The position numbers were made by a program, and so were the translations under genes. A model generated the notes under the pieces. The model had not been told where the DNA came from, searched no databases, and saw only the letters and a list, made by a program, of their open reading frames with translations. A DNA stretch of 64,000 nucleotides from Bacteroidota bacterium. Its GTDB lineage: Bacteria > Bacteroidota > Bacteroidia > M30B66. Shown here piece after piece: positions 1 to 64,000 of the stretch. Location of the stretch: the NCBI GenBank assembly GCA_027490225.1, contig JAIXYK010000061.1, positions 1-64,000 on the forward strand. The letters are read 5' to 3'. Numbering within the stretch: the first letter of the stretch is position 1; each line of letters opens with the position of its first letter.

Positions 1-33
1 AAATGTGCTTTTTACGCTTGTAATGTATTAAAG
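1..33. repeat. Partial copy of dispersed repeat family B (window edge)
   Basis: The first 33 bases match the end of the family B repeat seen at 11265-11381, with a shared core of AAATGTGCTTTTT followed by a CGCT box. As in other copies, it lies just beyond the stop codon of a minus-strand gene (72-1193). The rest of the copy is outside the window. Confidence 0.55.
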
Positions 34-71
34 CCAGTTATTTTCATATTTATTTAATAAGATATAAATAC

Positions 72-1193
72 TTAAATACTTTTTAAGACCTCGAAATCAG
101 TATTTTTTATTTTAACTCCTCTGTATCTAATTTCTAAATAATACAATCCTTCTTTCATTTGAGGGATACCGTAGTTTTTTGAGAATCTCCCACTTCTTAA
201 ATCAAATTCTTCTTTAATGACGGGCTTGTTCTGAATAATAGGTTGAAATGACTTTTTATTTGTTTTTTTATCAAGCAACACTCGACTCATAACAAGTTCA
301 ATTGTATCTTTTCTTAAAATTGATTTTGCTACAATATTAGTGTCTATTCCTATGTCGACATGAATAGAATCATTAGCATTGAATACACTCATTTTGTATT
401 TTCTATCCTTTCTTCTTTTTAAACCTTTGGGATAATAGTCATAACTTGTAATTTTGATTTGATTATTTAGAGAGAAACTTAAATCAGCCACCTTCTGATT
501 TAATGCATCAATTATTTTTGCTTGTTTAAGAATTATAGAATCTTTGTCGTAAATCAGATTTTGTAAAGAATCAACTTTATTCTCAAGTTTCTCTGTTTTA
601 GCGATTAATTCGGTTTTCTCTTTTTCCCACCTTTTTTTTGAGTCTTCTAATTGTCGTATTTTATCTCTAAGATTTTGATTTTTATTTCCTGCACTTTCCA
701 ATTCAGTTTTTAGCTCGTTAATTTTAATTTCCTTAACTACAATACCCCATTTGATAATGACTTCTGGTATATCATCAGTTTTAAAGAAATTGATAAATCT
801 ATTTAGTAAGCCTTCTTGTTGGATAGAATTCAATTTATTGAAGTTTGTCAATGAGTCTTTATACTTACTAATTTTGTCGTTTCTTAAATTTAGTTGGTGT
901 TTGAATTCTGTAAGAGAATCTCTTAAAGCACTATTATTAATTGGAAGTTCTTTCTGCAATTCGTCTAGGAAGTCTTGTGCATCACTTGTTTTCTTCTCTT
1001 CTTGGGGTAAAATGTCATCTTTCATAACTACTAATAATTCTAGAGGGCTTGCTGATTTTACTTTGTCTGGATTTTTAACAAGAGTGTAGTACATCCAGTA
1101 ACAAAAGAATAATAGCATCAGAATTATAATAATTCTTATAATTCTCTTAAGAATTAAATCTATATCAATTTTAATTTCTTTTTTAGTGCTCAT
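72..1193 (-). CDS. Membrane-anchored coiled-coil protein, unknown function
   Basis: 373 aa from an ATG; family not recognised. A short basic cytoplasmic N-terminus (about residues 1-16) is followed by one hydrophobic membrane helix (about 17-40), a long region rich in K, E, L and N that looks like coiled coil (about 60-245, with heptad-like leucines around 165-245), and a compact mixed C-terminal domain (about 250-373) that could be beta-rich. The layout suggests a single-pass inner-membrane protein with a long stalk on the far side. No enzyme motif is visible. It is followed downstream by a family B repeat copy and is the outermost gene of the minus-strand accessory array. Confidence 0.75.
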   Translation of the reverse strand: MSTKKEIKIDIDLILKRIIRIIIILMLLFFCYWMYYTLVKNPDKVKSASPLELLVVMKDDILPQEEKKTSDAQDFLDELQKELPINNSALRDSLTEFKHQLNLRNDKISKYKDSLTNFNKLNSIQQEGLLNRFINFFKTDDIPEVIIKWGIVVKEIKINELKTELESAGNKNQNLRDKIRQLEDSKKRWEKEKTELIAKTEKLENKVDSLQNLIYDKDSIILKQAKIIDALNQKVADLSFSLNNQIKITSYDYYPKGLKRRKDRKYKMSVFNANDSIHVDIGIDTNIVAKSILRKDTIELVMSRVLLDKKTNKKSFQPIIQNKPVIKEEFDLRSGRFSKNYGIPQMKEGLYYLEIRYRGVKIKNTDFEVLKSI

Positions 1194-1440
1194 GAGTTAC
1201 AGTTTTAACGTCTTATTTAATGTTCAAATGTTACTATTAGTTTAACAAATATACTCAATTCTGCAAATTTGATTGTTAGACTAAAGTTAATGATATGTTA
1301 ATTTAGCTAAATATATCATTAATTTATTTTCGGATTTTTTTACTTTTAACAGTAGAAAGTTCTTATTTAAATGTTACTTCTTTTGGTTTAACAAGCTGCA
1401 CTTTCTTTTCCTAAAAATGGTTTACATCTGTTATTCGCCG

Positions 1441-1488
1441 GAGTGTAAAGTAGAAAGTATAAAGTTGAAAGGGGTAAAGGGAAAGGGG
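1441..1488. repeat. AAAGTRTAAAGT-type low-complexity repeat
   Basis: A run of units such as GTGTAAAGT, AAAGTATAAAGTT and GGGTAAAGGG. Its reverse complement closely matches the CTTTATACTTT run near 49958-50036. The two copies lie about 48 kb apart in opposite orientations, both intergenic. Confidence 0.5.
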
Positions 1489-1626
1489 GCAATCCTTCCT
1501 ATGTCACTTAAATGCACCACCTCAAACATGAATTTTATTATATTGATATTCAATTGAATAGCAAATATTTTAAAGTAATTCACACTAAATGTAACAATAA
1601 CTCGATTAATACATAGAAGAACAATG

Positions 1627-1634
1627 TATATTTG
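1627..1634 (+). promoter_or_regulatory. Bacteroidota -7 promoter element for padR
   Basis: TATATTTG fits the Bacteroidota -7 consensus TAnnTTTG exactly. Only four bases separate it from the padR ATG at 1639, so transcription would begin at or next to the start codon. No clear TTG -33 box is seen. Confidence 0.5.
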
Positions 1635-1638
1635 ACCT

Positions 1639-1992
1639 ATGTATTCGAAAGAACTTTTAAAAGGAACACTTAGCACCATTCTGCTCACCTTGTTAGATGA
1701 GAAGGGGAGAATGTATGGGTATGAAATAACACAGGCGGTGAAAGAGCGCACCGATGGTAAAATATTGCTCAAAGAAGGCTCCTTGTATCCAGCCTTGCAT
1801 AAGTTAGAAGCCGAAGGTTTTCTAAGTACTGAAGAAGAGTTTATTGGTAAAAGACCGCGCATCTATTACCGATTAACAACTACCGGGAAAGCGCAATCTC
1901 GGATTCTTGTGGACGAACTTTTTCAGTTTTACGAAACCCTTCAGCAATTAATTGTCCCTCAACCTGAATTAAATTATGGAGCTGCGGGATGA
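1639..1992 (+). CDS. PadR family transcriptional regulator
   Basis: 117 aa, the usual size for a small PadR (subfamily s1) protein. The winged-helix signature is clear: the MYGYEI segment near residues 25-30, the EGSLYPALHKLE recognition/wing segment near 46-57, and the GKRPRIYYRLT wing near 69-79. These proteins bind DNA as dimers and usually repress a neighbouring membrane-protein gene in response to a ligand or stress. The last 17 bases overlap the next gene (1976-2596), so the two are co-transcribed and probably translationally coupled. The -7 element 4 nt before the ATG suggests a leaderless transcript. The regulator assignment is firm; its target is inferred. Confidence 0.93.
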   Translation: MYSKELLKGTLSTILLTLLDEKGRMYGYEITQAVKERTDGKILLKEGSLYPALHKLEAEGFLSTEEEFIGKRPRIYYRLTTTGKAQSRILVDELFQFYETLQQLIVPQPELNYGAAG

Positions 1993-2596
1993 TCAATTTG
2001 AACAAGTGTCGTTGCTGGTGAACCGGTCAGTTAGCATGCACTCGCTTCGGGTACAATTGCTCGATCATTTGTGTTGTCACATTGAAGCACAAATGGATGC
2101 AGGAATTTCATTCGATTCGGCTTTGAAAGAGGCCATTCTACAGTTATCGCCCGAAGGCTTAACGGCTGTAGAAGAACGAACCATCTTTTTACTCACTTTT
2201 AAAAAACAACTTACTATGAAAAAGCTATTGTATTTCACCGGATTCCTCGCGGCATTATTTACCATGTCTTCTATGACCTTTCGAACCTTTCACTGGCCAT
2301 ACGGAAATGTACTTATGTTTTTTGGTAATGGATTTTTGCTATTATCTATGATTTGTCTACTCGTTATTGCCATTCGAAATTATTCATCGATTTCGAGCAG
2401 CGCACGCATTAGAAGTTTAAGTGGTGCCATTGGTGGAATGATTGTCGCCACAGGCTCGATGTTTAAATTCCTTCACTGGCCAGGTGCAAACATTTTGTTT
2501 CTATTAGGCGCTGTTGTTTTGATTTGCGTGTTCCTTCCTATTCTGTTTTTTCAATTGTATAAGAACGACGTTGCTAAATCTTCAGAACCAGTTTAA
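1976..2596 (+). CDS. PadR-associated membrane protein with duplicated GldL-like motif
   Basis: 206 aa. Residues 1-75 are a soluble helical region with an LRVQLLDHLCCHIE-type segment, of the kind found in PadR-linked and anti-sigma-like membrane proteins. Four hydrophobic helices follow between about residues 80 and 200. Two of them carry the same motif: FRTFHWPYGNVLMFFG (about 102-117) and FKFLHWPGANILFLLG (about 162-177). This resembles the FKxxHWPGA motif of the gliding/T9SS protein GldL, but the C-terminal GldL domain is absent. It overlaps padR by 17 bases and is followed by a strong terminator. It is probably the regulated partner of PadR; its biochemical role is unknown. Confidence 0.8.
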   Translation: MELRDDQFEQVSLLVNRSVSMHSLRVQLLDHLCCHIEAQMDAGISFDSALKEAILQLSPEGLTAVEERTIFLLTFKKQLTMKKLLYFTGFLAALFTMSSMTFRTFHWPYGNVLMFFGNGFLLLSMICLLVIAIRNYSSISSSARIRSLSGAIGGMIVATGSMFKFLHWPGANILFLLGAVVLICVFLPILFFQLYKNDVAKSSEPV

Positions 2597-2662
2597 CATA
2601 GGTTTCTGCTTTCGGAGTTAATGCTTTTTTGTTTTGATTGCATTAAACCGATTGATTTTTAA

Positions 2663-2703
2663 AACGCAAAGTCCATTTGGATTCGAATGGGCTTTGCGTT
2701 TTC
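2663..2703 (+). terminator. Rho-independent terminator after the padR operon
   Basis: A 15-bp stem (2663-2677 with 2686-2700, one G-T pair) carrying the CGCAAAG/CTTTGCG core, with an 8-base loop and a short T run. It lies 67 bases after the stop at 2596. Confidence 0.85.
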
Positions 2704-2727
2704 TGCATTGCAATGTTGTAGTATTTC

Positions 2728-2820
2728 TATTTGATTTAGATAAAATTTAATCTTACCTACCTGCTGCGCAAGCGGGCGAAGCGTATACCTTGTATAGCGT
2801 AGCACGTGGTGCCGCAGTAG
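2728..2820. repeat. Dispersed palindromic repeat family A, copy 1
   Basis: Matches 6860-6961 over the upstream TTGATTTAGATAAAAT part and the core GCGCAAGCGGGCGAAGCGTA ... GTGCCGCAG. The core folds as CTGC-GCAA-GCGG and as an imperfect TATAC/GTATA stem. This copy lacks the right-hand half seen in copies 2 and 3. On the minus strand it lies just beyond the stop of the UPF0175 gene. Confidence 0.8.
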
Positions 2821-2860
2821 TGATGTTACTCTTCAGCTTCTTTAAGAGCTTGTTTTTCTA

Positions 2861-3082
2861 TTATTTAATATCTCTCGGAAGGTCAGATGCAGGATAATTA
2901 AATATGGAAACGTTATATCGTCCAAGCAGTTCTGCAAAGGTTCTTTTAGACAAACCCACTAACTCAGCAGCTTGACCTAAAGAAAGTTTTCCTTGTTCGT
3001 AAAGCTTTGTCGCAAGTAACATTGCTATTTCCTTGTCATCCAAATCAAATGAATCAGGTACATTAAATGTTAAGGTTTTCAT
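2861..3082 (-). CDS. UPF0175 family antitoxin-like protein (orphan)
   Basis: 73 aa, starting at the ATG that gives MKTLTFNVPDSF; a longer reading from 3133 adds an unlikely leader. The protein has the UPF0175 layout: an N-terminal strand, the segment DKEIAMLLATKLYEQGKLSLGQAAELVGLSKR in parts (about residues 18-50) with a helix-turn-helix, and a short C-terminal tail ending DLPRDIK. UPF0175 proteins are antitoxins normally followed by a DUF3368 PIN-type toxin. Here the downstream 260 bases contain only repeat A and no toxin reading frame, so the gene is an orphan or half of a lost module. The 145-aa gene upstream is not a known partner. Confidence 0.8.
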   Translation of the reverse strand: MKTLTFNVPDSFDLDDKEIAMLLATKLYEQGKLSLGQAAELVGLSKRTFAELLGRYNVSIFNYPASDLPRDIK

Positions 3083-3129
3083 GAAGTAAAGATAATGAAA
3101 ATTGGTTAATGGTTGATGCAATTTCAAAG

Positions 3130-3567
3130 TCATGCATTGCTATTTCTAATTGTTGTAAAAAGATTATTTCCTTTCTCGAATTGCTCGCCGATTGCATCCA
3201 TCGTCATATTACTGATTTCATTAACTTTTAATAAAATTTCACTGCTTGTTTCAATATGCCAGGCAAATACTTTGTTATGTTCGATCCACTTTGCTTCCCA
3301 AAATAAGTCGCCATATCGATATAAAATTACAAAATCATCTGATTTCTGTTGGTCAGTATCAAAACTCAACCCTTTTGAGATTAAGTTATTAACATCAAAT
3401 TGGTCGGCATTCATTTGTCCTAAAGAAAAAAGTTCATCGTCTTCTTGGTTAATTTCAGAAGATGGTATGTTATAGTCAATTCTAAATTGCTCTATTCCTC
3501 CTGAATATTTTTCAATTACCGCTTGTTTACGTATAATCAAGTTGTAAATGTGCATGTATGTCGCCAT
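3130..3567 (-). CDS. Hypothetical protein
   Basis: 145 aa from an ATG, acidic, with no signal peptide or membrane helix; family not recognised. It contains an aromatic beta-rich middle (FVILYRYGDLFWEAKWIE, about residues 78-95) and a helical C-terminus. It ends 47 bases before the start of the UPF0175 gene on the same strand, so the two may share a transcript. A possible -7 element (TATATTTG on the minus strand, 3610-3603) lies 35 bases before the ATG. The regular codon pattern and isolated position between repeats support a real cassette-like gene. Confidence 0.65.
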   Translation of the reverse strand: MATYMHIYNLIIRKQAVIEKYSGGIEQFRIDYNIPSSEINQEDDELFSLGQMNADQFDVNNLISKGLSFDTDQQKSDDFVILYRYGDLFWEAKWIEHNKVFAWHIETSSEILLKVNEISNMTMDAIGEQFEKGNNLFTTIRNSNA

Positions 3568-3690
3568 AATGTTAAATTAATGTTTTTTAGCCTGACCAAT
3601 ACCAAATATATGCAAGCAAGTTGAAATTTATTTGCGGTTTGAAAAATATTTATAAAACTACCTCTTAAAGTAAATGATTGTTCTTGGACA

Positions 3691-3856
3691 AGCTAACTCA
3701 TACACGCCCGCTGCGCAAGCGGGCGAAGCGTATACCTTTATAGCGTATCACGCGGTGCCGCAGTTAGGTGAATTTTGTGAAATGAAATGTAAACGCGGCA
3801 TGCGCCCTATTTGTTAAATGCTGCTTGTCCCAAAGAAATTGTTTTTTTCGCTTGCC
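3691..3856. repeat. Dispersed palindromic repeat family A, copy 2 (attC-like ends)
   Basis: Contains the A core (GCGCAAGCGGGCGAAGCGTA ... CGCGGTGCCGCAG) and the right half TTTTGTGAAATGAAATGT ... CGCGGCATGCGCCC shared with copy 3. Outer arms AGCTAACT (3691-3698) and AGTTAGGT (3762-3769) are complementary at 7 of 8 positions; read on the minus strand they resemble integron core boxes RYYYAAC and GTTRRRY. It lies directly after the stop of the Fic toxin gene. Confidence 0.75.
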
Positions 3857-3874
3857 TTTTATTGAGCACTTTGC

Positions 3875-4486
3875 TTATGCTTGATTTTTCGTTTCAATTA
3901 ATTCATAAATCAATTCAGTAAGTGTTTTTAGGTCGCTTTCTATTGTTCCTTTCATGTATCTTTCGTAAACACTTTTATTATCTAGTGGGTTGAGATTCAA
4001 GGTCAACCCTTTTTCTATAGCCAGCAATCTCAGAAATTCTCTTTGTGCTCGTCCATTTCCTTCTCTAAATGGATGTAAGTAGTTTACATTGTCTAAAATC
4101 TCTGCTAGCTTCTTGGCTAAATTTTCTTTATTACTTTTTGGAATTTCTTTGAATTCGCTTATCAAAGTGTTTATGTATTTAAAAGCATTGTCAAAATGGG
4201 TGGTTGGGAAAAATTGTTTCCCGTCTTTACTTATCTCAACAATCCTTTTTTTTCCTGCCCAAGCATATAAATCTTGAAATAGATGTTTATGAATCAAAAA
4301 AAGACTTTCAATTTCCTTAATTTTTATTGGATTTTCATTTAGTTCGTGTAGCCGTTTTGTAACAGCACCGCTTTCAACAAAGAGCAATACTTCTGCATCA
4401 GTAATATCTTGTAGATTTCTTAATATTCCTGTTTTAGGGTCAGTGTAAGTATAGTCAGGGTCTAAGTATTTATAAGCGTTAGACAT
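3875..4486 (-). CDS. fic: Fic/DOC family toxin (class I Fic, AMP-transferase type)
   Basis: 203 aa, taking the ATG that gives MSNAYKYLDP; this start lies inside the last codons of the antitoxin gene (8-base overlap ATGTCTAA), the usual toxin-antitoxin coupling. The complete Fic motif HPFREGNGR is at residues 138-146, with catalytic His138, and a flap segment KQFFPTTHF lies near 90-98. Proteins with this canonical motif transfer AMP from ATP to hydroxyl side chains of target proteins; in Fic toxins of this class gyrase and topoisomerase IV are known targets. It is neutralised by the product of 4479-4700. The target here is inferred from the family. Confidence 0.93.
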   Translation of the reverse strand: MSNAYKYLDPDYTYTDPKTGILRNLQDITDAEVLLFVESGAVTKRLHELNENPIKIKEIESLFLIHKHLFQDLYAWAGKKRIVEISKDGKQFFPTTHFDNAFKYINTLISEFKEIPKSNKENLAKKLAEILDNVNYLHPFREGNGRAQREFLRLLAIEKGLTLNLNPLDNKSVYERYMKGTIESDLKTLTELIYELIETKNQA

Positions 4487-4700
4487 AAGCTTTTTCTTTA
4501 GCAAATGTGACCAATTCACTCAATGATATTTTCCCTATTACGTAGTCTCGTATTATTTCAATTCCTTTTGCGGTTGGTTTATAACCTTCAAACATATTAC
4601 TTCCCAGAGCATTTGCTGTGCTTTCTAATATTCTCAAGTCAGAAAATTTCACTCCCATTATTGTAAGGTTGCTTCTGTCTATTTCGATTGTATGAAACAT
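4479..4700 (-). CDS. VbhA-like Fic antitoxin
   Basis: 73 aa. The inhibitory motif [S/T]xxxE[G/N] is present as SNMFEG (about residues 34-39), followed by a VbhA-type tail with GIEIIRDYVIGKISLSEL. In class I systems the antitoxin helix inserts its glutamate into the Fic active site and blocks productive ATP binding. The N-terminal third (FHTIEIDRSNLTIMGVKFSDL) is an extra segment that could bind DNA or dimerise. The gene precedes the toxin and overlaps it by 8 bases. A -7-like element (TAAATTTG on the minus strand, 4730-4723) is 22 bases before the ATG. Confidence 0.88.
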   Translation of the reverse strand: MFHTIEIDRSNLTIMGVKFSDLRILESTANALGSNMFEGYKPTAKGIEIIRDYVIGKISLSELVTFAKEKAYV

Positions 4701-4784
4701 GTTTTTAAGTTTTATTCAACTCCAAATTTACAAATTTTCCGCACAACTTTCGTTCGTTTCTAAGTTCGTAAAAGAAAATTGTAT

Positions 4785-4892
4785 GACGTTCTTATGGCAG
4801 GCGCAGAAAACATTTCAACCTTAAATGTTTATTTGAAACCTGAGCATTTAAGGTTAATAAAATGTTTAATGATAAAATATGGCTGTTTTCTT
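4785..4892. repeat. Dispersed repeat family B, copy 1
   Basis: About 108 bases sharing GACGTTCTTATGGCAG, CGCAGAAAACATTTCAAC and TAATAAAATGTTT blocks with the other B copies. It contains a perfect 10-bp inverted repeat, ACCTTAAATG (4818-4827) and CATTTAAGGT (4845-4854). On the minus strand it begins just after the vapC stop at 4906. Confidence 0.75.
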
Positions 4893-4905
4893 AGTTTGAC
4901 AATCT

Positions 4906-5301
4906 TTAATCAAAGGTCAATAATTTAAGTCTGTCAATGTGTTTAAAATGTTTGGTGTTTAATGTATCAAAAGTTATTTCATGTATTATGGCAGTCGCAG
5001 CAATAAATAAATCGGGTTTGTCAATTGACTTTCGTTTAGGTTTTAATTCCGAAACAATTCTAGCTGCTTCTCTTGCAGCCATGCTATCGAAATCTAAAAC
5101 CACTATTTGTGTTAGCATCTTGTTCCAAAATTCTTTGTGAGCTTCTGTTGCGCCATTAAAAATTTCAAATTCTGTAATACTTGAGATGTAAATTTTTTGA
5201 TACTTACGAAAATGATGAACTAGTCTTGAATTCTCTTTATCTGTTTTACGAAAATAATCAATCAGAATAGAAGTATCGATTATTAATTTTTCGTTCTCCA
5301 T
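4906..5301 (-). CDS. vapC: VapC-type PIN domain toxin ribonuclease
   Basis: 131 aa, a normal PIN-domain length. The acidic metal-binding residues are in place: Asp9 in IIDTSILIDYF, Glu44 in ITEFEIFNG, Asp97 in DKPDLFIAATA, and the fourth-site segment FDTLNTKHF (about 111-119). VapC toxins are Mg-dependent endoribonucleases, most often cutting tRNA or rRNA. The ATG lies inside the preceding antitoxin gene (19-base overlap), a typical operon layout. Function is secure at family level; the RNA target is unknown. Confidence 0.93.
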   Translation of the reverse strand: MENEKLIIDTSILIDYFRKTDKENSRLVHHFRKYQKIYISSITEFEIFNGATEAHKEFWNKMLTQIVVLDFDSMAAREAARIVSELKPKRKSIDKPDLFIAATAIIHEITFDTLNTKHFKHIDRLKLLTFD

Positions 5302-5513
5302 GCAGCAATACTTTTTCTATTTTCCTCAATTAGCCTGATCTCTTCTTTTGAATAAACTGGTCCTTTAAGCAAGAAATCAATAAACTCATTATTCTCTTGT
5401 TGTACAGGAGTTCCTTCATCCAGCTCTTGTCTGAGTCTTTCTCTTTGCTTAGGAGTAAGCGCTTTAACTAATGTCAAAAGCTCTTGAAAAGGTATATTGA
5501 ATCTCAATTCCAT
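5283..5513 (-). CDS. vapB: VapB-type antitoxin
   Basis: 76 aa from the ATG giving MELRFNIPFQ. A longer reading from 5609 runs into repeat family B and lacks typical coding content, so the shorter start is preferred. The protein has an N-terminal strand/helix segment (LLTLVKALTPKQRERLRQEL, about residues 11-30) used for dimerisation and DNA binding in this group, and a C-terminal part (KEEIRLIEENRKSIAAW) that would wrap the toxin. It overlaps vapC by 19 bases. Its -7 element is 4 bases upstream of the ATG, suggesting a leaderless mRNA. Confidence 0.88.
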   Translation of the reverse strand: MELRFNIPFQELLTLVKALTPKQRERLRQELDEGTPVQQENNEFIDFLLKGPVYSKEEIRLIEENRKSIAAWRTKN

Positions 5514-5517
5514 AGTA

Positions 5518-5525
5518 CAAATATA
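5518..5525 (-). promoter_or_regulatory. -7 promoter element of vapBC
   Basis: Read on the minus strand the sequence is TATATTTG, a perfect TAnnTTTG. Exactly four bases separate it from the vapB ATG (5513), the same spacing as at padR and mce. Confidence 0.5.
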
Positions 5526-5574
5526 ATTATATTTATTTTCAAAAAGGATACATTTAAGGAACCCAATGAAAAAC

Positions 5575-5697
5575 GGTTTTAACGTTTCCTTGGCAGCCGC
5601 AGAATGCATTTCAACCTAAAAAGTTTCTACAAAATCATGAATCTCAAAATTACTAAAATGTTTCACGTGAACTGAGAAGTGCTTTTTGCGCTTAATT
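5575..5697. repeat. Dispersed repeat family B, copy 2
   Basis: Shares AACGTTTCCTTGGCAGCCGCAG, the CATTTCAACCT block, TTACTAAAATGTTT and the end block GTGCTTTTTGCGCTT with the other copies. On the minus strand it begins about 18 bases after the stop of the Fic gene at 5715. Confidence 0.78.
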
Positions 5698-5714
5698 TGT
5701 ATAATTCACTCCAT

Positions 5715-6668
5715 TTAAATTACGCGATATCGTGTTTTGTTTTTTTCTCCTGTCTTTTCGATTATTTTAAGCTCTGTAGCTTTTAACAAATCTCGGCTGG
5801 CTGTTGCGGTTGAAATATCTTTGAAAATATCCATATATTCTTTGCGAGAAAACTCCGATTTATTTAATTGAATAAAATACTCCAATCGATTGATATCTGT
5901 CATTATTCGATTATTGTAATTTAGTAATTCGCTTAAGGACTTATCAATTACATCTAACATGTATGCTATAAAAGGTGTAGACTTTCCAGATTTATCGCTT
6001 ACTGACAAGGCTTTGTAATAATCAGCTTGCGTTTTGTTAATTAAAGTTTCAAATGGCAAAAACTCAAAAACAGGAAATTCTTGAACGAGTATTAATGTTT
6101 GCCACAACCTTCCCATTCTTCCATTCCCATCAATAAATGGATGAATAAATTCCATTTCATAATGAAAAACACAACTTTTAATTAAAGTTAATTCATCTTT
6201 ATTTTTCAAATAATCAAAAAGGTCTTTCATTAAAAATGGAACATGCTCAAATGGAGGTGCTAAATGGGCCTGTTTTTCACCTTTAACAATTCCTACACTT
6301 TGCTTCCTGTAAACACCAGCTTCATTCACAAGACCGGCCATCAATGTCTTATGTGCTTTTAAAAAAGACTTACTTGAATTAGGATTTAAATTGTTTAACG
6401 AATCATAAACATTTAATGCATTTATAACTTCAAGAATATCTTTTTGGGGGCCAATAACTTTTTTATTTTCTAAAATTGCCGAAACTTGCTCTTCTGTTAG
6501 TGTGTTACCTTCTATGCTTAATGAGGAATGCACCGTTTTAATCTTATTCTGCTTTCTTAATTGAGGAGTTTGCTTGTTAAGATAGTTTGCATTTACTTCA
6601 CCAATCTTTATTGATATTGAGCTAATTAACTTTAAAATTTGAGGCGTGATTTCATATGGCGGCTTCAT
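5715..6668 (-). CDS. Fic family protein, class II, self-inhibited, with C-terminal winged helix
   Basis: 317 aa, taking the start MKPPYEITPQ. A reading from 6680 adds MIVS, but those codons are part of a repeated operator-like palindrome, so the shorter start is favoured. The N-terminal inhibitory helix carries S49-xxx-E53-G54-N55 and the Fic motif HPFIDGNGR is at 176-184, with catalytic His176. The last ~65 residues (from about 250) look like a winged helix-turn-helix. Class II Fic proteins AMPylate targets and are held off by their own N-terminal glutamate. The winged helix plus the palindromes at the start suggest autoregulation, which is inference. Confidence 0.92.
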   Translation of the reverse strand: MKPPYEITPQILKLISSISIKIGEVNANYLNKQTPQLRKQNKIKTVHSSLSIEGNTLTEEQVSAILENKKVIGPQKDILEVINALNVYDSLNNLNPNSSKSFLKAHKTLMAGLVNEAGVYRKQSVGIVKGEKQAHLAPPFEHVPFLMKDLFDYLKNKDELTLIKSCVFHYEMEFIHPFIDGNGRMGRLWQTLILVQEFPVFEFLPFETLINKTQADYYKALSVSDKSGKSTPFIAYMLDVIDKSLSELLNYNNRIMTDINRLEYFIQLNKSEFSRKEYMDIFKDISTATASRDLLKATELKIIEKTGEKNKTRYRVI

Positions 6669-6698
6669 TGATACTATCATTTGATACTATCAAAGATA
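6668..6698 (-). promoter_or_regulatory. Tandem palindromic operator and -7 element of the class II fic gene
   Basis: Two 13-bp copies, TTGATACTATCAT (6668-6680) and TTGATACTATCAA (6681-6693), follow each other with no gap; the second is a perfect palindrome about its centre. A -7 element (TATCTTTG on the minus strand, 6698-6691) overlaps the second copy. A protein bound here would block RNA polymerase or translation start. Confidence 0.65.
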
Positions 6699-6736
6699 AT
6701 TTAAAATATCTATTTGCCAACTTTAAATAATTTGCC

Positions 6737-6858
6737 AATCGTTCCTATTGCATCCACAGAAAGCATTTCGACTTAAAAAGCTTTTATGAAACCTGAGGTT
6801 TTACAAGTAATAAAGTTTTTTATAAGAAGCAGCAGTTTTTTTGGGCTTGCGCTGTATT
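6737..6858. repeat. Dispersed repeat family B, copy 3
   Basis: Diverged copy: ATCGTTCCTATTGCATCCACAG, AGCATTTCGACTTAAAAAG, GAAACCTGAGG and an end block GGGCTTGCGCTGTATT. It directly abuts family A copy 3, so the two families sit side by side between the same two genes. Confidence 0.65.
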
Positions 6859-6859
6859 G

Positions 6860-7052
6860 GTATCAGTATTTTTTTTGATTTAGATAAAATTCAATCTTAC
6901 CGGCCTGCCGCGCAAGCGGGCGAAGCGTATACCTTGTATAGCGTAGCACGCGGTGCCGCAGCTAGATGGATTTTGTGAAATGAAATGTGAACGCGGCATG
7001 CGCCCAATTTTTTTAATGCTGCCTGTACAAAAAAAGAATTTTTCGAGCTTGT
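6860..7052. repeat. Dispersed palindromic repeat family A, copy 3 (fullest copy)
   Basis: About 190 bases. Left part TTTGATTTAGATAAAATTC is shared with copy 1. The core has CCGC-GCAA-GCGG, a GNRA-like tetraloop hairpin, then GCGAAGCGTATACC ... GCACGCGGTGCCGCAG. The right part (TTTTGTGAAATGAAATGTGAA, CGCGGCATGCGCCC, AATGCTGCCTGT) is shared with copy 2. It ends close to the stop of the minus-strand gene at 7080. Confidence 0.85.
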
Positions 7053-7079
7053 AATTTATCTGCCTTTCGCGCTGTCCCT

Positions 7080-7844
7080 TTACTCTTTTTCAAATAAAAA
7101 TCTCGTTGTTCCGTCACTATGATTTATTATTTTTTTGTTCTTTAAGTTACTTGATAATGCTTTTTGGGTCAAAACGAATTCGTTTAAAAAGTCCTGTTCT
7201 GTCATACCTTTTCCACCAATAAATTCATAATGACCTTTTATTTTTTCCGCATCAAAGTTTCGGAAAGTATTTAATCCATAAGAAATATCATTTACAATCA
7301 CATTGTTTCGGACTTTCCAAAATAGAAAACTGGTCTTAACTTTTAAGGGTTCTTCACCAATTCTAAATGCGGTTAATTCATTTCCTTTAATTGAGTAGCC
7401 TAATAGTTTTTTATTAAGTTTTCCGTTTTTTAAACTGTCGAGGTTAATTGTTTCGGCGTCTGATTTAGCAAAGTCTCCCAGTTTAGTTTGATTTATAAAA
7501 AAAGTTGTTCGGTTTAGTGAGTAAGCACAAGCTCCTTTATTAAAAATCATGTATCCATTTCCATACAATGCAATTCCAAAAATGAGTAATGCAGGAAGTG
7601 TCCATAATCTTGAAAGACCTTTAAATTTCCAGATACTTGAGATAAATAAAACTGTTGAGCCAATTATCAATCCATATCCGATAATTCTCGATGACATGAC
7701 TGGATAATACCCTACACAAGCTGAACTACAACCACAACCAAAGTCGCTATAAAAAAAGGATTCAAGATAATAGTAAAGCAGTCCCAGCAAGGTTGTTAAG
7801 GTTAAGGTGGATACAATTCCTATTATCTTTTTTGCTCTTGTCAT
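7080..7844 (-). CDS. Hypothetical multi-pass membrane protein with a cysteine-rich loop
   Basis: 254 aa, family not recognised. Hydrophobic helices near residues 7-30, 50-70 and 80-100 are followed by a mixed soluble domain (about 110-254). Between the first two helices is a short loop with CGCSSAC, and a further Cys lies in FNKGACAYS (about 105). The four clustered cysteines could bind a metal or form disulfides outside the membrane. The C-terminal half looks alpha/beta. It ends at the edge of repeat A copy 3. The next upstream gene (7900-8373) is on the same strand with a 55-base gap. Confidence 0.65.
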   Translation of the reverse strand: MTRAKKIIGIVSTLTLTTLLGLLYYYLESFFYSDFGCGCSSACVGYYPVMSSRIIGYGLIIGSTVLFISSIWKFKGLSRLWTLPALLIFGIALYGNGYMIFNKGACAYSLNRTTFFINQTKLGDFAKSDAETINLDSLKNGKLNKKLLGYSIKGNELTAFRIGEEPLKVKTSFLFWKVRNNVIVNDISYGLNTFRNFDAEKIKGHYEFIGGKGMTEQDFLNEFVLTQKALSSNLKNKKIINHSDGTTRFLFEKE

Positions 7845-7899
7845 TTAATTAAATTCAATGTTTGATTTTAGTTGTGTCTGATATTAACTTAGCTTCCTT

Positions 7900-8373
7900 T
7901 CAATGCAGACTTACAACCTTTGTTATTTTCCAGTTTTCATTTTCTTTTTTCCAAATAATAATAAACTTACTTGGTTTTGATTCGGCATCGGGTTCTTGAT
8001 TGTTGTAAAATCTATGAAAACCAATTTCAACTGCACCGTAATTATTTATTGGATAAACCTCAATACTTCTGGGAATAATATACCGGGTAACTTTGCCACA
8101 AATGTTTTCTTTGGTTGCTTTAAGAATTGCTGATTTTGAATTTATTAATCCGGCTTTATCATGAAAAAATTCAATGCTATCGGAAAAAATAGAAGATTGT
8201 TTTTCTATATCACAGGCATTGTAAGCATCAAAAAACACTTTATCCATTGAATCAATTTTACTATAAAGAATTTTATCTTCAGGAATATATTTCCTCATAT
8301 TTTCTTGGGCATTTGATGAAAAAGCGATGAATAAAAAATGAAATATTGGGTGAATTTTAATTTTATAAATCAT
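7900..8373 (-). CDS. Secreted NTF2-like (SnoaL/DUF4440-type) protein
   Basis: 157 aa. A hydrophobic N-terminus ending FSSNAQ gives a signal peptide of about 23 residues. The mature part has the NTF2-like pattern: an N-terminal helix with FFDAYNACDIEKQSSIFSDS (about 46-65), aromatic strands, and the closing strand FIIIWKKENENWKITKVVS (about 138-156), which is the usual WKxxxxxWKI ending of DUF4440/SnoaL proteins. Members form small cone-shaped pockets with varied or unknown ligands. No catalytic residues can be assigned. A second protein of the same fold class is at 53034-53453. Confidence 0.75.
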   Translation of the reverse strand: MIYKIKIHPIFHFLFIAFSSNAQENMRKYIPEDKILYSKIDSMDKVFFDAYNACDIEKQSSIFSDSIEFFHDKAGLINSKSAILKATKENICGKVTRYIIPRSIEVYPINNYGAVEIGFHRFYNNQEPDAESKPSKFIIIWKKENENWKITKVVSLH

Positions 8374-8575
8374 GATAAAAAATCTGATATGTTTTAATTT
8401 TTAGCTGAGAAATGATGTTTTACGGATAGACTTTCGGGTGTATTTGGGAGCAAAAACTGTCTCTCAGCAATGAACTTGATACAAATTACAAAGCTTCATT
8501 TAACCATTACAACATCAATTTCAAATTTCTACTATTGTGGGCAGACTTACTCTTTTGTCAGTTATAAAATTATCA

Positions 8576-10111
8576 CTATTGAATTACGACTTTTTTCGTA
8601 AATGACGTTTTTCCATCATAAATTTTTATGAAATAAACTCCATTTGTTTGCCTGCTTAAATCAATTTCTGATTGCGAATGATTGATTATTGATTGAAAAA
8701 CGCTTTCTCCAATTATATTGAAAACTTCTATTGAAGTTATGTTGCCACCTTTAACCGTAAATTGTCCTTTGCTCGGGTTAGGATAAATGTTAAAAGCAGT
8801 TGAAGAACTACTTTCAATTAATCCAACAGTAGTTATGTTAAAACATTCGGAAGTATCCGTACAACTGTTTTGCGTTACAATAACAGCATAGTTTCCATTG
8901 GCAGATATGGTAAAACTTTGATTGGTTTCTCCTGAAATAGGCACATTTCCATTGCAATTTATCCATTGGTAGGTAGCTTCATTTTGGTTTGCAGTTATAG
9001 TTGCACCATTAACTAAAGCAGTAACAATTGGTATGTTATTTAAAAATACACTTATGTTACTTGAATTTGCATTAGTTGTTACTAAATCCATTTTTCCATC
9101 TCCATTAAAATCAGCGCTTACAATAGAAATAGGGGCTGTTCCAGCCGAAAAATTAGTGGCTGTTGAAAAACTTCCTAAACCATTTCCCATTATTACAGAT
9201 AAATTATTTGAAGTGTAATTTGCCGTTGCTAAATCCATTTTTCCATCTCCATTAAAATCAGCAGTAATAACTGACTCGGGACCTGTGCCTACTGCAAAAT
9301 TTGTGGCATCTGAAAAACTTCCTAATCCGTCGCCTATTAATACTGATACATTATTTGAAGTTTTATCAGCAACAGCCAAATCAATCTTGCTATCTCCATT
9401 GAAATCGGCACTGGTAATTGAATATGCTCCATCGGGTATGCTGAAAGTGTTGAACGCTGAAAAACTTCCAAGTCCATCACCTAATAATACAGATACATTA
9501 CTACCATCAGTTGCTAAATCCATTTTTCCATCTGCATTAAAATCAGCACTAATAATAGTTAGAGGTGATGTTCCTACTTCAAAATTAGTGGCTGCCCCAA
9601 AACTTCCCAATCCGTTTCCTAATAATACTGATACGTTATTTGAAGTGAAATTAGTAACGGCTAAATCCATATTACCGTCTCCATTAAAATCGGTACTGTT
9701 TACCCCACCTGGATTTATACCTACGTTAAAATTAGTGGATGCGGCAAAACTTCCTAATCCATTACCTATTAATATCGAAACGTTATTAGAATTCTGATTA
9801 GTAACTGCTAAATCCAATTTACCATCTCCGTTAAAATCAGCACTTTCAATAGAAGAAGGAGCTGTTCCAACATTAAAACTGTTAGCTGCGGCAAAACTTC
9901 CTAATCCATTGCCAATTAATACTGAAATTGAATTAAATAGACTAAAATTAGCGACAGCTAAATCCATATTACCATCTCCATTAAAATCTGCAGTATCAGC
10001 AACCCAAGGGGCCGAACCTGCATTAAAGTTAGCAGCAGCAGAAAAACATACTTGTGCTTTTGTGTTTGAGTAGCACATTGCAATTATCAAAAGGCATAAA
10101 AATTTCTTCAT
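8576..10111 (-). CDS. FG-GAP/VCBS repeat protein with T9SS type A sorting domain
   Basis: 511 aa. A signal peptide (about 1-19, ending NTKAQ) precedes seven repeats of about 50-57 residues, each with a calcium-binding loop of the form DFNGDGxxDLA (DxNxDGxxD); two loops are altered (DFNADG, DFNGDSK). Residues about 355-425 form an Ig/PKD-like linker with cysteines, and the last ~80 residues are a T9SS type A sorting domain (IYPNPSKGQFTV ... GVYFIKIYDG ... KKVVIQ). The repeats probably build a beta-propeller displayed on the cell surface. The sorting domain would be removed after outer-membrane transport by T9SS. Ligand or adhesion partner is unknown. Confidence 0.92.
   Translation of the reverse strand: MKKFLCLLIIAMCYSNTKAQVCFSAAANFNAGSAPWVADTADFNGDGNMDLAVANFSLFNSISVLIGNGLGSFAAANSFNVGTAPSSIESADFNGDGKLDLAVTNQNSNNVSILIGNGLGSFAASTNFNVGINPGGVNSTDFNGDGNMDLAVTNFTSNNVSVLLGNGLGSFGAATNFEVGTSPLTIISADFNADGKMDLATDGSNVSVLLGDGLGSFSAFNTFSIPDGAYSITSADFNGDSKIDLAVADKTSNNVSVLIGDGLGSFSDATNFAVGTGPESVITADFNGDGKMDLATANYTSNNLSVIMGNGLGSFSTATNFSAGTAPISIVSADFNGDGKMDLVTTNANSSNISVFLNNIPIVTALVNGATITANQNEATYQWINCNGNVPISGETNQSFTISANGNYAVIVTQNSCTDTSECFNITTVGLIESSSSTAFNIYPNPSKGQFTVKGGNITSIEVFNIIGESVFQSIINHSQSEIDLSRQTNGVYFIKIYDGKTSFTKKVVIQ
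9055..10030. repeat. In-gene tandem repeats coding FG-GAP units
   Basis: Units of about 150-170 bases, each including a form of CCATCTCCATTAAAATCAGC (plus strand), repeat seven times. Nucleotide similarity between units is high, so the array can gain or lose units by recombination. Confidence 0.75.
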
Positions 10112-10511
10112 TTTTTAAATATAAACATTCTTTGTCTTACTCATGTGGCTTTTCGGTTTCGCCCCGTTTTTCTTCTGTTTGCTGGACTACAGTTTTAGTT
10201 TTCAATATTAGGGTTATTTTCAATAGTGCCGTATTTCATTTTTTAAAAATTCTGATCAACTAAGGCCTAGCCAATTATTTATCAAAATCTTTTACATTCA
10301 ATCGGTTCATCAAACATATAATTCAATTATTTTAATTCCGCAAATTCAAATTATTATTTAAGCTGTTTTATTCAGAATTAAATATTGAATAATAAAAGTT
10401 TTGAATTACAGAAATTAGCTGATGAGAAATAATTCAAAACTGCACTAAAGATTGTTTGATTTTTTAATAATTTAACGACAATCTTTTGAGATTTTTAACT
10501 CTTATTTATCG
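10112..10511. other. 400-base non-coding stretch, nothing recognised
   Basis: AT-rich spacer between two minus-strand genes. Short shadow reading frames only. No repeat A or B copy, terminator hairpin or RNA gene was recognised here. Confidence 0.5.
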
Positions 10512-11228
10512 TTACATTTTATCATAAATAAGTCTTGGAATTCGCTTTAAAATTAACGCAATTATCAGCCAGCGTTTTGTTACATAAGCAACCTTTTTTT
10601 TATTGATAATTGCCTTGTAGATTTGTTTAACTGTTTTTTCAACTGGCATTACCCAAAACAAGCCTTCGCCTTTTGCCATTGCTGTATTTACAAGACCAGG
10701 TCTTATGTCTGTAACAAAAACTGGTTGTTTTAATTTATCTGCTTTTTGCCTGAGCCCTTCTAAATAATTTATTTGATAAGCTTTTGTTGCATTGTATGCA
10801 GGTGCTTGTCTGCTACCACGCAGTCCGCCAATAGAACTTATTGCCACTAAATGACCAGATTTTTGATTTTCAAAATAATTGAAAGCCCAATCTGCAATGC
10901 AAGTAAATCCAATAACATTAGTGTGAATGGTTCGGTTTTCAATTTCAAAATCTAGCTTTTCATTGATATCGCCTGTTCCTGAACTTATAATCAGTAAATC
11001 AAGTCCGCCAATTTCTTTTGTTAAATCTTCTAATTTTTCTACCGAGATTTTCGTATCAGTTACATCCAACGATTTAATAAAGTAGGCATCTGGATTTTCA
11101 TTTTTCAAATCATTCAGTAATTCGGTTCGCCTACCTGTTAAACCAACTGTATAATTATTGGCAGCCAGCATCTTTGCCAGCTCTTTACCAATTCCCGATG
11201 AAGCACCGATAATTATTGCTTTTTTCAT
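10512..11228 (-). CDS. Short-chain dehydrogenase/reductase (SDR) family oxidoreductase
   Basis: 238 aa. Classical SDR features: the NAD(P)-binding motif GASSGIG at residues 8-14, an Arg-rich stretch after beta-2 (TGRR, 31-34) that favours NADPH, Asn104, catalytic Ser131 or Ser132 in ISSIGG, and Y145-x3-K149 (YNATK). It would reduce or oxidise a carbonyl/alcohol substrate that cannot be named. The C-terminal tail (about 215-238) is basic and hydrophobic (WLIIALILKRIPRLIYDKM), suggesting loose membrane contact. The start region is duplicated upstream (see 11185-11253). It stands alone between repeats. Confidence 0.92.
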   Translation of the reverse strand: MKKAIIIGASSGIGKELAKMLAANNYTVGLTGRRTELLNDLKNENPDAYFIKSLDVTDTKISVEKLEDLTKEIGGLDLLIISSGTGDINEKLDFEIENRTIHTNVIGFTCIADWAFNYFENQKSGHLVAISSIGGLRGSRQAPAYNATKAYQINYLEGLRQKADKLKQPVFVTDIRPGLVNTAMAKGEGLFWVMPVEKTVKQIYKAIINKKKVAYVTKRWLIIALILKRIPRLIYDKM

Positions 11229-11253
11229 GCTGTAGATTGTTCGCTTTTTTCAT
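11185..11253 (-). other. Possible 22-codon upstream ORF created by a start-site duplication
   Basis: The 15-mer GCTTTTTTCATGCTG occurs at 11218-11232, where it contains the SDR start codon, and again at 11243-11257. The upstream copy offers an ATG at 11253 in a different frame (offset 25 bases) that reads 22 codons and ends at a TAA inside the SDR gene. It could act as a leader ORF or decoy start. Coding value is unproven. Confidence 0.3.
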
Positions 11254-11264
11254 GCTGCAATTGT

Positions 11265-11381
11265 AACGTTCTTTTAATAGCCGCAGAAATATTCTTAGCC
11301 TTAAATGTTTCTGCGAAAACTTGGAGTTCAAAACTACTAAAATGTTTTATACAATTTAAAATGTGCTTTTTGCGCTGGCTT
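11265..11381. repeat. Dispersed repeat family B, copy 4
   Basis: About 117 bases with AACGTTCTTTTAATAGCCGCAG, CCTTAAATGTTTCTGCGAA, CTACTAAAATGTTTTA and the end block AAATGTGCTTTTTGCGCT. On the minus strand AGCC-A-GC near one end pairs with GCGGCT near the other, leaving one unpaired A. It lies just after the stop of the gene at 11407. Confidence 0.8.
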
Positions 11382-11406
11382 TATGTTATGTTGTGTATCT
11401 TTTATA

Positions 11407-12018
11407 TCAGAAGTTAAATCTGATAAATGGGCCTAAGTTGTAATTTGAATTCCTTGTTTCAAAGTTTTGTAGCAAATCTAAACCAATTCCAAACTGAATC
11501 TTTGTCTTGTAATCTGCACCTATTCTTACAATTTGAGATGCTTCAAAAGGGTCTGCTGAAAATATAATTTGTGAAGAAAATCCCCATATTTTATTAAATT
11601 TTGGCGTATAGCCAATGATGCCTAAAATGCTTGGAGCTACCTGACCTTCAACAAAACCGATGGTTGGGTACATTTGAAGAAAAAAGTCTTCATTTTTGTT
11701 AATGTAAGATAGACTCAACCCTACAGTTGGAACAAATAACTCACCATAAAAACCACCTCCAGCTGAAACTCCTATCCATGGTTTGAATTGATAGGTAAGT
11801 TGCCCTTCAATAGCTACCGTGTTTAATGTTTTGTCCTTGTAATTAACAGTAAAACGATTCAGATTAAAAAAATTCCATCTTGCATTACTATCCAAATCTT
11901 TATCGAAATAGTTTATGTAATGCGCATGTTTATTTCCAGCCAGCGCTTCAAGTACATGTTGGGCAGAGATGTTTACACTAACCATTAATAAAATGGTTAT
12001 GAATAATAACTTTTTCAT
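11407..12018 (-). CDS. Predicted outer-membrane beta-barrel protein
   Basis: 203 aa, family not recognised. A signal peptide (MKKLLFITILLMVSVNISAQ) is followed by alternating aromatic strands typical of a small beta-barrel: for example QLTYQFKPWIGVSAGGGFYG and TVGLSLSYINKNEDFFLQMYP, ending in a terminal aromatic residue (LGPFIRFNF), the usual C-terminal barrel signature. The gap to the upstream fused reductase gene (12024) is only 5 bases, so it is almost certainly in the same operon. It may move or bind a lipid-like substrate or product of that enzyme, which is inference from context. Confidence 0.8.
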   Translation of the reverse strand: MKKLLFITILLMVSVNISAQHVLEALAGNKHAHYINYFDKDLDSNARWNFFNLNRFTVNYKDKTLNTVAIEGQLTYQFKPWIGVSAGGGFYGELFVPTVGLSLSYINKNEDFFLQMYPTIGFVEGQVAPSILGIIGYTPKFNKIWGFSSQIIFSADPFEASQIVRIGADYKTKIQFGIGLDLLQNFETRNSNYNLGPFIRFNF

Positions 12019-12023
12019 GGAAA

Positions 12024-13835
12024 TTACGAATTTTTAATGGTAACTGTTTGTGTTTGAGGAAGCGATTGACATGTTAAGATGTACCCATCAGTTATGTCTT
12101 TTTCGGTAAGTGCCTGATTGCTATTCATGAGCACTTTTCCGTTAGTACATTTCATTTTACACATACCGCAAAGGCCACTTTGACAAGAAAAAGGTAATGG
12201 CACATTTTTTTCTAATCCGCTTTGTAAAATGGTTTTGCCTTCTTGGGTTTCAAACTGATACATTTTCCCAAATACATTGGCAGTTACTTGAGCTTTAAGT
12301 GAAATGTTTTTTTGAGTTGGGGTAGTGATTAAAAATAGTTCCCGATGAATTTTATTCTTAGATATTCCGATGTATTCCAAATCATGAATGAGTTTGTTGG
12401 TCATAATTTCGGGCCCACATAGATAAAAATCCAATTTATTCTTCCCATAATTGTTCACCATTTCTTCCAAAGAAATTCTAGTAATATATCCTTTTACAGC
12501 ATTTTGAGGATTTTCTTCTTCACTCAAAAAGTGTTTTACTTCTAATTGAGTAGGATATTCTTTTGTCCATTGTTCGATTTTTTCTTTGAAAATAATGCTG
12601 TTTGAAGTTCTGTTGGCATAAAGCAAGGTGATTTTACTTTTGGGTTCAAACTTCAGAATTGTGCCTATCATACTGTAAATGGGAGTGATTCCACTTCCGC
12701 CCGCAATCAACACATAATGCTTTTTATTGGCAGGTTCTGGATTGAGATAAAATTGCCCGGAAGGTGCTGTTACTTCTAGGGAATTGCCTACGTTCAAATT
12801 TTCTGCTAAGAAATTTGTGACCTTGCCTCCCTTGATTTTTTTGATTGTTAAAGTCAGGGAATTATCTGTATTTGGAATAGAGGAGATAGAAAAAGTGCGG
12901 TATAAAGTTTCGCCTTTGATATTGACTTTTATAGTAATGTGCTGTCCTGCTGAGAAATCCCTGAAAATCGCAGGCACATTTCCAAACTGAATTGTAAAAG
13001 CCTCATTTGCTTCTTGACGAATTTGAGAAACCGTAAGCATATATAAACCTTCGGTTGATTTTTTGATGTGTTTGCGTTCAAAAATTTGTTCGTGTCGGGT
13101 TTCGTAGTCTTTAAATTCTGTTCCCATCCATTTGTCCCACCAGGTAAAATACAAGGCATAATTACCGTTAAATAATTGGTGGTGCATATTATGATGGGTA
13201 GAAGCTACTTTGTATTTTAACAAGGGAAATTTTACCCAGCCTTTTGGATAGATTTCATAGCCCAGATGCGCCATAACATTGTTGAGCATGGAGAAGATTT
13301 GCCATGCAATTATTACCCAAAAATTTAGCGGAAGCAAAAATGGCAACACAAAGCCCATCATTTGTTCAATTACCGCTTCTGAAGGATGAAAAGCAAAGGC
13401 TGTGAATGGAGATGGGTCGGTGCTTTCGTGATGAACCTTATGGAAAAATTTATAAAACCTAGGTAAATGCATGGCTCTGTGGCTCCAATAGAAAAACATA
13501 TCATCAATAAAAAGAACAATAAAAAAACTAAGCACTAACCATAAATAACTGTAATCGTCTAAGTTAAAATAGAGCAGGGTGTAGCCCTTGTTTTCTAAAT
13601 AAAGAAGGCAAACATCGAAAAGGGCAAAAACCAGAAATGTACTTGTAGAAAAACCCAAGTCGTGTTTGAAGTGATGCAGATTAGCTCTTTCGGTTTCTTG
13701 TATTCTTATCTTTTTAAAATACTTTTTACCAACTATCCAAAAGATAATAAAGAATGGAAATACAAATCCTGCATACCAGCTAAATTGTTCGTAAAATGCC
13801 GCGAAGATGTTTTCAAAAAAAGTTGTTATAGTCAT
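12024..13835 (-). CDS. Fused fatty acid hydroxylase / ferredoxin-NADP reductase / [2Fe-2S] ferredoxin
   Basis: 603 aa with three parts. Residues 1-250: a membrane fatty-acid-hydroxylase/sterol-desaturase domain with four to five helices and the di-iron histidine clusters HRAMH (119-123), HKVHH (132-136), His190 and HHNMHH (214-219). Residues ~260-490: a reductase with FAD motif RTFSISS (313-319), NAD(P) motif GGSGITP (379-385) and CGPE (473-476). Residues ~510-600: a plant-type ferredoxin with C551-x4-C556-x2-C559-x29-C589. Electrons from NAD(P)H can thus pass to the di-iron centre within one chain, inserting oxygen into a lipid or sterol-like substrate that is unknown. Two FNR-type boxes lie upstream. 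The start at 13835 is the only plausible ATG. Confidence 0.92.
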   Translation of the reverse strand: MTITTFFENIFAAFYEQFSWYAGFVFPFFIIFWIVGKKYFKKIRIQETERANLHHFKHDLGFSTSTFLVFALFDVCLLYLENKGYTLLYFNLDDYSYLWLVLSFFIVLFIDDMFFYWSHRAMHLPRFYKFFHKVHHESTDPSPFTAFAFHPSEAVIEQMMGFVLPFLLPLNFWVIIAWQIFSMLNNVMAHLGYEIYPKGWVKFPLLKYKVASTHHNMHHQLFNGNYALYFTWWDKWMGTEFKDYETRHEQIFERKHIKKSTEGLYMLTVSQIRQEANEAFTIQFGNVPAIFRDFSAGQHITIKVNIKGETLYRTFSISSIPNTDNSLTLTIKKIKGGKVTNFLAENLNVGNSLEVTAPSGQFYLNPEPANKKHYVLIAGGSGITPIYSMIGTILKFEPKSKITLLYANRTSNSIIFKEKIEQWTKEYPTQLEVKHFLSEEENPQNAVKGYITRISLEEMVNNYGKNKLDFYLCGPEIMTNKLIHDLEYIGISKNKIHRELFLITTPTQKNISLKAQVTANVFGKMYQFETQEGKTILQSGLEKNVPLPFSCQSGLCGMCKMKCTNGKVLMNSNQALTEKDITDGYILTCQSLPQTQTVTIKNS

Positions 13836-13899
13836 AATACATCAATTTTATTGTGCTTATTTTTTGCACGACAAAATTGAGAAGTGTACCAAGGGATTC

Positions 13900-13938
13900 T
13901 TTTGATGTATATCAAAATGTGATTTGATGTATATCAAA
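13900..13938 (-). promoter_or_regulatory. Two FNR/Crp-type operator boxes
   Basis: TTGATGTATATCAA occurs twice, at 13902-13915 and 13924-13937, each flanked by extra T/A. Both match the FNR half-site pattern TTGAT-N4-ATCAA perfectly and have identical centres. Their centres are 22 bases apart, about two helix turns. They lie 65-103 bases before the fused hydroxylase start and just after the regulator gene stop. Confidence 0.85.
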
Positions 13939-13946
13939 AAAAACGG

Positions 13947-14522
13947 TTAGAGCTTGCCTGCTCTTATTCTGCTTAATGTTTCTTGAGTGATATTCAGGTA
14001 TGAAGCAATGTTTCCAAGGCTTATGCGGTTGGTAATGTCCGGGTATAAGCTCAGTAATTTATGATAACGTTGTTTTGCATCCAGGAATTGCAAATCTGCA
14101 AGTCTATCTTCAATTTGCGATACATAATGCAACTCCACCAACTTAATATACCAAAGAGCAAATGAATGATGCTTATGAAGTAAAGATTGCAATGCAATAT
14201 ATTCTATGGAATACATTTCACTGTCTTCAATTAGTTGAATACTTTCTTGTGTTGGCGTTTGATTAACTAAACTTGGGGCATCGGTTACAATTTGCTCGTC
14301 TAAGGAAAACCATGTATTCATTTCTTTTCCTTGGTCATTGGTGTAAAAATATCTAACCGCACCTTTTGTCATAAACCAAATGTTTTTACACGGTTTACCT
14401 GGTTTGGATAAAAAATAGTTTTGGGGATATTCCACATGTTGAAAATGGCCCAAAACGTCTTCTAATACTTCTTCAGGCAAAACAAAAACAGATTGAATAA
14501 TGTCTTCTAAAGTTACTTTCAT
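13947..14522 (-). CDS. Crp/Fnr family transcriptional regulator
   Basis: 191 aa: a cyclic-nucleotide-binding-type sensor domain (about 1-120) and a C-terminal helix-turn-helix (ISLGNIASYLNITQETLSRIR, in parts, about 167-187). The recognition helix has E181-x2-S184-R185, the same ExxSR pattern that lets FNR read TTGAT. No N-terminal cysteine cluster for an Fe-S centre is present, so oxygen sensing by the FNR mechanism is not expected. Two perfect TTGAT-N4-ATCAA boxes lie between this gene and the fused hydroxylase, so it very likely controls that operon. The effector is unknown. Confidence 0.9.
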   Translation of the reverse strand: MKVTLEDIIQSVFVLPEEVLEDVLGHFQHVEYPQNYFLSKPGKPCKNIWFMTKGAVRYFYTNDQGKEMNTWFSLDEQIVTDAPSLVNQTPTQESIQLIEDSEMYSIEYIALQSLLHKHHSFALWYIKLVELHYVSQIEDRLADLQFLDAKQRYHKLLSLYPDITNRISLGNIASYLNITQETLSRIRAGKL

Positions 14523-14586
14523 TTAGTTTTTTGTGATATTACCCATAAACATTTCACAACCGATATTTATTATAGCTTTTTATATT

Positions 14587-14713
14587 AAATCGATTTTTCA
14601 AATATAAAATACAATTCCATCAATTTAATAAAAAAATATTGTTTTTTAAATCGATTTCAATAATTAATTAATTGAGATTGTGAATTTAAATATTAATTCG
14701 CAAAAAATCGATT
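14587..14713. promoter_or_regulatory. Three AATCGATT palindromes upstream of the Crp/Fnr gene
   Basis: AAATCGATTT occurs at 14587-14596 and 14648-14657, and AAATCGATTA at 14704-14713. Spacings are 61 and 56 bases. They lie in an AT-rich spacer before the regulator gene at 14522 and could be an operator array; chance palindromes in AT-rich DNA are possible. Confidence 0.35.
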
Positions 14714-14739
14714 ATCTAATCTTAGCGATTTATTTATGT

Positions 14740-15516
14740 TTAATTCAGATTTATTACCCAATTGTGAATATAATTTGCAATTTCTTCCCAATTTTTTTGT
14801 CCGCATATATAGTGCGTTCTACCTGTAAATTCCTTAAAATCTTTGATGCTATTTTTATCTTTATATGCATTAAAATTAGTTTTATTTAATGACGAAGGAA
14901 TAATATTGTCTTTTTCTCCAGCAATAAAAAGTAAGGGTTTATGCGGTAATTTAAAATTTATTTTTCCGTAAGCATCTGTGAGCATACTTCGGGGAATATT
15001 TCTGCTTTCGGGTACAACAAATTTGTCATATTCTATTTGGGTTTCGGCCATTGTCATTGTATTGCAAAATGCATATTGATACCATTTTACAGATGGCTCA
15101 AAAGCTGAATTTCCCTTTAACGGATTTATTACAGGCAAATTGGCTTTCCAAAAACTCCATTTGAAAGTCATAACACCAGCAGGTGGAGCTGAATCGATGC
15201 AAATACCAGTAACTCCTTTATCCATTTCAATGAGTTTTTGAGTGATAAAACCACCTACAGAATGCCCAATGATGATTGGCTTTTCAGGTAAATTATCAAT
15301 AAAACTGACATAAGATTTAACCGCATCACTAATGGTTAATTTAGTTAAAGTAGGATGAATATTTTTTCTTAAATCGCTCGGTTTTCCTTCGTGAAAAGGT
15401 AAACTTGGTGCATAGCATTTGTACCCTTTTGCTTCAAAATATTTTATCCAAGGTTCCCAGCTTGTAGGATTCATAAATAGTCCATGAATGAACACGATTG
15501 TTTTTGATATTTTCAT
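14740..15516 (-). CDS. Alpha/beta hydrolase
   Basis: 258 aa with the full catalytic triad layout: oxyanion segment IHGLF (10-14), nucleophile Ser86 in GHSVGG (84-89), Asp203 in GEKDNIIP, and His235 in GRTHYICG. No signal peptide, so cytoplasmic. The AB_hydrolase_1/6 fold covers esterases and lyases acting on small esters or acyl compounds; the substrate cannot be told. The gene follows the second Crp/Fnr regulator (stop 15587) by 70 bases on the same strand, matching the regulator-enzyme arrangement of the neighbouring hydroxylase unit. Confidence 0.9.
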   Translation of the reverse strand: MKISKTIVFIHGLFMNPTSWEPWIKYFEAKGYKCYAPSLPFHEGKPSDLRKNIHPTLTKLTISDAVKSYVSFIDNLPEKPIIIGHSVGGFITQKLIEMDKGVTGICIDSAPPAGVMTFKWSFWKANLPVINPLKGNSAFEPSVKWYQYAFCNTMTMAETQIEYDKFVVPESRNIPRSMLTDAYGKINFKLPHKPLLFIAGEKDNIIPSSLNKTNFNAYKDKNSIKDFKEFTGRTHYICGQKNWEEIANYIHNWVINLN

Positions 15517-15586
15517 TTTACAATAATTATTTCAGCAAAGGTGAATCGAATTATTTACCAAAACTTTAACCCAGGTTAAAATCGAC

Positions 15587-16174
15587 TTATTTCGAAGCAA
15601 GTCTTTTTCTAATTCTACTCAATGAAGGACCTTGAATGCCTAAATAGGAAGATATATGATACAAAGGGGTATTATTGAAAATATCAGGATAGTTTTTAAT
15701 TAAATCTAAATAGCGTTCTTCGGGCGATTTGAAAACGAATCCTTCCATTCTTTCGATGGTCAGGTTAAATGCTTCTTGCGCCATTAATCGACCAAAGCGT
15801 TCCCACTGGTGCGATTGCTTATACAGCGAAAGTAAATCGTCGATATTTATATAAAGTATAGTTGCATTTGTTAAAGCTTGTGTATGATAATCGCAGGGTG
15901 TTTGATTTATAAAACTTTTAAATGGAACTACAAATTGATTTTGGGTATACAAGAAAATATTCTTTTCCTCAAAGGTTTTACTGTCAATAATATAAGAACG
16001 AAATGCACCGTCAATAATAAAACCTAAATACTTGCAAACGATTTTATGCTGGTTAAAAAAATCTCCTTTTTTATATTCCTTTTTATGCCAAAAAGAAATG
16101 GATAAATTAAAATCTTCTGTTGATAATTCAGCAAAATGATTCAACGCAAAAGCAACTTTTTCTATTTCTGACAT
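15587..16174 (-). CDS. Crp/Fnr family transcriptional regulator (second)
   Basis: 195 aa: cyclic-nucleotide-binding-type domain (about 1-130) and C-terminal helix-turn-helix ending GIQGPSLSRIRKRLASK. The recognition helix has PSLSR rather than ExxSR, so it should not read the same TTGAT box as the regulator at 13947-14522. It sits directly upstream of the alpha/beta hydrolase on the same strand and probably regulates it. The upstream region (16175-16438) is shared with a divergent secreted-protein gene. Confidence 0.88.
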   Translation of the reverse strand: MSEIEKVAFALNHFAELSTEDFNLSISFWHKKEYKKGDFFNQHKIVCKYLGFIIDGAFRSYIIDSKTFEEKNIFLYTQNQFVVPFKSFINQTPCDYHTQALTNATILYINIDDLLSLYKQSHQWERFGRLMAQEAFNLTIERMEGFVFKSPEERYLDLIKNYPDIFNNTPLYHISSYLGIQGPSLSRIRKRLASK

Positions 16175-16321
16175 TATTTTATTTGTGTCTTTTTAAATTC
16201 TGATAAACCTTTTTTCTGATACAATGGTATTGAAATAAATACAATGTGCAAATGTTGACTGTCGAAAATATTAAGATGAAATGAGGTTAATTTAAATTAT
16301 TTTTAATTTTTTACTTAAGCC

Positions 16322-16375
16322 CAAAATTACATTTCATCCTTGAAAGTTTCTTTGAAACATGTAATGTTAAAAATA
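16322..16375. repeat. Possible partial copy of repeat family B
   Basis: ACATTTCATCCTTGAAAGTTTCTTTGAAAC resembles the B block CATTTCAACCTTAAA-GTTTCT-GAAAC. It lies just before the true start of the T9SS gene at 16439 and explains why an upstream ATG at 16340 is open but unlikely to be used. Confidence 0.4.
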
Positions 16376-16438
16376 CTATTTTCGGTATTATTAACTATTT
16401 TTATTTTATTTTGCTTACTCAAATCAAACCAGCCTTTA

Positions 16439-18718
16439 ATGAAGAATTTATATTTTCTTATTTTTTTCTCCTTTTTTCAAACCATTGTCAATGCTCAGTT
16501 TTATAATTGGAGCGCTGCATTAGGAGGATCAGAAAGTGATGAAGGACGTAGTATTGATATAGATAACAATGGTGATGTGATAACTGCTGGGACTTTTGAA
16601 AGCACAGTAGATTTTGATCGTGGGCAAGGTGTTTCTAACTTAACATCAGCTGGACAACAAGATGTTTTTGTTTTAAAAACCGATGCTGCAGGAAATTATA
16701 AATGGGCAAAAAGAATTGGAGGAGTAGAGGGGAATTATGTTTCTACTGTTAAGACTGACTTGCAGAATAATGTTTTTATTACAGGTTATTTTTTGGGTGC
16801 AATGGACTTCGATCCAGGCGCCGGTTCTGATTTACGTACTTCAAATGGTAGTGAAGATGTGTTTATAATTAAACTTGATTCTTCAGGGGTTTATCAATGG
16901 GGTATTCAATATGGAAGTAGCGGTTCTGATAAATCAATCGACCTTGTTATATCTTCAAACCAAAACGTTGTTGTGGCGGGTTTTTATACGGGTACCATTA
17001 ACTTTGGTCAAGGTGTTGGATCTGCTCCAACTTTAACTTCTATTGGAGGCCGCGAAGTATTTATAGCTTTTATCTCTAACGATGGTATTCCAGAAGCTGC
17101 TGTTGACATTGGAGGTCCTGGAGACATAAATCCAATTAGCATCGAATTGGATAACAACGACAATTTATTTTTAACAGGTTCTTTTAGTGGTACCTGCCAT
17201 TTCAATCCTCTTACGACGACTACTACAACTAGTATCGCAACTGTAGAGGGCTTTCTATTAAAGCTTAATGGAGGAGCTAATTTTGGCTGGGTAAAAAGAA
17301 TGGGTGGGGCAATTGGCTCAGAATGTAGAGGCAATAATTTAGTGCTAACCAATAATGGTGATATTGCTATAACAGGAAGTTTTAAAGGAACAGTAGATTT
17401 TAATCCGGGTGTTTTACAATTCAATTTAACTGCATATGGCACTTCTGAAGATTTGTTTATAGGAAGATTAAATGCAAATGGAGATTTATTATGGGCCCAA
17501 AAGGCGAATCAAATAGATTTAAATGATGGTCCTGATAAAGGTATTTCCATAGTAGAGGATTTTGATGGGAATTTAATTATTGGTGGAATTTATTGGGGAA
17601 GTCTCGATTTTGATCAAACAAATGCCATTGAAAGTTTAACCAGCCAAGGAGCAAACGATATTTTCATTTTAAAGTTGACATCTGCTGGTAGTTTCGTTTG
17701 GATTAACACTTATGGCGGAGTGAATTATGAAATCATGAATGATTTAGTAATTACTGCTGATGGGCAAACAATAATGACAGGGTATTTAACAGGTCCTGCC
17801 GATTTTGACCCAAGCCCGGGCATATTCAACTTAATTCCGAACAACATTAACAATTTAGATTATGCAGACATATTTATATCAAAATCTGGGAGTTGTGCAT
17901 TGCCTTATCCTTTAACTCAGATTGTATCACCAACAGCAGCTTGCCAATGGTCAGAGATACAGATTTCGGTTAACACTTCATATGGTGCCGAAAGTTACAA
18001 TTGGGAATTACCTGATGGTTCTTCCTACATTGATGGAATTTATACAAATCAAGTAACGCTTCAATTAGGTACAGTTTCGGGTGTTATTTCTGTTGTGCCT
18101 GCTAATTCATGTGGATATGGACCAAGTACTTCCATAAACATTACAGTTGATAGTCTTCCTATAATTTTAGACCAACCTGTAAATAGGGTAATAGATGAAA
18201 ACTCGTCTACAAGTTTTACTACTAATTGTTATGGTTCGAATTTAATCTATAAATGGCAGAAAGAAACTGCTGGAGTTTATGGTAATTTAAGCAACAATGC
18301 TACTTATTCAGGCACAAGCACAAATACTTTAAATGTAAATAACTGCAGTTTGTCATTAAATGGAACAAATTATAGGTGTGTAATTACGAATGGCACATGC
18401 AGAGATACAACCAACGAGGTGCTCTTAACAGTAAACGATACGATAGGTGTACCCAATTCAATAGGGAACTTTGAGCCAAATTCTTTGTTACAAATTTATC
18501 CCAGTGTTTCTGATGGAAGCTATATGGTTCAAAACGATCTTGTTGGCGGAAATTTGGTTTATTCAGTTTTTGATATAGCTGGAAGAATAATTAATTCAGG
18601 AATGTTTTTACAAGGCTATAATCAATTGAATTTGAAAAATGATGCAGCAGGAGTATATTTTCTAAAAGTGTCATTACCGAAAGAGGTGCAAACTATTCGC
18701 TTGTTAAAAACGGAATAA
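16439..18718 (+). CDS. Secreted repeat (SBBP-like) protein with Ig-like and T9SS type A domains
   Basis: 759 aa from the ATG giving MKNLYFLIFFSF, which starts a clear signal peptide ending IVNAQ; the open frame continues upstream to 16340, but that part is a repeat-like hydrophobic extension. Residues about 20-480 hold seven repeats of ~55-60 residues with a glycine-rich DFDPGxG loop and a phrase like DVFVLKLDSSGxYxW, the beta-propeller type seen in SBBP proteins. Then come a PKD/Ig-like pair with cysteines (about 490-660) and a T9SS sorting domain (LQIYPSVSDGSYMV ... AAGVYFLKVSLP). It is a surface or secreted protein; ligand unknown. Confidence 0.9.
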   Translation: MKNLYFLIFFSFFQTIVNAQFYNWSAALGGSESDEGRSIDIDNNGDVITAGTFESTVDFDRGQGVSNLTSAGQQDVFVLKTDAAGNYKWAKRIGGVEGNYVSTVKTDLQNNVFITGYFLGAMDFDPGAGSDLRTSNGSEDVFIIKLDSSGVYQWGIQYGSSGSDKSIDLVISSNQNVVVAGFYTGTINFGQGVGSAPTLTSIGGREVFIAFISNDGIPEAAVDIGGPGDINPISIELDNNDNLFLTGSFSGTCHFNPLTTTTTTSIATVEGFLLKLNGGANFGWVKRMGGAIGSECRGNNLVLTNNGDIAITGSFKGTVDFNPGVLQFNLTAYGTSEDLFIGRLNANGDLLWAQKANQIDLNDGPDKGISIVEDFDGNLIIGGIYWGSLDFDQTNAIESLTSQGANDIFILKLTSAGSFVWINTYGGVNYEIMNDLVITADGQTIMTGYLTGPADFDPSPGIFNLIPNNINNLDYADIFISKSGSCALPYPLTQIVSPTAACQWSEIQISVNTSYGAESYNWELPDGSSYIDGIYTNQVTLQLGTVSGVISVVPANSCGYGPSTSINITVDSLPIILDQPVNRVIDENSSTSFTTNCYGSNLIYKWQKETAGVYGNLSNNATYSGTSTNTLNVNNCSLSLNGTNYRCVITNGTCRDTTNEVLLTVNDTIGVPNSIGNFEPNSLLQIYPSVSDGSYMVQNDLVGGNLVYSVFDIAGRIINSGMFLQGYNQLNLKNDAAGVYFLKVSLPKEVQTIRLLKTE

Positions 18719-18720
18719 GA

Positions 18721-18830
18721 CCTAAGCGCCTGAGTTTATTTCCGCTGTCTGAGGCGCTCGAAGGCAGCGAGATAGTGGCTTCGAGTGCCTCAGCCACCAA
18801 TTTTCGAGTGCCTCAGCCAAATGTCCTCGG
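18721..18830. repeat. GC-richer intergenic repeat with hairpin (family D)
   Basis: CTGAGGCGCTCGAAG (18749-18763) pairs with CTTCGAGTGCCTCAG (18779-18793) with one mismatch. TTCGAGTGCCTCAGCCA is then repeated directly at 18780-18796 and 18803-18819. It is clearly GC-richer than the flanks and could also work as a terminator for the gene ending at 18718. Confidence 0.65.
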
Positions 18831-18898
18831 AAAATGAAGCAATTCTCTTTCTGATTATATCTCAATGAATGATTATTTTAGCTCAATAAATAATTAAT

Positions 18899-19516
18899 AT
18901 GAATATAGCTATTATCGGAACTGGAAATGTGGGCGGAGCGCTGGCTACAGCCTGGGCCCAAAAAGGACATCAAATAAATTTAGGTGTTCGCGATGTGCTT
19001 AATTTTAAAGGAAGAGAATTGTTAAGCAATATCAATACTCAGGTTTTGGGGATTTTAGAAGCTGCAGAAAAATCTGATATTATTTTAATTTCCACACCTG
19101 CGTTAACTGCAATTGAAGTGGTAAAAAGTCTTGGCGATACTTCCGGAAAAATTATAATTGATGCGATGAATATAATTATGGGAAAAGGACCTGAAGGCTA
19201 CAACAATACTACTGACGCTTTACTAGACAATACGCAAACAAGAGACATTGTTAAATGCTTTAATACAACAGGATTTAACAATATGCAAAACCCAAATTAT
19301 GGCAACTTAAACTTAGATATGTTTGTTGCGGGCGACAGTATTAAAGGAAAAGAAATAGCCATTCAACTAGCAAAAGATGCTGGTTTTGCTGAATGTTATT
19401 CAGTTGGTGGAAACGATAAATTCCAAATGCTAGAACAGTTTGCCTGGTTTTGGATAAATCTTGCCATGATACAAGGGCAGGGCAGAGACATAGGATTTAA
19501 ACTATTGAAAAGGTAG
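18899..19516 (+). CDS. NADPH-dependent F420-reductase-like oxidoreductase
   Basis: 205 aa. The N-terminal Rossmann motif GTGNVGGALA (residues 7-16) and following GVRD (about 29-32) place it in the NADP oxidoreductase/F420-dependent family (NADP_Rdtase F420 type). The rest matches the compact alpha/beta shape of that family, with the middle helix pair (KCFNTTGFNNM, about 120-130). These proteins bind NADP(H) and often work on small carbonyl compounds; F420 itself is not expected in most Bacteroidota, so the cofactor partner is uncertain. It stands alone, followed by the persulfide dioxygenase gene 105 bases later on the same strand. Confidence 0.85.
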   Translation: MNIAIIGTGNVGGALATAWAQKGHQINLGVRDVLNFKGRELLSNINTQVLGILEAAEKSDIILISTPALTAIEVVKSLGDTSGKIIIDAMNIIMGKGPEGYNNTTDALLDNTQTRDIVKCFNTTGFNNMQNPNYGNLNLDMFVAGDSIKGKEIAIQLAKDAGFAECYSVGGNDKFQMLEQFAWFWINLAMIQGQGRDIGFKLLKR

Positions 19517-19621
19517 ATTGTACAATTAAAATTCGCATGACTTAAATCATGTAATTCTAAGTGCATTTGTTTCTATAATTTTTCGCTTTTGATGTGACAT
19601 TTGTTTTAATTTTTTATTGAT

Positions 19622-21037
19622 ATGAAAATAGAACAAATATATACGGGGTGTATTGCTCATGCTGCTTATTATCTTGAGAATAATGGCGAAGCTGCTATTT
19701 TTGATCCATTGCGTGAAGTTGAACCTTACATAAAAAAAGCCGAAAAAGATGGCGCAAAAATTAAATATGTATTTGAAACACATTTTCACGCTGATTTTGT
19801 TTCAGGTCATTTAGATTTAATGAAAAAAACAGGAGCAAAAATCGTATTTGGTCCAACTGCAAAGCCCAATTATGATGCTATTATTGCCACTGATGGACAG
19901 GTATTTGAACTTGGTAATTATAAAATAAAAGTAATCCATACACCAGGTCATACCATGGAAAGTACCACGTATTTATTGATAGATGAAAATGGAAAAGAAC
20001 ATGGAATAATTACCGGAGATACTTTGTTTATTGGTGATGTAGGACGTCCCGACTTGGCCCAGCATGTTATTGCAGATTTAACGGAAGATAAATTAGCAGG
20101 TTGTTTATACGATTCGTTGCGCAACAAAATAATGCCCTTAAGCGACGATTTAATTGTTTATCCAAATCATGGAGCGGGCAGTGCTTGTGGTAAAATGATG
20201 AGCAAGGAAACAACTGACACTTTAGGAAATCAAAAACGGGTGAATTATGCATTAAATCCTCAATTAAGTAAAGAAGAATTTAAAAAGGTTTTACTTTCGG
20301 GATTAACGGCACCTCCAGCATATTTTCCTCAAAATGTACTGTTGAATATAAAAGGTTATGAAAGTATCGACTCCATTATGAGTCGGGGAAATACGCCCTT
20401 GTCGGTGAATGCATTTGAAGCGATAGCCAATGAAAGTAATGCGCTGATACTGGACACCAGAAATGCATCGGATTTTGCAAATGGTTTTATTCCCAATAGC
20501 ATCAATATTGGAATTGATGGGAATTTTGCACAATGGGTAGGTGAAATGATTCCTGATGTAAAACAGCCAATTATTTTAATTGCAGAAAAAGGCAGAGAAG
20601 AAGAATGTATTACCCGTTTAGCTAGGGTTGGATACGATAATTGTTTAGGTTATTTGGAAGGCGGATTTGAGGCATGGTTAAAAGCTGGAAAAGAGGTAGA
20701 AACAGCCAAACGAATGAGTTCAATAGAACTAGAAAATCTTTTGAACAAGGATAAATTTGTGGTGATTGATGTTAGAAAGAAAAGCGAATATGAATCTGAA
20801 CATATTGTTAATGCCTTAAATGTTCCATTAAATCAAATAAATCAGTATTTAGCAGAGATTCCAAAAGATCAATTTTTTGTTTTGCATTGCGCTGGTGGAT
20901 ACAGAAGTATGATTGCAACTTCCATTTTAAAACAACGTGGATGGGATAATTTCGCAGATATTTCTGATGGATTTAGTGGAATTTTAAAAACAAGTATTAA
21001 AAGAACCGAATATGTTTGTCCTACAACGTTGTTATAG
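19622..21037 (+). CDS. Persulfide dioxygenase (ETHE1-like MBL fold) with two rhodanese domains
   Basis: 471 aa. Residues 1-240: metallo-beta-lactamase fold of the ETHE1/glyoxalase II group, with HFHAD (54-58) and His63, the HTPGHT segment near 112, GDTLFIGDVGRPDL (about 139-152) and a final PNHG. Such enzymes oxidise glutathione or low-thiol persulfide to sulfite using one Fe(II). Residues ~255-360: rhodanese domain with no cysteine in the active-site loop (IAEKGREEE), so inactive. Residues ~370-460: rhodanese with Cys423 in LHCAGGYRS, active for sulfur transfer. The fusion links sulfane-sulfur delivery to persulfide oxidation, i.e. sulfide detoxification. Confidence 0.92.
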   Translation: MKIEQIYTGCIAHAAYYLENNGEAAIFDPLREVEPYIKKAEKDGAKIKYVFETHFHADFVSGHLDLMKKTGAKIVFGPTAKPNYDAIIATDGQVFELGNYKIKVIHTPGHTMESTTYLLIDENGKEHGIITGDTLFIGDVGRPDLAQHVIADLTEDKLAGCLYDSLRNKIMPLSDDLIVYPNHGAGSACGKMMSKETTDTLGNQKRVNYALNPQLSKEEFKKVLLSGLTAPPAYFPQNVLLNIKGYESIDSIMSRGNTPLSVNAFEAIANESNALILDTRNASDFANGFIPNSINIGIDGNFAQWVGEMIPDVKQPIILIAEKGREEECITRLARVGYDNCLGYLEGGFEAWLKAGKEVETAKRMSSIELENLLNKDKFVVIDVRKKSEYESEHIVNALNVPLNQINQYLAEIPKDQFFVLHCAGGYRSMIATSILKQRGWDNFADISDGFSGILKTSIKRTEYVCPTTLL

Positions 21038-21062
21038 GTAAATCGTATTTAATGCACACTTT

Positions 21063-21178
21063 AATTTGCGCTTATAATGTAAACGATATGCCGCGCAAGG
21101 GATAGCAGCGGAAATACTTGACACGAGGAACGAGGGGCAAGATTGAAGCGAATAGCCCGGCCCTTTGGGTGCGCCCCA
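21063..21178. repeat. GC-rich intergenic element (family C) between convergent genes
   Basis: Starts ATGCCGCGCAAGGGATAGCAG and ends GCCCGGCCCTTTGGGTGCGCCC. The opening GCCGCGCAAG is shared with repeat family A copy 3, and the end can fold as a GGGCC/GGCCC-type hairpin. It lies between the converging stops at 21037 and 21181 and may serve as a two-way terminator. Confidence 0.6.
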
Positions 21179-21180
21179 AT

Positions 21181-23370
21181 TTATTGCTTAATTATTTTAG
21201 TCCAGTAGTTTTGGTTTTCCTGAAGGATGTTCAGAAAATATATGCCAGCTGCATACTTCGAAATGTCTATTTGGTGCGTATTTTCTGTTTGTAGCATAAT
21301 GCGTCCAAAAGTATCGGATAGCTGAATTGTAAATGGCTCGTTTTGAATATTGCCCGAAATATTGAAAATGTTTTTGGTGGGATTTGGATAAACAGAAATG
21401 TTGTTTAAGTTTTCTAAATTGTTTTGTGTTGTAACAACATCCTGCAAACTATCATTGGCGTTGAATAAATTTTCGGCTTTGTAATAAACCAAAATAGCGC
21501 TTTCGTTTTGCGGATTTGCTTGTCCCCATGTTGGTTGATTGGTTACAGGAATGTTGTTACCATTTGCAATGTTGTTGGTTGCTTTATGTCTACCTACGCA
21601 AACAACACCTTGGGCAGTTTTAAACAGGCCAAACATTTCGGTATTGTCGCCACCAGTTTGCGTTAGCGTATCCCACTGACCAACAATTAGCGAGGAATAT
21701 TTTGGTACGTGAAACTGCTCATCGTACACCCTTACAAAACTGTTCCAGCAGCTTTTTCCACCGAAAGTTGGCTTCACCATTTTTTGATAAGCGTTGGCAG
21801 TGGTAATGGTTCTGCGCCCTATGGCCATTAAGCACACATCGCCATTGCTGGAAACTTTCATGTTGTTTTTTACAATTCTTGTGGTGTTTACATTTGGCCA
21901 GCCGGTATTTGGATTTGACCAGCCATCGAGGTTAGGGTCGGGGTGAGGCGTACCAATATTTCCAGTGGCTTCTGTCATTTCGCCCATGTAGGTTGAATTA
22001 ATTAATTTCCCATCGCTCAGCTGTAATTTACCCAACCAAGAAAGGTGAATATCGCCCACGGTGCCTGTAAACTGATTTTGAAATCCGAATGTAGAAGGAT
22101 TATTTACAATGGTATTTCCTTCCCAGAAATTTTCCACATTATTGCCATGTACACGTGCGCCTACAACTAATTTATCTGAATGATAATCAATGGCCAAAGC
22201 ATCAATATATTGGTCGGGAATGGAACCAACAGTGTCTCCTTGCGGGGTGATTTCGTGGTACAAACGGCTCCACCAATTTAATTCTCCGGCAGGTGACATT
22301 GCTATAACTGCAGGTTCAAAATCGGGCGTATTTTGAGGATTGAAATAACTTTTAAAACTCATGCCGATGTATAAATTTCCGTTTCGTTTATCAACTGCAA
22401 TTGAATTAGCGCCAAAAACAGGACAACAAGCTTCGGCAGAATATCCTGTATAACCAGGCCCATCTGCTGTTGGATTGTTTGGGTCGCAAGGTCCGCTAAA
22501 CAACACGTCGGCGGGCCATTTTCCTTTTTTGGAACCACCATTTCCATCGTTATAATATGTGTTGTATTCGTTTTCGGTCCAGGAGCGCAAATCGCAACGG
22601 CCCCAGATTTTTAGCACAATGCCACTGTATTTTACAGAATCTATTCCACCATTTGGATTTTGGCTTGCAGTGCCGCCCCTCCATTCGGTGCCGTTTTTTA
22701 ACCAATGTGTTCTCCAGTTGTCAACTACCATGCGCTGCCCATTTGAATTTAAACAATAAATGGCGCTCCAATCATAACCATAAGCTTCGCCTGAAACGTA
22801 GTACACTTTTCCATCATTTGTAACATCCCATGGGTGATAATCTTTGGGGCCTGATTTCGCCCAAACTGCAGTATTCCAAGTTAAAGCGGTAGGAATTCCG
22901 TTGACAAAATTGTTATTTAGTTTAGCCAATAGATAGCCACCATTATTGTTGTCAGAATCGGCAGTGTTGCAGCTGATATATAAGTCGCCAGTTGCGGTGT
23001 AAGGAAGCGAATTGGTTTTAATAAAACGAATATCTTCAACGGCGCCTTGAGGAAAATGAACTACTTCGGTGATGTTTTGTAAATCGTTTGAAAGGTGCAG
23101 TAAAAATCCAAATTTATTGGTTCCAAGTGCATTGGGAATGTTTCCCGAATATGTAAGTTGAGTTCTGGGAACAGACGCGTTTATCCAGTCTAAGTTATCT
23201 GCATAACCTGTAACGATAAATGTTCCATCGGATAATTGCAATACATCATAAAATGTTTCTTTGCCAGTGTTTCCGGCGTATGTAACGATATTGGTTTGAG
23301 CGATTAAAGAATGGTAGTTAAAAATTAAAATACTAATCAAAGCAAAGATGTGCTTTATCATATGATTCAT
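21181..23370 (-). CDS. Large secreted protein with T9SS type A sorting domain
   Basis: 729 aa. Two ATGs are possible, at 23370 and three codons later at 23361 (MIKHIFALISILIF); the second gives a cleaner signal peptide ending SLIAQ. The body (about 25-650) is rich in W, G, N and aromatic residues, with repeated phrases of the kind seen in beta-propeller or lectin-like surface proteins (for example AIYCLNSNGQRM, ADNLDWINASV). Several cysteines are present. The last ~75 residues are a T9SS sorting domain (ISVYPNPTKNIFNISG ... AAGIYFLNILQ ... KIIKQ). No enzyme motif was recognised. Confidence 0.85.
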   Translation of the reverse strand: MNHMIKHIFALISILIFNYHSLIAQTNIVTYAGNTGKETFYDVLQLSDGTFIVTGYADNLDWINASVPRTQLTYSGNIPNALGTNKFGFLLHLSNDLQNITEVVHFPQGAVEDIRFIKTNSLPYTATGDLYISCNTADSDNNNGGYLLAKLNNNFVNGIPTALTWNTAVWAKSGPKDYHPWDVTNDGKVYYVSGEAYGYDWSAIYCLNSNGQRMVVDNWRTHWLKNGTEWRGGTASQNPNGGIDSVKYSGIVLKIWGRCDLRSWTENEYNTYYNDGNGGSKKGKWPADVLFSGPCDPNNPTADGPGYTGYSAEACCPVFGANSIAVDKRNGNLYIGMSFKSYFNPQNTPDFEPAVIAMSPAGELNWWSRLYHEITPQGDTVGSIPDQYIDALAIDYHSDKLVVGARVHGNNVENFWEGNTIVNNPSTFGFQNQFTGTVGDIHLSWLGKLQLSDGKLINSTYMGEMTEATGNIGTPHPDPNLDGWSNPNTGWPNVNTTRIVKNNMKVSSNGDVCLMAIGRRTITTANAYQKMVKPTFGGKSCWNSFVRVYDEQFHVPKYSSLIVGQWDTLTQTGGDNTEMFGLFKTAQGVVCVGRHKATNNIANGNNIPVTNQPTWGQANPQNESAILVYYKAENLFNANDSLQDVVTTQNNLENLNNISVYPNPTKNIFNISGNIQNEPFTIQLSDTFGRIMLQTENTHQIDISKYAAGIYFLNILQENQNYWTKIIKQ

Positions 23371-23452
23371 ACAAAAGTTAATTTTATAAAAGTAGTTTAA
23401 TTAGCTAAATAAATTATTGTCTATTAAAAGTAATTTGAAATAGTGAGTCACG

Positions 23453-23460
23453 TATATTTG
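23453..23460 (+). promoter_or_regulatory. -7 promoter element for the PKD/T9SS gene
   Basis: TATATTTG matches TAnnTTTG exactly, 31 bases before the ATG at 23492. A TTTG lies 15 bases upstream (23434-23437), a little closer than the usual -33 spacing. Confidence 0.5.
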
Positions 23461-23491
23461 TGTTAGTACAAAAACTTTTATTTTCCTAAAA

Positions 23492-25042
23492 ATGAAAAAG
23501 AAATACTTCCTTTTGATTGTTTTATCGGTTTTTATTTTAAAATCAAATGCACAATCTATCTGCGATGATGGAGGGGATTTGATAATTTATTCGAATTATG
23601 ATGGTGGAATTTTAACCATAAATATCGACGAAAATATTCCTGATTTACGCGTTGGGATTTGCACATATGAGCCCATTCAGGTAAATTTTACTGGAGCGTT
23701 TGTTGGGAATGTTACACAAGTGTTGTACGCAGGATTTAATTCAATGCAAAACAATAATAATTGTAACCAAGGAAATTTTGTGACATCAATTTCGGGTGTA
23801 TCTCCTTCAATTATTGGTATTGAAACTTATCCATCAATTGGATATGATAATCCGAATGGCCACCCAAATATGGTAGGTACAGGTGGGAATTGTTCATCTA
23901 CAGAACCAACCGGTGGAGGAAATACACCTGACCAAATAGTGTATTATTTTCAACAAAATTTAGGAGGAGATTTCAGGTTTCATTTTACACAATATGAATG
24001 CTGGCAAACACAAACTTTGGCAATTTCTGCTGGTGGAAATTGCTGTGTGGTTCCTGTAGATGACAATGCGCCTCCAATTGCTTCGTTTACAGCCAACGAA
24101 ACTCAAATTTGTGCTGGCAATTGCATTACTTTTACTAACACCAGCATCAATGGGCCATTTAGTAATGTTTCATGGACATTCCCAGGTGGAAATCCTCCGC
24201 TTTCAAATTTAGAGAATCCAACAGTTTGTTACGAAAATGATGGAGTTTATTCTGTAAGCGTGGCAGTTGATAATGCAAATGGTATGGGTGTAAACACTAC
24301 ACCTGGATATATTACAGTGAGCAATAATCAATTTACCATTAGCATTTCGCCTTTAGGACCAGTAAGTCTTTGTGAAGGAGAATCTATTACATTAATTGCA
24401 GATAATGGATTGAACAATTATGAATGGTCGAATGGACAAAATACGCAACAAGTAGAAATTACAGAAACGGGTGGTTATTCTGTTTCTGCGGAAAATGCTT
24501 CTGGTTGTATTGGCGTTTCTAATGTTGTGAATGTGGAAGTAACACCGATTCCTGTTGCATCTTTTTCTTATTTGCAAACATTTCCAGAGTATTTTGTGGA
24601 GTTTACCAATACAAGTTCAGGAAATGGTACTTACTTATGGTCGTTTCCGGGAGAAAACAATAGTACGCAGGAAAACCCTGGTTTTCAATTTACATTTGAC
24701 AATAATTGGCCAGTTACATTAATTGCTAGTAATAGTTGTGGTACCGATACATTAAACGAAATAGTAAATGTTATAAAAACGGGAATAGAAAATGTAGTTT
24801 TTTCTGATGGTTATGCATTCATAAATGAGGATAAAGTTTATTTTATTACAGATAATTTCTCTGGATTAAATTCAAATGTTTGTTTTTATAATTCTATTGG
24901 ACAAAAAATAAGTAATAGCACAATAGATGTAAAAAATGGTATATTAAATTCATTGGATATTCCACAAATGGCTGCAGGTATTTATTATTTAAAGATTGAA
25001 TCAGATAGTAAGATTTGGGTTAAAAAAATATTGAAAGTTTAA
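23492..25042 (+). CDS. Secreted PKD-domain protein with T9SS type A sorting domain
   Basis: 516 aa. Signal peptide ends LKSNAQ (about residue 21). Residues 25-190 are an unassigned N-terminal domain with many Asn and Cys residues. Next come a PKD domain (about 195-275, with SWTFPGGNPP and NPTVCYENDGVYSV), an Ig-like segment with GENNSTQ (about 280-350), and a second PKD-like repeat (TYLWSFPGENN, about 380-390). The C-terminus has the sorting-domain pattern ending AAGIYYLKIESDSKIWVKKILKV. PKD domains usually mediate binding to polysaccharide or other surface proteins. No catalytic motif is visible. Confidence 0.88.
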   Translation: MKKKYFLLIVLSVFILKSNAQSICDDGGDLIIYSNYDGGILTINIDENIPDLRVGICTYEPIQVNFTGAFVGNVTQVLYAGFNSMQNNNNCNQGNFVTSISGVSPSIIGIETYPSIGYDNPNGHPNMVGTGGNCSSTEPTGGGNTPDQIVYYFQQNLGGDFRFHFTQYECWQTQTLAISAGGNCCVVPVDDNAPPIASFTANETQICAGNCITFTNTSINGPFSNVSWTFPGGNPPLSNLENPTVCYENDGVYSVSVAVDNANGMGVNTTPGYITVSNNQFTISISPLGPVSLCEGESITLIADNGLNNYEWSNGQNTQQVEITETGGYSVSAENASGCIGVSNVVNVEVTPIPVASFSYLQTFPEYFVEFTNTSSGNGTYLWSFPGENNSTQENPGFQFTFDNNWPVTLIASNSCGTDTLNEIVNVIKTGIENVVFSDGYAFINEDKVYFITDNFSGLNSNVCFYNSIGQKISNSTIDVKNGILNSLDIPQMAAGIYYLKIESDSKIWVKKILKV

Positions 25043-25171
25043 AATTTACAAGAATGTAAACAAGTGGCTGATGCTTACTTAAGAATGAGGTGTTTTTTAA
25101 TATAAAATGTACTTTAGAAGCAAGTTTAATCAGAACATAAAAATAAAATAATTCAATAAATCAAAGAAAAC

Positions 25172-25381
25172 ATGGCAAAAGGAATCGTTCGAATCACACC
25201 TAAAGGAAATAGTTTAGGTAAATTAACAATTACAGTATTAGATGCTAATCCATATGGCGTATTAGTTGGAACAGACTTGTTTTTTCCAGATCCTAAATTA
25301 ACTCCTCCAATAGCAGTGAATGATATTGTTACTTGTACGATAAACTCTGCAACAACTTGCACGGTAACCAAGAAAGGCTAA
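25172..25381 (+). CDS. Small conserved-looking protein, MAKGIVR family (copy 1)
   Basis: 69 aa, no signal peptide or membrane helix. The N-terminal MAKGIVRITPKGNSLGKLTI is repeated in the next gene (25502-25720) with the same spacing, so the two are tandem duplicates. The pattern of short beta strands with glycines (GVLVGTDLFF, NDIVTCTINS) suggests a small beta-barrel such as an OB fold, but no nucleic-acid-binding motif of the cold-shock type (KGFGFI) is present. It ends CTVTKKG. Function unknown. Confidence 0.7.
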   Translation: MAKGIVRITPKGNSLGKLTITVLDANPYGVLVGTDLFFPDPKLTPPIAVNDIVTCTINSATTCTVTKKG

Positions 25382-25432
25382 TGTTTATTAATCAAAAGTA
25401 TAGGTACTAGTACTTATTTTTTAATTTAAAAA

Positions 25433-25462
25433 TTGATTTCAAACAGTTATTGGTTAGATTTG
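25433..25462 (+). promoter_or_regulatory. Promoter of the second MAKGIVR gene
   Basis: TTG (25433-25435), a 19-base spacer and TAGATTTG (25455-25462) match the Bacteroidota consensus TTG-N19-TAnnTTTG. The start codon is 39 bases downstream, so this transcript has a normal leader. Confidence 0.7.
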
Positions 25463-25501
25463 AATTTATAAAACTATCATTCATCTAAAAAACTTGAAAT
25501 T

Positions 25502-25720
25502 ATGGCAAAAGGAATTGTAAGACTTACACCTAAAGGTTCAAATATGGGCAAGTTAGAAATAATCCAAACTGAACCCAACGAAATGGGAATTGATGTAGGA
25601 TATGAATTAGAATTTAATGATCCGGGAATAAAAGATCTTCGTGAAGGACAAGCAGTTAATTTGAATTTTACTTCTAAAAGTGACTGTGAAGTTCTTGGGA
25701 TTTGCGATGTTAAAAGCTAA
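25502..25720 (+). CDS. Small conserved-looking protein, MAKGIVR family (copy 2)
   Basis: 72 aa, paralogue of the preceding gene: MAKGIVRLTPKGSNMGKLEI versus MAKGIVRITPKGNSLGKLTI at the N-terminus, with a shared VG(Y/T)xLxFxDP segment near residues 32-42 and a Cys near the C-terminus. It is more acidic than copy 1. It has its own strong promoter and a terminator directly after, so it is probably expressed well as a single-gene unit. A cytoplasmic beta-barrel fold is a guess; the function is unknown. Confidence 0.72.
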   Translation: MAKGIVRLTPKGSNMGKLEIIQTEPNEMGIDVGYELEFNDPGIKDLREGQAVNLNFTSKSDCEVLGICDVKS

Positions 25721-25748
25721 TAGTTAATTGGCAATTACATTTTTTGAA

Positions 25749-25778
25749 AGTCTACTGTCTATGCAGTAGGCTTTTTTT
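25749..25778 (+). terminator. Rho-independent terminator after the MAKGIVR pair
   Basis: Stem AGTCTACTG / CAGTAGGCT (25749-25757 with 25764-25772, one G-T pair), 6-base loop, followed by a run of seven T. Confidence 0.85.
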
Positions 25779-25788
25779 ATGCTTTATA

Positions 25789-27771
25789 TTAAACTAATAT
25801 TCCAATTACAAGAATATCGTCTGTTTGCTCAGCATCTTTTTTATAATCACTTATAAAACTGTCAAGGGCTAATTCTTGAAGATGAGCGGGTAATGTTGCA
25901 TTTGCAAGAATCAATTCTCTGAAATTCTTTCTTTTTAACTTAACCTTGTTAGTAGCATCGAACTGGTCTGAAAAGCCGTCTGTAAACAAAAAGATGTTGG
26001 TATTGGGCTTTAAAATTATTGAATGGTTAGTGAAGAGAACAGTGTCTTCATTATGTCCAATACACTGTTTATTAGGTTTAATTTCAGTTAATTCCCCCGA
26101 GTTTACTAACCATAAGGGTAGGTTAGCTCCCGCCCATTGTAATTCTCGGGTTTTTAAGTTAAAAGAACATAACGAAATGTCCATTCCATCTTGAATTTCT
26201 TTTTCACTGGTAGAGAAATTTTCTTCGATTATCTTTAGTGTTTTATCAAGAATTAAAGATGGTTGTGTTAATTTAAATTCTCTTACAGCCCGGTTTAATG
26301 CATTGTGGCATAGAACTGAAACTAATGCACCAGGTACACCATGTCCAGTGCAATCGCATGCTGCCATTAATACAGTATCATTCACAACTTCCATCCAATA
26401 GAAATCTCCGGCAACAATATCTTTGGGTTTATAAAGAATGAAAGAATTTTCTAAATGCTTATTTATTCTTTTTCTTGAAGGTAAAATCGCAGTTTGAATG
26501 CGCAAGGCATATTCAATAGAGTGCGTAATCTCAATGTTTTTTTTCTCAACAATAGTCTTTTGTTTTTCTGTTTCCTTTTCTTTTAATTCAATGATATTTT
26601 TTTGTTTTTGAGTTATGCGCCATCTGTTAAACATGAACAATGAAAACAATAAAGTGAGCGACAGTCCAACAACTACAGATAATAAAATAGTGTTTTGTCT
26701 TCTGTTTTCAGAAGCTGAAAGCGACTGCTGATTTTCTTTGTCTTTTTCCAGTAACTTAATATCATTGTCTTTTTTCTCACTTTCGTACTTTGTACTCATT
26801 TCTGCAAATTGTCTCTTCATTTGTTCATTTTGCAAAGTGTCTTGATATAGCGAAGAGAGTTTATGGTATTCGTATGCTGGTTGAAACTGTCTCATTTGAG
26901 CGTATATCTCAGATAAGGTTTGATATGATTGTTTTAACTCGTTTTTATTATCTAATTTTTTTGATATTGAAATACAGCTATCTAAGTATAAGATTGCTGT
27001 TTGGTTCGATTTTAATTTTTTATATACAATTCCAATATTGTGAAAGCTGGCGCTGATACCTCGGTTATCTTTTAATTTTTTTGCTAAGCCCAATGATCTT
27101 AAATGCAACTTCAAAGCTTTTATGAAATCATTTTTCATTTCATATATCAAAGCAACGTTGTTTAATGCGTCGGAAATACCTTGTTCATCTCCGGTTGCTT
27201 CCATGTATTTGAGTGCTTTTTCAAAATACACCAAAGCCTTTTCATATTCAAATTGCGCATAATAAATTGATCCAATCATCATCATGCTCACTCCAGCTGA
27301 ATACTTGTCGTTGATTTTTTCCGAAAGCTTGTACGCTTGATTTGAATAGCGCATTGCTTTTTCAGCAATACCCAATTCGTTGTACACGATTCCAATATAC
27401 TGCAAGCATTGAATGGTACTTGGGTTTAATTGGTCTCGTTCAAAAATTTTCAATGCCCTGAAAAGATATCTTATAGCTTCATTATAATTACCTGATGTGT
27501 AGTTTAAGTAACCAATTGCATTGCAACCCATTGCAATGAGTGTATCAATTTTTAATGCTTCAGCTTCTGCTAGTCCTTTTTTAATGTGGTAAATAGCTTC
27601 AGTTGGAGAAAAATTTTGGTAATGTGTGCCTAATTTGTAATTTAACTTGATCTTCTTAATTCCTGTTGAATGCTCAATTTCATATTTTAAACTATCAACA
27701 AAAGTTTTTTGAGACCAAAGCAAAGATTGATTTAGAATTAATATAAAAATGAAAATTAGTTTTACTTTCAA
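25789..27771 (-). CDS. TPR-repeat PP2C (SpoIIE-type) phosphatase
   Basis: 660 aa, using a TTG start. No ATG is available between the upstream in-frame TAA and the signal peptide (KVKLIFIFILILNQSLLWSQ), so TTG is the best start. Residues ~40-330 form tandem tetratricopeptide repeats, then a membrane helix (about 362-384, ILLSVVVGLSLTLLFSLFMF), a short coiled coil (about 390-425), and a SpoIIE/PP2C phosphatase domain (about 430-660) with GDFYWMEV, CDCTGHGVPGA, and FLFTDGFSDQF carrying the metal-binding aspartates. It probably reads extracytoplasmic cues with the TPR part and dephosphorylates an anti-anti-sigma-like partner. No such partner is next to it. Confidence 0.9.
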   Translation of the reverse strand: MKVKLIFIFILILNQSLLWSQKTFVDSLKYEIEHSTGIKKIKLNYKLGTHYQNFSPTEAIYHIKKGLAEAEALKIDTLIAMGCNAIGYLNYTSGNYNEAIRYLFRALKIFERDQLNPSTIQCLQYIGIVYNELGIAEKAMRYSNQAYKLSEKINDKYSAGVSMMMIGSIYYAQFEYEKALVYFEKALKYMEATGDEQGISDALNNVALIYEMKNDFIKALKLHLRSLGLAKKLKDNRGISASFHNIGIVYKKLKSNQTAILYLDSCISISKKLDNKNELKQSYQTLSEIYAQMRQFQPAYEYHKLSSLYQDTLQNEQMKRQFAEMSTKYESEKKDNDIKLLEKDKENQQSLSASENRRQNTILLSVVVGLSLTLLFSLFMFNRWRITQKQKNIIELKEKETEKQKTIVEKKNIEITHSIEYALRIQTAILPSRKRINKHLENSFILYKPKDIVAGDFYWMEVVNDTVLMAACDCTGHGVPGALVSVLCHNALNRAVREFKLTQPSLILDKTLKIIEENFSTSEKEIQDGMDISLCSFNLKTRELQWAGANLPLWLVNSGELTEIKPNKQCIGHNEDTVLFTNHSIILKPNTNIFLFTDGFSDQFDATNKVKLKRKNFRELILANATLPAHLQELALDSFISDYKKDAEQTDDILVIGILV

Positions 27772-27940
27772 CTTATTTGCTTAATTTATTAAAAATAATC
27801 AATAGGGCTTTTATTTATTGGTACAAACAAAATGTTCTTTTAGTATTATTTTTTCGCTTCAAACTTAGTGAAAATTCCATCATAAAAATTCTAAGATTTA
27901 AACATGCTTTTTTATTACACAAAAGAAAAAATAGTATAAA

Positions 27941-27978
27941 AATAAAGGCCGACTTCATTGCTGAAATCGGCCTTTATT
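27941..27978. terminator. Two-way rho-independent terminator
   Basis: Perfect 12-bp stem AATAAAGGCCGA / TCGGCCTTTATT (27941-27952 with 27967-27978), extended by an inner TTCA/TGAA pairing. It lies about 27 bases beyond the yceI stop codon at 28005. Confidence 0.88.
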
Positions 27979-28004
27979 GGAACAATAAACCTTATTTTAA
28001 TGTC

Positions 28005-28661
28005 TTAAGCTTTTGCTACTAAAGCTAATTTTACTTTGAAATTATCACTAATTGCTTTGTCTTTTAAGTTTTGGAAAAATTTACCAGAACCGTATTTAAT
28101 ATCCCATTCAGTGCGGTCTATTTCAAATTCTGCATTTGCAGTTAATTGTGTTGCATCCATTGCAATAGTTGCAGGGAAAGTTATTGCTTTTGTAATTCCT
28201 TTAATTGTTAAATTACCTTTAACGTTATAGTTTGCTGCGCCAGCTGCTGCATTTTCGATAGGGTCAACTGAAATAATTTCAAATTTAGCTTCTGGATGTT
28301 CTGCAGTATTGAAAAAATCTGGAGAATTTAAATGTCCAGTTAAATCACCATTCATCTTTGCATCTGTTAAATCTAATACTTTCAAAGATTTAACATTGAT
28401 AGAAAATGCACCAGCAGTAAGTTTTGCTCCTTCTGCTTTTAATTCTCCGCCTTTTAATGCAATTGTTCCATTGTGTTTGCCTGTAACTTTTGTTGCAAAC
28501 CATTCAACCTTAGATGCTGCTGAATCTAATTTGTAAGTAACTGCCGCAGCAGTAGCTTGTGCAGCTTCACCGCTTGCTTCTGTTTTTGATGCTTCTGAGC
28601 CTCCGCAACTTGCCAATACTGAAGCTGCTAAAATTGCTGAAAGAAATACTACTTTTTTCAT
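28005..28661 (-). CDS. YceI family lipoprotein
   Basis: 218 aa. The lipobox LASC puts the acylated cysteine at residue 19, followed by a Ser/Ala/Glu-rich tether (19-42). The YceI fold follows, with the starting phrase VTYKLDSAASKVEWFATKVTGKHNG (in parts, about 42-65) and LTGHLNSPDFFNTAEHPEAKFE (about 108-130). YceI proteins are beta-barrels that bind long isoprenoid or fatty-acyl chains in the envelope. It follows a MarR-family gene with a 13-base gap, so the pair is one operon. A strong terminator closes it. Confidence 0.92.
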   Translation of the reverse strand: MKKVVFLSAILAASVLASCGGSEASKTEASGEAAQATAAAVTYKLDSAASKVEWFATKVTGKHNGTIALKGGELKAEGAKLTAGAFSINVKSLKVLDLTDAKMNGDLTGHLNSPDFFNTAEHPEAKFEIISVDPIENAAAGAANYNVKGNLTIKGITKAITFPATIAMDATQLTANAEFEIDRTEWDIKYGSGKFFQNLKDKAISDNFKVKLALVAKA

Positions 28662-28674
28662 TTTTGGTTTTTAT

Positions 28675-29148
28675 TTATTTGTTGTTTAAGTTTTCTAAAT
28701 ATAATCTGCCTTTATCAAGCAGTTCACTAAGTGTTTCAGCTTCTGCAGCTGTTAATGTTCCATTTCCAAATACAAATTCATTTTCTTTTTCGTCAATTTC
28801 TGATAAAATCGAAAGCCCTTTTTCTGTAATTGATACATCTACTTGTCTTCTATCGTGCTCACATTCTTTTCTTTCTATGAACTTCTTTGCTTTTAGTTTT
28901 TCAACTATTCGAGAAGCATTAGATGATTTATCGAGCATTCTATTTATAATTTCATTTACCGTAATTGCTTTTGGAAACTGTCCTCTTAAAATGCGTAAAA
29001 CATTGAATTGTGGCGGTGTTAAATCAAATTGCTTAAGAACATGAGAAGTGTGTAAATGAATGCAGCTTGCAGTATAAATTATATTAATTCCAGCTTTTTG
29101 ATGGCTGCTTTTAAATTTACCTTGCTGAATGTCTTTTTCGATTCCCAT
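28675..29148 (-). CDS. MarR family transcriptional regulator
   Basis: 157 aa, the typical MarR size. The winged helix is clear: FNVLRILRGQFPKAITVNEIINRML (in parts, about 47-71), then SSNASRIVEKLKAKKFIERKECEHDRRQVDVSITEKG (in parts), with the wing DRRQVDV. MarR proteins bind DNA as dimers and release it on binding small phenolic or lipid-like ligands. It is upstream of yceI in the same operon and probably represses both. A -7 element (TACTTTTG on the minus strand, 29163-29156) lies 7 bases before the ATG. Confidence 0.92.
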   Translation of the reverse strand: MGIEKDIQQGKFKSSHQKAGINIIYTASCIHLHTSHVLKQFDLTPPQFNVLRILRGQFPKAITVNEIINRMLDKSSNASRIVEKLKAKKFIERKECEHDRRQVDVSITEKGLSILSEIDEKENEFVFGNGTLTAAEAETLSELLDKGRLYLENLNNK

Positions 29149-29235
29149 TACTTCGCAAAAGTATGTAAATACATTGTATGTTGGTACATATAAATTTATA
29201 TTTGTTTTAAGTAACTGAATATCAGTAGTTAAAAA

Positions 29236-30237
29236 TTAATGTTCTGGAGTTTCGGTCGAATATTCAGTTCTGGCATCCTGTGCTTCATACCCTTGTTCGC
29301 ATAGCCATTTGGAAAATGCAGCACTGTAACCATGCGTGGCAATGATGCGCGAAGCTTCAGTTTCTTTAACAGCTTTTACCAATGATGGCCAGTCAGCATG
29401 GTCAGACAAAGCAAAACCTCTGTCAGCATTGCTTCTTCTGCGAGCACCACGTATTCCCATCCATCCTGAAGCAACACCAATTGAATAAGGCTCAAATCTT
29501 TTCATCCAAACAGAATCAGCTGTTGCTGGTGGCGCGAGAATTAATGCATTCCTGTATTCATCTTTTGAAGCTTTTAAATCTATTCTTAATGTTGAAGGCA
29601 AATTAAATCCAGCTTCAATCAATGCATCATGTGTGTTTGAAATGGCTGTATGGCTGTAAATTGGACCTGTTGAAGTGTCTAAATTTACTAGTAATCTTTG
29701 CGCTTTTCCTAATGAATATCCAATAAGCACGCTGCAAATGCCTTGCGCTGCATTCGATTTCCACCACTGGTGAATACTTTCAAAAATTTCTTGTTGAGGT
29801 TTCCAGCGATATACTGGTAAACCAAAAGTGCATTCTGTTATAAAGACATCACATTTTACGGGTTCAAACGGTACAGAGAAACCATCATTTTCTAGTTTAT
29901 AATCTCCCGAAAAAACCCAAACTTCCCCCTTGTATTCAACTCTTATTTGTGAAGAGCCAATAATATGTCCAGCAGGATGAAAAGAAAATTTTACACCATT
30001 GATATCAATCTGTTCATCATAGCCGACAGTTTGTAAGGGTAAATTTTTACTTAAACGTAACCTTAAAATAGCTTCTGAATCTTTATGAGATAAATATGCT
30101 GATGAACCAGCGCGTGCATGGTCGCTGTGTGCATGCGTAATGAGGGCTTTATCTACACCTCGCCATGGATCTAAATAAACTTTGGCCGGCGGACAATAAA
30201 TTCCTTTGTTGGTAAACTGTAGCAAGTCGCTTTTCAT
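29236..30237 (-). CDS. Ligase-associated DNA exonuclease (MBL fold)
   Basis: 333 aa. Metallo-beta-lactamase nuclease of the group usually coded with an ATP-dependent DNA ligase and helicase (TIGR04122 type). The metal-binding motif HAHSDHA is at residues 35-41, with further ligands expected in FSGDYKLEN (about 109-117), FITECTFG and LSDHADWPS (about 282-290). The related MPL nucleases process DNA ends in repair. Here no ligase or helicase gene is adjacent; the divergent neighbour is mce. The 66-base gap to mce holds the mce promoter. Confidence 0.88.
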   Translation of the reverse strand: MKSDLLQFTNKGIYCPPAKVYLDPWRGVDKALITHAHSDHARAGSSAYLSHKDSEAILRLRLSKNLPLQTVGYDEQIDINGVKFSFHPAGHIIGSSQIRVEYKGEVWVFSGDYKLENDGFSVPFEPVKCDVFITECTFGLPVYRWKPQQEIFESIHQWWKSNAAQGICSVLIGYSLGKAQRLLVNLDTSTGPIYSHTAISNTHDALIEAGFNLPSTLRIDLKASKDEYRNALILAPPATADSVWMKRFEPYSIGVASGWMGIRGARRRSNADRGFALSDHADWPSLVKAVKETEASRIIATHGYSAAFSKWLCEQGYEAQDARTEYSTETPEH

Positions 30238-30269
30238 TGCTTAAATGAACGAATTAAATCAATAGTATG

Positions 30270-30299
30270 TTGACAGAGTGGAGGCAAATTTTACATTTG
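30270..30299 (+). promoter_or_regulatory. Promoter of mce with 4-base gap to the start codon
   Basis: TTG (30270-30272), a 19-base spacer, and TACATTTG (30292-30299) fit the Bacteroidota promoter exactly; only CAAT lies between it and the ATG at 30304. Transcription would start at or inside the start codon. Confidence 0.75.
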
Positions 30300-30303
30300 C
30301 AAT

Positions 30304-30705
30304 ATGAATAAAATTGAACACATAGGAATTGCAGTAAGTAACATGGAGCAATCTGCAAAATTGTTTGAATTGCTTCTTGGAAAACCAGCTTATAAAGAAG
30401 AAATAGTAGAAAGTGAACAAGTAAATACCTTGTTTTACGAATTAGGTGAAAGTAAGATTGAATTATTAAAAAGTTTCAATGCAGACGGCACCATCTCAAA
30501 ATTTATAGAAAAAAAAGGAGAAGGATTCCACCATATTGCTATAGCAGTCGACAACATTGTTTTTGAAATCGAACGCTTGCAAGCAGCAGGTTTTCAAGTG
30601 TTAAATCCAATTCCTAAAAAAGGTGCCGATAATAAATTAATTTGTTTCCTTCATCCAAAATCTACAGGCGGAATTTTAGTTGAATTGTGTCAAGAAATAA
30701 ATTAA
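30304..30705 (+). CDS. mce: Methylmalonyl-CoA epimerase
   Basis: 133 aa, two vicinal-oxygen-chelate half-modules. The start KIEHIGIAVSNME (His6 as first metal ligand), the central GFHHIAIAVDNI (His76) and the final GGILVELCQ (Glu127) are the known epimerase metal sites; Glu46 in the FYELGESKIELL strand fits the catalytic/metal position. It interconverts the R and S forms of methylmalonyl-CoA for propionate metabolism. No mutase gene is adjacent. A GT39-like glycosyltransferase starts only 7 bases after it, so the two share a transcript without an obvious metabolic link. Confidence 0.93.
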   Translation: MNKIEHIGIAVSNMEQSAKLFELLLGKPAYKEEIVESEQVNTLFYELGESKIELLKSFNADGTISKFIEKKGEGFHHIAIAVDNIVFEIERLQAAGFQVLNPIPKKGADNKLICFLHPKSTGGILVELCQEIN

Positions 30706-30712
30706 TTTTTAC

Positions 30713-32278
30713 ATGAATTTTATTGACACTCATTTTTCAGATAGAGATGTATGGTTTCTTGCATCTGCTGGGCTTTTATTATTGTTTTCTATTTTTTTAT
30801 TTTCATCAAAAAAACATAAACCAGCACTTATTTTATTAATTGCCGGTGCATTTGTGTTACGCCTTTGGATGGCATTTATTGACCCATTTTTAAATCAATG
30901 GGACGAAGAGTTTCATGCAATGGTTGCCAGAAACATGGTCGATAATTTTTGGCAACCAATGCTGTACAGCAACCCATTATTAAGAGTTTCCATTGAAACC
31001 TGGGTTGCCAATCATATTTGGTTGCACAAACCACCTTTGTTTTTATGGCAAATGGCACTTTCTATAAAATTGTTTGGAGCAAACTATTGGGCAATTAGAA
31101 TACCCTCTGTTATTCTTACTACAGCTTTGGTTCCTGCAATTTACAGGATAGGACTTTTACTGAAAAATAAACAAGTAGCCTTTCTTTCGGCATTATTTTA
31201 TGCATGTTCATGTTTAATGGTAAATGTAGTTTCCGGAGGAATCAATACCGACCAGAATGATGTAGTTTTTATGTGTTATGTGGTGTTGAGTTTCTGGACA
31301 TTCGTGGAATATGCATTTTCAGAAAAGCCTATTCATTGGATATTTACTGGAATTTTTGCTGCAGCTGCAATTTTGGTGAAATGGTTACCTGGTTTATTAG
31401 TATTTTCTGCATGGTTTTTCTGGTTAATTTTTTCGAAAAATAAAAGGTCACAATTTAAATATTGGTTGCATTTATTTTATGCAGGTATTATTGCAATATT
31501 AATTCCTGCAACTTGGTTTGTTTCTGTCTATTTAAAATGGCCAGAGGAATTTAAAGTAACCATGGATTTATATAGTAAACATATTAATGATGATTTAGCT
31601 CATCCAGGAGAATGGTATTATCATTTTCAATATTATTATGATAATTTCGGTTGGTTAATTGTGGCAATTTTCTTTGCAGGTGTTATTATTTCAATGGCTC
31701 AAAAGAAGAATAAAAATCTTTGGATTTCATTATTTATTTCCATTTTAATCACCTATTTATTTTACACTTTTGTGCTTACACGAATGCCGCTTATGTGCCT
31801 AATTGTGATGCCTTTAACATTTTTATTTGTGGCTTTATCAGCGAATGAATTAATGAATCAAATTTATAAATTACCAAATAAAATTGCTGTTCTTATTACG
31901 TTCCTCATTATTTCTATTGCAACTTTTTCATTACTAAATTATGGTGAAATTGAAAGGATGCATTCTTTTCGAGATGAAAATATTTATAGAAAATCTCGCA
32001 TGCACAATCAAAAAGTACTTGTTGAAACTGCCGAACATTTGAAGAAGAAAAATTACGATGTATTATTAAATTGCGGTTATCTGGGCAATGGCATCGTTAC
32101 AATGTATTATACTGATTTAGTTGCGTATGATAAGATTCCTGATGAAGATGAATTTAATACACTTAGAAAAAACAAAATAAATGCAGCAATTTTTGATGAT
32201 GGAAATTTGCCCGATTTTATTGTGAAAAACGATTCTATTCTTATTCTATCAGATAAAATATTAAGAACAGGAATGTAA
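30713..32278 (+). CDS. GT39-like glycosyltransferase, multi-pass membrane protein
   Basis: 521 aa with about ten to eleven hydrophobic helices in the first 400 residues and a soluble C-terminus. The first outer loop carries the acidic motif QWDEEFH (about 61-67), the catalytic Asp-Glu position of the PMT/ArnT (GT39/GT83) group; HKPPLFLWQMA (about 105-115) is the following conserved segment. Such enzymes move a sugar from a lipid carrier to protein or lipid A. It sits 7 bases after mce and is co-transcribed with it. Acceptor unknown. Confidence 0.88.
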   Translation: MNFIDTHFSDRDVWFLASAGLLLLFSIFLFSSKKHKPALILLIAGAFVLRLWMAFIDPFLNQWDEEFHAMVARNMVDNFWQPMLYSNPLLRVSIETWVANHIWLHKPPLFLWQMALSIKLFGANYWAIRIPSVILTTALVPAIYRIGLLLKNKQVAFLSALFYACSCLMVNVVSGGINTDQNDVVFMCYVVLSFWTFVEYAFSEKPIHWIFTGIFAAAAILVKWLPGLLVFSAWFFWLIFSKNKRSQFKYWLHLFYAGIIAILIPATWFVSVYLKWPEEFKVTMDLYSKHINDDLAHPGEWYYHFQYYYDNFGWLIVAIFFAGVIISMAQKKNKNLWISLFISILITYLFYTFVLTRMPLMCLIVMPLTFLFVALSANELMNQIYKLPNKIAVLITFLIISIATFSLLNYGEIERMHSFRDENIYRKSRMHNQKVLVETAEHLKKKNYDVLLNCGYLGNGIVTMYYTDLVAYDKIPDEDEFNTLRKNKINAAIFDDGNLPDFIVKNDSILILSDKILRTGM

Positions 32279-32353
32279 AAAAAGCAGTTGTATTAAAATT
32301 AACTCATTATATTCGTTCATTTGATTATTCCTAACTTTTAAAAACTTGTAATT

Positions 32354-33658
32354 ATGAAATATCAAGCTTTACCAGCCGAATTCTATATAAAAAACCGTGA
32401 AAGATATGTTGCGCGTTTAAAACCAAATAGCATAGCAATTTTTGTTGCGAATGATGAAATGCCATTAAGTGCAGATGCTACACATACCTGGAAACAGAAT
32501 CCAGATTTATTTTATTTATCAGGCATTGACCAGGAACTTACTATTTTAGTTTTATTTCCAGATTGTCCAAATCCAAAACAACGTGAAGTATTATTTGTGA
32601 GGAAAACCAATGAACATATTGCAATTTGGGAAGGTCATAAATACACAAAAGAAGAAGCCATTATTGCTTCCGGAATTGAGAATGTTCAATGGGTAGAAAA
32701 TTTCGGTCCTATGTTTCACGTGCTCATGACATATGCTCAAAACGTTTATTTAAACTTAAACGACCATGATAGGGCAAACACGAAAGTTCCTTACTCAGAA
32801 TTACGTTTTGCAAGAGAGTTGCGAAACGATTATCCCTTACATAACTTTGAAAGAAGTGCTCCAATAATGCATGACTTACGTGCAATAAAACATGGACAGG
32901 AAATTAAACAAATTCAAACTGCTTGTAATATAACCGAGAAAGCATTTAAAAGGGTGTTGGGTTTTGTTAAACCTGGGGTGATGGAATATGAAATTGAAGC
33001 AGAAATTATCCATGAATTTATCAGGAACCGTTCCGCAGGTCACGCATACAATCCTATTATTGCTTCTGGAGCCTCCGCCTGTGTTTTGCATTATAACGAC
33101 AATAATAATGTGTGTAGAGATGGTGAGGTTATTTTGATGGATTTTGGCGCGGAATATGGCAATTATAAATCAGATTTATCACGTTCAATTCCTGTAAGTG
33201 GTAAATTTACCCCACGTCAAAAGGATGTTTACAATGCGGTGCTCAATGTGATGAAATATGCAACCTCCATGCTGGTAGCTGGCACTTTGTTAGATGATTA
33301 CAACAAAGAAGTTGGTAGTGCAATGGAAGTAGAATTGATTAAATTGGGTTTATTGAATGCCCAGGAAGTCAAAAACCAAAATCCTGAGGCTCCATTGTAT
33401 AAAAAATACTTCATGCACGGAACTTCACATTACTTAGGAATTGATGTGCATGATGTTGGATATCGTTATGGCAGAATGCAAGCCGGAAATGTTTTTACTT
33501 GCGAACCAGGTATTTATATTCCAGAAGAAGGTTTAGGAATCAGACTCGAAAATGATATTTTAATTACCGAATCTGGTAATATTGATTTGATGGCATCTAT
33601 TCCCTTGGAAATAGAAGAAATTGAGCATTTTATGTCAGAAAAACATAGAGTAATTTAA
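32354..33658 (+). CDS. pepP: Aminopeptidase P (Xaa-Pro aminopeptidase)
   Basis: 434 aa: N-terminal AMP_N domain (about 1-150, with FYLSGIDQE) and a C-terminal M24 pita-bread domain. The dinuclear metal ligands are all in place: Asp263 and Asp274 in MDFGAEYGNYKSDLSRS, His359 in HGTSHYLGIDVHD, Glu384 in CEPGIYI and Glu398 in GIRLEND. It removes the N-terminal residue before a proline, using Mn. It is cytoplasmic with no signal peptide. It follows the GT39-like gene by 75 bases on the same strand but could have its own promoter. Confidence 0.95.
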   Translation: MKYQALPAEFYIKNRERYVARLKPNSIAIFVANDEMPLSADATHTWKQNPDLFYLSGIDQELTILVLFPDCPNPKQREVLFVRKTNEHIAIWEGHKYTKEEAIIASGIENVQWVENFGPMFHVLMTYAQNVYLNLNDHDRANTKVPYSELRFARELRNDYPLHNFERSAPIMHDLRAIKHGQEIKQIQTACNITEKAFKRVLGFVKPGVMEYEIEAEIIHEFIRNRSAGHAYNPIIASGASACVLHYNDNNNVCRDGEVILMDFGAEYGNYKSDLSRSIPVSGKFTPRQKDVYNAVLNVMKYATSMLVAGTLLDDYNKEVGSAMEVELIKLGLLNAQEVKNQNPEAPLYKKYFMHGTSHYLGIDVHDVGYRYGRMQAGNVFTCEPGIYIPEEGLGIRLENDILITESGNIDLMASIPLEIEEIEHFMSEKHRVI

Positions 33659-33826
33659 ATAAATTTATTGTAATAAGAAAAGTTTTTCTAATGAAAGATT
33701 GCCTTAAGGTGCTAATTCAATCATTCTATATTAAGACAATTATCTTGTTATAAAAGGGTCGAATATTCATTAGTTTAAAGGATTCATTTCAACTAAGAAT
33801 TAAATTAATAATTATCAATTTTAAGT

Positions 33827-35089
33827 ATGCATATTAGATATTTTATTTTTTTATCATTTTTAATGATTTCGAGTCAAACAATTGCCCAAAACATCACCAT
33901 TCATTCAATTAGCACCGCACGCCAGCCTTCAGGAGATAATGGATATACTTTAGATGGACATTTGATGAGTGAGTCGGGGCGTAAAAAACTATTAAATCCA
34001 ATAAATTTTGGAGAAAACGGAATTTACAATAAAAGTGTCTCAATTTTCGATGGATACGCTTCTACAGGAAGTTTAACCAATGTTTCCTCAATTTCGAAAA
34101 ACAATATTTTCTTTTTTGCCTCATTTAATAAAAATGATCCATCAACACAAGCATTCACAGATGCAGAAATTGATTCAATGTACAATTGGTCTGTAAATGG
34201 AGGGAAATTGATTATTGCTTCGGGCGGAGAATGGGGGCCTGCATTTAACTCAAATGTTTTAAATAATAAATGGGGGTATTCTTATATTAGAGAAGCTCCA
34301 TCTCCAATTAATCCAATTTTTAATGGTAATAATACCGATATTTTTAATGGTCCTTTTGGAAATGTTACAAATGCAATTCAAGGTGGTTCTGCACAAGGTT
34401 ATTTTACACAATTAACAAGTAATGCAATAATATATGCAACAGATTTATATGGAAATCCAACGCTGTTTATGGATTGCAATACACTTGATTTGATAATTGC
34501 TGACATTGATGTTTTTACAATTTTTGGTGGAATTTCAGTTGGAGATGCAATTAATAATAACCAGGATAAATTGCTTGCCAATACATTTGCTTTCATGAAT
34601 AAATTGCAAGCAAAACCTAAAATAAATGCAAGTAATAATAATGAATTATCGCTAAATGATGTTTATAATAGTTACCAGTGGTTTTTTAATAATGCTCCTC
34701 TAAATGGAGAGATTAATCCCCAGTTTAATGCAAAAGAAATAGGAGAATATTATGCTGAAGTTACTGTAAATGGAGGTTGTAAAGTAAAATCAGACAAAAT
34801 AGTTATTAGCAATGATACATTAGCATTGCCAAATGTATTTTCTCCAAATGCTGATGGCGTTAATGATAATTTTATTCCAATTAAAATGAATGGAATGAAA
34901 ATAAATCAAATTTCAATTTTTAATAGATGGGGAGAAATAATGTTTAAAAAGGATGCACCTGCAGTTTTATGGGATGGAAAAAAAGATGGACAGGTTGCTC
35001 CAAACGGGACTTATTTTTGGACACTTGAATACCAGAACTCGAAAGGTGAGAAATTTAAAAAGACAGGATATGTGCAGCTTTTAAAATAA
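33827..35089 (+). CDS. Secreted protein with CHU_C (type B) T9SS sorting domain
   Basis: 420 aa. Signal peptide MHIRYFIFLSFLMISSQTIAQ. Residues ~25-265 form a GldG/ThuA-like glutamine-amidotransferase-like region: it has an alpha/beta pattern with FSIFDGYASTG, KLIIASGGEWGP and a late VFTIFGGISVGD, but no catalytic triad is certain. Residues ~268-330 are an Ig-like linker, and the last ~85 are the gliding-motility-associated C-terminal domain (LPNVFSPNADGVNDNF ... ISIFNRWGEIMF ... YFWTLEYQ). This tag directs the protein to T9SS export and surface attachment. Confidence 0.85.
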   Translation: MHIRYFIFLSFLMISSQTIAQNITIHSISTARQPSGDNGYTLDGHLMSESGRKKLLNPINFGENGIYNKSVSIFDGYASTGSLTNVSSISKNNIFFFASFNKNDPSTQAFTDAEIDSMYNWSVNGGKLIIASGGEWGPAFNSNVLNNKWGYSYIREAPSPINPIFNGNNTDIFNGPFGNVTNAIQGGSAQGYFTQLTSNAIIYATDLYGNPTLFMDCNTLDLIIADIDVFTIFGGISVGDAINNNQDKLLANTFAFMNKLQAKPKINASNNNELSLNDVYNSYQWFFNNAPLNGEINPQFNAKEIGEYYAEVTVNGGCKVKSDKIVISNDTLALPNVFSPNADGVNDNFIPIKMNGMKINQISIFNRWGEIMFKKDAPAVLWDGKKDGQVAPNGTYFWTLEYQNSKGEKFKKTGYVQLLK

Positions 35090-35236
35090 ATCTTGATTTA
35101 TAGTTGATTTAATTTTATTTATAAATTAATATACTGTTTGATTTGAATATTATTTAAGCAATTAAATTTAAATACAGAACATACACTTTGAATATTTAGT
35201 TTTAAGTTAGATGAATATGAAAGAATTCATTTAGTG

Positions 35237-38200
35237 TTAGTTTTTGCTTCTCAAAATCTCATTTCCATAAAATGTCAATATTTTAATTATCTCATCTACA
35301 TTTATAGGCTTACTTAGATAATCATTCATACCTGCATCTAAACATATTTCACGGTCACCTTTTAAAGCATTAGCTGTCATTGCTACAATAACAGGTTGTG
35401 TTTTTAATTCAGTTGAGTTTCTAATTGTTTTGGTTGCATCTAGTCCATCCATTCCAGGCATCATTACATCCATAAATATTAAATCATACTTATTTTGATG
35501 CGCCATTTTTACAGCTTCTTCCCCATTATTTGCAATTTCAATAGTGTACCCTAATATTTCCAAAACACGTTCTGCAAGTTTTTGATTAATAAGGTTATCC
35601 TCTGCCAATAATATTTTCATTGGGTATTTCTCACCAACTAAAATCTCGGTATTCTTTTCTATCAGTGAAGATTCTTTTATGTGGCTATCATTTAAATCAA
35701 AAATCTCAGACATTTTTTGCAAAAGAATTTCATGCCTGATGGGTTTGTTTAAATGGGCTTTAAAGAACTTGTTAATTTCCGTTCTAGAAATTAAATGACC
35801 AACTGAAGAATATAAAATTAATGGAAATTTGTTTTTTACATTGTGATGCAGAGCTTCTCCAAATTCCAATCCGTTCATTAATGGCATTTTCATATCAATT
35901 AATCCCAAATCGAACCTTTTTCCTTCTTTAATAATGTTCAATGCAACCGTAGGATTATCATACGATTCTACAATCATACCTTTTTTAGTAAATAGCTGCT
36001 CGAGTATTTTTCTATTTGTAAAATTGTCGTCAACTATCAATATTTTTTTATCTCTCAGTAATTCAAGATTGAAGACAGTAGGTTTTAAATATTTAGATCT
36101 AGCTAATGTTAAATCAAAATAGAAACTGGTTCCAACACCAGCGGTGCTTTCTACCAGTAAATCGCTCCCCATTAAATCTACCAAACGCTTACTAATTGCA
36201 AGTCCTAAACCAGTTCCTCCATATTTTCTGGAAGTTGAATTATCAACTTGAGAAAACGGTTTAAATAGTTTAATTAATTTTTCTTTTTCTATACCAATAC
36301 CAGTATCGTTTATTATTATTCTTAATTTAATTTTTGAATCAAGTTCTGATAGGATTTTTACATCTACCATCACTTCGCCTTTTTCAGTAAATTTAATGGC
36401 ATTGCCAATTAGGTTTACAATTACTTGTCGGAGTCTTGTTACATCACCAATAAGGTGTAAATTTTCCTCGTTTTCAATTCTATAGAATAATTCAATGTTT
36501 TTTTCAGCAGCGCGACTTGAAAAAAGATTCATGACTTCTTCAATACATGAATTTAAATCGAAAGGAGTATTTTCAAGTTCAAAGTGACCGGCTTCAATTT
36601 TACTAAAATCTAAGATGTCATTTATTATATTCAATAAATGCTCTCCGCTTATTTTAATTGTTTCTACATAATCAAGTTGTTCTGAGCTTAATGTAGTATC
36701 TCTTAAAAGACTTGTCATACCAATAACACCATTCATAGGCGTTCTAATTTCATGGCTCATAGTGGCCAAAAAATCTGATTTTGCCCTCGTGGCACTTTCT
36801 GCAATTTCTTTTGAATGAATTATTTCTAATTCATATTCTTTTATTTTGGTAATGTCTCTGATGGCGCCATCATAATATGTATTTCCATCAGAATCAGTGC
36901 TCTTCATTGATGATAGTAAACCCCAAAAGGTATTTCCATCTTTTCTTTTGAATTTCACTTCTTCGTTTGTAAATGAGCCATGCATATTAATGAGGTCTAC
37001 CAATTTTTGACGGCCATCTGTATCAGCATAAAGTTCTTTGGAAGGCATTTTATACGCTTCTTCTTCATTTTCAAAACCAAACAAGTCTAAGAATGCTTGA
37101 TTTGCATAAATCATCCCTTTCTCTGGCGTACTTCTATAAAGTCCTTCTTTAATGTTTCTGTTAATGGAAGAAAGTAATTGTTGGTTTTTCTTAACCATTT
37201 CTTCCGTTCTCTTTTCCTCTGTAATATCTCTGGAATAAACAGAAACGCCCATTACCTTTTTATTAGCAGATTTAATTGGGTACATTTTCACTTCACTAAT
37301 TTGCTCATAAAAGCCAATTTGCATTCGGTCAAAATACGTTCTGGGTGTTCCTTTTAATGCTTTTTCAATACGTTCTTTTTGAATTAGTTTCAAATCATCG
37401 TATTCTGGTGGCATTAATTCGAAAATGCTTATTCCAATTTGTGGTTGAGTTCCAAATCTTGCATAAAAACTGTTTTCGAAATTTGTATTAAAATCAATTA
37501 ACTCAAAATTTGAATTTACCAAGAAAATGTCATCTTCAGTATTATCTAAAATGGCTCTTAAATTCGATTCCTTCGACTTTAGCTCATCAGCTCTGATTCC
37601 GATTGTTTTTTCAAGATTTGAATTCATTAATTTAACTTTATCAACGACATCTTCAACATCTTGCCTTAAAGTAAATACGCCATAAAATAATCCAGAAAAA
37701 GGGTCGTCATCTTGAATTGATGGCATTTCTAAATGCATGTGTTCTGACCAAATTGTTCTTCCTAATATTCCTGTTAATTGTTCAATTTTATTTTTTTGAT
37801 TTTCTTTTAATTCAGCAATTTCATTTTTTAAAGCTTCAATTTCTTCATTTAACACATTTTTATTTGTAGTTATTTCTTTTTCAGTTTGAGGAATTTTAAA
37901 TATTATAGAAAATGCCTCTGCAACATTTTCAACCACGCTCACATTCGGCAATTTGTTTGGGAAAACAATTCTGTAGGTGTTAACGAAAGATCTTATAATT
38001 CCTTTTGTTATCCAGAAACTATGGGCGTAATATTTTTGAAAATTGATTTCATTTTCTTCAATTTTCGCTCTTAAACTCCTATTCACATTCGACATTTCCT
38101 GAATATCAAGAATGCAATAGAATTTCTCTAAATTCAATGAAGTAACAACATTGATTTTTGCTTCTTTAGTTTTTTCCAAGCATTCTAGTTTCGGGCTTCC

Positions 38201-38563
38201 ATAGCAATAACTAAAGAGGATACTTTTGTTGATAATGTAGAATTTACAAGCAAAGGAATTATCCGCATTAATGTAATCCCATTTTGGATTAGATTCTATT
38301 ATTGTAGGTTCCCCATTGGGAAGTAATTTCGGAATGGTTTTCGAAAGGTATGGATCGTTGTGCCAATCTTGTTCGGGAATTATTTTGTTATTATCTGGAA
38401 ATAAAGAATTTGAATTTTTATTTAATTTATTTGTTGCAGTTTTCTTATTGCTCCAAAATCCAAAATCAAAATTTAAAACATTCATTTTCCCCACAATATT
38501 TTGCAGGCTTACAAAGAAATTTATTGCAAGGTTATTAATGTTGGTAGTAGTTATTCCATTCAT
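35237..38563 (-). CDS. Large hybrid sensor histidine kinase with PAS domains and two receiver domains
   Basis: 1108 aa from ATG 38563; a longer reading uses TTG at 38581 and a later ATG is at 38485. Residues ~50-230 form an unassigned N-terminal domain, followed by a coiled coil (about 235-275), PAS domains (about 330-460 and 465-590), HisKA with phosphorylated His604 in SHEIRTPMNG, HATPase_c (about 710-830, with GTGLGLAISK), and two receiver domains with Asp890 (IDMKMPLMNG) and Asp1032 (MDVMMPGMDG). No membrane helix was seen, so it is probably cytoplasmic. No adjacent response-regulator or HPt gene is present; the output partner is elsewhere. Confidence 0.93.
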   Translation of the reverse strand: MNGITTTNINNLAINFFVSLQNIVGKMNVLNFDFGFWSNKKTATNKLNKNSNSLFPDNNKIIPEQDWHNDPYLSKTIPKLLPNGEPTIIESNPKWDYINADNSFACKFYIINKSILFSYCYGSPKLECLEKTKEAKINVVTSLNLEKFYCILDIQEMSNVNRSLRAKIEENEINFQKYYAHSFWITKGIIRSFVNTYRIVFPNKLPNVSVVENVAEAFSIIFKIPQTEKEITTNKNVLNEEIEALKNEIAELKENQKNKIEQLTGILGRTIWSEHMHLEMPSIQDDDPFSGLFYGVFTLRQDVEDVVDKVKLMNSNLEKTIGIRADELKSKESNLRAILDNTEDDIFLVNSNFELIDFNTNFENSFYARFGTQPQIGISIFELMPPEYDDLKLIQKERIEKALKGTPRTYFDRMQIGFYEQISEVKMYPIKSANKKVMGVSVYSRDITEEKRTEEMVKKNQQLLSSINRNIKEGLYRSTPEKGMIYANQAFLDLFGFENEEEAYKMPSKELYADTDGRQKLVDLINMHGSFTNEEVKFKRKDGNTFWGLLSSMKSTDSDGNTYYDGAIRDITKIKEYELEIIHSKEIAESATRAKSDFLATMSHEIRTPMNGVIGMTSLLRDTTLSSEQLDYVETIKISGEHLLNIINDILDFSKIEAGHFELENTPFDLNSCIEEVMNLFSSRAAEKNIELFYRIENEENLHLIGDVTRLRQVIVNLIGNAIKFTEKGEVMVDVKILSELDSKIKLRIIINDTGIGIEKEKLIKLFKPFSQVDNSTSRKYGGTGLGLAISKRLVDLMGSDLLVESTAGVGTSFYFDLTLARSKYLKPTVFNLELLRDKKILIVDDNFTNRKILEQLFTKKGMIVESYDNPTVALNIIKEGKRFDLGLIDMKMPLMNGLEFGEALHHNVKNKFPLILYSSVGHLISRTEINKFFKAHLNKPIRHEILLQKMSEIFDLNDSHIKESSLIEKNTEILVGEKYPMKILLAEDNLINQKLAERVLEILGYTIEIANNGEEAVKMAHQNKYDLIFMDVMMPGMDGLDATKTIRNSTELKTQPVIVAMTANALKGDREICLDAGMNDYLSKPINVDEIIKILTFYGNEILRSKN

Positions 38564-38754
38564 AAATATTCTTCTATTCAATCAATAAAAGTCATACATA
38601 AAATAGAAACTTGAATTTTCATAGAATACCCAATCTTACTTGGGTAATAAAATTATTAATTTATGAAATTATAAATCGCAAGTTCAATAATATCAAGATA
38701 TTATGATTTTGAATATTTTAAGATACATGTAAGAAATGACAGGAAAGGAAGTTT

Positions 38755-39387
38755 TTATAAACTTAAATTATAAGAATCAATTTTATTTTTTTGAATTAAA
38801 AATATATGTGCATCGGGACCGATGTTAAAGAGCAGGTCTAGTATGCTAAGATTTTTGGTAAATCCAAATTTTCTGTTGAATACCTGGTGATAGGTTTCAG
38901 CGCTTAAATCATTATTAAGTTTGGGATGTATTTCATTTCTTTTGTCTATAAAATTATCAGAAAGTTTTTCCCAATTTTCAGAAATAGTCGGCATTTTAAT
39001 TTGAAGATTACTCGTTATTAAATTTAATAGCGCATAATTCAAATCAAATAACATCGGAATTTTACTCATTAAAATAGCTTGAATATCATCCTTGTAAAAT
39101 TCGAAAAATGGAGCATGATTATAGGCGGAAATAATACTTCTCCAATGTTTAATTTGCCAATTTTCAGCGTATGATATTTCTTGCTCTTTGATGGAAATTT
39201 TGGTTTTTTCTTGATGTTTTACAGGTATCACCAGTTGTTCAATGCCATTAGCACTTAAAATTGAACATCTATTTCTGTAGCTTTGTTTTTGAAAGTTCTC
39301 ATTTCCTTCAAGTACACAATTACTTTGAATTAAATATTGAAAATATATAATAGGAGGGAAGTAGGCTGTAGAAAGAAGAACTTGCAT
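38755..39387 (-). CDS. WbqC family protein
   Basis: 210 aa. The N-terminal AYFPPIIYFQYLIQSN (about 8-23) and later segments (QSYRNRCSILSANG, IKHWRSIISAYNHAPFFEFYKDD) match the WbqC family, which lies in polysaccharide and envelope loci and has been linked to amino-sugar modification; its precise reaction is unsettled. The ATG follows the lepB stop directly (TAAATG), so it is translated from the same mRNA. It is the last gene of the accD-to-wbqC run. Confidence 0.88.
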   Translation of the reverse strand: MQVLLSTAYFPPIIYFQYLIQSNCVLEGNENFQKQSYRNRCSILSANGIEQLVIPVKHQEKTKISIKEQEISYAENWQIKHWRSIISAYNHAPFFEFYKDDIQAILMSKIPMLFDLNYALLNLITSNLQIKMPTISENWEKLSDNFIDKRNEIHPKLNNDLSAETYHQVFNRKFGFTKNLSILDLLFNIGPDAHIFLIQKNKIDSYNLSL

Positions 39388-40455
39388 TTATTCAATTATA
39401 TTAAAAATTCTTTTCCACCTAATTTTATCATACCATTTCTTTGTATTATCCTGAGAGAAAAAAATAATCCAGGCTTTCCCAATTATATGATTTTCAGGAA
39501 CAAATCCCCAGCTTCTCGAATCTGCTGAATTGTCCCGATTGTCTCCAAAAACAAAATAATAATTATATTTAAATGTATATGTATTTTCTTCTTTGCCATT
39601 AATCATAATTTTTCCTCCAATTACATCCAGTTTATTTCCTTCATAATTTCTTATGCATTGCTCATAAAGAACAATATTTGTGTCATTTAGGTTGATTTTT
39701 ACATTTGCTTTTGGAATATAAACAGGTCCCCAAAAATCATTATTAAATGCATAATTTCTATTGTGAGGGAAAATATGCGATTGGAAATCATTTTCTTTTT
39801 CTAATTTTAAGTTTACAGACTGAATAAATGGCATTTTTTCAATGTATTTTGCAACAGAATCGGTCATGCTCAGTTCATAATCTAACATGTTTGAAACCAA
39901 TCCTCCTTCAGTTATGCCTAATGAGTCTAACCAGTTTTGAGGTAAGCTATTGTTAGATTTAATATGTCTAATAAATTGATAATCAGATTTAAATTCAATT
40001 GTATCAAGGTTATTAATTATAATTTTCTTTTCAAAAACCGATAAAGTTTCACCAGGAAGCCCTAAGCATCTTTTTACAAAGTATGTTCTTTTATCTACAG
40101 GCCTTTCATATTCAAGTGGATAGTTAAAAACAATACAATCATTTCTATTTATTTCAGAAAAGCCCGGAAATCTGAAGTAAGGTAATTCAATCCAATCTAA
40201 ATATGCAGGTTTACTTTCTGTAAATGGCATATTTTGATGCATAAATGGCACAGCAAGAGGTGTTATAGGCAATCTTGCACCATAGTGCATCTTTGAAATG
40301 AAAACAAAATCACCCGGTAAAAGTGTTTTCTCCATGCTTTGAGAAGGAATAAATGCACCTTGTAGAAAAAATGTTCTGATAAGCCATGCCACTAAAAATG
40401 CCCAACCAAATGCTTTAAGCCACTCTTTAACTGTAGATAATATTCGATTAGCCAA
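39388..40455 (-). CDS. lepB: Signal peptidase I
   Basis: 355 aa using a TTG start (an in-frame TAA lies three codons before it, no ATG between). One membrane anchor (about 12-34), catalytic Ser40 in PSQSMEKTLLPGD and Lys128 in YFVKRCLGLPGE, then box E DNRDNSADSRSWG (about 301-313). It removes signal peptides from exported proteins at the outer face of the inner membrane. It is longer than E. coli LepB because of an insertion (about 145-285), as in other Bacteroidota. The start is preceded by AATAAG, as in the phosphatase at 27771. Confidence 0.94.
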   Translation of the reverse strand: MANRILSTVKEWLKAFGWAFLVAWLIRTFFLQGAFIPSQSMEKTLLPGDFVFISKMHYGARLPITPLAVPFMHQNMPFTESKPAYLDWIELPYFRFPGFSEINRNDCIVFNYPLEYERPVDKRTYFVKRCLGLPGETLSVFEKKIIINNLDTIEFKSDYQFIRHIKSNNSLPQNWLDSLGITEGGLVSNMLDYELSMTDSVAKYIEKMPFIQSVNLKLEKENDFQSHIFPHNRNYAFNNDFWGPVYIPKANVKINLNDTNIVLYEQCIRNYEGNKLDVIGGKIMINGKEENTYTFKYNYYFVFGDNRDNSADSRSWGFVPENHIIGKAWIIFFSQDNTKKWYDKIRWKRIFNIIE

Positions 40456-40466
40456 CTTATTTTAAA

Positions 40467-41225
40467 TTAATTATTTTTATTTGTATAAATCAGAAATTTT
40501 TGAATATCATTTATCTCTATTAAATCAACTCCTGCTTCTGATAAAATGCCAACTGCATTTGCATTTTCAGGTATATTTTTAACTCTTACTGTTCTTCCAA
40601 GCTTATGAGCAAGTTTAATATAAGTTGTATAGCCATGATATTGCATATTAGGCATAGAGCCTTCACCTTTCCAGTCGAATATCTTTTTAAAATTAATTGT
40701 CGACATAGAGATATGCATTGCATCAATATCGTTATTTAATTTATTTATTGGCTCATCTAATGTACAGTACCTTTTTTCAGTATTTAAAATCTCTTTTCTG
40801 GGAACATTGCCGGTAACAATTATTTTTACAGCTTTTTTAATTCTTTTATTGGGTTCAAAAGATGTTAAAATATCGTAATAAGAAGCAATGGCTTTAGAAA
40901 AACTAGTATAAGTTAGATTGCTATCTGATTTAAAATCAACCACAACTATAAATTCTTCTATTTTATCAGCATAAATCCATCCATTATTTTGGTCTATTCT
41001 TGCTTTTAGGGGAGCTAAATAAGTCTCAGAAAAGCTTTTCTTTCCACAAATTAATTCGCCTGTTTTATTTACTTCAACGGTTATGGCAATTCCTTTGAAA
41101 CCTGCATCCAATGCTTCAAACAGAGGGCGTTTGCGATTGTGATCTTCTGCTGAAATAGCCTTGTCAATTACAGTTTGTGCTGTAACCTGAAAAGTAAAAA
41201 GCATGATTATTATCAAATATCGCAT
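40467..41225 (-). CDS. Secreted PLC/GDPD-like protein with degraded catalytic residues
   Basis: 252 aa from the ATG giving MRYLIIIMLFTF with a signal peptide ending VTAQ; the frame stays open to 41291, but that extension is unlikely. The sequence follows the AIM6-like branch of the PI-PLC/GDPD TIM barrel: H29-N30 then KRPLFEALDAGFKGIAITVEV. In that family this region normally reads xxEADVxx and is followed by GH; here Glu and Asp are replaced (Ala47, Thr49) and GH is GK (61-62). Metal-binding residues are therefore missing and it is probably a non-catalytic relative. The gap to corA upstream is 34 bases and to lepB downstream 11 bases. Confidence 0.72.
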   Translation of the reverse strand: MRYLIIIMLFTFQVTAQTVIDKAISAEDHNRKRPLFEALDAGFKGIAITVEVNKTGELICGKKSFSETYLAPLKARIDQNNGWIYADKIEEFIVVVDFKSDSNLTYTSFSKAIASYYDILTSFEPNKRIKKAVKIIVTGNVPRKEILNTEKRYCTLDEPINKLNNDIDAMHISMSTINFKKIFDWKGEGSMPNMQYHGYTTYIKLAHKLGRTVRVKNIPENANAVGILSEAGVDLIEINDIQKFLIYTNKNN

Positions 41226-41259
41226 GTTTCGAAGATAAACTTTTGATTTTACAAAACAA

Positions 41260-42345
41260 TTAAAACCATTCTTTTTTCTTAAAATATACAAGCATAGCGG
41301 CAGTTATTGATATCATAAAAGCCCAAACTAATGGATATGCGTATACGGAATGTAGCTCTGGCATAAATTCGAAATTCATACCGTAAACGCCAACAATAAA
41401 TGTTAATGGAATAAAAATCGTTGAAATAACAGTCAAAGTTTTCATTACTAAATTCATCTTATTGCTCAATGAACTTAAATACAAATCCATTAAACCAGAA
41501 GTTAAATCTCGAAATGTTTCTACGGTATCAATTGCTTGTACGCAATGGTCGTATACGTCGCGCAAGTAAAGTTGTGTATTGGGTAGAATATTTTTGTGGT
41601 CAGCCTTTGTCATAAGGCCAATAACATCTCTCATTGGCCAGATTATTTTTCGAAGAAATATTAATTCTCTTTTTAATCCATGCAGCGCATTAACGTCAGA
41701 TTTCATGGGTTCTCCCAAAAGTCTTATTTCCACTTCTTCCAGTTTATCACCAATTTTTTCTAAAACCAGAAAATAATTATCAACTATAATATCCAGCATT
41801 GAATATAATAAGTAGTCGGCTCCAGATTTTCTAATTTTAATATTTCCTTTTTTTATTCTATCTCTTAAACCATTAAATAAATCTCCTTTATCCTCTATGA
41901 ATGTAATAAGGGTATTATTTCTAAAAATTACGCTTAATTGTTCTGTGGTGATTTCTTTGGTCTGTTCATTGTAATCAATCATTTTGACAACCAGGTACAC
42001 ATAGTCTTCGTAATCGTCTAATTTCGGCCTTTGTTCAGCATGAGCGATGTCTTCCATTGCAAGACTGTGCAGGCAAAATGTTTTACCGATGTATTCTATA
42101 ACTTCCGTATCATGAATTCCATCTATGTTAATCCATTTAACTTCATCTGGTTTATAATCATCTTTAATGGTTAATGGATTTAAATTTTCTTTATGAATTA
42201 ATTCCGTTTCATTATATGAAAATATTTCAGCAGTTACTTTAAAATCTCTTTTAGAGCCAACATAAGCAACTGTTCCGGGCGCCATGCCGGCTTTAGAAGC
42301 AATTTTATGTCTTCTCCTGATTATCTTTGAGATCGTTTTGGTCAT
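41260..42345 (-). CDS. corA: CorA-type magnesium/cobalt transporter
   Basis: 361 aa. A long cytoplasmic N-terminal domain (about 1-270) and two C-terminal membrane helices; the selectivity motif YGMNF is at the end of the first helix (about 323-327), followed by the acidic loop EFMPELHSVYAY. CorA forms pentamers that let Mg2+ into the cell and close when the inside Mg2+ is high. Its start overlaps the end of mscS by 41 bases, showing tight co-transcription in this envelope operon. Confidence 0.93.
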   Translation of the reverse strand: MTKTISKIIRRRHKIASKAGMAPGTVAYVGSKRDFKVTAEIFSYNETELIHKENLNPLTIKDDYKPDEVKWINIDGIHDTEVIEYIGKTFCLHSLAMEDIAHAEQRPKLDDYEDYVYLVVKMIDYNEQTKEITTEQLSVIFRNNTLITFIEDKGDLFNGLRDRIKKGNIKIRKSGADYLLYSMLDIIVDNYFLVLEKIGDKLEEVEIRLLGEPMKSDVNALHGLKRELIFLRKIIWPMRDVIGLMTKADHKNILPNTQLYLRDVYDHCVQAIDTVETFRDLTSGLMDLYLSSLSNKMNLVMKTLTVISTIFIPLTFIVGVYGMNFEFMPELHSVYAYPLVWAFMISITAAMLVYFKKKEWF

Positions 42346-43201
42346 ATCTGTATGAGATTACACGCTGAGGGAAAGGTATACTAACATTTTGATTATCGAA
42401 ACCTTTTTTAATCAATACATTTAATTCAGTATGTAATTCGAAAGCATCAATAGGATTGGCTGCCCACACATAGGCCCTAAGTTTCATTTCAGATTCTCCA
42501 AATCCAATTAATTTTACTTCAACAATTGGAAAATTCTTTTCGATTTCGTCTTTTAAACGACCATCAATGGTTAAAGGGTGTGCTTCACAAATATCTCTCA
42601 TTAATTGCATTGCCTTGTCAATATCACTCGAATAATCTATGCTAAAGTCTATATAACGTCTTATTCTATCGTCGAATAAATTATTATTAATAATTGTTTC
42701 AGCACTTATTTTTGAATTAGGCATTATAATTCTTTTATTTTCGAAATTTCTAATTACAGTATGTCTGAGGGTAATATCTTCTACAATGCCTGTATAGTCT
42801 TTTCCTATTTCTATGCGATCGCCAACCTTAAACGGCCTGCTAACCACCATAAATACACCACTTATAATGTTTGCAAATGCTGCTTGAGATGCAAAACCAA
42901 GAATAGCTGCTAGAATACCAGCTCCAGCGAATAAAGAAACCGCAAATGTTCTAAAAGCAGGAATTGCATATATGATTGCAATACTTGAAAAAAGATAAAT
43001 TGTAGCCGTTACAACGTGTTTTAAAAATACATACCTGGTTTGGTCAATATTCATTAACTCGGCGCTCCTTCTGGTAAATCTGCCAATTAAGAATCTTAAT
43101 GTACGCTCAAGTATTATTGAAATTAAAACAATCATTACAATGCGAAATGCAATACTTGCAAATGGGGTAATTGATTGTATTAAAATTAATTTATCTTTCA
43201 T
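42305..43201 (-). CDS. MscS family mechanosensitive ion channel
   Basis: 298 aa. Three hydrophobic helices: about 15-35, about 60-85, and a pore helix (FAGAGILAAILGFASQAAFANIISG in parts, about 92-116) rich in Gly and Ala, the hallmark of the MscS pore. Then the beta domain (FKVGDRIEIG, DITLRHTVIRNFENKRIIMPNS) and a mixed C-terminal domain (to about 270). It opens when membrane tension rises on osmotic downshift. It overlaps corA by 41 bases and its start codon overlaps the stop of 43198-44193 by 4 bases (ATGA). Confidence 0.93.
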   Translation of the reverse strand: MKDKLILIQSITPFASIAFRIVMIVLISIILERTLRFLIGRFTRRSAELMNIDQTRYVFLKHVVTATIYLFSSIAIIYAIPAFRTFAVSLFAGAGILAAILGFASQAAFANIISGVFMVVSRPFKVGDRIEIGKDYTGIVEDITLRHTVIRNFENKRIIMPNSKISAETIINNNLFDDRIRRYIDFSIDYSSDIDKAMQLMRDICEAHPLTIDGRLKDEIEKNFPIVEVKLIGFGESEMKLRAYVWAANPIDAFELHTELNVLIKKGFDNQNVSIPFPQRVISYRYDQNDLKDNQEKT

Positions 43202-44193
43202 TTTTTAACGATATCTAAAGAGCCATAAATCACATTTCCATCTGGAAGTTTTAATTCATAAAGATAATTTCCAGTTAGTAAATCATCACCATTCCAGTTG
43301 TTTTTATAATTTACTGAGTTGTATACTATAATTCCTTTTTTATTCCGAACAATTAAATGGGAATAAAGCGGTAAATTTTCTATGGTAAATATATCATTAA
43401 ATCCATCATTATTAGGAGTTATTACGTTTGGAACAATTACTTTTTTGTTGATTGCAACTGATGTTGGATTAGAAATAACTGGCAGATTTTCAGCTTTTAT
43501 TGAATCTGAAACTGCTATAAATTTAGTTATTGAGATATCATCTAAGTAAATGTATGCCAATCTAATGGCACTTTTAATTCCGCTTGTTTGTAAATTGGTA
43601 TTGATGTCATTTCTAAAATTTCCAATGGTTAAAAATTGCTCAGTTCCATTGGCCAGATATTCCCATTCTAGATTTTGCCAGCCAGAAGTATCGTTTATCG
43701 CTTTAAATTTTTCTGATTTTAAGTTTGGAACGATTGATATAGTGTTCCAATCTTTTCTAACCAAAGAATCTGAATTAAATACCAAACCTAATTCATCTGT
43801 ATAATAATAAGATTTATTTGCTGCCGAGACTTTTAATTTAATGGTATATTTTTTATTATTTTCTAATTTATTGATTAGTTTTATTGATAAATATTCCCTA
43901 AAATCTTTGTTGTCGCCATCATACAGAATAATTCCAGCATAGTTATTTCCCGAATGAGCTTTCTTAAAACCATAACTAAAATTCCCTTGGAAAATTAAAT
44001 CAGGACTTCCAACTCCAGCGGGAAACCATGGTAATGCTTGTTCAATATTACCTGAGTATTTTGATTTTAAAGGCTTGTAGACCTGCTCAAAACTTCCATT
44101 AGGAACCAAATTTTGCGCACTTAATTTCATTTTAATTATTATTGAAAATAATATAACTAAAACTAAAGCGAATTTTATATTGATTAAGTTCAC
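43198..44193 (-). CDS. Secreted protein with CHU_C (type B) T9SS sorting domain
   Basis: 331 aa. The start codon is GTG (44193); the following signal peptide (INIKFALVLVILFSIIIKMKLSAQ, in parts) supports it. Residues ~28-220 begin LVPNGSFEQ, the opening of a DUF642-like/galactose-binding beta-sandwich, with YAGIILYDGDNKDFREYL and WQNLEWEYLANG. The last ~85 residues are a CHU_C sorting domain (VPNVITPNNDGFNDIF ... LIVRNKKGIIVYNS ... YLYELKLPDGNVIYG). It is exported by T9SS and probably binds cell-surface glycan. It lies between accD and mscS with a 22-base gap and an ATGA overlap. Confidence 0.86.
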   Translation of the reverse strand: MNLINIKFALVLVILFSIIIKMKLSAQNLVPNGSFEQVYKPLKSKYSGNIEQALPWFPAGVGSPDLIFQGNFSYGFKKAHSGNNYAGIILYDGDNKDFREYLSIKLINKLENNKKYTIKLKVSAANKSYYYTDELGLVFNSDSLVRKDWNTISIVPNLKSEKFKAINDTSGWQNLEWEYLANGTEQFLTIGNFRNDINTNLQTSGIKSAIRLAYIYLDDISITKFIAVSDSIKAENLPVISNPTSVAINKKVIVPNVITPNNDGFNDIFTIENLPLYSHLIVRNKKGIIVYNSVNYKNNWNGDDLLTGNYLYELKLPDGNVIYGSLDIVKK

Positions 44194-44215
44194 ACTTTAA
44201 ACATTTGAATAATTG

Positions 44216-45097
44216 CTATTCAAATGAATTTTTAATGACTGGAGTACAAGATTTTTTCAATAGAATTCTTGCAATATTTGCAACCTTCAATTTCAAATCT
44301 CTGCGCTCAACGATTAAATCTAAAAAACCATGCTCCTGCACAAATTCAGCTGTTTGAAATCCTTCAGGAAGGTCTTTCCCAATGGTTTCTTTTACAACTC
44401 TAGGTCCAGCAAAACCAATTAAGGCACCAGGTTCTGAAATGTTTAAATCGCCTAACATAGCATAAGAAGCAGTAACACCTCCAGTTGTCGGGTCTGTTAA
44501 TAAAGATATAAATGGTAATTGTGCATCGGCCAACTGGGTGAGTTTTGCAGCGGTTTTAGCCATTTGCATTAATGAAAATGCAGCTTCCATCATTCTTGCT
44601 CCTCCCGATTTGCTGATTAATAAAAAGGGAAGTTTATGTTTTACACAGTAATCTATAGAACGAGAGATTTTTTCACCCACAACTGAGCCCATTGAACCTC
44701 CAATAAATTCGAAATTCATACAAGCTATGACAATATTCAATTCATCAACCTCACCAACTGCGCAAGAAATTGCATCATTGTATCCTGATTTTTCTTGACT
44801 TGCAACAATTCTGTCTTTATATTTTTTAGTATCCACAAAAGCCAATGGATCTGATGGTCTTATGTTGTCGAAAAGCTCTGTATATTTTTGATTATCAAAC
44901 AAAATGGCAAAATACTCACGACTGCTAATGCGTTCATGGTAACTGCAGTTTGAGCAAACCCACATATTATCTTCGTGATCGATTGAAGAAAAAATCTTTT
45001 TACACGAAGGACATTTATACCATAAACCTTCTGGAGTTTCTTTCTTCTCTAGAGTAGAAGTGGTAATATTTTTACTTTTTCTTTTAAACCAACTCAT
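44216..45097 (-). CDS. accD: Acetyl-CoA carboxylase carboxyltransferase subunit beta
   Basis: 293 aa. The N-terminal zinc ribbon has C29-x2-C32 and C48-x2-C51 (CPSC ... CSNC). The carboxyltransferase crotonase fold follows, with [11 protein letters not shown] (about 162-172) and [12 protein letters not shown] (about 207-218), which bind acetyl-CoA and form the oxyanion site. It works with AccA (not in the window) to make malonyl-CoA, the first step in fatty acid synthesis. It leads the minus-strand run of envelope genes ending at 38755. Confidence 0.95.
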
Positions 45098-45228
45098 GTA
45101 AAACTATTGTTATTCAGTAAGTTATATTGATGTCCTTAAATTTTAAGGGTGACAAACTTACTCTTTTAATCATGAAATTCAAAAAATGAATAAGGTATTT
45201 AAGGTTAAACCAATTTCAACTAGCTGAA

Positions 45229-48174
45229 TTACAACAGAGAATAAATTGCTTCTTGAATTTCTATTCTTGTTGCAAGGTTGCTAAGCCTTTTGTTTTCAGC
45301 ATCTGGATACACTCTATTTGAAAGAAAAACATAAACAAGTTCATTTTCAGGGTCAACCCAGGCAATTGTGCCAGTAAATCCAGTGTGACCATAACTCAAG
45401 GCTGAAACACATTTACATGTTGGGCCTGTTTTTTTATAATCCATTTCTGGTTTATCAAAACCAAGTCCTCTGCGGTTATCATTTATACAATTCAGGCATT
45501 TTGTAAATTCTGTAATTGTTGCAGCATTAATAAATCGTTGACCACCGTATTCTCCTTTATTTAAAAGCATTTGCATCAAAGCTGCTAAATCTGTTGCATT
45601 GGTAAAAAGACCTGCATGTCCGGCAACTCCGCCCATCATAGCAGCGCCTTGGTCATGCACATATCCCTGAATTAATTGTTTTCTGAATAAGTTATCTTTT
45701 TCGGTAGGAACAATTTCTTCTTTATTAAATTTATTAAGCGGATTAAATGTCATATGTGAAAGTCCAAGCGGACGGTAAAAAACGCTGTCAACATATTGAT
45801 CAAATGGTTTTTGTGTATGCTTTTCAATGATGTATCTGAAAAAATAATATCCTAAATCGCTGTATTTATATTCATTTTTAGAAGATATTTCGCAACTGGC
45901 AATTTGAGCTAAAATAGTATCAGGATAATCCTTTCTCATGAACATATTATCAGCTACTTTTAAATTAAAACTATCAGAAAAAGTGCTTCTGTAATACATA
46001 TTTCTTTTGGAATCCGGTTTTATTGTTTTGGTGTAGAAAGGAATCCAGGCAGGCAAACCAGCTTGATGCGTTAGCAAATCTTTTAATTTTAATTTTCCTT
46101 TATTTGTTAATTTCATTAAAGGTAAATAATCACCAACTGTTTTATTGATATCAAAAAAACCTTCATCTGTTAATTTCATAATTGCGATGGTTGAAGCTGC
46201 AACTTTTGTGATAGATGCAATGTCATATAAATCCTCAGTATTAACAGGTGCTCCGCCATAGGTTTTATTACCAAAAGCTTTATTGTAAAATACTTTTCCA
46301 TTTTTAGCGATTACAATTTGGCAACCAGGTGTCGCTTTTAGATCAATTGCATATTTAGCAATCGAATCTACTTTTCTTAATGAAGCAGTATTGATTCCAA
46401 GTTCTTCAGGAATTGTAAATTTTAATCTAATAACTTCTGCAATTTCAAGGCCTGCTGAAGCTTTGTACCTTTCGTTTACAGTTACTGGTAAAGTACCATT
46501 TGCTTTAATTCCTCCGAATATTAATTGTGCAGAAAGTTCCTGACTGTAAACATTATCTTCATATGATTCAATTAGTCCGTCAGGAGTTGCAGCAAGGCTT
46601 AATTTCGCAAGACTATAAGGATTAGCAAATACATTTAGAATTGTTTTTCCTTGTGTATTCAAAGCTTCCATAAAATTACTTACACCTGTAGTAACTCCCG
46701 CGCTTTTGCTCATTGCATTTTTAGGATTGTGCACACTTACAATTACCAAATTGTACCCTTTTAATTGTGCTAAAAGTCCTGCTTGTTTTGCTGGTAATTC
46801 ATCTTTATCTACTACAAAATTTGCAACTTTTGTATATTTATTTAGTGTTTTTTGAAAGATATTATTTTGTCTTCCATCTATTGCGACTGTTGCAATTTTT
46901 AATTTTTCTAGCGATTTAAGAGGAATAATTTGATTTTTATTTTCTAAAACTGTAAGTGATGCTTCGGTTAATTTTCTGTTAATGAGTGCAGAAGTACTAT
47001 CATTTAATTCTGAATAAAGATTTCTAATTTCAATCTTTTGTTTTTTATTTAATCCTAACCAGTATTTAGCATGTAAAATTTTTCTAACCCTTTTATCAAT
47101 TTCTTCTTGTGTTATTTCTTTATTAGCAATTGCTTTTTTAATTTCAGAAATACCGGCAGCTACATTTTCAGAAAATAATAATACATCGTTACCTGCAATT
47201 AAAGCTTTCGCGTCGACCATTCCTGTGCTGGCGAAATTGGCCACACCTTTCATATTTAAGGCATCAGTAAAAATTAATCCTTTAAAGCCCATTTCTGTTT
47301 TTAATAAATCAGTAATTATTTTTGATGATAATGTACTCGGTTTTTTACTGTCGTCTAATGCTGTTACGTTTAAGTGAGCCACCATTGCCCCCGTCAGGCC
47401 CGCGTTGATTAATTCTCTGAAAGGAAAAAGTTCTAATGAATCGAGTCGTTCTCTTGAATGATTTATGGTTGGTAAGGTTTTATGAGAATCCGAGTCTGTA
47501 TCTCCATGACCAGGAAAATGTTTTCCTGTAGCCATTACCTTATTGTCCTGCATACCTTTCATATAGGCGATTCCCTTTGCTGCGACTTTGTATTTATTTT
47601 CGCCAAATGAGCGCATATTGATTACAGGATTTGATGCATTATTATTTACATCAATATCTGGAGCAAAATTTACATGAATGCCCATTCTTTTACAATGTTT
47701 AGCAATAGCAACACCCATGTTGTAAATAAGTGTGTCGTTTTTGATGGCTCCCAGCGTCATTTGTTTTGGAAAAGAAACGGTTGAATCCAAACGCATAGCT
47801 AATCCCCATTCACCATCAATAGAAATCATTAATGGCACATTAGAGATTTGCTGATACATATTGCAAAGTTTTGCCTGTCTTAATGGGCCGCCCTGCATAA
47901 AAATTAAACCACCAATTTGTTGGTTTTTAATTAATTTAATGATTTCATCCTGATGCGCTTTTGGTTTATTAGAATAAGCTGCAACCATAAATAACTGACC
48001 GATTCTTTGCTCTGGAGTAAGCACTTTCATTAAACTATCTACCCATTTATTGCCTTCATTAATAAATGCGGGATCTTCTTTTTGTATTGATTTTACATTT
48101 TTGAATTCCACTGAAGAAGATAATATGGAAATACTAATTATAGCAGCACCTGCGAGGATTTGGCGAAGAATCAT
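45229..48174 (-). CDS. Fused GH3 beta-N-acetylglucosaminidase and serine beta-lactamase-like hydrolase
   Basis: 981 aa. Signal peptide (about 1-20). Residues ~35-370: GH3 catalytic domain with KHFPGHGDTDSDSHK around residue 220 and FTDALNMKG, typical of NagZ-type beta-N-acetylglucosaminidases. Residues ~400-570: GH3 C-terminal domain. Residues ~595-980: a class C beta-lactamase-like domain with S654-x2-K657 (SITK), a YSD motif in place of YxN near 770, and GHTG near 932. GH3 cleaves GlcNAc-containing muropeptides; the second domain would cut a peptide or ester bond. The pairing points to cell-wall recycling in the periplasm. It stands alone downstream of accD. Confidence 0.92.
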   Translation of the reverse strand: MILRQILAGAAIISISILSSSVEFKNVKSIQKEDPAFINEGNKWVDSLMKVLTPEQRIGQLFMVAAYSNKPKAHQDEIIKLIKNQQIGGLIFMQGGPLRQAKLCNMYQQISNVPLMISIDGEWGLAMRLDSTVSFPKQMTLGAIKNDTLIYNMGVAIAKHCKRMGIHVNFAPDIDVNNNASNPVINMRSFGENKYKVAAKGIAYMKGMQDNKVMATGKHFPGHGDTDSDSHKTLPTINHSRERLDSLELFPFRELINAGLTGAMVAHLNVTALDDSKKPSTLSSKIITDLLKTEMGFKGLIFTDALNMKGVANFASTGMVDAKALIAGNDVLLFSENVAAGISEIKKAIANKEITQEEIDKRVRKILHAKYWLGLNKKQKIEIRNLYSELNDSTSALINRKLTEASLTVLENKNQIIPLKSLEKLKIATVAIDGRQNNIFQKTLNKYTKVANFVVDKDELPAKQAGLLAQLKGYNLVIVSVHNPKNAMSKSAGVTTGVSNFMEALNTQGKTILNVFANPYSLAKLSLAATPDGLIESYEDNVYSQELSAQLIFGGIKANGTLPVTVNERYKASAGLEIAEVIRLKFTIPEELGINTASLRKVDSIAKYAIDLKATPGCQIVIAKNGKVFYNKAFGNKTYGGAPVNTEDLYDIASITKVAASTIAIMKLTDEGFFDINKTVGDYLPLMKLTNKGKLKLKDLLTHQAGLPAWIPFYTKTIKPDSKRNMYYRSTFSDSFNLKVADNMFMRKDYPDTILAQIASCEISSKNEYKYSDLGYYFFRYIIEKHTQKPFDQYVDSVFYRPLGLSHMTFNPLNKFNKEEIVPTEKDNLFRKQLIQGYVHDQGAAMMGGVAGHAGLFTNATDLAALMQMLLNKGEYGGQRFINAATITEFTKCLNCINDNRRGLGFDKPEMDYKKTGPTCKCVSALSYGHTGFTGTIAWVDPENELVYVFLSNRVYPDAENKRLSNLATRIEIQEAIYSLL

Positions 48175-48333
48175 TTGGAAATTATTTAAATGTAAAATAA
48201 TCGTAGAAATTTTGAATTTGTTGGTATACGGTTATTTATATATCAACAAAATAGGGTTAAGAACATTGAGAATAGTGGCATGATTTATTTATTTCCAATG
48301 CAATCGATTTAATTATAATTCGTTTTCTTTGTA

Positions 48334-49908
48334 ATGAATAAAATAAAATCAATGTTGAAACGTGCAATACTGTTATTGATTGTAGTATTTACAAATATAT
48401 TTTTTACAAGTGCGCAAACTGACTTTCAGCCTATGTATTGGGGCGGAGAGATTTTCAAACCTGCTTCAGGAACTACTTTTCATACAATTGGTAACTGGAA
48501 TGAAGGTATTTTGTTACAGAGCAAGACAAGTGCAAAGATATTTACATCAGGCAAAACGTTTGTTCAACGAGTAGATAACATGACTTTGTTGCCACAATAT
48601 ACCAAGGAAATAAAGTTAGAAAGTAGCAAAGGCAATAAGCCTCTTGAATATCAGGTAATGACAAGAATGGGAGAAAATCCAATTTTATTTGCTACATATT
48701 TTAATAAAGACAAAAACAAAATTGAGCTTTACGGCAGAAAATATGATTTAGAAGGAGAGCCAATTGAAAAGGATAAAAAAATCGCTGAATTCTCTGCATC
48801 AAGAAAGCAGCAGATTGAAGCGATGAACTTTGTGGCATCTGAAGATTCAACTTCTATGCTCACCTATTTTACTGAGAAATTTGACAAATACGAAAATGAA
48901 AAAATTGATTTTCATTTGTTTGATAAAAATCTGGAAGAACGCTGGAATAGAAATATAGAGTTCCCCTATAAAGGAAAGAATTTTCAAATTTCTAGGGTTA
49001 AATTAGCACCAAATGGAAGGGTTTATCTGTTGGTTAAGGTTTACAAAGAGCAAGAAAATCAGAAGAAAGCAAATATATTTAGGTATGGAGTTGTTACTTT
49101 TTCAGGAGATACTTCATTAATAGAAGATTATGGAATTGAGTTGGGAAATGAATTCATTAATGACATCGATTTTTCTATTGATTCTGTTGGAAATGTAGTT
49201 TGCGCTGGTTTATATTCATCTTTAGGTTTAACTAATGCTTCAGGTAGTTTTTTTATTAAAATTGATAGAGATAAAAAGCAAATAACAGAACAAGTATTGA
49301 CTCCTTTTGAAGCAGATTTTGCTGCACAATTCAACGAAGGAAATCGATTTAGAAATAGAAGTGAAATAAGTGATTTTAAAATGGATCATTTGGTGCATTT
49401 TAAAGATGGTAGTTATGCGTTAGTAGCAGAGCAATTTATTTTTGATGAGGTTTGTTATACTGATTTTAGAACAGGCATGATAAGTTGCACCAATTATTAT
49501 TATTACAACAATATAGTAGTTGTTAAAATGTTGAATAATGGGGACGTAGAATGGGCTGCTAATATTCCGAAATTTCAAGAAAGTGTGAATGATTTTGGAA
49601 TTTATTCTTCCTATGCTTTTGGCGTTTCAGGAAATGCAATGTATTTTGTATTTAATGAGAATGAAGATAATTTGAAAATAAATGACCAGCGGGAAATGCA
49701 AGCTATGACAAAAATTAGAGGTGCAATTCAGGTAGTATGTAAGTTAAATTCAAATGGCAGTTTTTCAAGAAAAGCATTATCAGGCGATAAAAAGAAATCT
49801 AATTTTTATTTTATTCCAGAAAATTCTAGCCAAATAAGCGAGAATTCCCTTTTATTAATGAGTTTTACTAATAATAAATTTCGCTTAGGAGTGCTTCCAT
49901 TGGAATAA
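48334..49908 (+). CDS. Secreted protein of unknown function, probable beta-propeller
   Basis: 524 aa; signal peptide ends TSAQT (about residue 27). The body shows repeated four-stranded patterns with hydrophobic strands ending in VVKMLNNGDVEWAANIP (about 391-407) and IQVVCKLNSNGSF (about 468-480), as in beta-propellers, but no repeat family or enzyme motif is certain. It resembles the protein at 58674-60176 in size, signal peptide, charged linkers and a late phrase of the form HLVHFKDGSYALVAEQF versus QIKKLADGSNVLIAEFY, so the two may be distant paralogues. No sorting domain is seen; it may be periplasmic or anchored by another route. Confidence 0.75.
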   Translation: MNKIKSMLKRAILLLIVVFTNIFFTSAQTDFQPMYWGGEIFKPASGTTFHTIGNWNEGILLQSKTSAKIFTSGKTFVQRVDNMTLLPQYTKEIKLESSKGNKPLEYQVMTRMGENPILFATYFNKDKNKIELYGRKYDLEGEPIEKDKKIAEFSASRKQQIEAMNFVASEDSTSMLTYFTEKFDKYENEKIDFHLFDKNLEERWNRNIEFPYKGKNFQISRVKLAPNGRVYLLVKVYKEQENQKKANIFRYGVVTFSGDTSLIEDYGIELGNEFINDIDFSIDSVGNVVCAGLYSSLGLTNASGSFFIKIDRDKKQITEQVLTPFEADFAAQFNEGNRFRNRSEISDFKMDHLVHFKDGSYALVAEQFIFDEVCYTDFRTGMISCTNYYYYNNIVVVKMLNNGDVEWAANIPKFQESVNDFGIYSSYAFGVSGNAMYFVFNENEDNLKINDQREMQAMTKIRGAIQVVCKLNSNGSFSRKALSGDKKKSNFYFIPENSSQISENSLLLMSFTNNKFRLGVLPLE

Positions 49909-49957
49909 TTTAATAATTCACTACTTTTTACATAATTCTTATCCCTTTACAATTAAC

Positions 49958-50036
49958 ACTTTGCGCTTTATACTTTATACTTTACACTTTGTAATGTTAA
50001 CTTTCCCCTTTATACTTTTAACTTTATACTCTCCCC
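49958..50036. repeat. CTTTATACTTT-type low-complexity repeat
   Basis: Repeated units CTTTATACTTTATACTTTACACTTTG and CTTTATACTTTTAACTTTATACTC (given in parts). The reverse complement resembles 1441-1488. No coding sense. Possibly a regulatory or recombination element in the 233-base spacer between convergent genes. Confidence 0.5.
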
Positions 50037-50141
50037 TTACTCTTCCTTGTCATTTCTGCAAACCCATAACAAGAGTTGAAGTGTTAACCAAGGCGCAGTT
50101 AATACTGCAATACTTAATAATAATAATTTAATGAGGCTCAT

Positions 50142-50771
50142 TTAATTTTCGGAGAGCAAATATACAAATCCACCACCTTGCTCGGTCATTGAATCTAGTA
50201 TTTTCCAGCGAATTAAATCTGCTATTGTTTGAACAACAATAAATCGTGGTAATTTACTTTTTTTAGTGATTTGATTTAAGCTCAACCAGCTATTGGTTTT
50301 AAAAATTGAAATAATTGCAATTTGTTTTTCTGTAAATACTTTTGGTTTTGTATTGGTTTCAGAGATTTTCCACAATTGCAAATGAACAGGATTTGCCAGT
50401 AGGTTAGAAGCTCCATGTCTTAAATAGGCTTTAGAAATACCAGGCTCAATCTCAGCTAAAATAGGTTTGTTTAATGCTTCAGGAACGATTGCTTCCAAGA
50501 CCATTTTTCCTTTAATATCCCAACGTTTCAATTGCAGGATTACTTCGGGCTTGCAATAAAGGTTTGCAGCAGCATCAAGAACATACAGCTCTTCTTCTAG
50601 ACGCACTCCGGCTACACTGCCATTATCTTTTACCCCAATTAAAATTGAACCTCCAATTGTATTTGAAAATGCGGAAATAGTTGATGCGATTTTTCTACCT
50701 GAGTTTATTTCAAACTTGTATTCAAGGTTTTCACTTTCACCACGATTTAGTTTATCGAAAATGTCTTCCAT
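50142..50771 (-). CDS. AlbA_2 / Schlafen-like domain protein
   Basis: 209 aa. The first ~130 residues match the AlbA_2 (SLFN-like) domain: ESENLEYKFEIN (about 8-19), ISAFSNTIGGSILIGVKDNG (in parts, about 33-52) and GVRLEEELYVLD (about 55-66). The last ~70 residues look like a winged helix-turn-helix (EKQIAIISIFKTNSWLSLNQI). Members bind nucleic acid or nucleotides and act as regulators or in stress responses. The stop of 50775-52883 is just 3 bases upstream of its start, so both lie in one transcript. Confidence 0.82.
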   Translation of the reverse strand: MEDIFDKLNRGESENLEYKFEINSGRKIASTISAFSNTIGGSILIGVKDNGSVAGVRLEEELYVLDAAANLYCKPEVILQLKRWDIKGKMVLEAIVPEALNKPILAEIEPGISKAYLRHGASNLLANPVHLQLWKISETNTKPKVFTEKQIAIISIFKTNSWLSLNQITKKSKLPRFIVVQTIADLIRWKILDSMTEQGGGFVYLLSEN

Positions 50772-50774
50772 CTA

Positions 50775-52883
50775 TTACCAACCTTCCTCTTTCCAAAATA
50801 TTGCTTTTTTCTCTACATGAAATAAAGCCATTTTACCATTTTTTAAAAGTTGAAAAATCCCTGCATCTTCTGATTTAATAATATCATCGTAAATAAATTC
50901 GGTTAATAATTCTACCTTTTTATTATTTAATGAAATTAATCCTTTTAAATTGTTTTGATGGCCCACAATATAACCATTCAGGTCTTGTAATTGATCAAAA
51001 TTTGCAGGAAGCATAAGCTTTCCTTCTTTATTAATTAAACTCCACTTTCCTTTTTTCTTTACTTTAGAATACCCTTCAGAAAAAGGATAAACCGCATCAA
51101 ATTGAAAATCAATTGCCATTTTACCATTTTTTTGAATAAAACCCCAAACTTTCTTTTTTCGCACTGCAATTAATCCTTCAGAATAATATTGCGCATCATC
51201 GTAAATTGTTGGAATAACAATCTTGCCTGTTACATCAATAAATCCTTTTTTACTTTTCTTATCTATTCTTGCTAATGGTCCGTTAAAACCATCTATACCA
51301 AGAATTGAAGATGCACATAAATTGCCAAAAGGGATTTTATTCACACCCGATTTTTCAAAGTAACCGCATTTTTCATTTGAAATTACTTTAATTAATGTAT
51401 GTTCTGTATTTCCAATAAAATCGAATTTCAAAGGAATAATAAATTTGCCTTCATCATCAATTAATCCACATAATTCATTTTTTTTAACCTGTGCGAATCC
51501 ATTCTCAAAATCGCTGCCCTCCTCATAAATCGCAGGAACAATAATGTTTCCTAAAGTGTCAATATAGCCGACATTTCCATCTTTTTTGAATGCGGCTCTG
51601 TAACCATGAAATTCGCTTAAATTCTCAAATTCGTTGTTTATACTTTTTCCTTTTCTATTTAGAAAAAAAGCAGTTTCTCCTTTTTCTACGATATAAAAAT
51701 TATTTACTGGCCCAGAAATACTGGCAGAATCTATTTTAAAAATCCAATTTCCTCTTTGATCAATTAATCCTGTAGTATTATTAATTTCTACTAATGAAAG
51801 ACCATTAATAAATCGGTCAGCTTCTTCGAATTGAGGTTTAATTACGGTAATTCCGGTTTTATTAATAAATCCGAATTTCCCTTCTAATTTAACTGTAGCC
51901 AGGTTTTCACTGAATGCTCCGGCTTCTTCATATTGATATTGTATTACAACTTTCCCTGTAGAATCTACAAAACCCCATTTCTCATTTTCTATTGCAGGGA
52001 AAAGTCTTGTTTTTGACAATGCCACATCTCTGTAAACTTTATCTTGAAATGGGTATTCAGGGAATTTCTCTTTGAATTCTGTAAAGCTTTCTACCCTTTG
52101 GTCGCCCGTATATAATTCATATAAAATTTCCCAGGCATTTAATGTATTTCTGTTTTTTGGAAATAGTTTTACAAAAGCATAAATCTGGTCAATAGATGTT
52201 TCTTTTACTGATAAACTATAAATAGCATCATCGGCATCATTAACATGTTTGCTTTTTGGATATTTCGAAATGAAGTTTTCATAATCATTTATTTGATTGG
52301 ATTTTTTAGCTTCATTAAATTGTAAATCGTCTAATAAATCTTTTGCGTTTATTATTTCATCTGCATCAGGAAATTTTTCAATAAATGAAATCAAAGGAGC
52401 TATCGCATTAGCAGCTACAGCAGCATTGTAACAAACCTCATTTCTGTTTTTAATGGCCTCATTTAAAAAGGGAGAACCAGAGAAGTTTTTTAAATATGTA
52501 CTCCATGCAATTTCGGTATTTATTTTTTTTGCTCTTTTAAATCCAGCATCAAAAATTCTAAATTTTAATCCTCTTATACTTGAGTCAATAACACCAACCT
52601 CCCAAATCTTAACTTTTTGCTTGGGTGTTAATAAATGATAACTCTCTTCTGCTTTAACAATTCGTGTAATTGCAGAATCTAATTGGTGAAAATGATTTAA
52701 AGAATCGTAATGAATAAGCGCCAGACCAAAATTCGCCGCTGCAGGATTTGATTTAAGTGATTTAGTAAAAATATACTTGGCTTTGAAAAAGTCATACATT
52801 TTTAAGGCCTCAAATCCCTTGGAAATTTGTCCCCAAGAAATTATTGGGCAGCAGATTAAAATTCCAATTATTAATTTTCTCAT
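50775..52883 (-). CDS. WG-repeat protein with TPR-like N-terminus, secreted
   Basis: 702 aa from the ATG giving MRKLIIGILICCPIISWGQ (signal peptide); the longer reading from a TTG at 52895 is not needed. Residues ~20-290 look like helical repeats of TPR or Sel1 type. From about 295 to 690 there are WG repeats (phrases such as KWGFVDSTGKVVIQYQYEEAG, KFGFINKTGITVIKPQFEEAD, given in parts) numbering about ten, each ~45 residues. WG repeats form a beta-rich solenoid; related proteins often lie beside secreted or phage-like systems, and no reaction is known. A -7-like element (minus strand TAAATTTG, 52900-52893) precedes the start by 9 bases. Confidence 0.88.
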   Translation of the reverse strand: MRKLIIGILICCPIISWGQISKGFEALKMYDFFKAKYIFTKSLKSNPAAANFGLALIHYDSLNHFHQLDSAITRIVKAEESYHLLTPKQKVKIWEVGVIDSSIRGLKFRIFDAGFKRAKKINTEIAWSTYLKNFSGSPFLNEAIKNRNEVCYNAAVAANAIAPLISFIEKFPDADEIINAKDLLDDLQFNEAKKSNQINDYENFISKYPKSKHVNDADDAIYSLSVKETSIDQIYAFVKLFPKNRNTLNAWEILYELYTGDQRVESFTEFKEKFPEYPFQDKVYRDVALSKTRLFPAIENEKWGFVDSTGKVVIQYQYEEAGAFSENLATVKLEGKFGFINKTGITVIKPQFEEADRFINGLSLVEINNTTGLIDQRGNWIFKIDSASISGPVNNFYIVEKGETAFFLNRKGKSINNEFENLSEFHGYRAAFKKDGNVGYIDTLGNIIVPAIYEEGSDFENGFAQVKKNELCGLIDDEGKFIIPLKFDFIGNTEHTLIKVISNEKCGYFEKSGVNKIPFGNLCASSILGIDGFNGPLARIDKKSKKGFIDVTGKIVIPTIYDDAQYYSEGLIAVRKKKVWGFIQKNGKMAIDFQFDAVYPFSEGYSKVKKKGKWSLINKEGKLMLPANFDQLQDLNGYIVGHQNNLKGLISLNNKKVELLTEFIYDDIIKSEDAGIFQLLKNGKMALFHVEKKAIFWKEEGW

Positions 52884-53033
52884 TTCAAGGCTCAAATTTA
52901 CTCACATTACCATAAAATAAAGTGTTGCAATTGTATGAATTTAAATTTTTATTAAGATAGTTATTAGCTATTATTCGATTAAATCAAAAGAAAGTTGTTA
53001 TTTCGTTCACCTAAATATTCAAACAATCTTGAT

Positions 53034-53453
53034 ATGAAAAAGTCTTTAATTATTGCAGTTTTTGCATTTTGTTCGTTCAGCGTTTATGCCCAAAAAGGAA
53101 CATCTGTTAGACAGGTTTTAAATAACCAGCTTGCTGAGTGGAATAGGGGCAATGTAGATGGTTTTATGGAAGGATATTGGAAAAATGATAGTTTGCAGTT
53201 TTTAACTTCCAAAGGCATTACTTATGGTTGGGAAAATGTAACCAATAACTATAAAAAGTCATATCCCACAAAAGAGAAAATGGGGAATTTGGATTTTGAA
53301 ATTTTATCTGAAAAAGCACTTGATAAAACACATACCATGATAATTGGTAAATGGAAAGTGAAAGATGCCGAAGGAGAAAATAGTGGATATTTTACGTTAC
53401 TATTCAAGCTCATTGATGGAAATTGGAAAATTATTTTAGACCATACCTCTTAA
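53034..53453 (+). CDS. Secreted NTF2-like (SnoaL/DUF4440-type) protein
   Basis: 139 aa from the ATG giving MKKSLIIAVFAFCSFSVYAQ (signal peptide); the frame stays open to 52995. The mature chain has the DUF4440/SnoaL pattern: LNNQLAEWNRGNVDGFMEGYWKNDSLQF (in parts), ITYGWENVTNNYKKSYP and the closing strand FTLLFKLIDGNWKIILDH. Members form a small binding cup in the periplasm. It is 12 bases upstream of the HAD phosphatase gene, so they may share a transcript. A second family member lies at 7900-8373. Confidence 0.82.
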   Translation: MKKSLIIAVFAFCSFSVYAQKGTSVRQVLNNQLAEWNRGNVDGFMEGYWKNDSLQFLTSKGITYGWENVTNNYKKSYPTKEKMGNLDFEILSEKALDKTHTMIIGKWKVKDAEGENSGYFTLLFKLIDGNWKIILDHTS

Positions 53454-53465
53454 CAATTTATTTGA

Positions 53466-54254
53466 ATGTTGAAATTATTGGTTAGTGATTTAGATGGAAC
53501 TTTGTTGCGTGATGATAAACAACTCCCACCCGATTTTTGGGAAGTAGAAAACCAATTAGTAAAAAGTGGAATTTTGTTTTGTGTTGCCAGTGGAAGGCAA
53601 TTTTATAATATGGAAGCCTTGTTCGAACCAATTAAACACCGAACAATGTTTGTTTCCGAAAATGGAACTTACATTTCTTATCAAGGAGAGCTGCTGTATT
53701 TGAATGCATTATCTAAAGAAGATGTTGTAAAATTTGTTGAAATTGGAAGAAACATTCCTTCGGGCAATGTTATTTTGTGTGGGAAACACTCAGCTTACGT
53801 TGAAAGTAACTACTTTGAATTTATCGAACAAGCTTCATTGTATTATGAGCGCTTAGAAATTGTAGAAGATTTAAATAAAGTAACTGATGAAATAATGAAA
53901 GTTACCATTTGCGATTTTATAAATCCGGAAACAAATAGTTTTCCCTTTTTTGAAATGTATGCAAATGATTTTAAGGTTGTAGTTTCTGGAAAAATATGGT
54001 TGGATATTACAAATTGGAATGCCAATAAAGGAACTGCCATTGAAATGATTCAGAAAAAGTTGAACATAACATCTGCAAATACAATGGTCTTTGGTGATTA
54101 TTTAAATGATCTGGAAATGATGCAAACCGCAGATTTTAGTTTTGCAATGAGCAACGCGCATCCGAAGATTAAAGAAGCAGCCAAATTCATTACTGTTAAA
54201 TCTAATAATGAAAATGGAGTTACTGATACTATCAAGTCATTCTTTAGTTGGTAA
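53466..54254 (+). CDS. HAD superfamily phosphatase (Cof-like, subfamily IIB)
   Basis: 262 aa. Motif I DLDGTLL (residues 8-14, nucleophile Asp8 and general acid Asp10), motif II around FCVASGRQF, motif III Lys in the NWNANKGTAI segment, and motif IV FGDYLNDLEM (about 212-221). The IIB cap with the alpha/beta insertion lies between motifs II and III. Members remove phosphate from sugar or nucleotide phosphates; the substrate is unknown. It lies just after a small NTF2-like gene and ends before the two-way terminator it shares with pnp. Confidence 0.93.
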   Translation: MLKLLVSDLDGTLLRDDKQLPPDFWEVENQLVKSGILFCVASGRQFYNMEALFEPIKHRTMFVSENGTYISYQGELLYLNALSKEDVVKFVEIGRNIPSGNVILCGKHSAYVESNYFEFIEQASLYYERLEIVEDLNKVTDEIMKVTICDFINPETNSFPFFEMYANDFKVVVSGKIWLDITNWNANKGTAIEMIQKKLNITSANTMVFGDYLNDLEMMQTADFSFAMSNAHPKIKEAAKFITVKSNNENGVTDTIKSFFSW

Positions 54255-54295
54255 TTTCCAACTGAACTACCAATCATAAATATTTGAACATAAAA

Positions 54296-54325
54296 AAAGC
54301 CGCATTAAATAAATAATGCGGCTTT
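54296..54325. terminator. Two-way rho-independent terminator between HAD and pnp
   Basis: Perfect 12-bp stem AAAGCCGCATTA / TAATGCGGCTTT (54296-54307 with 54314-54325), 6-base AT loop and T-rich flanks on both sides. Serves the + strand gene ending at 54254 and the - strand pnp ending at 54344. Confidence 0.9.
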
Positions 54326-54343
54326 CTATTTTATGATTGAAAA

Positions 54344-56479
54344 TTAATTTACAGCTGCTTCTGGCTTAGGAAGTAAAATCTTACGACTTAGCTTCAATTT
54401 GCCAGTTTTTTTATCAACTTCAATTAGTTTAACATCTACAATATCACCTTCTTTCAACACACCATCAAGGCTTTCTAATCTTCTCCATTCTACTTCAGAA
54501 ATATGCAATAAACCGTCTTTTCCTGGAAGGATTTCGATAAATGCACCAAATGGCATGATTGATTTTACTTTTCCAGTGTACACTTCGCCAACTTCCGGAG
54601 TTGAAGCAATACCTCTGATTCTCTTCAATGCCTTTTCAATGTTTTCTTTGTTGGTTGAAGAAATCTGCACCACGCCCTGGTCTCCAACTTCCTCTATTAC
54701 GATTACAGTTTGAGTTTCCTTTTGCATTTCTTGAATTATTTTTCCACCTGGTCCGATTACAGCACCAATGAATTCTTTTGGAATTCTGATTTCAATAATT
54801 CTAGGTGCATGCGGTTTGTAATCTTCACGAGGTTCAGAAATAACTTTCATCATTTCGCCTAAAATGTGCAAACGACCTTCTTTTGCCTGGTTCAATGCAT
54901 TGAGCATAATTTCGTAACTCAATCCATTTACTTTAATATCCATTTGACAAGCAGTAATACCGTCTTTTGTTCCGGTAACTTTAAAGTCCATGTCGCCCAA
55001 ATGATCTTCGTCTCCTAAGATATCACTTAAAACTACATAGTTATTTCCATCATCAGTAATCAAGCCCATTGCGATGCCAGAAACTGGTTTAGCTATTTTC
55101 ACACCTGCATCCATCAAAGCTAAAGTTCCAGCACATACTGTTGCCATAGAAGAAGAACCGTTAGATTCTAAAATATCTGAAACAACACGAATGGTATAAG
55201 GATTTGCTTCGCCAGTTGGAATTAATGGTTTTAAAGCGCGTAAGGCCAAATTTCCGTGTCCAATTTCTCTGCGGCTAGTTCCACGATTAGGACGCGCTTC
55301 GCCAGTTGAGAAAGATGGGAAATTGTAGTGAAGCAAGAAAGTATTTGAACCTTCCATTACAGCACCATCAATTTTTTGTTCGTCCATTTTGGTACCAAGC
55401 GTAACAGATGTGAGAGATTGTGTTTCTCCACGTGTAAAAATTGCTGATCCGTGAGCAGAAGGTAAATAATCTACTTCACACCAAATAGGGCGAATATCAG
55501 TTAAACCGCGTCCATCAAGACGTAATTTTTCGTTTAACATTACAGCACGAACTGCTTTTTTCTCAGCATCGTGGAAGTATTTTCCGATAAGACCTTTGTT
55601 AGCTGCAACTTCTTCTTCTGTTAAAGTAGCAACAAAAGCTTCTTTTACTGCTTTGAAATCTGCGGCACGTTGTTTTTTGTTGGCGTTTTTAGAACGGGCA
55701 ACAGCCATTAAAGGCTCTAAACAGAAATTAAAGATGGACTCACGTAATGCATCATCATTTTTCTCGTGAGAGTATGTCCTTTTTGGTGAAGCTGTTGCAA
55801 CAAGAGCAGCTAATTCGTTGATACCAGCAATTTGAATTTTGATGGCTTCGTGCGCTAACTTGATTGCTTCTAACATTTCTGCTTCAGAAACTTCTTTCAT
55901 TTCGCCTTCTACCATTACAATGCTGTTTTGAGAAGCAGCCACCATAATGTCTAAATCGGCGCTTTCGAGCTGAGAAATAGTAGGATTTACTTCTAATTTT
56001 CCATTGATACGTGCAACACGAACTTCAGAAATTGGTCCATTGAAAGGAATATCGCTCACAGCAATTGCTGTAGCAGCTGCTAAACAAGCAAATGCATCAG
56101 GAATTGCTTCTTTGTCTGAAGATATCAGTTGTATTTGAACGAAAGTATCTGAATGGTAATCATCAGGAAAAAGTGGACGTAATGCTCTATCTACTAAACG
56201 TGAAGTTAAAATTTCACCTTCAGATGGTCTTGCTTCACGTTTGAAAAAACCTCCGGGGAATTTTCCTGTTGAAGCATATTTTTCTTGGTATTCAACTGTA
56301 AGCGGAAGGAAATCGATTCCTTCGGTAGCGTCTTGATTACTTACAATAGTTGCAAGCAACATAGTATCTCCTGTTCTGATAACAGCAGATCCGTGGGCTT
56401 GTTTTGCTAGTTTGCCTGTTTCTAAGGTAATTTCTTTCCCGTCAGGCATGACAATAGTCTTGCGCACTCCTAAATTCAT
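54344..56479 (-). CDS. pnp: Polynucleotide phosphorylase
   Basis: 711 aa. Two RNase PH-like domains (about 1-210 and 310-540) joined by an all-alpha domain, then a KH domain (about 548-610, with [15 protein letters not shown], about 566-580) and an S1 domain (about 620-690, with [20 protein letters not shown] in parts). It degrades RNA 3'-to-5' with phosphate, releasing nucleoside diphosphates, and can also add tails. The upstream neighbour is rpsO on the same strand, the common bacterial arrangement; a terminator between them allows separate control. A C-terminal Ala/Val tail follows S1. Confidence 0.97.
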
Positions 56480-56512
56480 AATATTATTGGGTATTAAAAG
56501 GTGTAAAAAAGG

Positions 56513-56542
56513 AAAAAGGCAATCGTAAACAATTGCCTTTTT
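56513..56542 (-). terminator. Rho-independent terminator after rpsO
   Basis: 11-bp stem AAAAAGGCAAT / ATTGCCTTTTT (56513-56523 with 56532-56542) with a loop of 8 bases and U runs on both sides. It falls between rpsO (stop 56549) and pnp, where it can reduce readthrough into pnp. Confidence 0.85.
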
Positions 56543-56548
56543 CTTGGA

Positions 56549-56818
56549 TTATTTCCGGAGATTTAACTCTTTAATGAGCGCCCGGTATTTCATAATATCA
56601 CGTTTTTTCAAGTAGTCTAGTAAGCTTCTACGTTTACCAACCAAACGAATCAAAGAACGCTGTGTTCCAAAATCTTTTCTATTCGCTTTCATGTGTTCTG
56701 TCATCTCGTTGATGCGCTCTGTGAAAAGTGCAATCTGGCCTTCTGATGAACCTGTGTTTGTTTCTACTCCGCCGTGCTTAGCGAAGATTTGTTTTTTAAC
56801 TTCTGACGTCAATGACAT
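56549..56818 (-). CDS. rpsO: 30S ribosomal protein S15
   Basis: 89 aa, the standard S15 length. The segments NTGSSEGQIALFTERI (about 21-36), HMKANRKDFGTQRSLIRLVGKRRSLLDYL (in parts, about 41-69) and the C-terminal RDIMKYRALIKELNLRK contain the four helices and the conserved Arg residues that bind 16S rRNA. S15 is an early assembly protein of the small subunit. Its gene precedes pnp, as in many bacteria. Confidence 0.97.
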   Translation of the reverse strand: MSLTSEVKKQIFAKHGGVETNTGSSEGQIALFTERINEMTEHMKANRKDFGTQRSLIRLVGKRRSLLDYLKKRDIMKYRALIKELNLRK

Positions 56819-56849
56819 ATTCGTATTGTTTCTTTATTTTACAAGGGTG

Positions 56850-56881
56850 CAAATGTAAAGAAAAAAATAGTTGAAAATCAA
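56850..56881 (-). promoter_or_regulatory. Promoter of rpsO
   Basis: On the minus strand TTG (56881-56879), a 21-base spacer, then TACATTTG (56857-56850), a perfect TAnnTTTG. The rpsO ATG is 31 bases downstream, so a short normal leader is expected. Confidence 0.65.
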
Positions 56882-57020
56882 AAGTTTGAGAAATTATTAA
56901 CATACTTAGTATTTAAGCTGGTTTATATTGGAGTTTTTGATGAATCAGGCTTTGAAATATTTTGCTAAATGATTGATTTTTCACAATGTATTTGCTAATT
57001 GATAGTGTGTGAAATTTTAT

Positions 57021-57161
57021 TATACTTGGAGAAATCTACATTAAAATTATAGATATCTCCAAGTATATTCTTAATTAATATTTCGAATATTGTTCATTTT
57101 TATCTTTTTATACTGTTTTATATTTGGAGAAATGTGATACATTTGTATATGATAACTCCAA
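57021..57161 (+). promoter_or_regulatory. Two inverted repeats with TTGGAG/CTCCAA arms and a -7 element upstream of the ATPase gene
   Basis: Arms TATACTTGGAGA (57021-57032) and TCTCCAAGTATA (57056-57067) are perfectly complementary (12 bp). A second pair, TTGGAG (57124-57129) and CTCCAA (57156-57161), has nearly the same arm spacing (total 37-38 bases from TTGGAG to CTCCAA). A perfect -7 element TACATTTG (57138-57145) lies between the arms of the second pair, 34 bases before the ATG at 57180. Confidence 0.65.
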
Positions 57162-57179
57162 GAATAATAGAAAAGTAAA

Positions 57180-58628
57180 ATGACTAAAAAGCCCAAATTA
57201 TTAGGTAGAGAAACAGAAATAAGAAAGTTGAATAAGCTACTCGAAAAAGGGAATCCAGATTTTTTAGCAGTGTATGGAAGAAGAAGAGTGGGCAAAACAT
57301 TTTTAATCAGACAGCATTTAAAAAGTAATATTGTTTTTGATTATACTGGAAAAAAAGAAGGTTCATTAAAAGAGCAGCTTCAGAATTTTTTTGAAGAGTA
57401 TTTAAAGCGAACAAAAGGTAAAGCCGAAAAGAAAGTTCCTAAAACATGGCAAGAAGCATTTATGTATTTGGCAAATTACTTAGTTAAATTGCCGAAAGGG
57501 CCATATAAACATGTTGTTTTTATAGATGAAATGCCATGGCTGGATAATCCAAAATCTAATTTTGTTTCTTCCTTAGAATATTTTTGGAACCAGCATGTTT
57601 CTAATATGGACAATATCTTATTAATAGCATGCGGTTCAGCATCATCATGGATTAAAAAGAACCTTATAAATGCAAGAGGAGGTTTGTATAACAGGGTAAC
57701 TCAGCGGATAAAATTACAGCCTTTTAACTTGCACGAAACAAAACTCTTTTTAGAATCATTCGGTGTAAAGCTTACCAATTATCAGATAATAGAAATTTAT
57801 ATGGCCATGGGTGGAATTCCTTTTTATTTGAAAGAGGTGGAAAAAGGAAAAAGTGCAACACAACTTATCAATAGTATTTGTTTTTCTCCATCGGGATTGT
57901 TGTTTGATGAATATTCACAACTGTATCATTCCCTGTTCAGAAACGCAGAAATGCACATAAAAGTTATAGAAACATTGGCGAAGAAACCACAAGGAATGGC
58001 AAGAATGGACATAGCAGCAGCTTCTAAATTGAGTGAGGCTTCTTTATCGAGAACCTTAGAAGAATTGGTAGAATGCGATTTTGTGTCATTTTATGAGCCG
58101 TTGATTAATAAAAAGAAAACATCTATTTATAAGTTAACAGATTTGTATTCACTTTTTTACCTGAAGTTTATTAAAAACAATAAGAAAAAAGGAGATGGAG
58201 TTTGGGAGCAGTTGTCTAAGGAAAGCACCTACAAAGCTTGGAGTGGTTATGCTTTTGAGAATATATGTATGCAGCACATCAATCAAGTAAAAAAAGCTTT
58301 GGGAATAAATGGTATTCATAGCACTACCAGTTCTTGGTTGTTTAGAGGGAATGAAGCCTTGCCTGGATGCCAGATAGATATGATAATTGATCGGGCAGAT
58401 AAATCCATTAATTTATGTGAAGCAAAATTTACAAATGAAAATTTCGCCATAACGAAGCAATACGCTGCAGAATTGAGGATGAAGAAAGCTGTTTTTAAAC
58501 AAGCAACCCAAACCCAAAAGACAACATTTACAACCTTGTTAAGTACTTTTTCTTTGCTTAAAAACGAATATTATTTAGAAGAAGTAGACTGCGAAATAAC
58601 AATGGATAAATTATTTGAAGCAAATTGA
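57180..58628 (+). CDS. AAA-type ATPase with DUF234 (ATPase_2 family)
   Basis: 482 aa. Walker A YGRRRVGKTF (32-41, Lys39) and Walker B HVVFIDEMPW (111-120, Asp116-Glu117) define an ATPase_2 domain (about 10-215). Then comes a winged-helix region (about 255-320) and a C-terminal DUF234 part (about 350-482) whose ALPGCQIDMIID ... INLCEAKF reads like the D-Xn-ExK core of a PD-(D/E)XK nuclease (Asp400, Glu414, Lys416). Such proteins are common in archaea and mobile regions of bacteria, often in multiple copies; the role is unknown, perhaps DNA processing. The paired inverted repeats upstream suggest tight control. Confidence 0.9.
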   Translation: MTKKPKLLGRETEIRKLNKLLEKGNPDFLAVYGRRRVGKTFLIRQHLKSNIVFDYTGKKEGSLKEQLQNFFEEYLKRTKGKAEKKVPKTWQEAFMYLANYLVKLPKGPYKHVVFIDEMPWLDNPKSNFVSSLEYFWNQHVSNMDNILLIACGSASSWIKKNLINARGGLYNRVTQRIKLQPFNLHETKLFLESFGVKLTNYQIIEIYMAMGGIPFYLKEVEKGKSATQLINSICFSPSGLLFDEYSQLYHSLFRNAEMHIKVIETLAKKPQGMARMDIAAASKLSEASLSRTLEELVECDFVSFYEPLINKKKTSIYKLTDLYSLFYLKFIKNNKKKGDGVWEQLSKESTYKAWSGYAFENICMQHINQVKKALGINGIHSTTSSWLFRGNEALPGCQIDMIIDRADKSINLCEAKFTNENFAITKQYAAELRMKKAVFKQATQTQKTTFTTLLSTFSLLKNEYYLEEVDCEITMDKLFEAN

Positions 58629-58673
58629 AATTTGAGAATACTTATTATTTACTTTCGCTCCAAAATAGACAAA

Positions 58674-60176
58674 ATGAAAGGCAAGTACTTATTGGTTTTA
58701 TTAATGTTTTTAATTACCAGTGTTTCTAACGTATCGGCTCAAGATGAAAGCCGCGTAGAGTTTGATTTGGAAGAAGATTACGATGATTTCTTTGTAGTTC
58801 CTTTAGATAAAAATGGGGTTTTACTGGCAAGTTTTGGACCGAAAGAAGATGGTAAAATTCCTTTAAAGTTGATTTGGTATTCAACCGAGATGGAAAAGCT
58901 AAATGAAGAAATAAAACAAATACCCAAAAAATATGAGTTTGCTGGAAGATATACAGGTTTAGATGCCAGCTATATTTTGTTTTATGAATATAAAGAAGGA
59001 AAGTTTATATGTTATAAAATGGCATTTGATAAGACAGAAAGTGAGGAGATTACGGGCCCAATGGCAGAAGATATGTACTTCAAAGATTATGTAGTGAGCG
59101 GAAACAAATTAATTTCATTGCTTTATGATAAAAAGAAAGCGATTGTTTCTACTGTGAATTTAGATGATGGTAGTGAAACACATTTTGATTTACATACCGA
59201 TAACTCTAAAGTGGAAGCCAGAAGTATTGAACTTGTTGGAAATGAAGCCCATGTTTTTTATGTAGCCAAAGTGGAAAAAGTATATAAGAACTTAATAGTA
59301 AGAGTAAGTTTAGATGGTGAACGTATTGGTAAAGATATTTTGATAATAGGAAAAGGGGAAGATTATGTGTTAAGCACAACTACAACGATATTAGATAATA
59401 ACAATTACTACGTAGCCGCCGCATACGGTAACAATGATTATACAGCGTCAGGCTTTCAGATAAGTTTATATAATGATGGAAGTAACAAAGCAGCTTTTAC
59501 CAATTACTATAATTTTTTAGATTTTGAGCATTTTACAGATTACTTATCAGAAAGAACAAAGGCGAAGATTGAAAAAAAACAAGATAAAGCAGAGAAAAAA
59601 GGCAAAGAGTTAGAATTGAATTATTTAATGAAAATGCACCAGATTAAAAAACTTGCTGATGGTTCGAATGTGCTGATTGCTGAATTTTATTATGCAACTT
59701 ACAGAACAGAATATTACACAACAACAGTTAATGGCAGAACATCAACAAGTACAAGACAAGTATTTGATGGTTACCAGTATACGCATGCTTTAGTTGCTGC
59801 ATTCGATGCGGAAGGAAAAAAACTTTGGGACAATATTTTTGAAATGTATTTATCGCAAAAGCCTTATTACGCAAGAAAATTTATAAGAACAAGTATTGAA
59901 GGAAATACCATTAATTGCTTGTTTGCAAACCTCAATACAATAAAATCTATTTCTTTTGAAAATGGTGCAGTAGTTAAAGAAAGAAGCACCGAAAAGATAA
60001 AAGAAAATACTGAAACCGAAAAGTTAAAATCGGCAAGTGGTACCGATGCTACTTATTGGTATGACAACAACTTTGTCATTACAGGTTACCAAACAATTGT
60101 TGACAAAGAAGCCGAAAAAGGAAAACGCAAAAGACGCGTATTCTTCATGGAAAAAGTTGGATTGAAGAATGAATAG
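58674..60176 (+). CDS. Secreted protein of unknown function, related in layout to 48334-49908
   Basis: 500 aa from the ATG giving MKGKYLLVLLMFL with a signal peptide ending VSAQ; a longer TTG-started reading from 58632 is unlikely. The mature chain is acidic near the start (DLEEDYDDFF), with repeated beta-strand pairs and a charged Lys/Glu helix (about 300-320, KAKIEKKQDKAEKKGKELEL in parts). C-terminal phrases (ALVAAFDAEGKKLWDNIF, VITGYQTIVDKEAEKGKRKRRVF in parts) suggest a propeller-like or WD-like fold. No enzyme motif or T9SS tag is visible. The gap to the ATPase gene upstream is 45 bases. Confidence 0.72.
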   Translation: MKGKYLLVLLMFLITSVSNVSAQDESRVEFDLEEDYDDFFVVPLDKNGVLLASFGPKEDGKIPLKLIWYSTEMEKLNEEIKQIPKKYEFAGRYTGLDASYILFYEYKEGKFICYKMAFDKTESEEITGPMAEDMYFKDYVVSGNKLISLLYDKKKAIVSTVNLDDGSETHFDLHTDNSKVEARSIELVGNEAHVFYVAKVEKVYKNLIVRVSLDGERIGKDILIIGKGEDYVLSTTTTILDNNNYYVAAAYGNNDYTASGFQISLYNDGSNKAAFTNYYNFLDFEHFTDYLSERTKAKIEKKQDKAEKKGKELELNYLMKMHQIKKLADGSNVLIAEFYYATYRTEYYTTTVNGRTSTSTRQVFDGYQYTHALVAAFDAEGKKLWDNIFEMYLSQKPYYARKFIRTSIEGNTINCLFANLNTIKSISFENGAVVKERSTEKIKENTETEKLKSASGTDATYWYDNNFVITGYQTIVDKEAEKGKRKRRVFFMEKVGLKNE

Positions 60177-60329
60177 CGTTAACAAAGCACTTGTGAATTT
60201 ACTTTAAGAATTCAGTTAGACTTATAATATAAAGCAGTGAAATATTAAATTTACTTATATAATTGTAGATTATTTAAGTAAAATATTCTCATAATCTAAA
60301 ACTTTACTAAAAAACAAACTGATTTAACT

Positions 60330-62483
60330 ATGAATAAAGTATTACTTACCACAATAATTTTTCTTTCAACGGGGTATTTATCTATAAATGCTCAAGTTTT
60401 TAAAAATATTTACCTTTCAAATAGTCCTACTATCCATATTCCAATTCAATCAATTGAGAAAGTAGAAAACGTTCTGGATAGCAATTTGCAAAAACTTAAG
60501 ATAATTAGAACAAATGGCTATGAAACAATCATTTCTAATTCATTGATAGATAGCATCACACACACTCAAGGATTAACTGAATTTTTCCCTAATCTTGGAG
60601 TAATAAGAACTGCTAACGTAATGGGGACGGTGATAAACAGTATTAGGCAACCAATCTTTCGAGCATTAGTCAAGTCAGCGTATAGTGGTGAAGAAACATT
60701 TACAGATAAAAACGGTGTGTTTTTCCTTAATAATATTTCAGTATTTGATAGTCTTGGTTATATCACAATTGAAAAACCAGGTTTTTTTAAAGGCTCAAGG
60801 AGCTTTCTTCCGCTTGAGCAAGGATTTAATAAAGTAGAAGTGCAACTCTTTCCTAAATCCTTATCGGGCAGTTTTATAAGTAGTAATGGTGGAGTTGTTA
60901 CAGCTGGAAGTTTACAAATTACTTTTTTACCAAATTCCATTCACCAAAATGGACAACTTTACAATGGAACAGTAAATGTTTTTGCTAAATCTTTAAACCC
61001 ACAAATGCCAGACTTTTTTAAACAAATTCCTGGGGACTTATTCGGGGTTGTAAATGATTCTTTAAAAATCCTGCGTTCTTTTGGCATGGCAGCAATTGAA
61101 ATAACTGATAACAACAATCAGCCTTTACAATTGGTAGAGGGTGCTTCAGCTAGTTTGAGATTTACTATACAATCTGGTTTAGTAAGTCAAGCTCCACCTC
61201 AAATTGATTGGTGGAGTTTTGATGAGGAAAGAGGTTTTTGGAAGCATGAGGGTGTGGCAATTAAACAGAATAACTATTACATTGGTGAGGCTTCCCATTT
61301 TTCATGGTGGAACTGTGATGCTCCTTTTAATTTTGTTAAATTATCGGGCATTGTAAAAGATGAAAATGGAAATCCGCTTTCAGGAGTTAGGTTAGAAGTG
61401 TTTTCGCAAATTTCAGGAACAAGAACTTGTATAAGTAATTCAGAAGGTAAGTTTTCTGGGTGGGTGCCTAAAAATCAAAATTTAACTTTGACCATATATC
61501 GGTTATGTAATACTGAAGCGTATTGGACAACAGTAAATTCTCAAATTATCAATGCTTTAAATGATTCTTTATACTTAGATTTAACAGCACAAATTAATAA
61601 TTATTATACTGTTACGGGTACTCTTGTAAATTGTGCCGGTCAGCCGGTGCAATCTGGTTATGTCTTATTTGGTGCACAAATATTTTTTACCAATAATGGT
61701 GATTTTTCTTTTCAAACCTGTGATACAACTTTGATTTCATTAATTGGTTTTGATAACTCAAATATTGATAGTTTAAGGGCAAGTGCCTTGGTTCAAGTAA
61801 TGGTAGAAAGTGTAGGAGCTAATGCTGGAATTATAGAAACTTGCGAACAAGTATTTGGAACAGTCAGTGATATAGACCAAAATGTTTATCCAACTGTTTT
61901 AATTGGTTCGCAATGGTGGATGGCCGAGAATTTAAAGACTTCTAGATTTTCAAATGGAACTTTGATTCCTAATATAACCTTGGATTCAGAGTGGGCTCAG
62001 ATTAACCCTCCATCTGCCTGGTGTAACTTTAGTAATAAACCTGAAAATGATTTAATATATGGAAAGATATATAATTGGAAATGTGCTGCCGATGTGCGGC
62101 ATGTTTGTCCAGTAGGTTGGCGCACTCCTAACAACGATGATTGGACCACACTATTGACATTTTTAGGAGGCGATAGCTTAGCTGGAAATAAATTGAAAAC
62201 AACCATGCCATTTAATGCTCCTACAGGAGTAGAGTTGCCTGGTGAAGGAACTACCAATGAAAGTGGATTTACTGCTTTACTTGGAGGTTATCGCTCAAAT
62301 TATGGTGGCACGAATGGTCAATTTGTTTTTGAAGGCGATTACGCCCATTTTTGGAGTACAACCAATCCTGACTTTTATTTAGATAGTCCTTATTACTTAG
62401 ATATTAATGCTATTGATGGAATTGCTGAATTGCTGCAAACAGAATATAGGTTAGGAAAATATATCCGTTGTATCAAAGAATAA
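60330..62483 (+). CDS. Secreted FISUMP-domain protein with carboxypeptidase regulatory-like domains
   Basis: 717 aa. Signal peptide ends SINAQ (about residue 21). Residues ~85-170 and ~335-390 look like carboxypeptidase regulatory-like/CNA-B folds (VMGTVINSIRQPIFRALVKS, SGIVKDENGNPLSGVRLEV). The last ~200 residues (from about 510) are a FISUMP domain (TIGR02145 type): VYPTVLIGSQWWMAENLKTSRF, CPVGWRTPNNDDWTTLL, ATINDFTA-like TESGFTALLGGYR and a late RYIRCIKE-like end. FISUMP domains occur in secreted Bacteroidota and Fibrobacter proteins; their function is unclear. No T9SS tag is visible. Confidence 0.85.
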   Translation: MNKVLLTTIIFLSTGYLSINAQVFKNIYLSNSPTIHIPIQSIEKVENVLDSNLQKLKIIRTNGYETIISNSLIDSITHTQGLTEFFPNLGVIRTANVMGTVINSIRQPIFRALVKSAYSGEETFTDKNGVFFLNNISVFDSLGYITIEKPGFFKGSRSFLPLEQGFNKVEVQLFPKSLSGSFISSNGGVVTAGSLQITFLPNSIHQNGQLYNGTVNVFAKSLNPQMPDFFKQIPGDLFGVVNDSLKILRSFGMAAIEITDNNNQPLQLVEGASASLRFTIQSGLVSQAPPQIDWWSFDEERGFWKHEGVAIKQNNYYIGEASHFSWWNCDAPFNFVKLSGIVKDENGNPLSGVRLEVFSQISGTRTCISNSEGKFSGWVPKNQNLTLTIYRLCNTEAYWTTVNSQIINALNDSLYLDLTAQINNYYTVTGTLVNCAGQPVQSGYVLFGAQIFFTNNGDFSFQTCDTTLISLIGFDNSNIDSLRASALVQVMVESVGANAGIIETCEQVFGTVSDIDQNVYPTVLIGSQWWMAENLKTSRFSNGTLIPNITLDSEWAQINPPSAWCNFSNKPENDLIYGKIYNWKCAADVRHVCPVGWRTPNNDDWTTLLTFLGGDSLAGNKLKTTMPFNAPTGVELPGEGTTNESGFTALLGGYRSNYGGTNGQFVFEGDYAHFWSTTNPDFYLDSPYYLDINAIDGIAELLQTEYRLGKYIRCIKE

Positions 62484-62857
62484 AAGTCATTTAATTGAAT
62501 TGCTCAGTTGTTTGAAAAAAGATTGAAAACAGTACAAAGTTTAAGTTTGCCGATTTTGTAATTCTTCTTATATAGTTTTATAAGAAGAAGTAATAGAAGT
62601 TCTTGTTTTCTATAAATGCCGCGGCAGCGGGTGAAGCTAAGTAGCTCCTGGTTCTGAAAGAAACAGGACTACTGCGTAACACGCGTTGCCGAATTTCGTA
62701 TAGCTTTTTCTTTAACAGCATGCTGCATGAGGCAGCCGCCCAAAAAGTACTGTAAGAAGTTATTTCTTACATCTGTAAGCATCAAGATGATGCGATAAAA
62801 CCTAAGTTGCAGAACACGTGTACACTTGTAGTTATAAAACTGCTGGTAACGCATGGC
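62484..62857. other. 374-base intergenic region before the polysaccharide export gene
   Basis: Holds repeat A copy 4 (62617-62735) and short inverted stretches. No reading frame on either strand is convincing; the leader start at 62807 for the next gene is rejected in favour of 62858. Confidence 0.55.
62617..62735. repeat. Diverged copy of repeat family A with inner hairpin (copy 4)
   Basis: ATGCCGCGGCAGCGGGTGAAGC ... CTGCGTAACACGCGTTGCCG follows the outline of family A, but the middle is replaced by a long hairpin: AGTAG/CTACT (62640-62644 with 62669-62673), CCTG/CAGG, TTCT/AGAA. A right-hand part (CAGCATGCTGCATGAGGCAGCCGCCC) parallels the CGCGGCATGCGCCC of copies 2 and 3. It lies before the exopolysaccharide export genes. 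Confidence 0.6.
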
Positions 62858-63616
62858 ATGAAATCTACTCTACACATTATCTTCTTCTTAATAGCTGCTG
62901 CATTTGTTTTGGGCAATTCTTCCTGCAAGGTGCATGTGCTGTTTCAGGACAAAGCCAATAAAGGAATTATTGATTCAGTTACTTTTCTGGAAAGTCGCAA
63001 GGCGGAATACATTATTCGCAAAGACGACAAAGTAAACATGAGTATTTGGAACCACGACGATTTGAGTATAGGTTCTTTATATGGCATTTACAACTCTAAT
63101 GAGGTCTATGGCAAATGGGTGCTGGTAGATCAAAAGGGATTTGTATCGCTGCCTCAGGTTGGCCTAATAAACATTGAAGGGCTAACAATAACCGAAGCTG
63201 AGAAAAAAGTAGCAGAAGAGTATTCGAAGTTTATTTTAACTCCAGTTGTTAAGTTAAAAATTTTAAATCGCGAGATAAACATATTAGGCGAGGTTAGAAA
63301 TCCGGGTACGTTTACGCTAGAAAAAGAACATGTTACTTTATTAGAAATGCTTCCAAAATCTGGAGCGCTGGAGTTTTATGCTGACATGAAACATGTAAAG
63401 TTGCTGCGACTGGAAGGTGAAATTTACAAATCGATGATTGTTGACATGACCGATTTGCCGAAAATGAATGCTACGCCTATATTTTTAAAGGCTGGCGATA
63501 TTGTTTATGTGCCGCCAAGACAGGGTAAAATGTTTGACCGAAAGATTACCAACATAATACCTGTGGCGAGCTTGATTACAACAGTGGGAATTTTACTTGG
63601 TTATTTAGCAAAATAG
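62858..63616 (+). CDS. Polysaccharide export lipoprotein (Wza/KpsD family)
   Basis: 252 aa from the ATG giving MKSTLHIIFFLIAAAFVLG, with a likely lipid-modified Cys in NSSCKVHV (about 23). Two ATGs overlap here; this one is in frame. The polysaccharide export domain has IIRKDDKVNMSIWNHDDLS (about 54-72) and the SLBB-type ligand domain with EINILGEVRNPGTFTLEKE (about 145-163). A C-terminal hydrophobic stretch (IIPVASLITTVGILLGYLAK) ends the chain. It forms the outer-membrane channel for capsule or exopolysaccharide. The next gene (63619) starts 2 bases after its stop and codes a Wzz-domain protein. Confidence 0.9.
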   Translation: MKSTLHIIFFLIAAAFVLGNSSCKVHVLFQDKANKGIIDSVTFLESRKAEYIIRKDDKVNMSIWNHDDLSIGSLYGIYNSNEVYGKWVLVDQKGFVSLPQVGLINIEGLTITEAEKKVAEEYSKFILTPVVKLKILNREINILGEVRNPGTFTLEKEHVTLLEMLPKSGALEFYADMKHVKLLRLEGEIYKSMIVDMTDLPKMNATPIFLKAGDIVYVPPRQGKMFDRKITNIIPVASLITTVGILLGYLAK

Positions 63617-63618
63617 AT

Positions 63619-64000
63619 ATGAGCGAAGCATCAGGTTCTAAACGTTTATTGCGCCCGCTGGTAACTTACTGGCCAATTATAGCAATTTCAGTTTTAGCGG
63701 CGGTAATTATTGCTTCTCGTTACTTAAAATACAGCACACCTATGTATGAAAGTACAGCTAAACTAAAGTTGGCCGATATTCATGAAGGTGTTCCAAATTC
63801 TAATTTGTATAAGGATTTCGACATTTTTACCAGTTCAAATAAGATAGCGGCAGAAGTAGAACTAATAAAATCGAAGTTGATTATTAGTAATGCTCTAGAT
63901 AGCTTAGGTTTTGATGTTGCTTATTTTAGAAAAGGGGAAATTCATGATATGGAAATATATGAAGAACCTCCATTTAGCGTGAAATATAGCTTACACGACA
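63619..64000 (+). CDS. Wzz-domain chain-length/tyrosine-kinase protein (partial, cut by window edge)
   Basis: At least 127 residues visible, beginning ATG-AGC (MSEASGSKRLLRPLVTYWP). A membrane helix (about 17-34, PIIAISVLAAVIIASRYL in parts) is followed by the Wzz N-terminal domain (STAKLKLADIHEG, then AAEVELIKSKLIISNALDSLGFDVAYF), as in polysaccharide copolymerases; a C-terminal tyrosine kinase domain would lie beyond the window. It lies 2 bases after the export lipoprotein stop and belongs to the same operon. Together they control and export exopolysaccharide. Confidence 0.85.
   Translation, partial: MSEASGSKRLLRPLVTYWPIIAISVLAAVIIASRYLKYSTPMYESTAKLKLADIHEGVPNSNLYKDFDIFTSSNKIAAEVELIKSKLIISNALDSLGFDVAYFRKGEIHDMEIYEEPPFSVKYSLHD

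Follow-up and report, generated by a model that had tools for sequence, protein, structure and literature searches.

Why would a gene for a membrane hydroxylase, fused to a reductase and a ferredoxin, stand behind two identical FNR-type boxes and a Crp/Fnr gene, and what do these genes do together? The locus lies in a 64,000-nucleotide stretch of a Bacteroidota genome, referred to as the window throughout. Its features are collected in Table 1.

Table 1. Features of the locus in window coordinates
Feature	Position	Strand	Details	Basis
Predicted 12-strand outer-membrane beta-barrel, 203 aa	11407-12018	-	N-terminal signal-like helix	AF2, fold search, synteny
Hydroxylase-reductase-ferredoxin fusion, 603 aa	12024-13835	-	Membrane di-iron hydroxylase ~aa 1-260; FAD/NAD(P) reductase ~265-500; [2Fe-2S] ferredoxin ~515-603	Pfam profiles, motifs, alignment, fold search
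Predicted transcription start	near 13867	-	Leader ~32 nt	
Predicted Bacteroidota -7 element CAATTTTG	13872-13879	-	Consensus TAHHTTTG	Distance geometry
Proximal FNR-type box TTGATATACATCAA	13902-13915	-	Centre at predicted -41.5, class II position	
Distal FNR-type box TTGATATACATCAA	13924-13937	-	Centre at predicted -63.5	
Crp/Fnr-family regulator crp1, 191 aa	13947-14522	-	cNMP-binding fold, helix QETLSR	PF00027, synteny

The fusion protein and the barrel

An earlier note, made from the letters of the DNA, had read a hydroxylase, a FAD/NAD(P) reductase and a [2Fe-2S] ferredoxin in one chain, and the Pfam domains and motifs confirm it. The FA_hydroxylase profile (PF04116) matches residues 105-239 with 96.3 bits against a cut-off of 31 (E 3e-27), and FAD_binding_6, NAD_binding_1 and Fer2 each score above their Pfam cut-offs (55.4 bits against 21 for Fer2). 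The set of cofactor motifs is complete. It consists of the di-iron His clusters H119xxxH, H132xxHH and H215xxHH, whose ligands are unchanged across 23 aligned sequences; of RTFS, GGSGITP and CGP; and of the plant-type [2Fe-2S] ferredoxin motif C551-x4-C556-x2-C559-x29-C589. For the tail (residues 266-600) the nearest curated family is TIGR02160 (PaaE), with 263.5 bits, below the cut-off of 420.8 bits, and in a fold search the reductase and ferredoxin part resembles phthalate dioxygenase reductase and the tail of the CYP116B self-sufficient P450s. Such a composition suggests that the fusion would work as a self-sufficient membrane oxygenase.

On which substrate would it act? The AF2 model is uninformative here, because the hydroxylase core is poorly modelled (pLDDT below 50 at residues 190-256). 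A substrate guess by fold search with the hydroxylase was dropped for the same reason, the best matches being reductases. The carotenoid hydroxylase CrtG and the ornithine-lipid hydroxylase OlsE were considered, partly because many distant relatives of the hydroxylase belong to Sphingomonadales, and both are given as leads only.

The barrel gene begins 5 bases past the fusion stop, as the earlier note had it, and the outer-membrane type of barrel is supported by an AF2 model with 12 strands and a mean pLDDT of 86.7. Its nearest solved folds, PcoB (TM 0.59), NanC and KdgM, are small outer-membrane channels, and a Pfam search of the barrel gave no match. The barrel was also considered as a PagL lipid A deacylase; this was rejected, as neither a match to PF09411 nor an HxS motif was found.

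The regulator and the promoter of the fusion

The regulator belongs to the Crp/Fnr superfamily by its PF00027 match (36.3 bits, cut-off 27.5) and its recognition helix of the ExxSR type, and its nearest solved structure is 3dn7. It is not matched as FNR proper, since the FNR family NF008365 gives 18 bits against 228. A single Cys (C45) is present, so crp1 has no FNR-type cluster ligands; both the helix and this lack of the Fe-S cysteines had been read correctly beforehand. A natural recognition variant is found in one relative (L005, 4316-4888), where the regulator carries QGTLSR in place of QETLSR and yet the box is intact. The host genome has eight Crp/Fnr genes, crp1 included. The second one in the window (15587-16174, minus strand) is 29% identical to crp1, has the helix GPSLSR, and the next gene after it (14740-15516, minus strand) encodes an alpha/beta hydrolase, which makes another regulator and next-gene pair with another helix.

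Both boxes read TTGATGTATATCAA. The claim that two identical, perfect boxes lie between the fusion and the Crp/Fnr gene is correct, with the refinement that their distance of 22 bp is counted from start to start, or centre to centre, so that 8 bases separate them. The boxes sit past the stop codon of crp1 and 5' of the fusion start, and thus belong to the fusion promoter. Could they be there by chance? They are the only exact TTGATN4ATCAA sites in the window, and at least two such sites were present in 10 of 100 shuffled windows. The number of boxes within 64 kb is therefore not remarkable by itself, but their position is: with 17 sites in the 3.77 Mb genome, about 5e-4 would be expected in the gap of about 110 bp between crp1 and the fusion, and two are observed. 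A stronger argument against chance than this position is the conservation of the box in relatives.

The box also stands at a fixed distance from a likely promoter element. In all 24 promoters compared, the G of TTTG is 36.5 bp from the centre of the proximal box, that is, TTTG begins 26 bp past the box; note that in L018-L020 the letters at this distance are TTCG, and that L003, L004 and L011 contain an earlier TTTG, which our script took, as well as one at the fixed distance, which the alignment shows. For Flavobacterium johnsoniae, PMC6847099 gives a -7 consensus of TAHHTTTG with its G at -5 and leaders averaging 33 nt. Combined with the fixed distance, a G at -5 would centre the proximal box at -41.5 and the distal box at -63.5. 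The fusion promoter is thus predicted to be class II-like, and its distal box to lie two helical turns upstream of the proximal one on the same face of the DNA. The pair with exactly 22-bp spacing occurs in 18 of the 24 promoters and the proximal box alone in the other six. Where both boxes are present, the proximal one often has a weak upstream half (TTGNTCTACRTCAA), and its terminal TCAA is invariant. The only other TTGATNTANATCAA of the genome falls within apparent coding sequence, for which reason crp1 looks dedicated. A genome-wide regulon of these boxes, which was also considered, is unsupported, that site being the single other one with the NTAN core.

Conservation, loss and transfer among relatives

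Do relatives of the fusion keep the same arrangement? The Bacteroidota set comprises the 23 loci L003-L014 and L016-L026, each of which has an orthologous hydroxylase. In 21 of them the gene immediately upstream of the hydroxylase encodes an orthologous regulator, 58-87% identical, and a box is found upstream in 22, perfect in 20. The earlier note had proposed to look for TTGAT boxes before orthologues, and had held that orthologous fusions with neither boxes nor a linked Crp/Fnr gene would speak against its reading. Within the phylum the linkage holds to the extent just given; the exception, L025, has neither regulator nor box and lacks the reductase as well. A full fusion with neither regulator nor box does exist outside the phylum, in Formosimonas limnophila (L015, Betaproteobacteria, 48% identical), the one case of the kind that the note had named as speaking against it. 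In L007 there is a box pair before the fusion and another before a second gene beside its own copy of the regulator. This second place (1648-3752) has two perfect boxes 22 bp apart before a gene of the peptidyl-arginine-deiminase family, the same promoter with a different target. In the host's own family, relatives match the reductase part only, and a survey of 396 genomes from the phylum turned up no orthologous fusion besides the host's own. One of these genomes (G285; L078, 512-2368) has a different fusion beside a TetR-like gene: its hydroxylase and reductase are joined to a tail that looks DUF2147-like by eye, and there is no ferredoxin.

The electron-transfer domains are not present in all members of the set. 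The reductase is missing from L016, where the ferredoxin is retained in frame; L021-L025 also consist of hydroxylase and ferredoxin; and in L017-L020 the hydroxylase is left with mere remnants of the linker or ferredoxin. On the tree, L016 and L017-L020 fall within the full-fusion group, with support of 100/98 for L014 plus the bare forms and of 95/92 for the larger set to which L016, L003 and the window are added. The reductase and/or the ferredoxin were thus lost at least twice. The fusion is dispensable, because some relatives that share the regulator and the box have a hydroxylase-ferredoxin or a bare hydroxylase instead; in types such as L016-L025, partners of the host must then supply the electrons.

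Is the arrangement inherited with the genome, or does it move on its own? Only the regulator, the hydroxylase and the barrel recur across the loci, while the other flanking genes differ between most of them. A barrel homologue follows the hydroxylase in 15 loci, and it is absent from L012 and L021-L025. Pairwise identities of regulator and hydroxylase are correlated with rho 0.89, against 0.35 for hydroxylase and gyrB; these values are descriptive, as the pairs are not independent. For example, the isolates Cognataquiflexum aquatile (L004) and Flavobacterium aurantiibacter (L008) share 86% identity in the hydroxylase and 67% in gyrB. Conversely, L005 and L022 are 98.8% identical in gyrB, yet their hydroxylases share 67% and their regulators 60%, although both are metagenome bins and misbinning is possible. 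Many of the relatives are such bins, in which misplaced contigs could inflate the apparent transfer, a weakness from which the isolate pair is free. Since regulator and hydroxylase co-vary, gyrB is not tracked and the flanks differ, the genes move as a unit, and the comparison points to transfer of this three-gene unit between distantly related bacteria. A search for plasmid carriage gave no plasmid record covering 80% of the query, the top matches listed being PaaE-like reductases.

A more distant set of 44 relatives (31-43% identity) is mostly single-domain. A regulator of the membrane AraC type is present at 27 of these loci, usually encoded by the gene immediately upstream (one member was tested by Pfam). 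DUF2147 is fused to the hydroxylase in L027 and L030, and in L006 and L007 of the nearer set a DUF2147-type gene follows the fusion. A PagL-like gene with HxSN neighbours the hydroxylase in Roseivirga (L058), the sole neighbour that matches PF09411. The hydroxylase family is thus found repeatedly together with an envelope protein and a regulator encoded nearby, an association that favours an envelope lipid as substrate without going beyond association.

The box-promoter layout across the class

Is the distance between box and promoter peculiar to this family? Within the 150 matches listed from a sample of the class, a box-to-TTTG gap of 26 is the commonest of 17 gaps, with 20 cases against a mean of 8.1. 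Over 395 genomes, the gap of 26 is found in 129, that of 23 in 77 and that of 29 in 71, an enrichment with P 3e-5 and 3e-6 respectively when genomes are treated as independent. Of 30 loci with the gap of 26 that were fetched, five (L186, L192, L193, L208 and L209, from other families of the class) have a Crp/Fnr frame that runs in the same orientation and ends at most 8 bp from the box, and the following gene is SRPBCC-like by eye in four of these five. In the host genome itself, contig C46 (8331-8964, L144) has a Crp/Fnr gene, a box at 8921, a gap of 26 and then an SRPBCC-type gene (by eye), and contig C49 (36349-36865, L143) has a Crp/Fnr gene with a TTGAT box at its end; SRPBCC-like or DinB-like genes, again by eye, follow in C46 and C49. 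The chances seem to us about even that Bacteroidota use a portable design of this kind, in which a short Crp/Fnr gene is followed within about 10 bp by a box that occupies position -41.5 in the -7 promoter of the following gene, so that self-contained and transferable switches with one target would result. The cassette would then be the most elaborate example found, with an apparently undescribed one-chain PF04116 oxygenase and a barrel.

A proposed mechanism and its alternatives

The computed domains, motifs, box conservation, promoter geometry and joint inheritance give a scenario that we regard as probable, with considerable room for doubt: a portable three-gene cassette in which a Crp/Fnr protein exerts class II activation on a self-sufficient membrane oxygenase and a barrel, a lipid being the most likely substrate. 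The regulator would respond to a signal that is not read by an Fe-S cluster and, as we infer, would bind both boxes, at -63.5 and -41.5, from one side of the helix. Once bound, it may activate the next two genes in the class II manner through the Bacteroidota -7 promoter. Electrons would pass from NAD(P)H to FAD, to the [2Fe-2S] cluster and to the di-iron centre, and the oxygenase would oxidise, most likely hydroxylate, a hydrophobic substrate embedded in the membrane, most likely a lipid. The barrel may pass the substrate or the product, or present either, at the outer membrane. The earlier note had suggested a regulated lipid-modification unit. Its regulated unit, with a box-linked local Crp/Fnr gene, a fused electron chain and an outer-membrane-type barrel, is well supported, whereas the lipid as substrate is kept here as the most likely candidate.

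Then might the substrate come from outside the cell? By analogy, the genes could form a catabolic or detoxifying cassette for an exogenous hydrocarbon, sterol or terpenoid, the regulator sensing the compound and the barrel serving as uptake channel, just as AlkB works with AlkL. Patchy, transferred and self-regulated accessory genes would suit inducible catabolism, the barrel has the fold of a small porin, and a fused reductase-ferredoxin is known in alkane oxygenases (PMC8918992). However, no downstream catabolic genes accompany the cassette, and some distant relatives are paired with envelope proteins (DUF2147, PagL-like) and not with degradation enzymes, which makes this explanation a possible one that we hold unlikely. 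We give somewhat less credence still to a cassette that is otherwise as proposed but has a repressor as its regulator or a desaturase as its enzyme. The position of a site is no proof of activation by itself, and the PF04116 family also includes sterol desaturases; against a repressor, the textbook arrangement for an activator is a site centred at -41.5 and another two turns upstream of it. It is quite improbable that another Crp/Fnr protein uses the boxes in a wider regulon while the adjacent regulator serves other genes, as the eight Crp/Fnr genes and 17 sites of the genome might allow, because the box accompanies the crp1-type regulator in unrelated hosts, regulator and hydroxylase co-diverge, and the other genomic sites lack the NTAN core except the one within apparent coding sequence.

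If the cassette works as proposed, with class II activation of the oxygenase and barrel genes, it resembles a transferable set of tools with which a fatty molecule can be altered when needed. A self-sufficient oxygenase of the PF04116 lipid/sterol hydroxylase superfamily would be useful, as such enzymes usually need separate electron partners. The cassette also offers a base-precise and testable model of Crp/Fnr activation on the unusual promoter of Bacteroidota, and a case in which regulator, promoter and target appear to spread as a single transferable unit with the electron-transfer domains retained or lost en route.

Comparison with known systems

An earlier account of the fusion or of the promoter layout was not found in the open-access literature searched, and several known systems share parts of them. 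The nearest in composition is ferr_ferrR_AlkB, an alkane monooxygenase fused to ferredoxin and ferredoxin reductase and reported to be active (PMC8918992). As in our fusion, a membrane di-iron oxygenase, a reductase and a ferredoxin are in one chain; in that enzyme AlkB is the oxygenase and its partners are at the N-terminal end, whereas here the partners are C-terminal and a PF04116 oxygenase is at the N-terminus. Fatty acid hydroxylases fused to cytochrome b5 (PMC8918992) likewise join a lipid hydroxylase to an electron carrier, but they use cytochrome b5 in that role, and their reductase is not part of the chain. Among the best fold matches are the CYP116B P450s (PDB 6kbh, 6laa) and phthalate dioxygenase reductase (2pia). 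These have the same reductase with a C-terminal [2Fe-2S] ferredoxin, but it serves a heme P450 or a separate oxygenase, not a membrane di-iron enzyme. PaaE, the reductase of phenylacetyl-CoA epoxidase, is the closest curated family of the tail, which here scores below its cut-off and is fused to a membrane hydroxylase. For the regulation, class II activation by proteobacterial FNR and CRP shares the ExxSR helix, the TTGATN4ATCAA box, the predicted centre at -41.5 and a second site two helical turns upstream. Unlike those systems, the cassette has no Fe-S cysteines in its regulator, a -7 promoter of the TAHHTTTG type and apparently a single, dedicated target next to the regulator gene.
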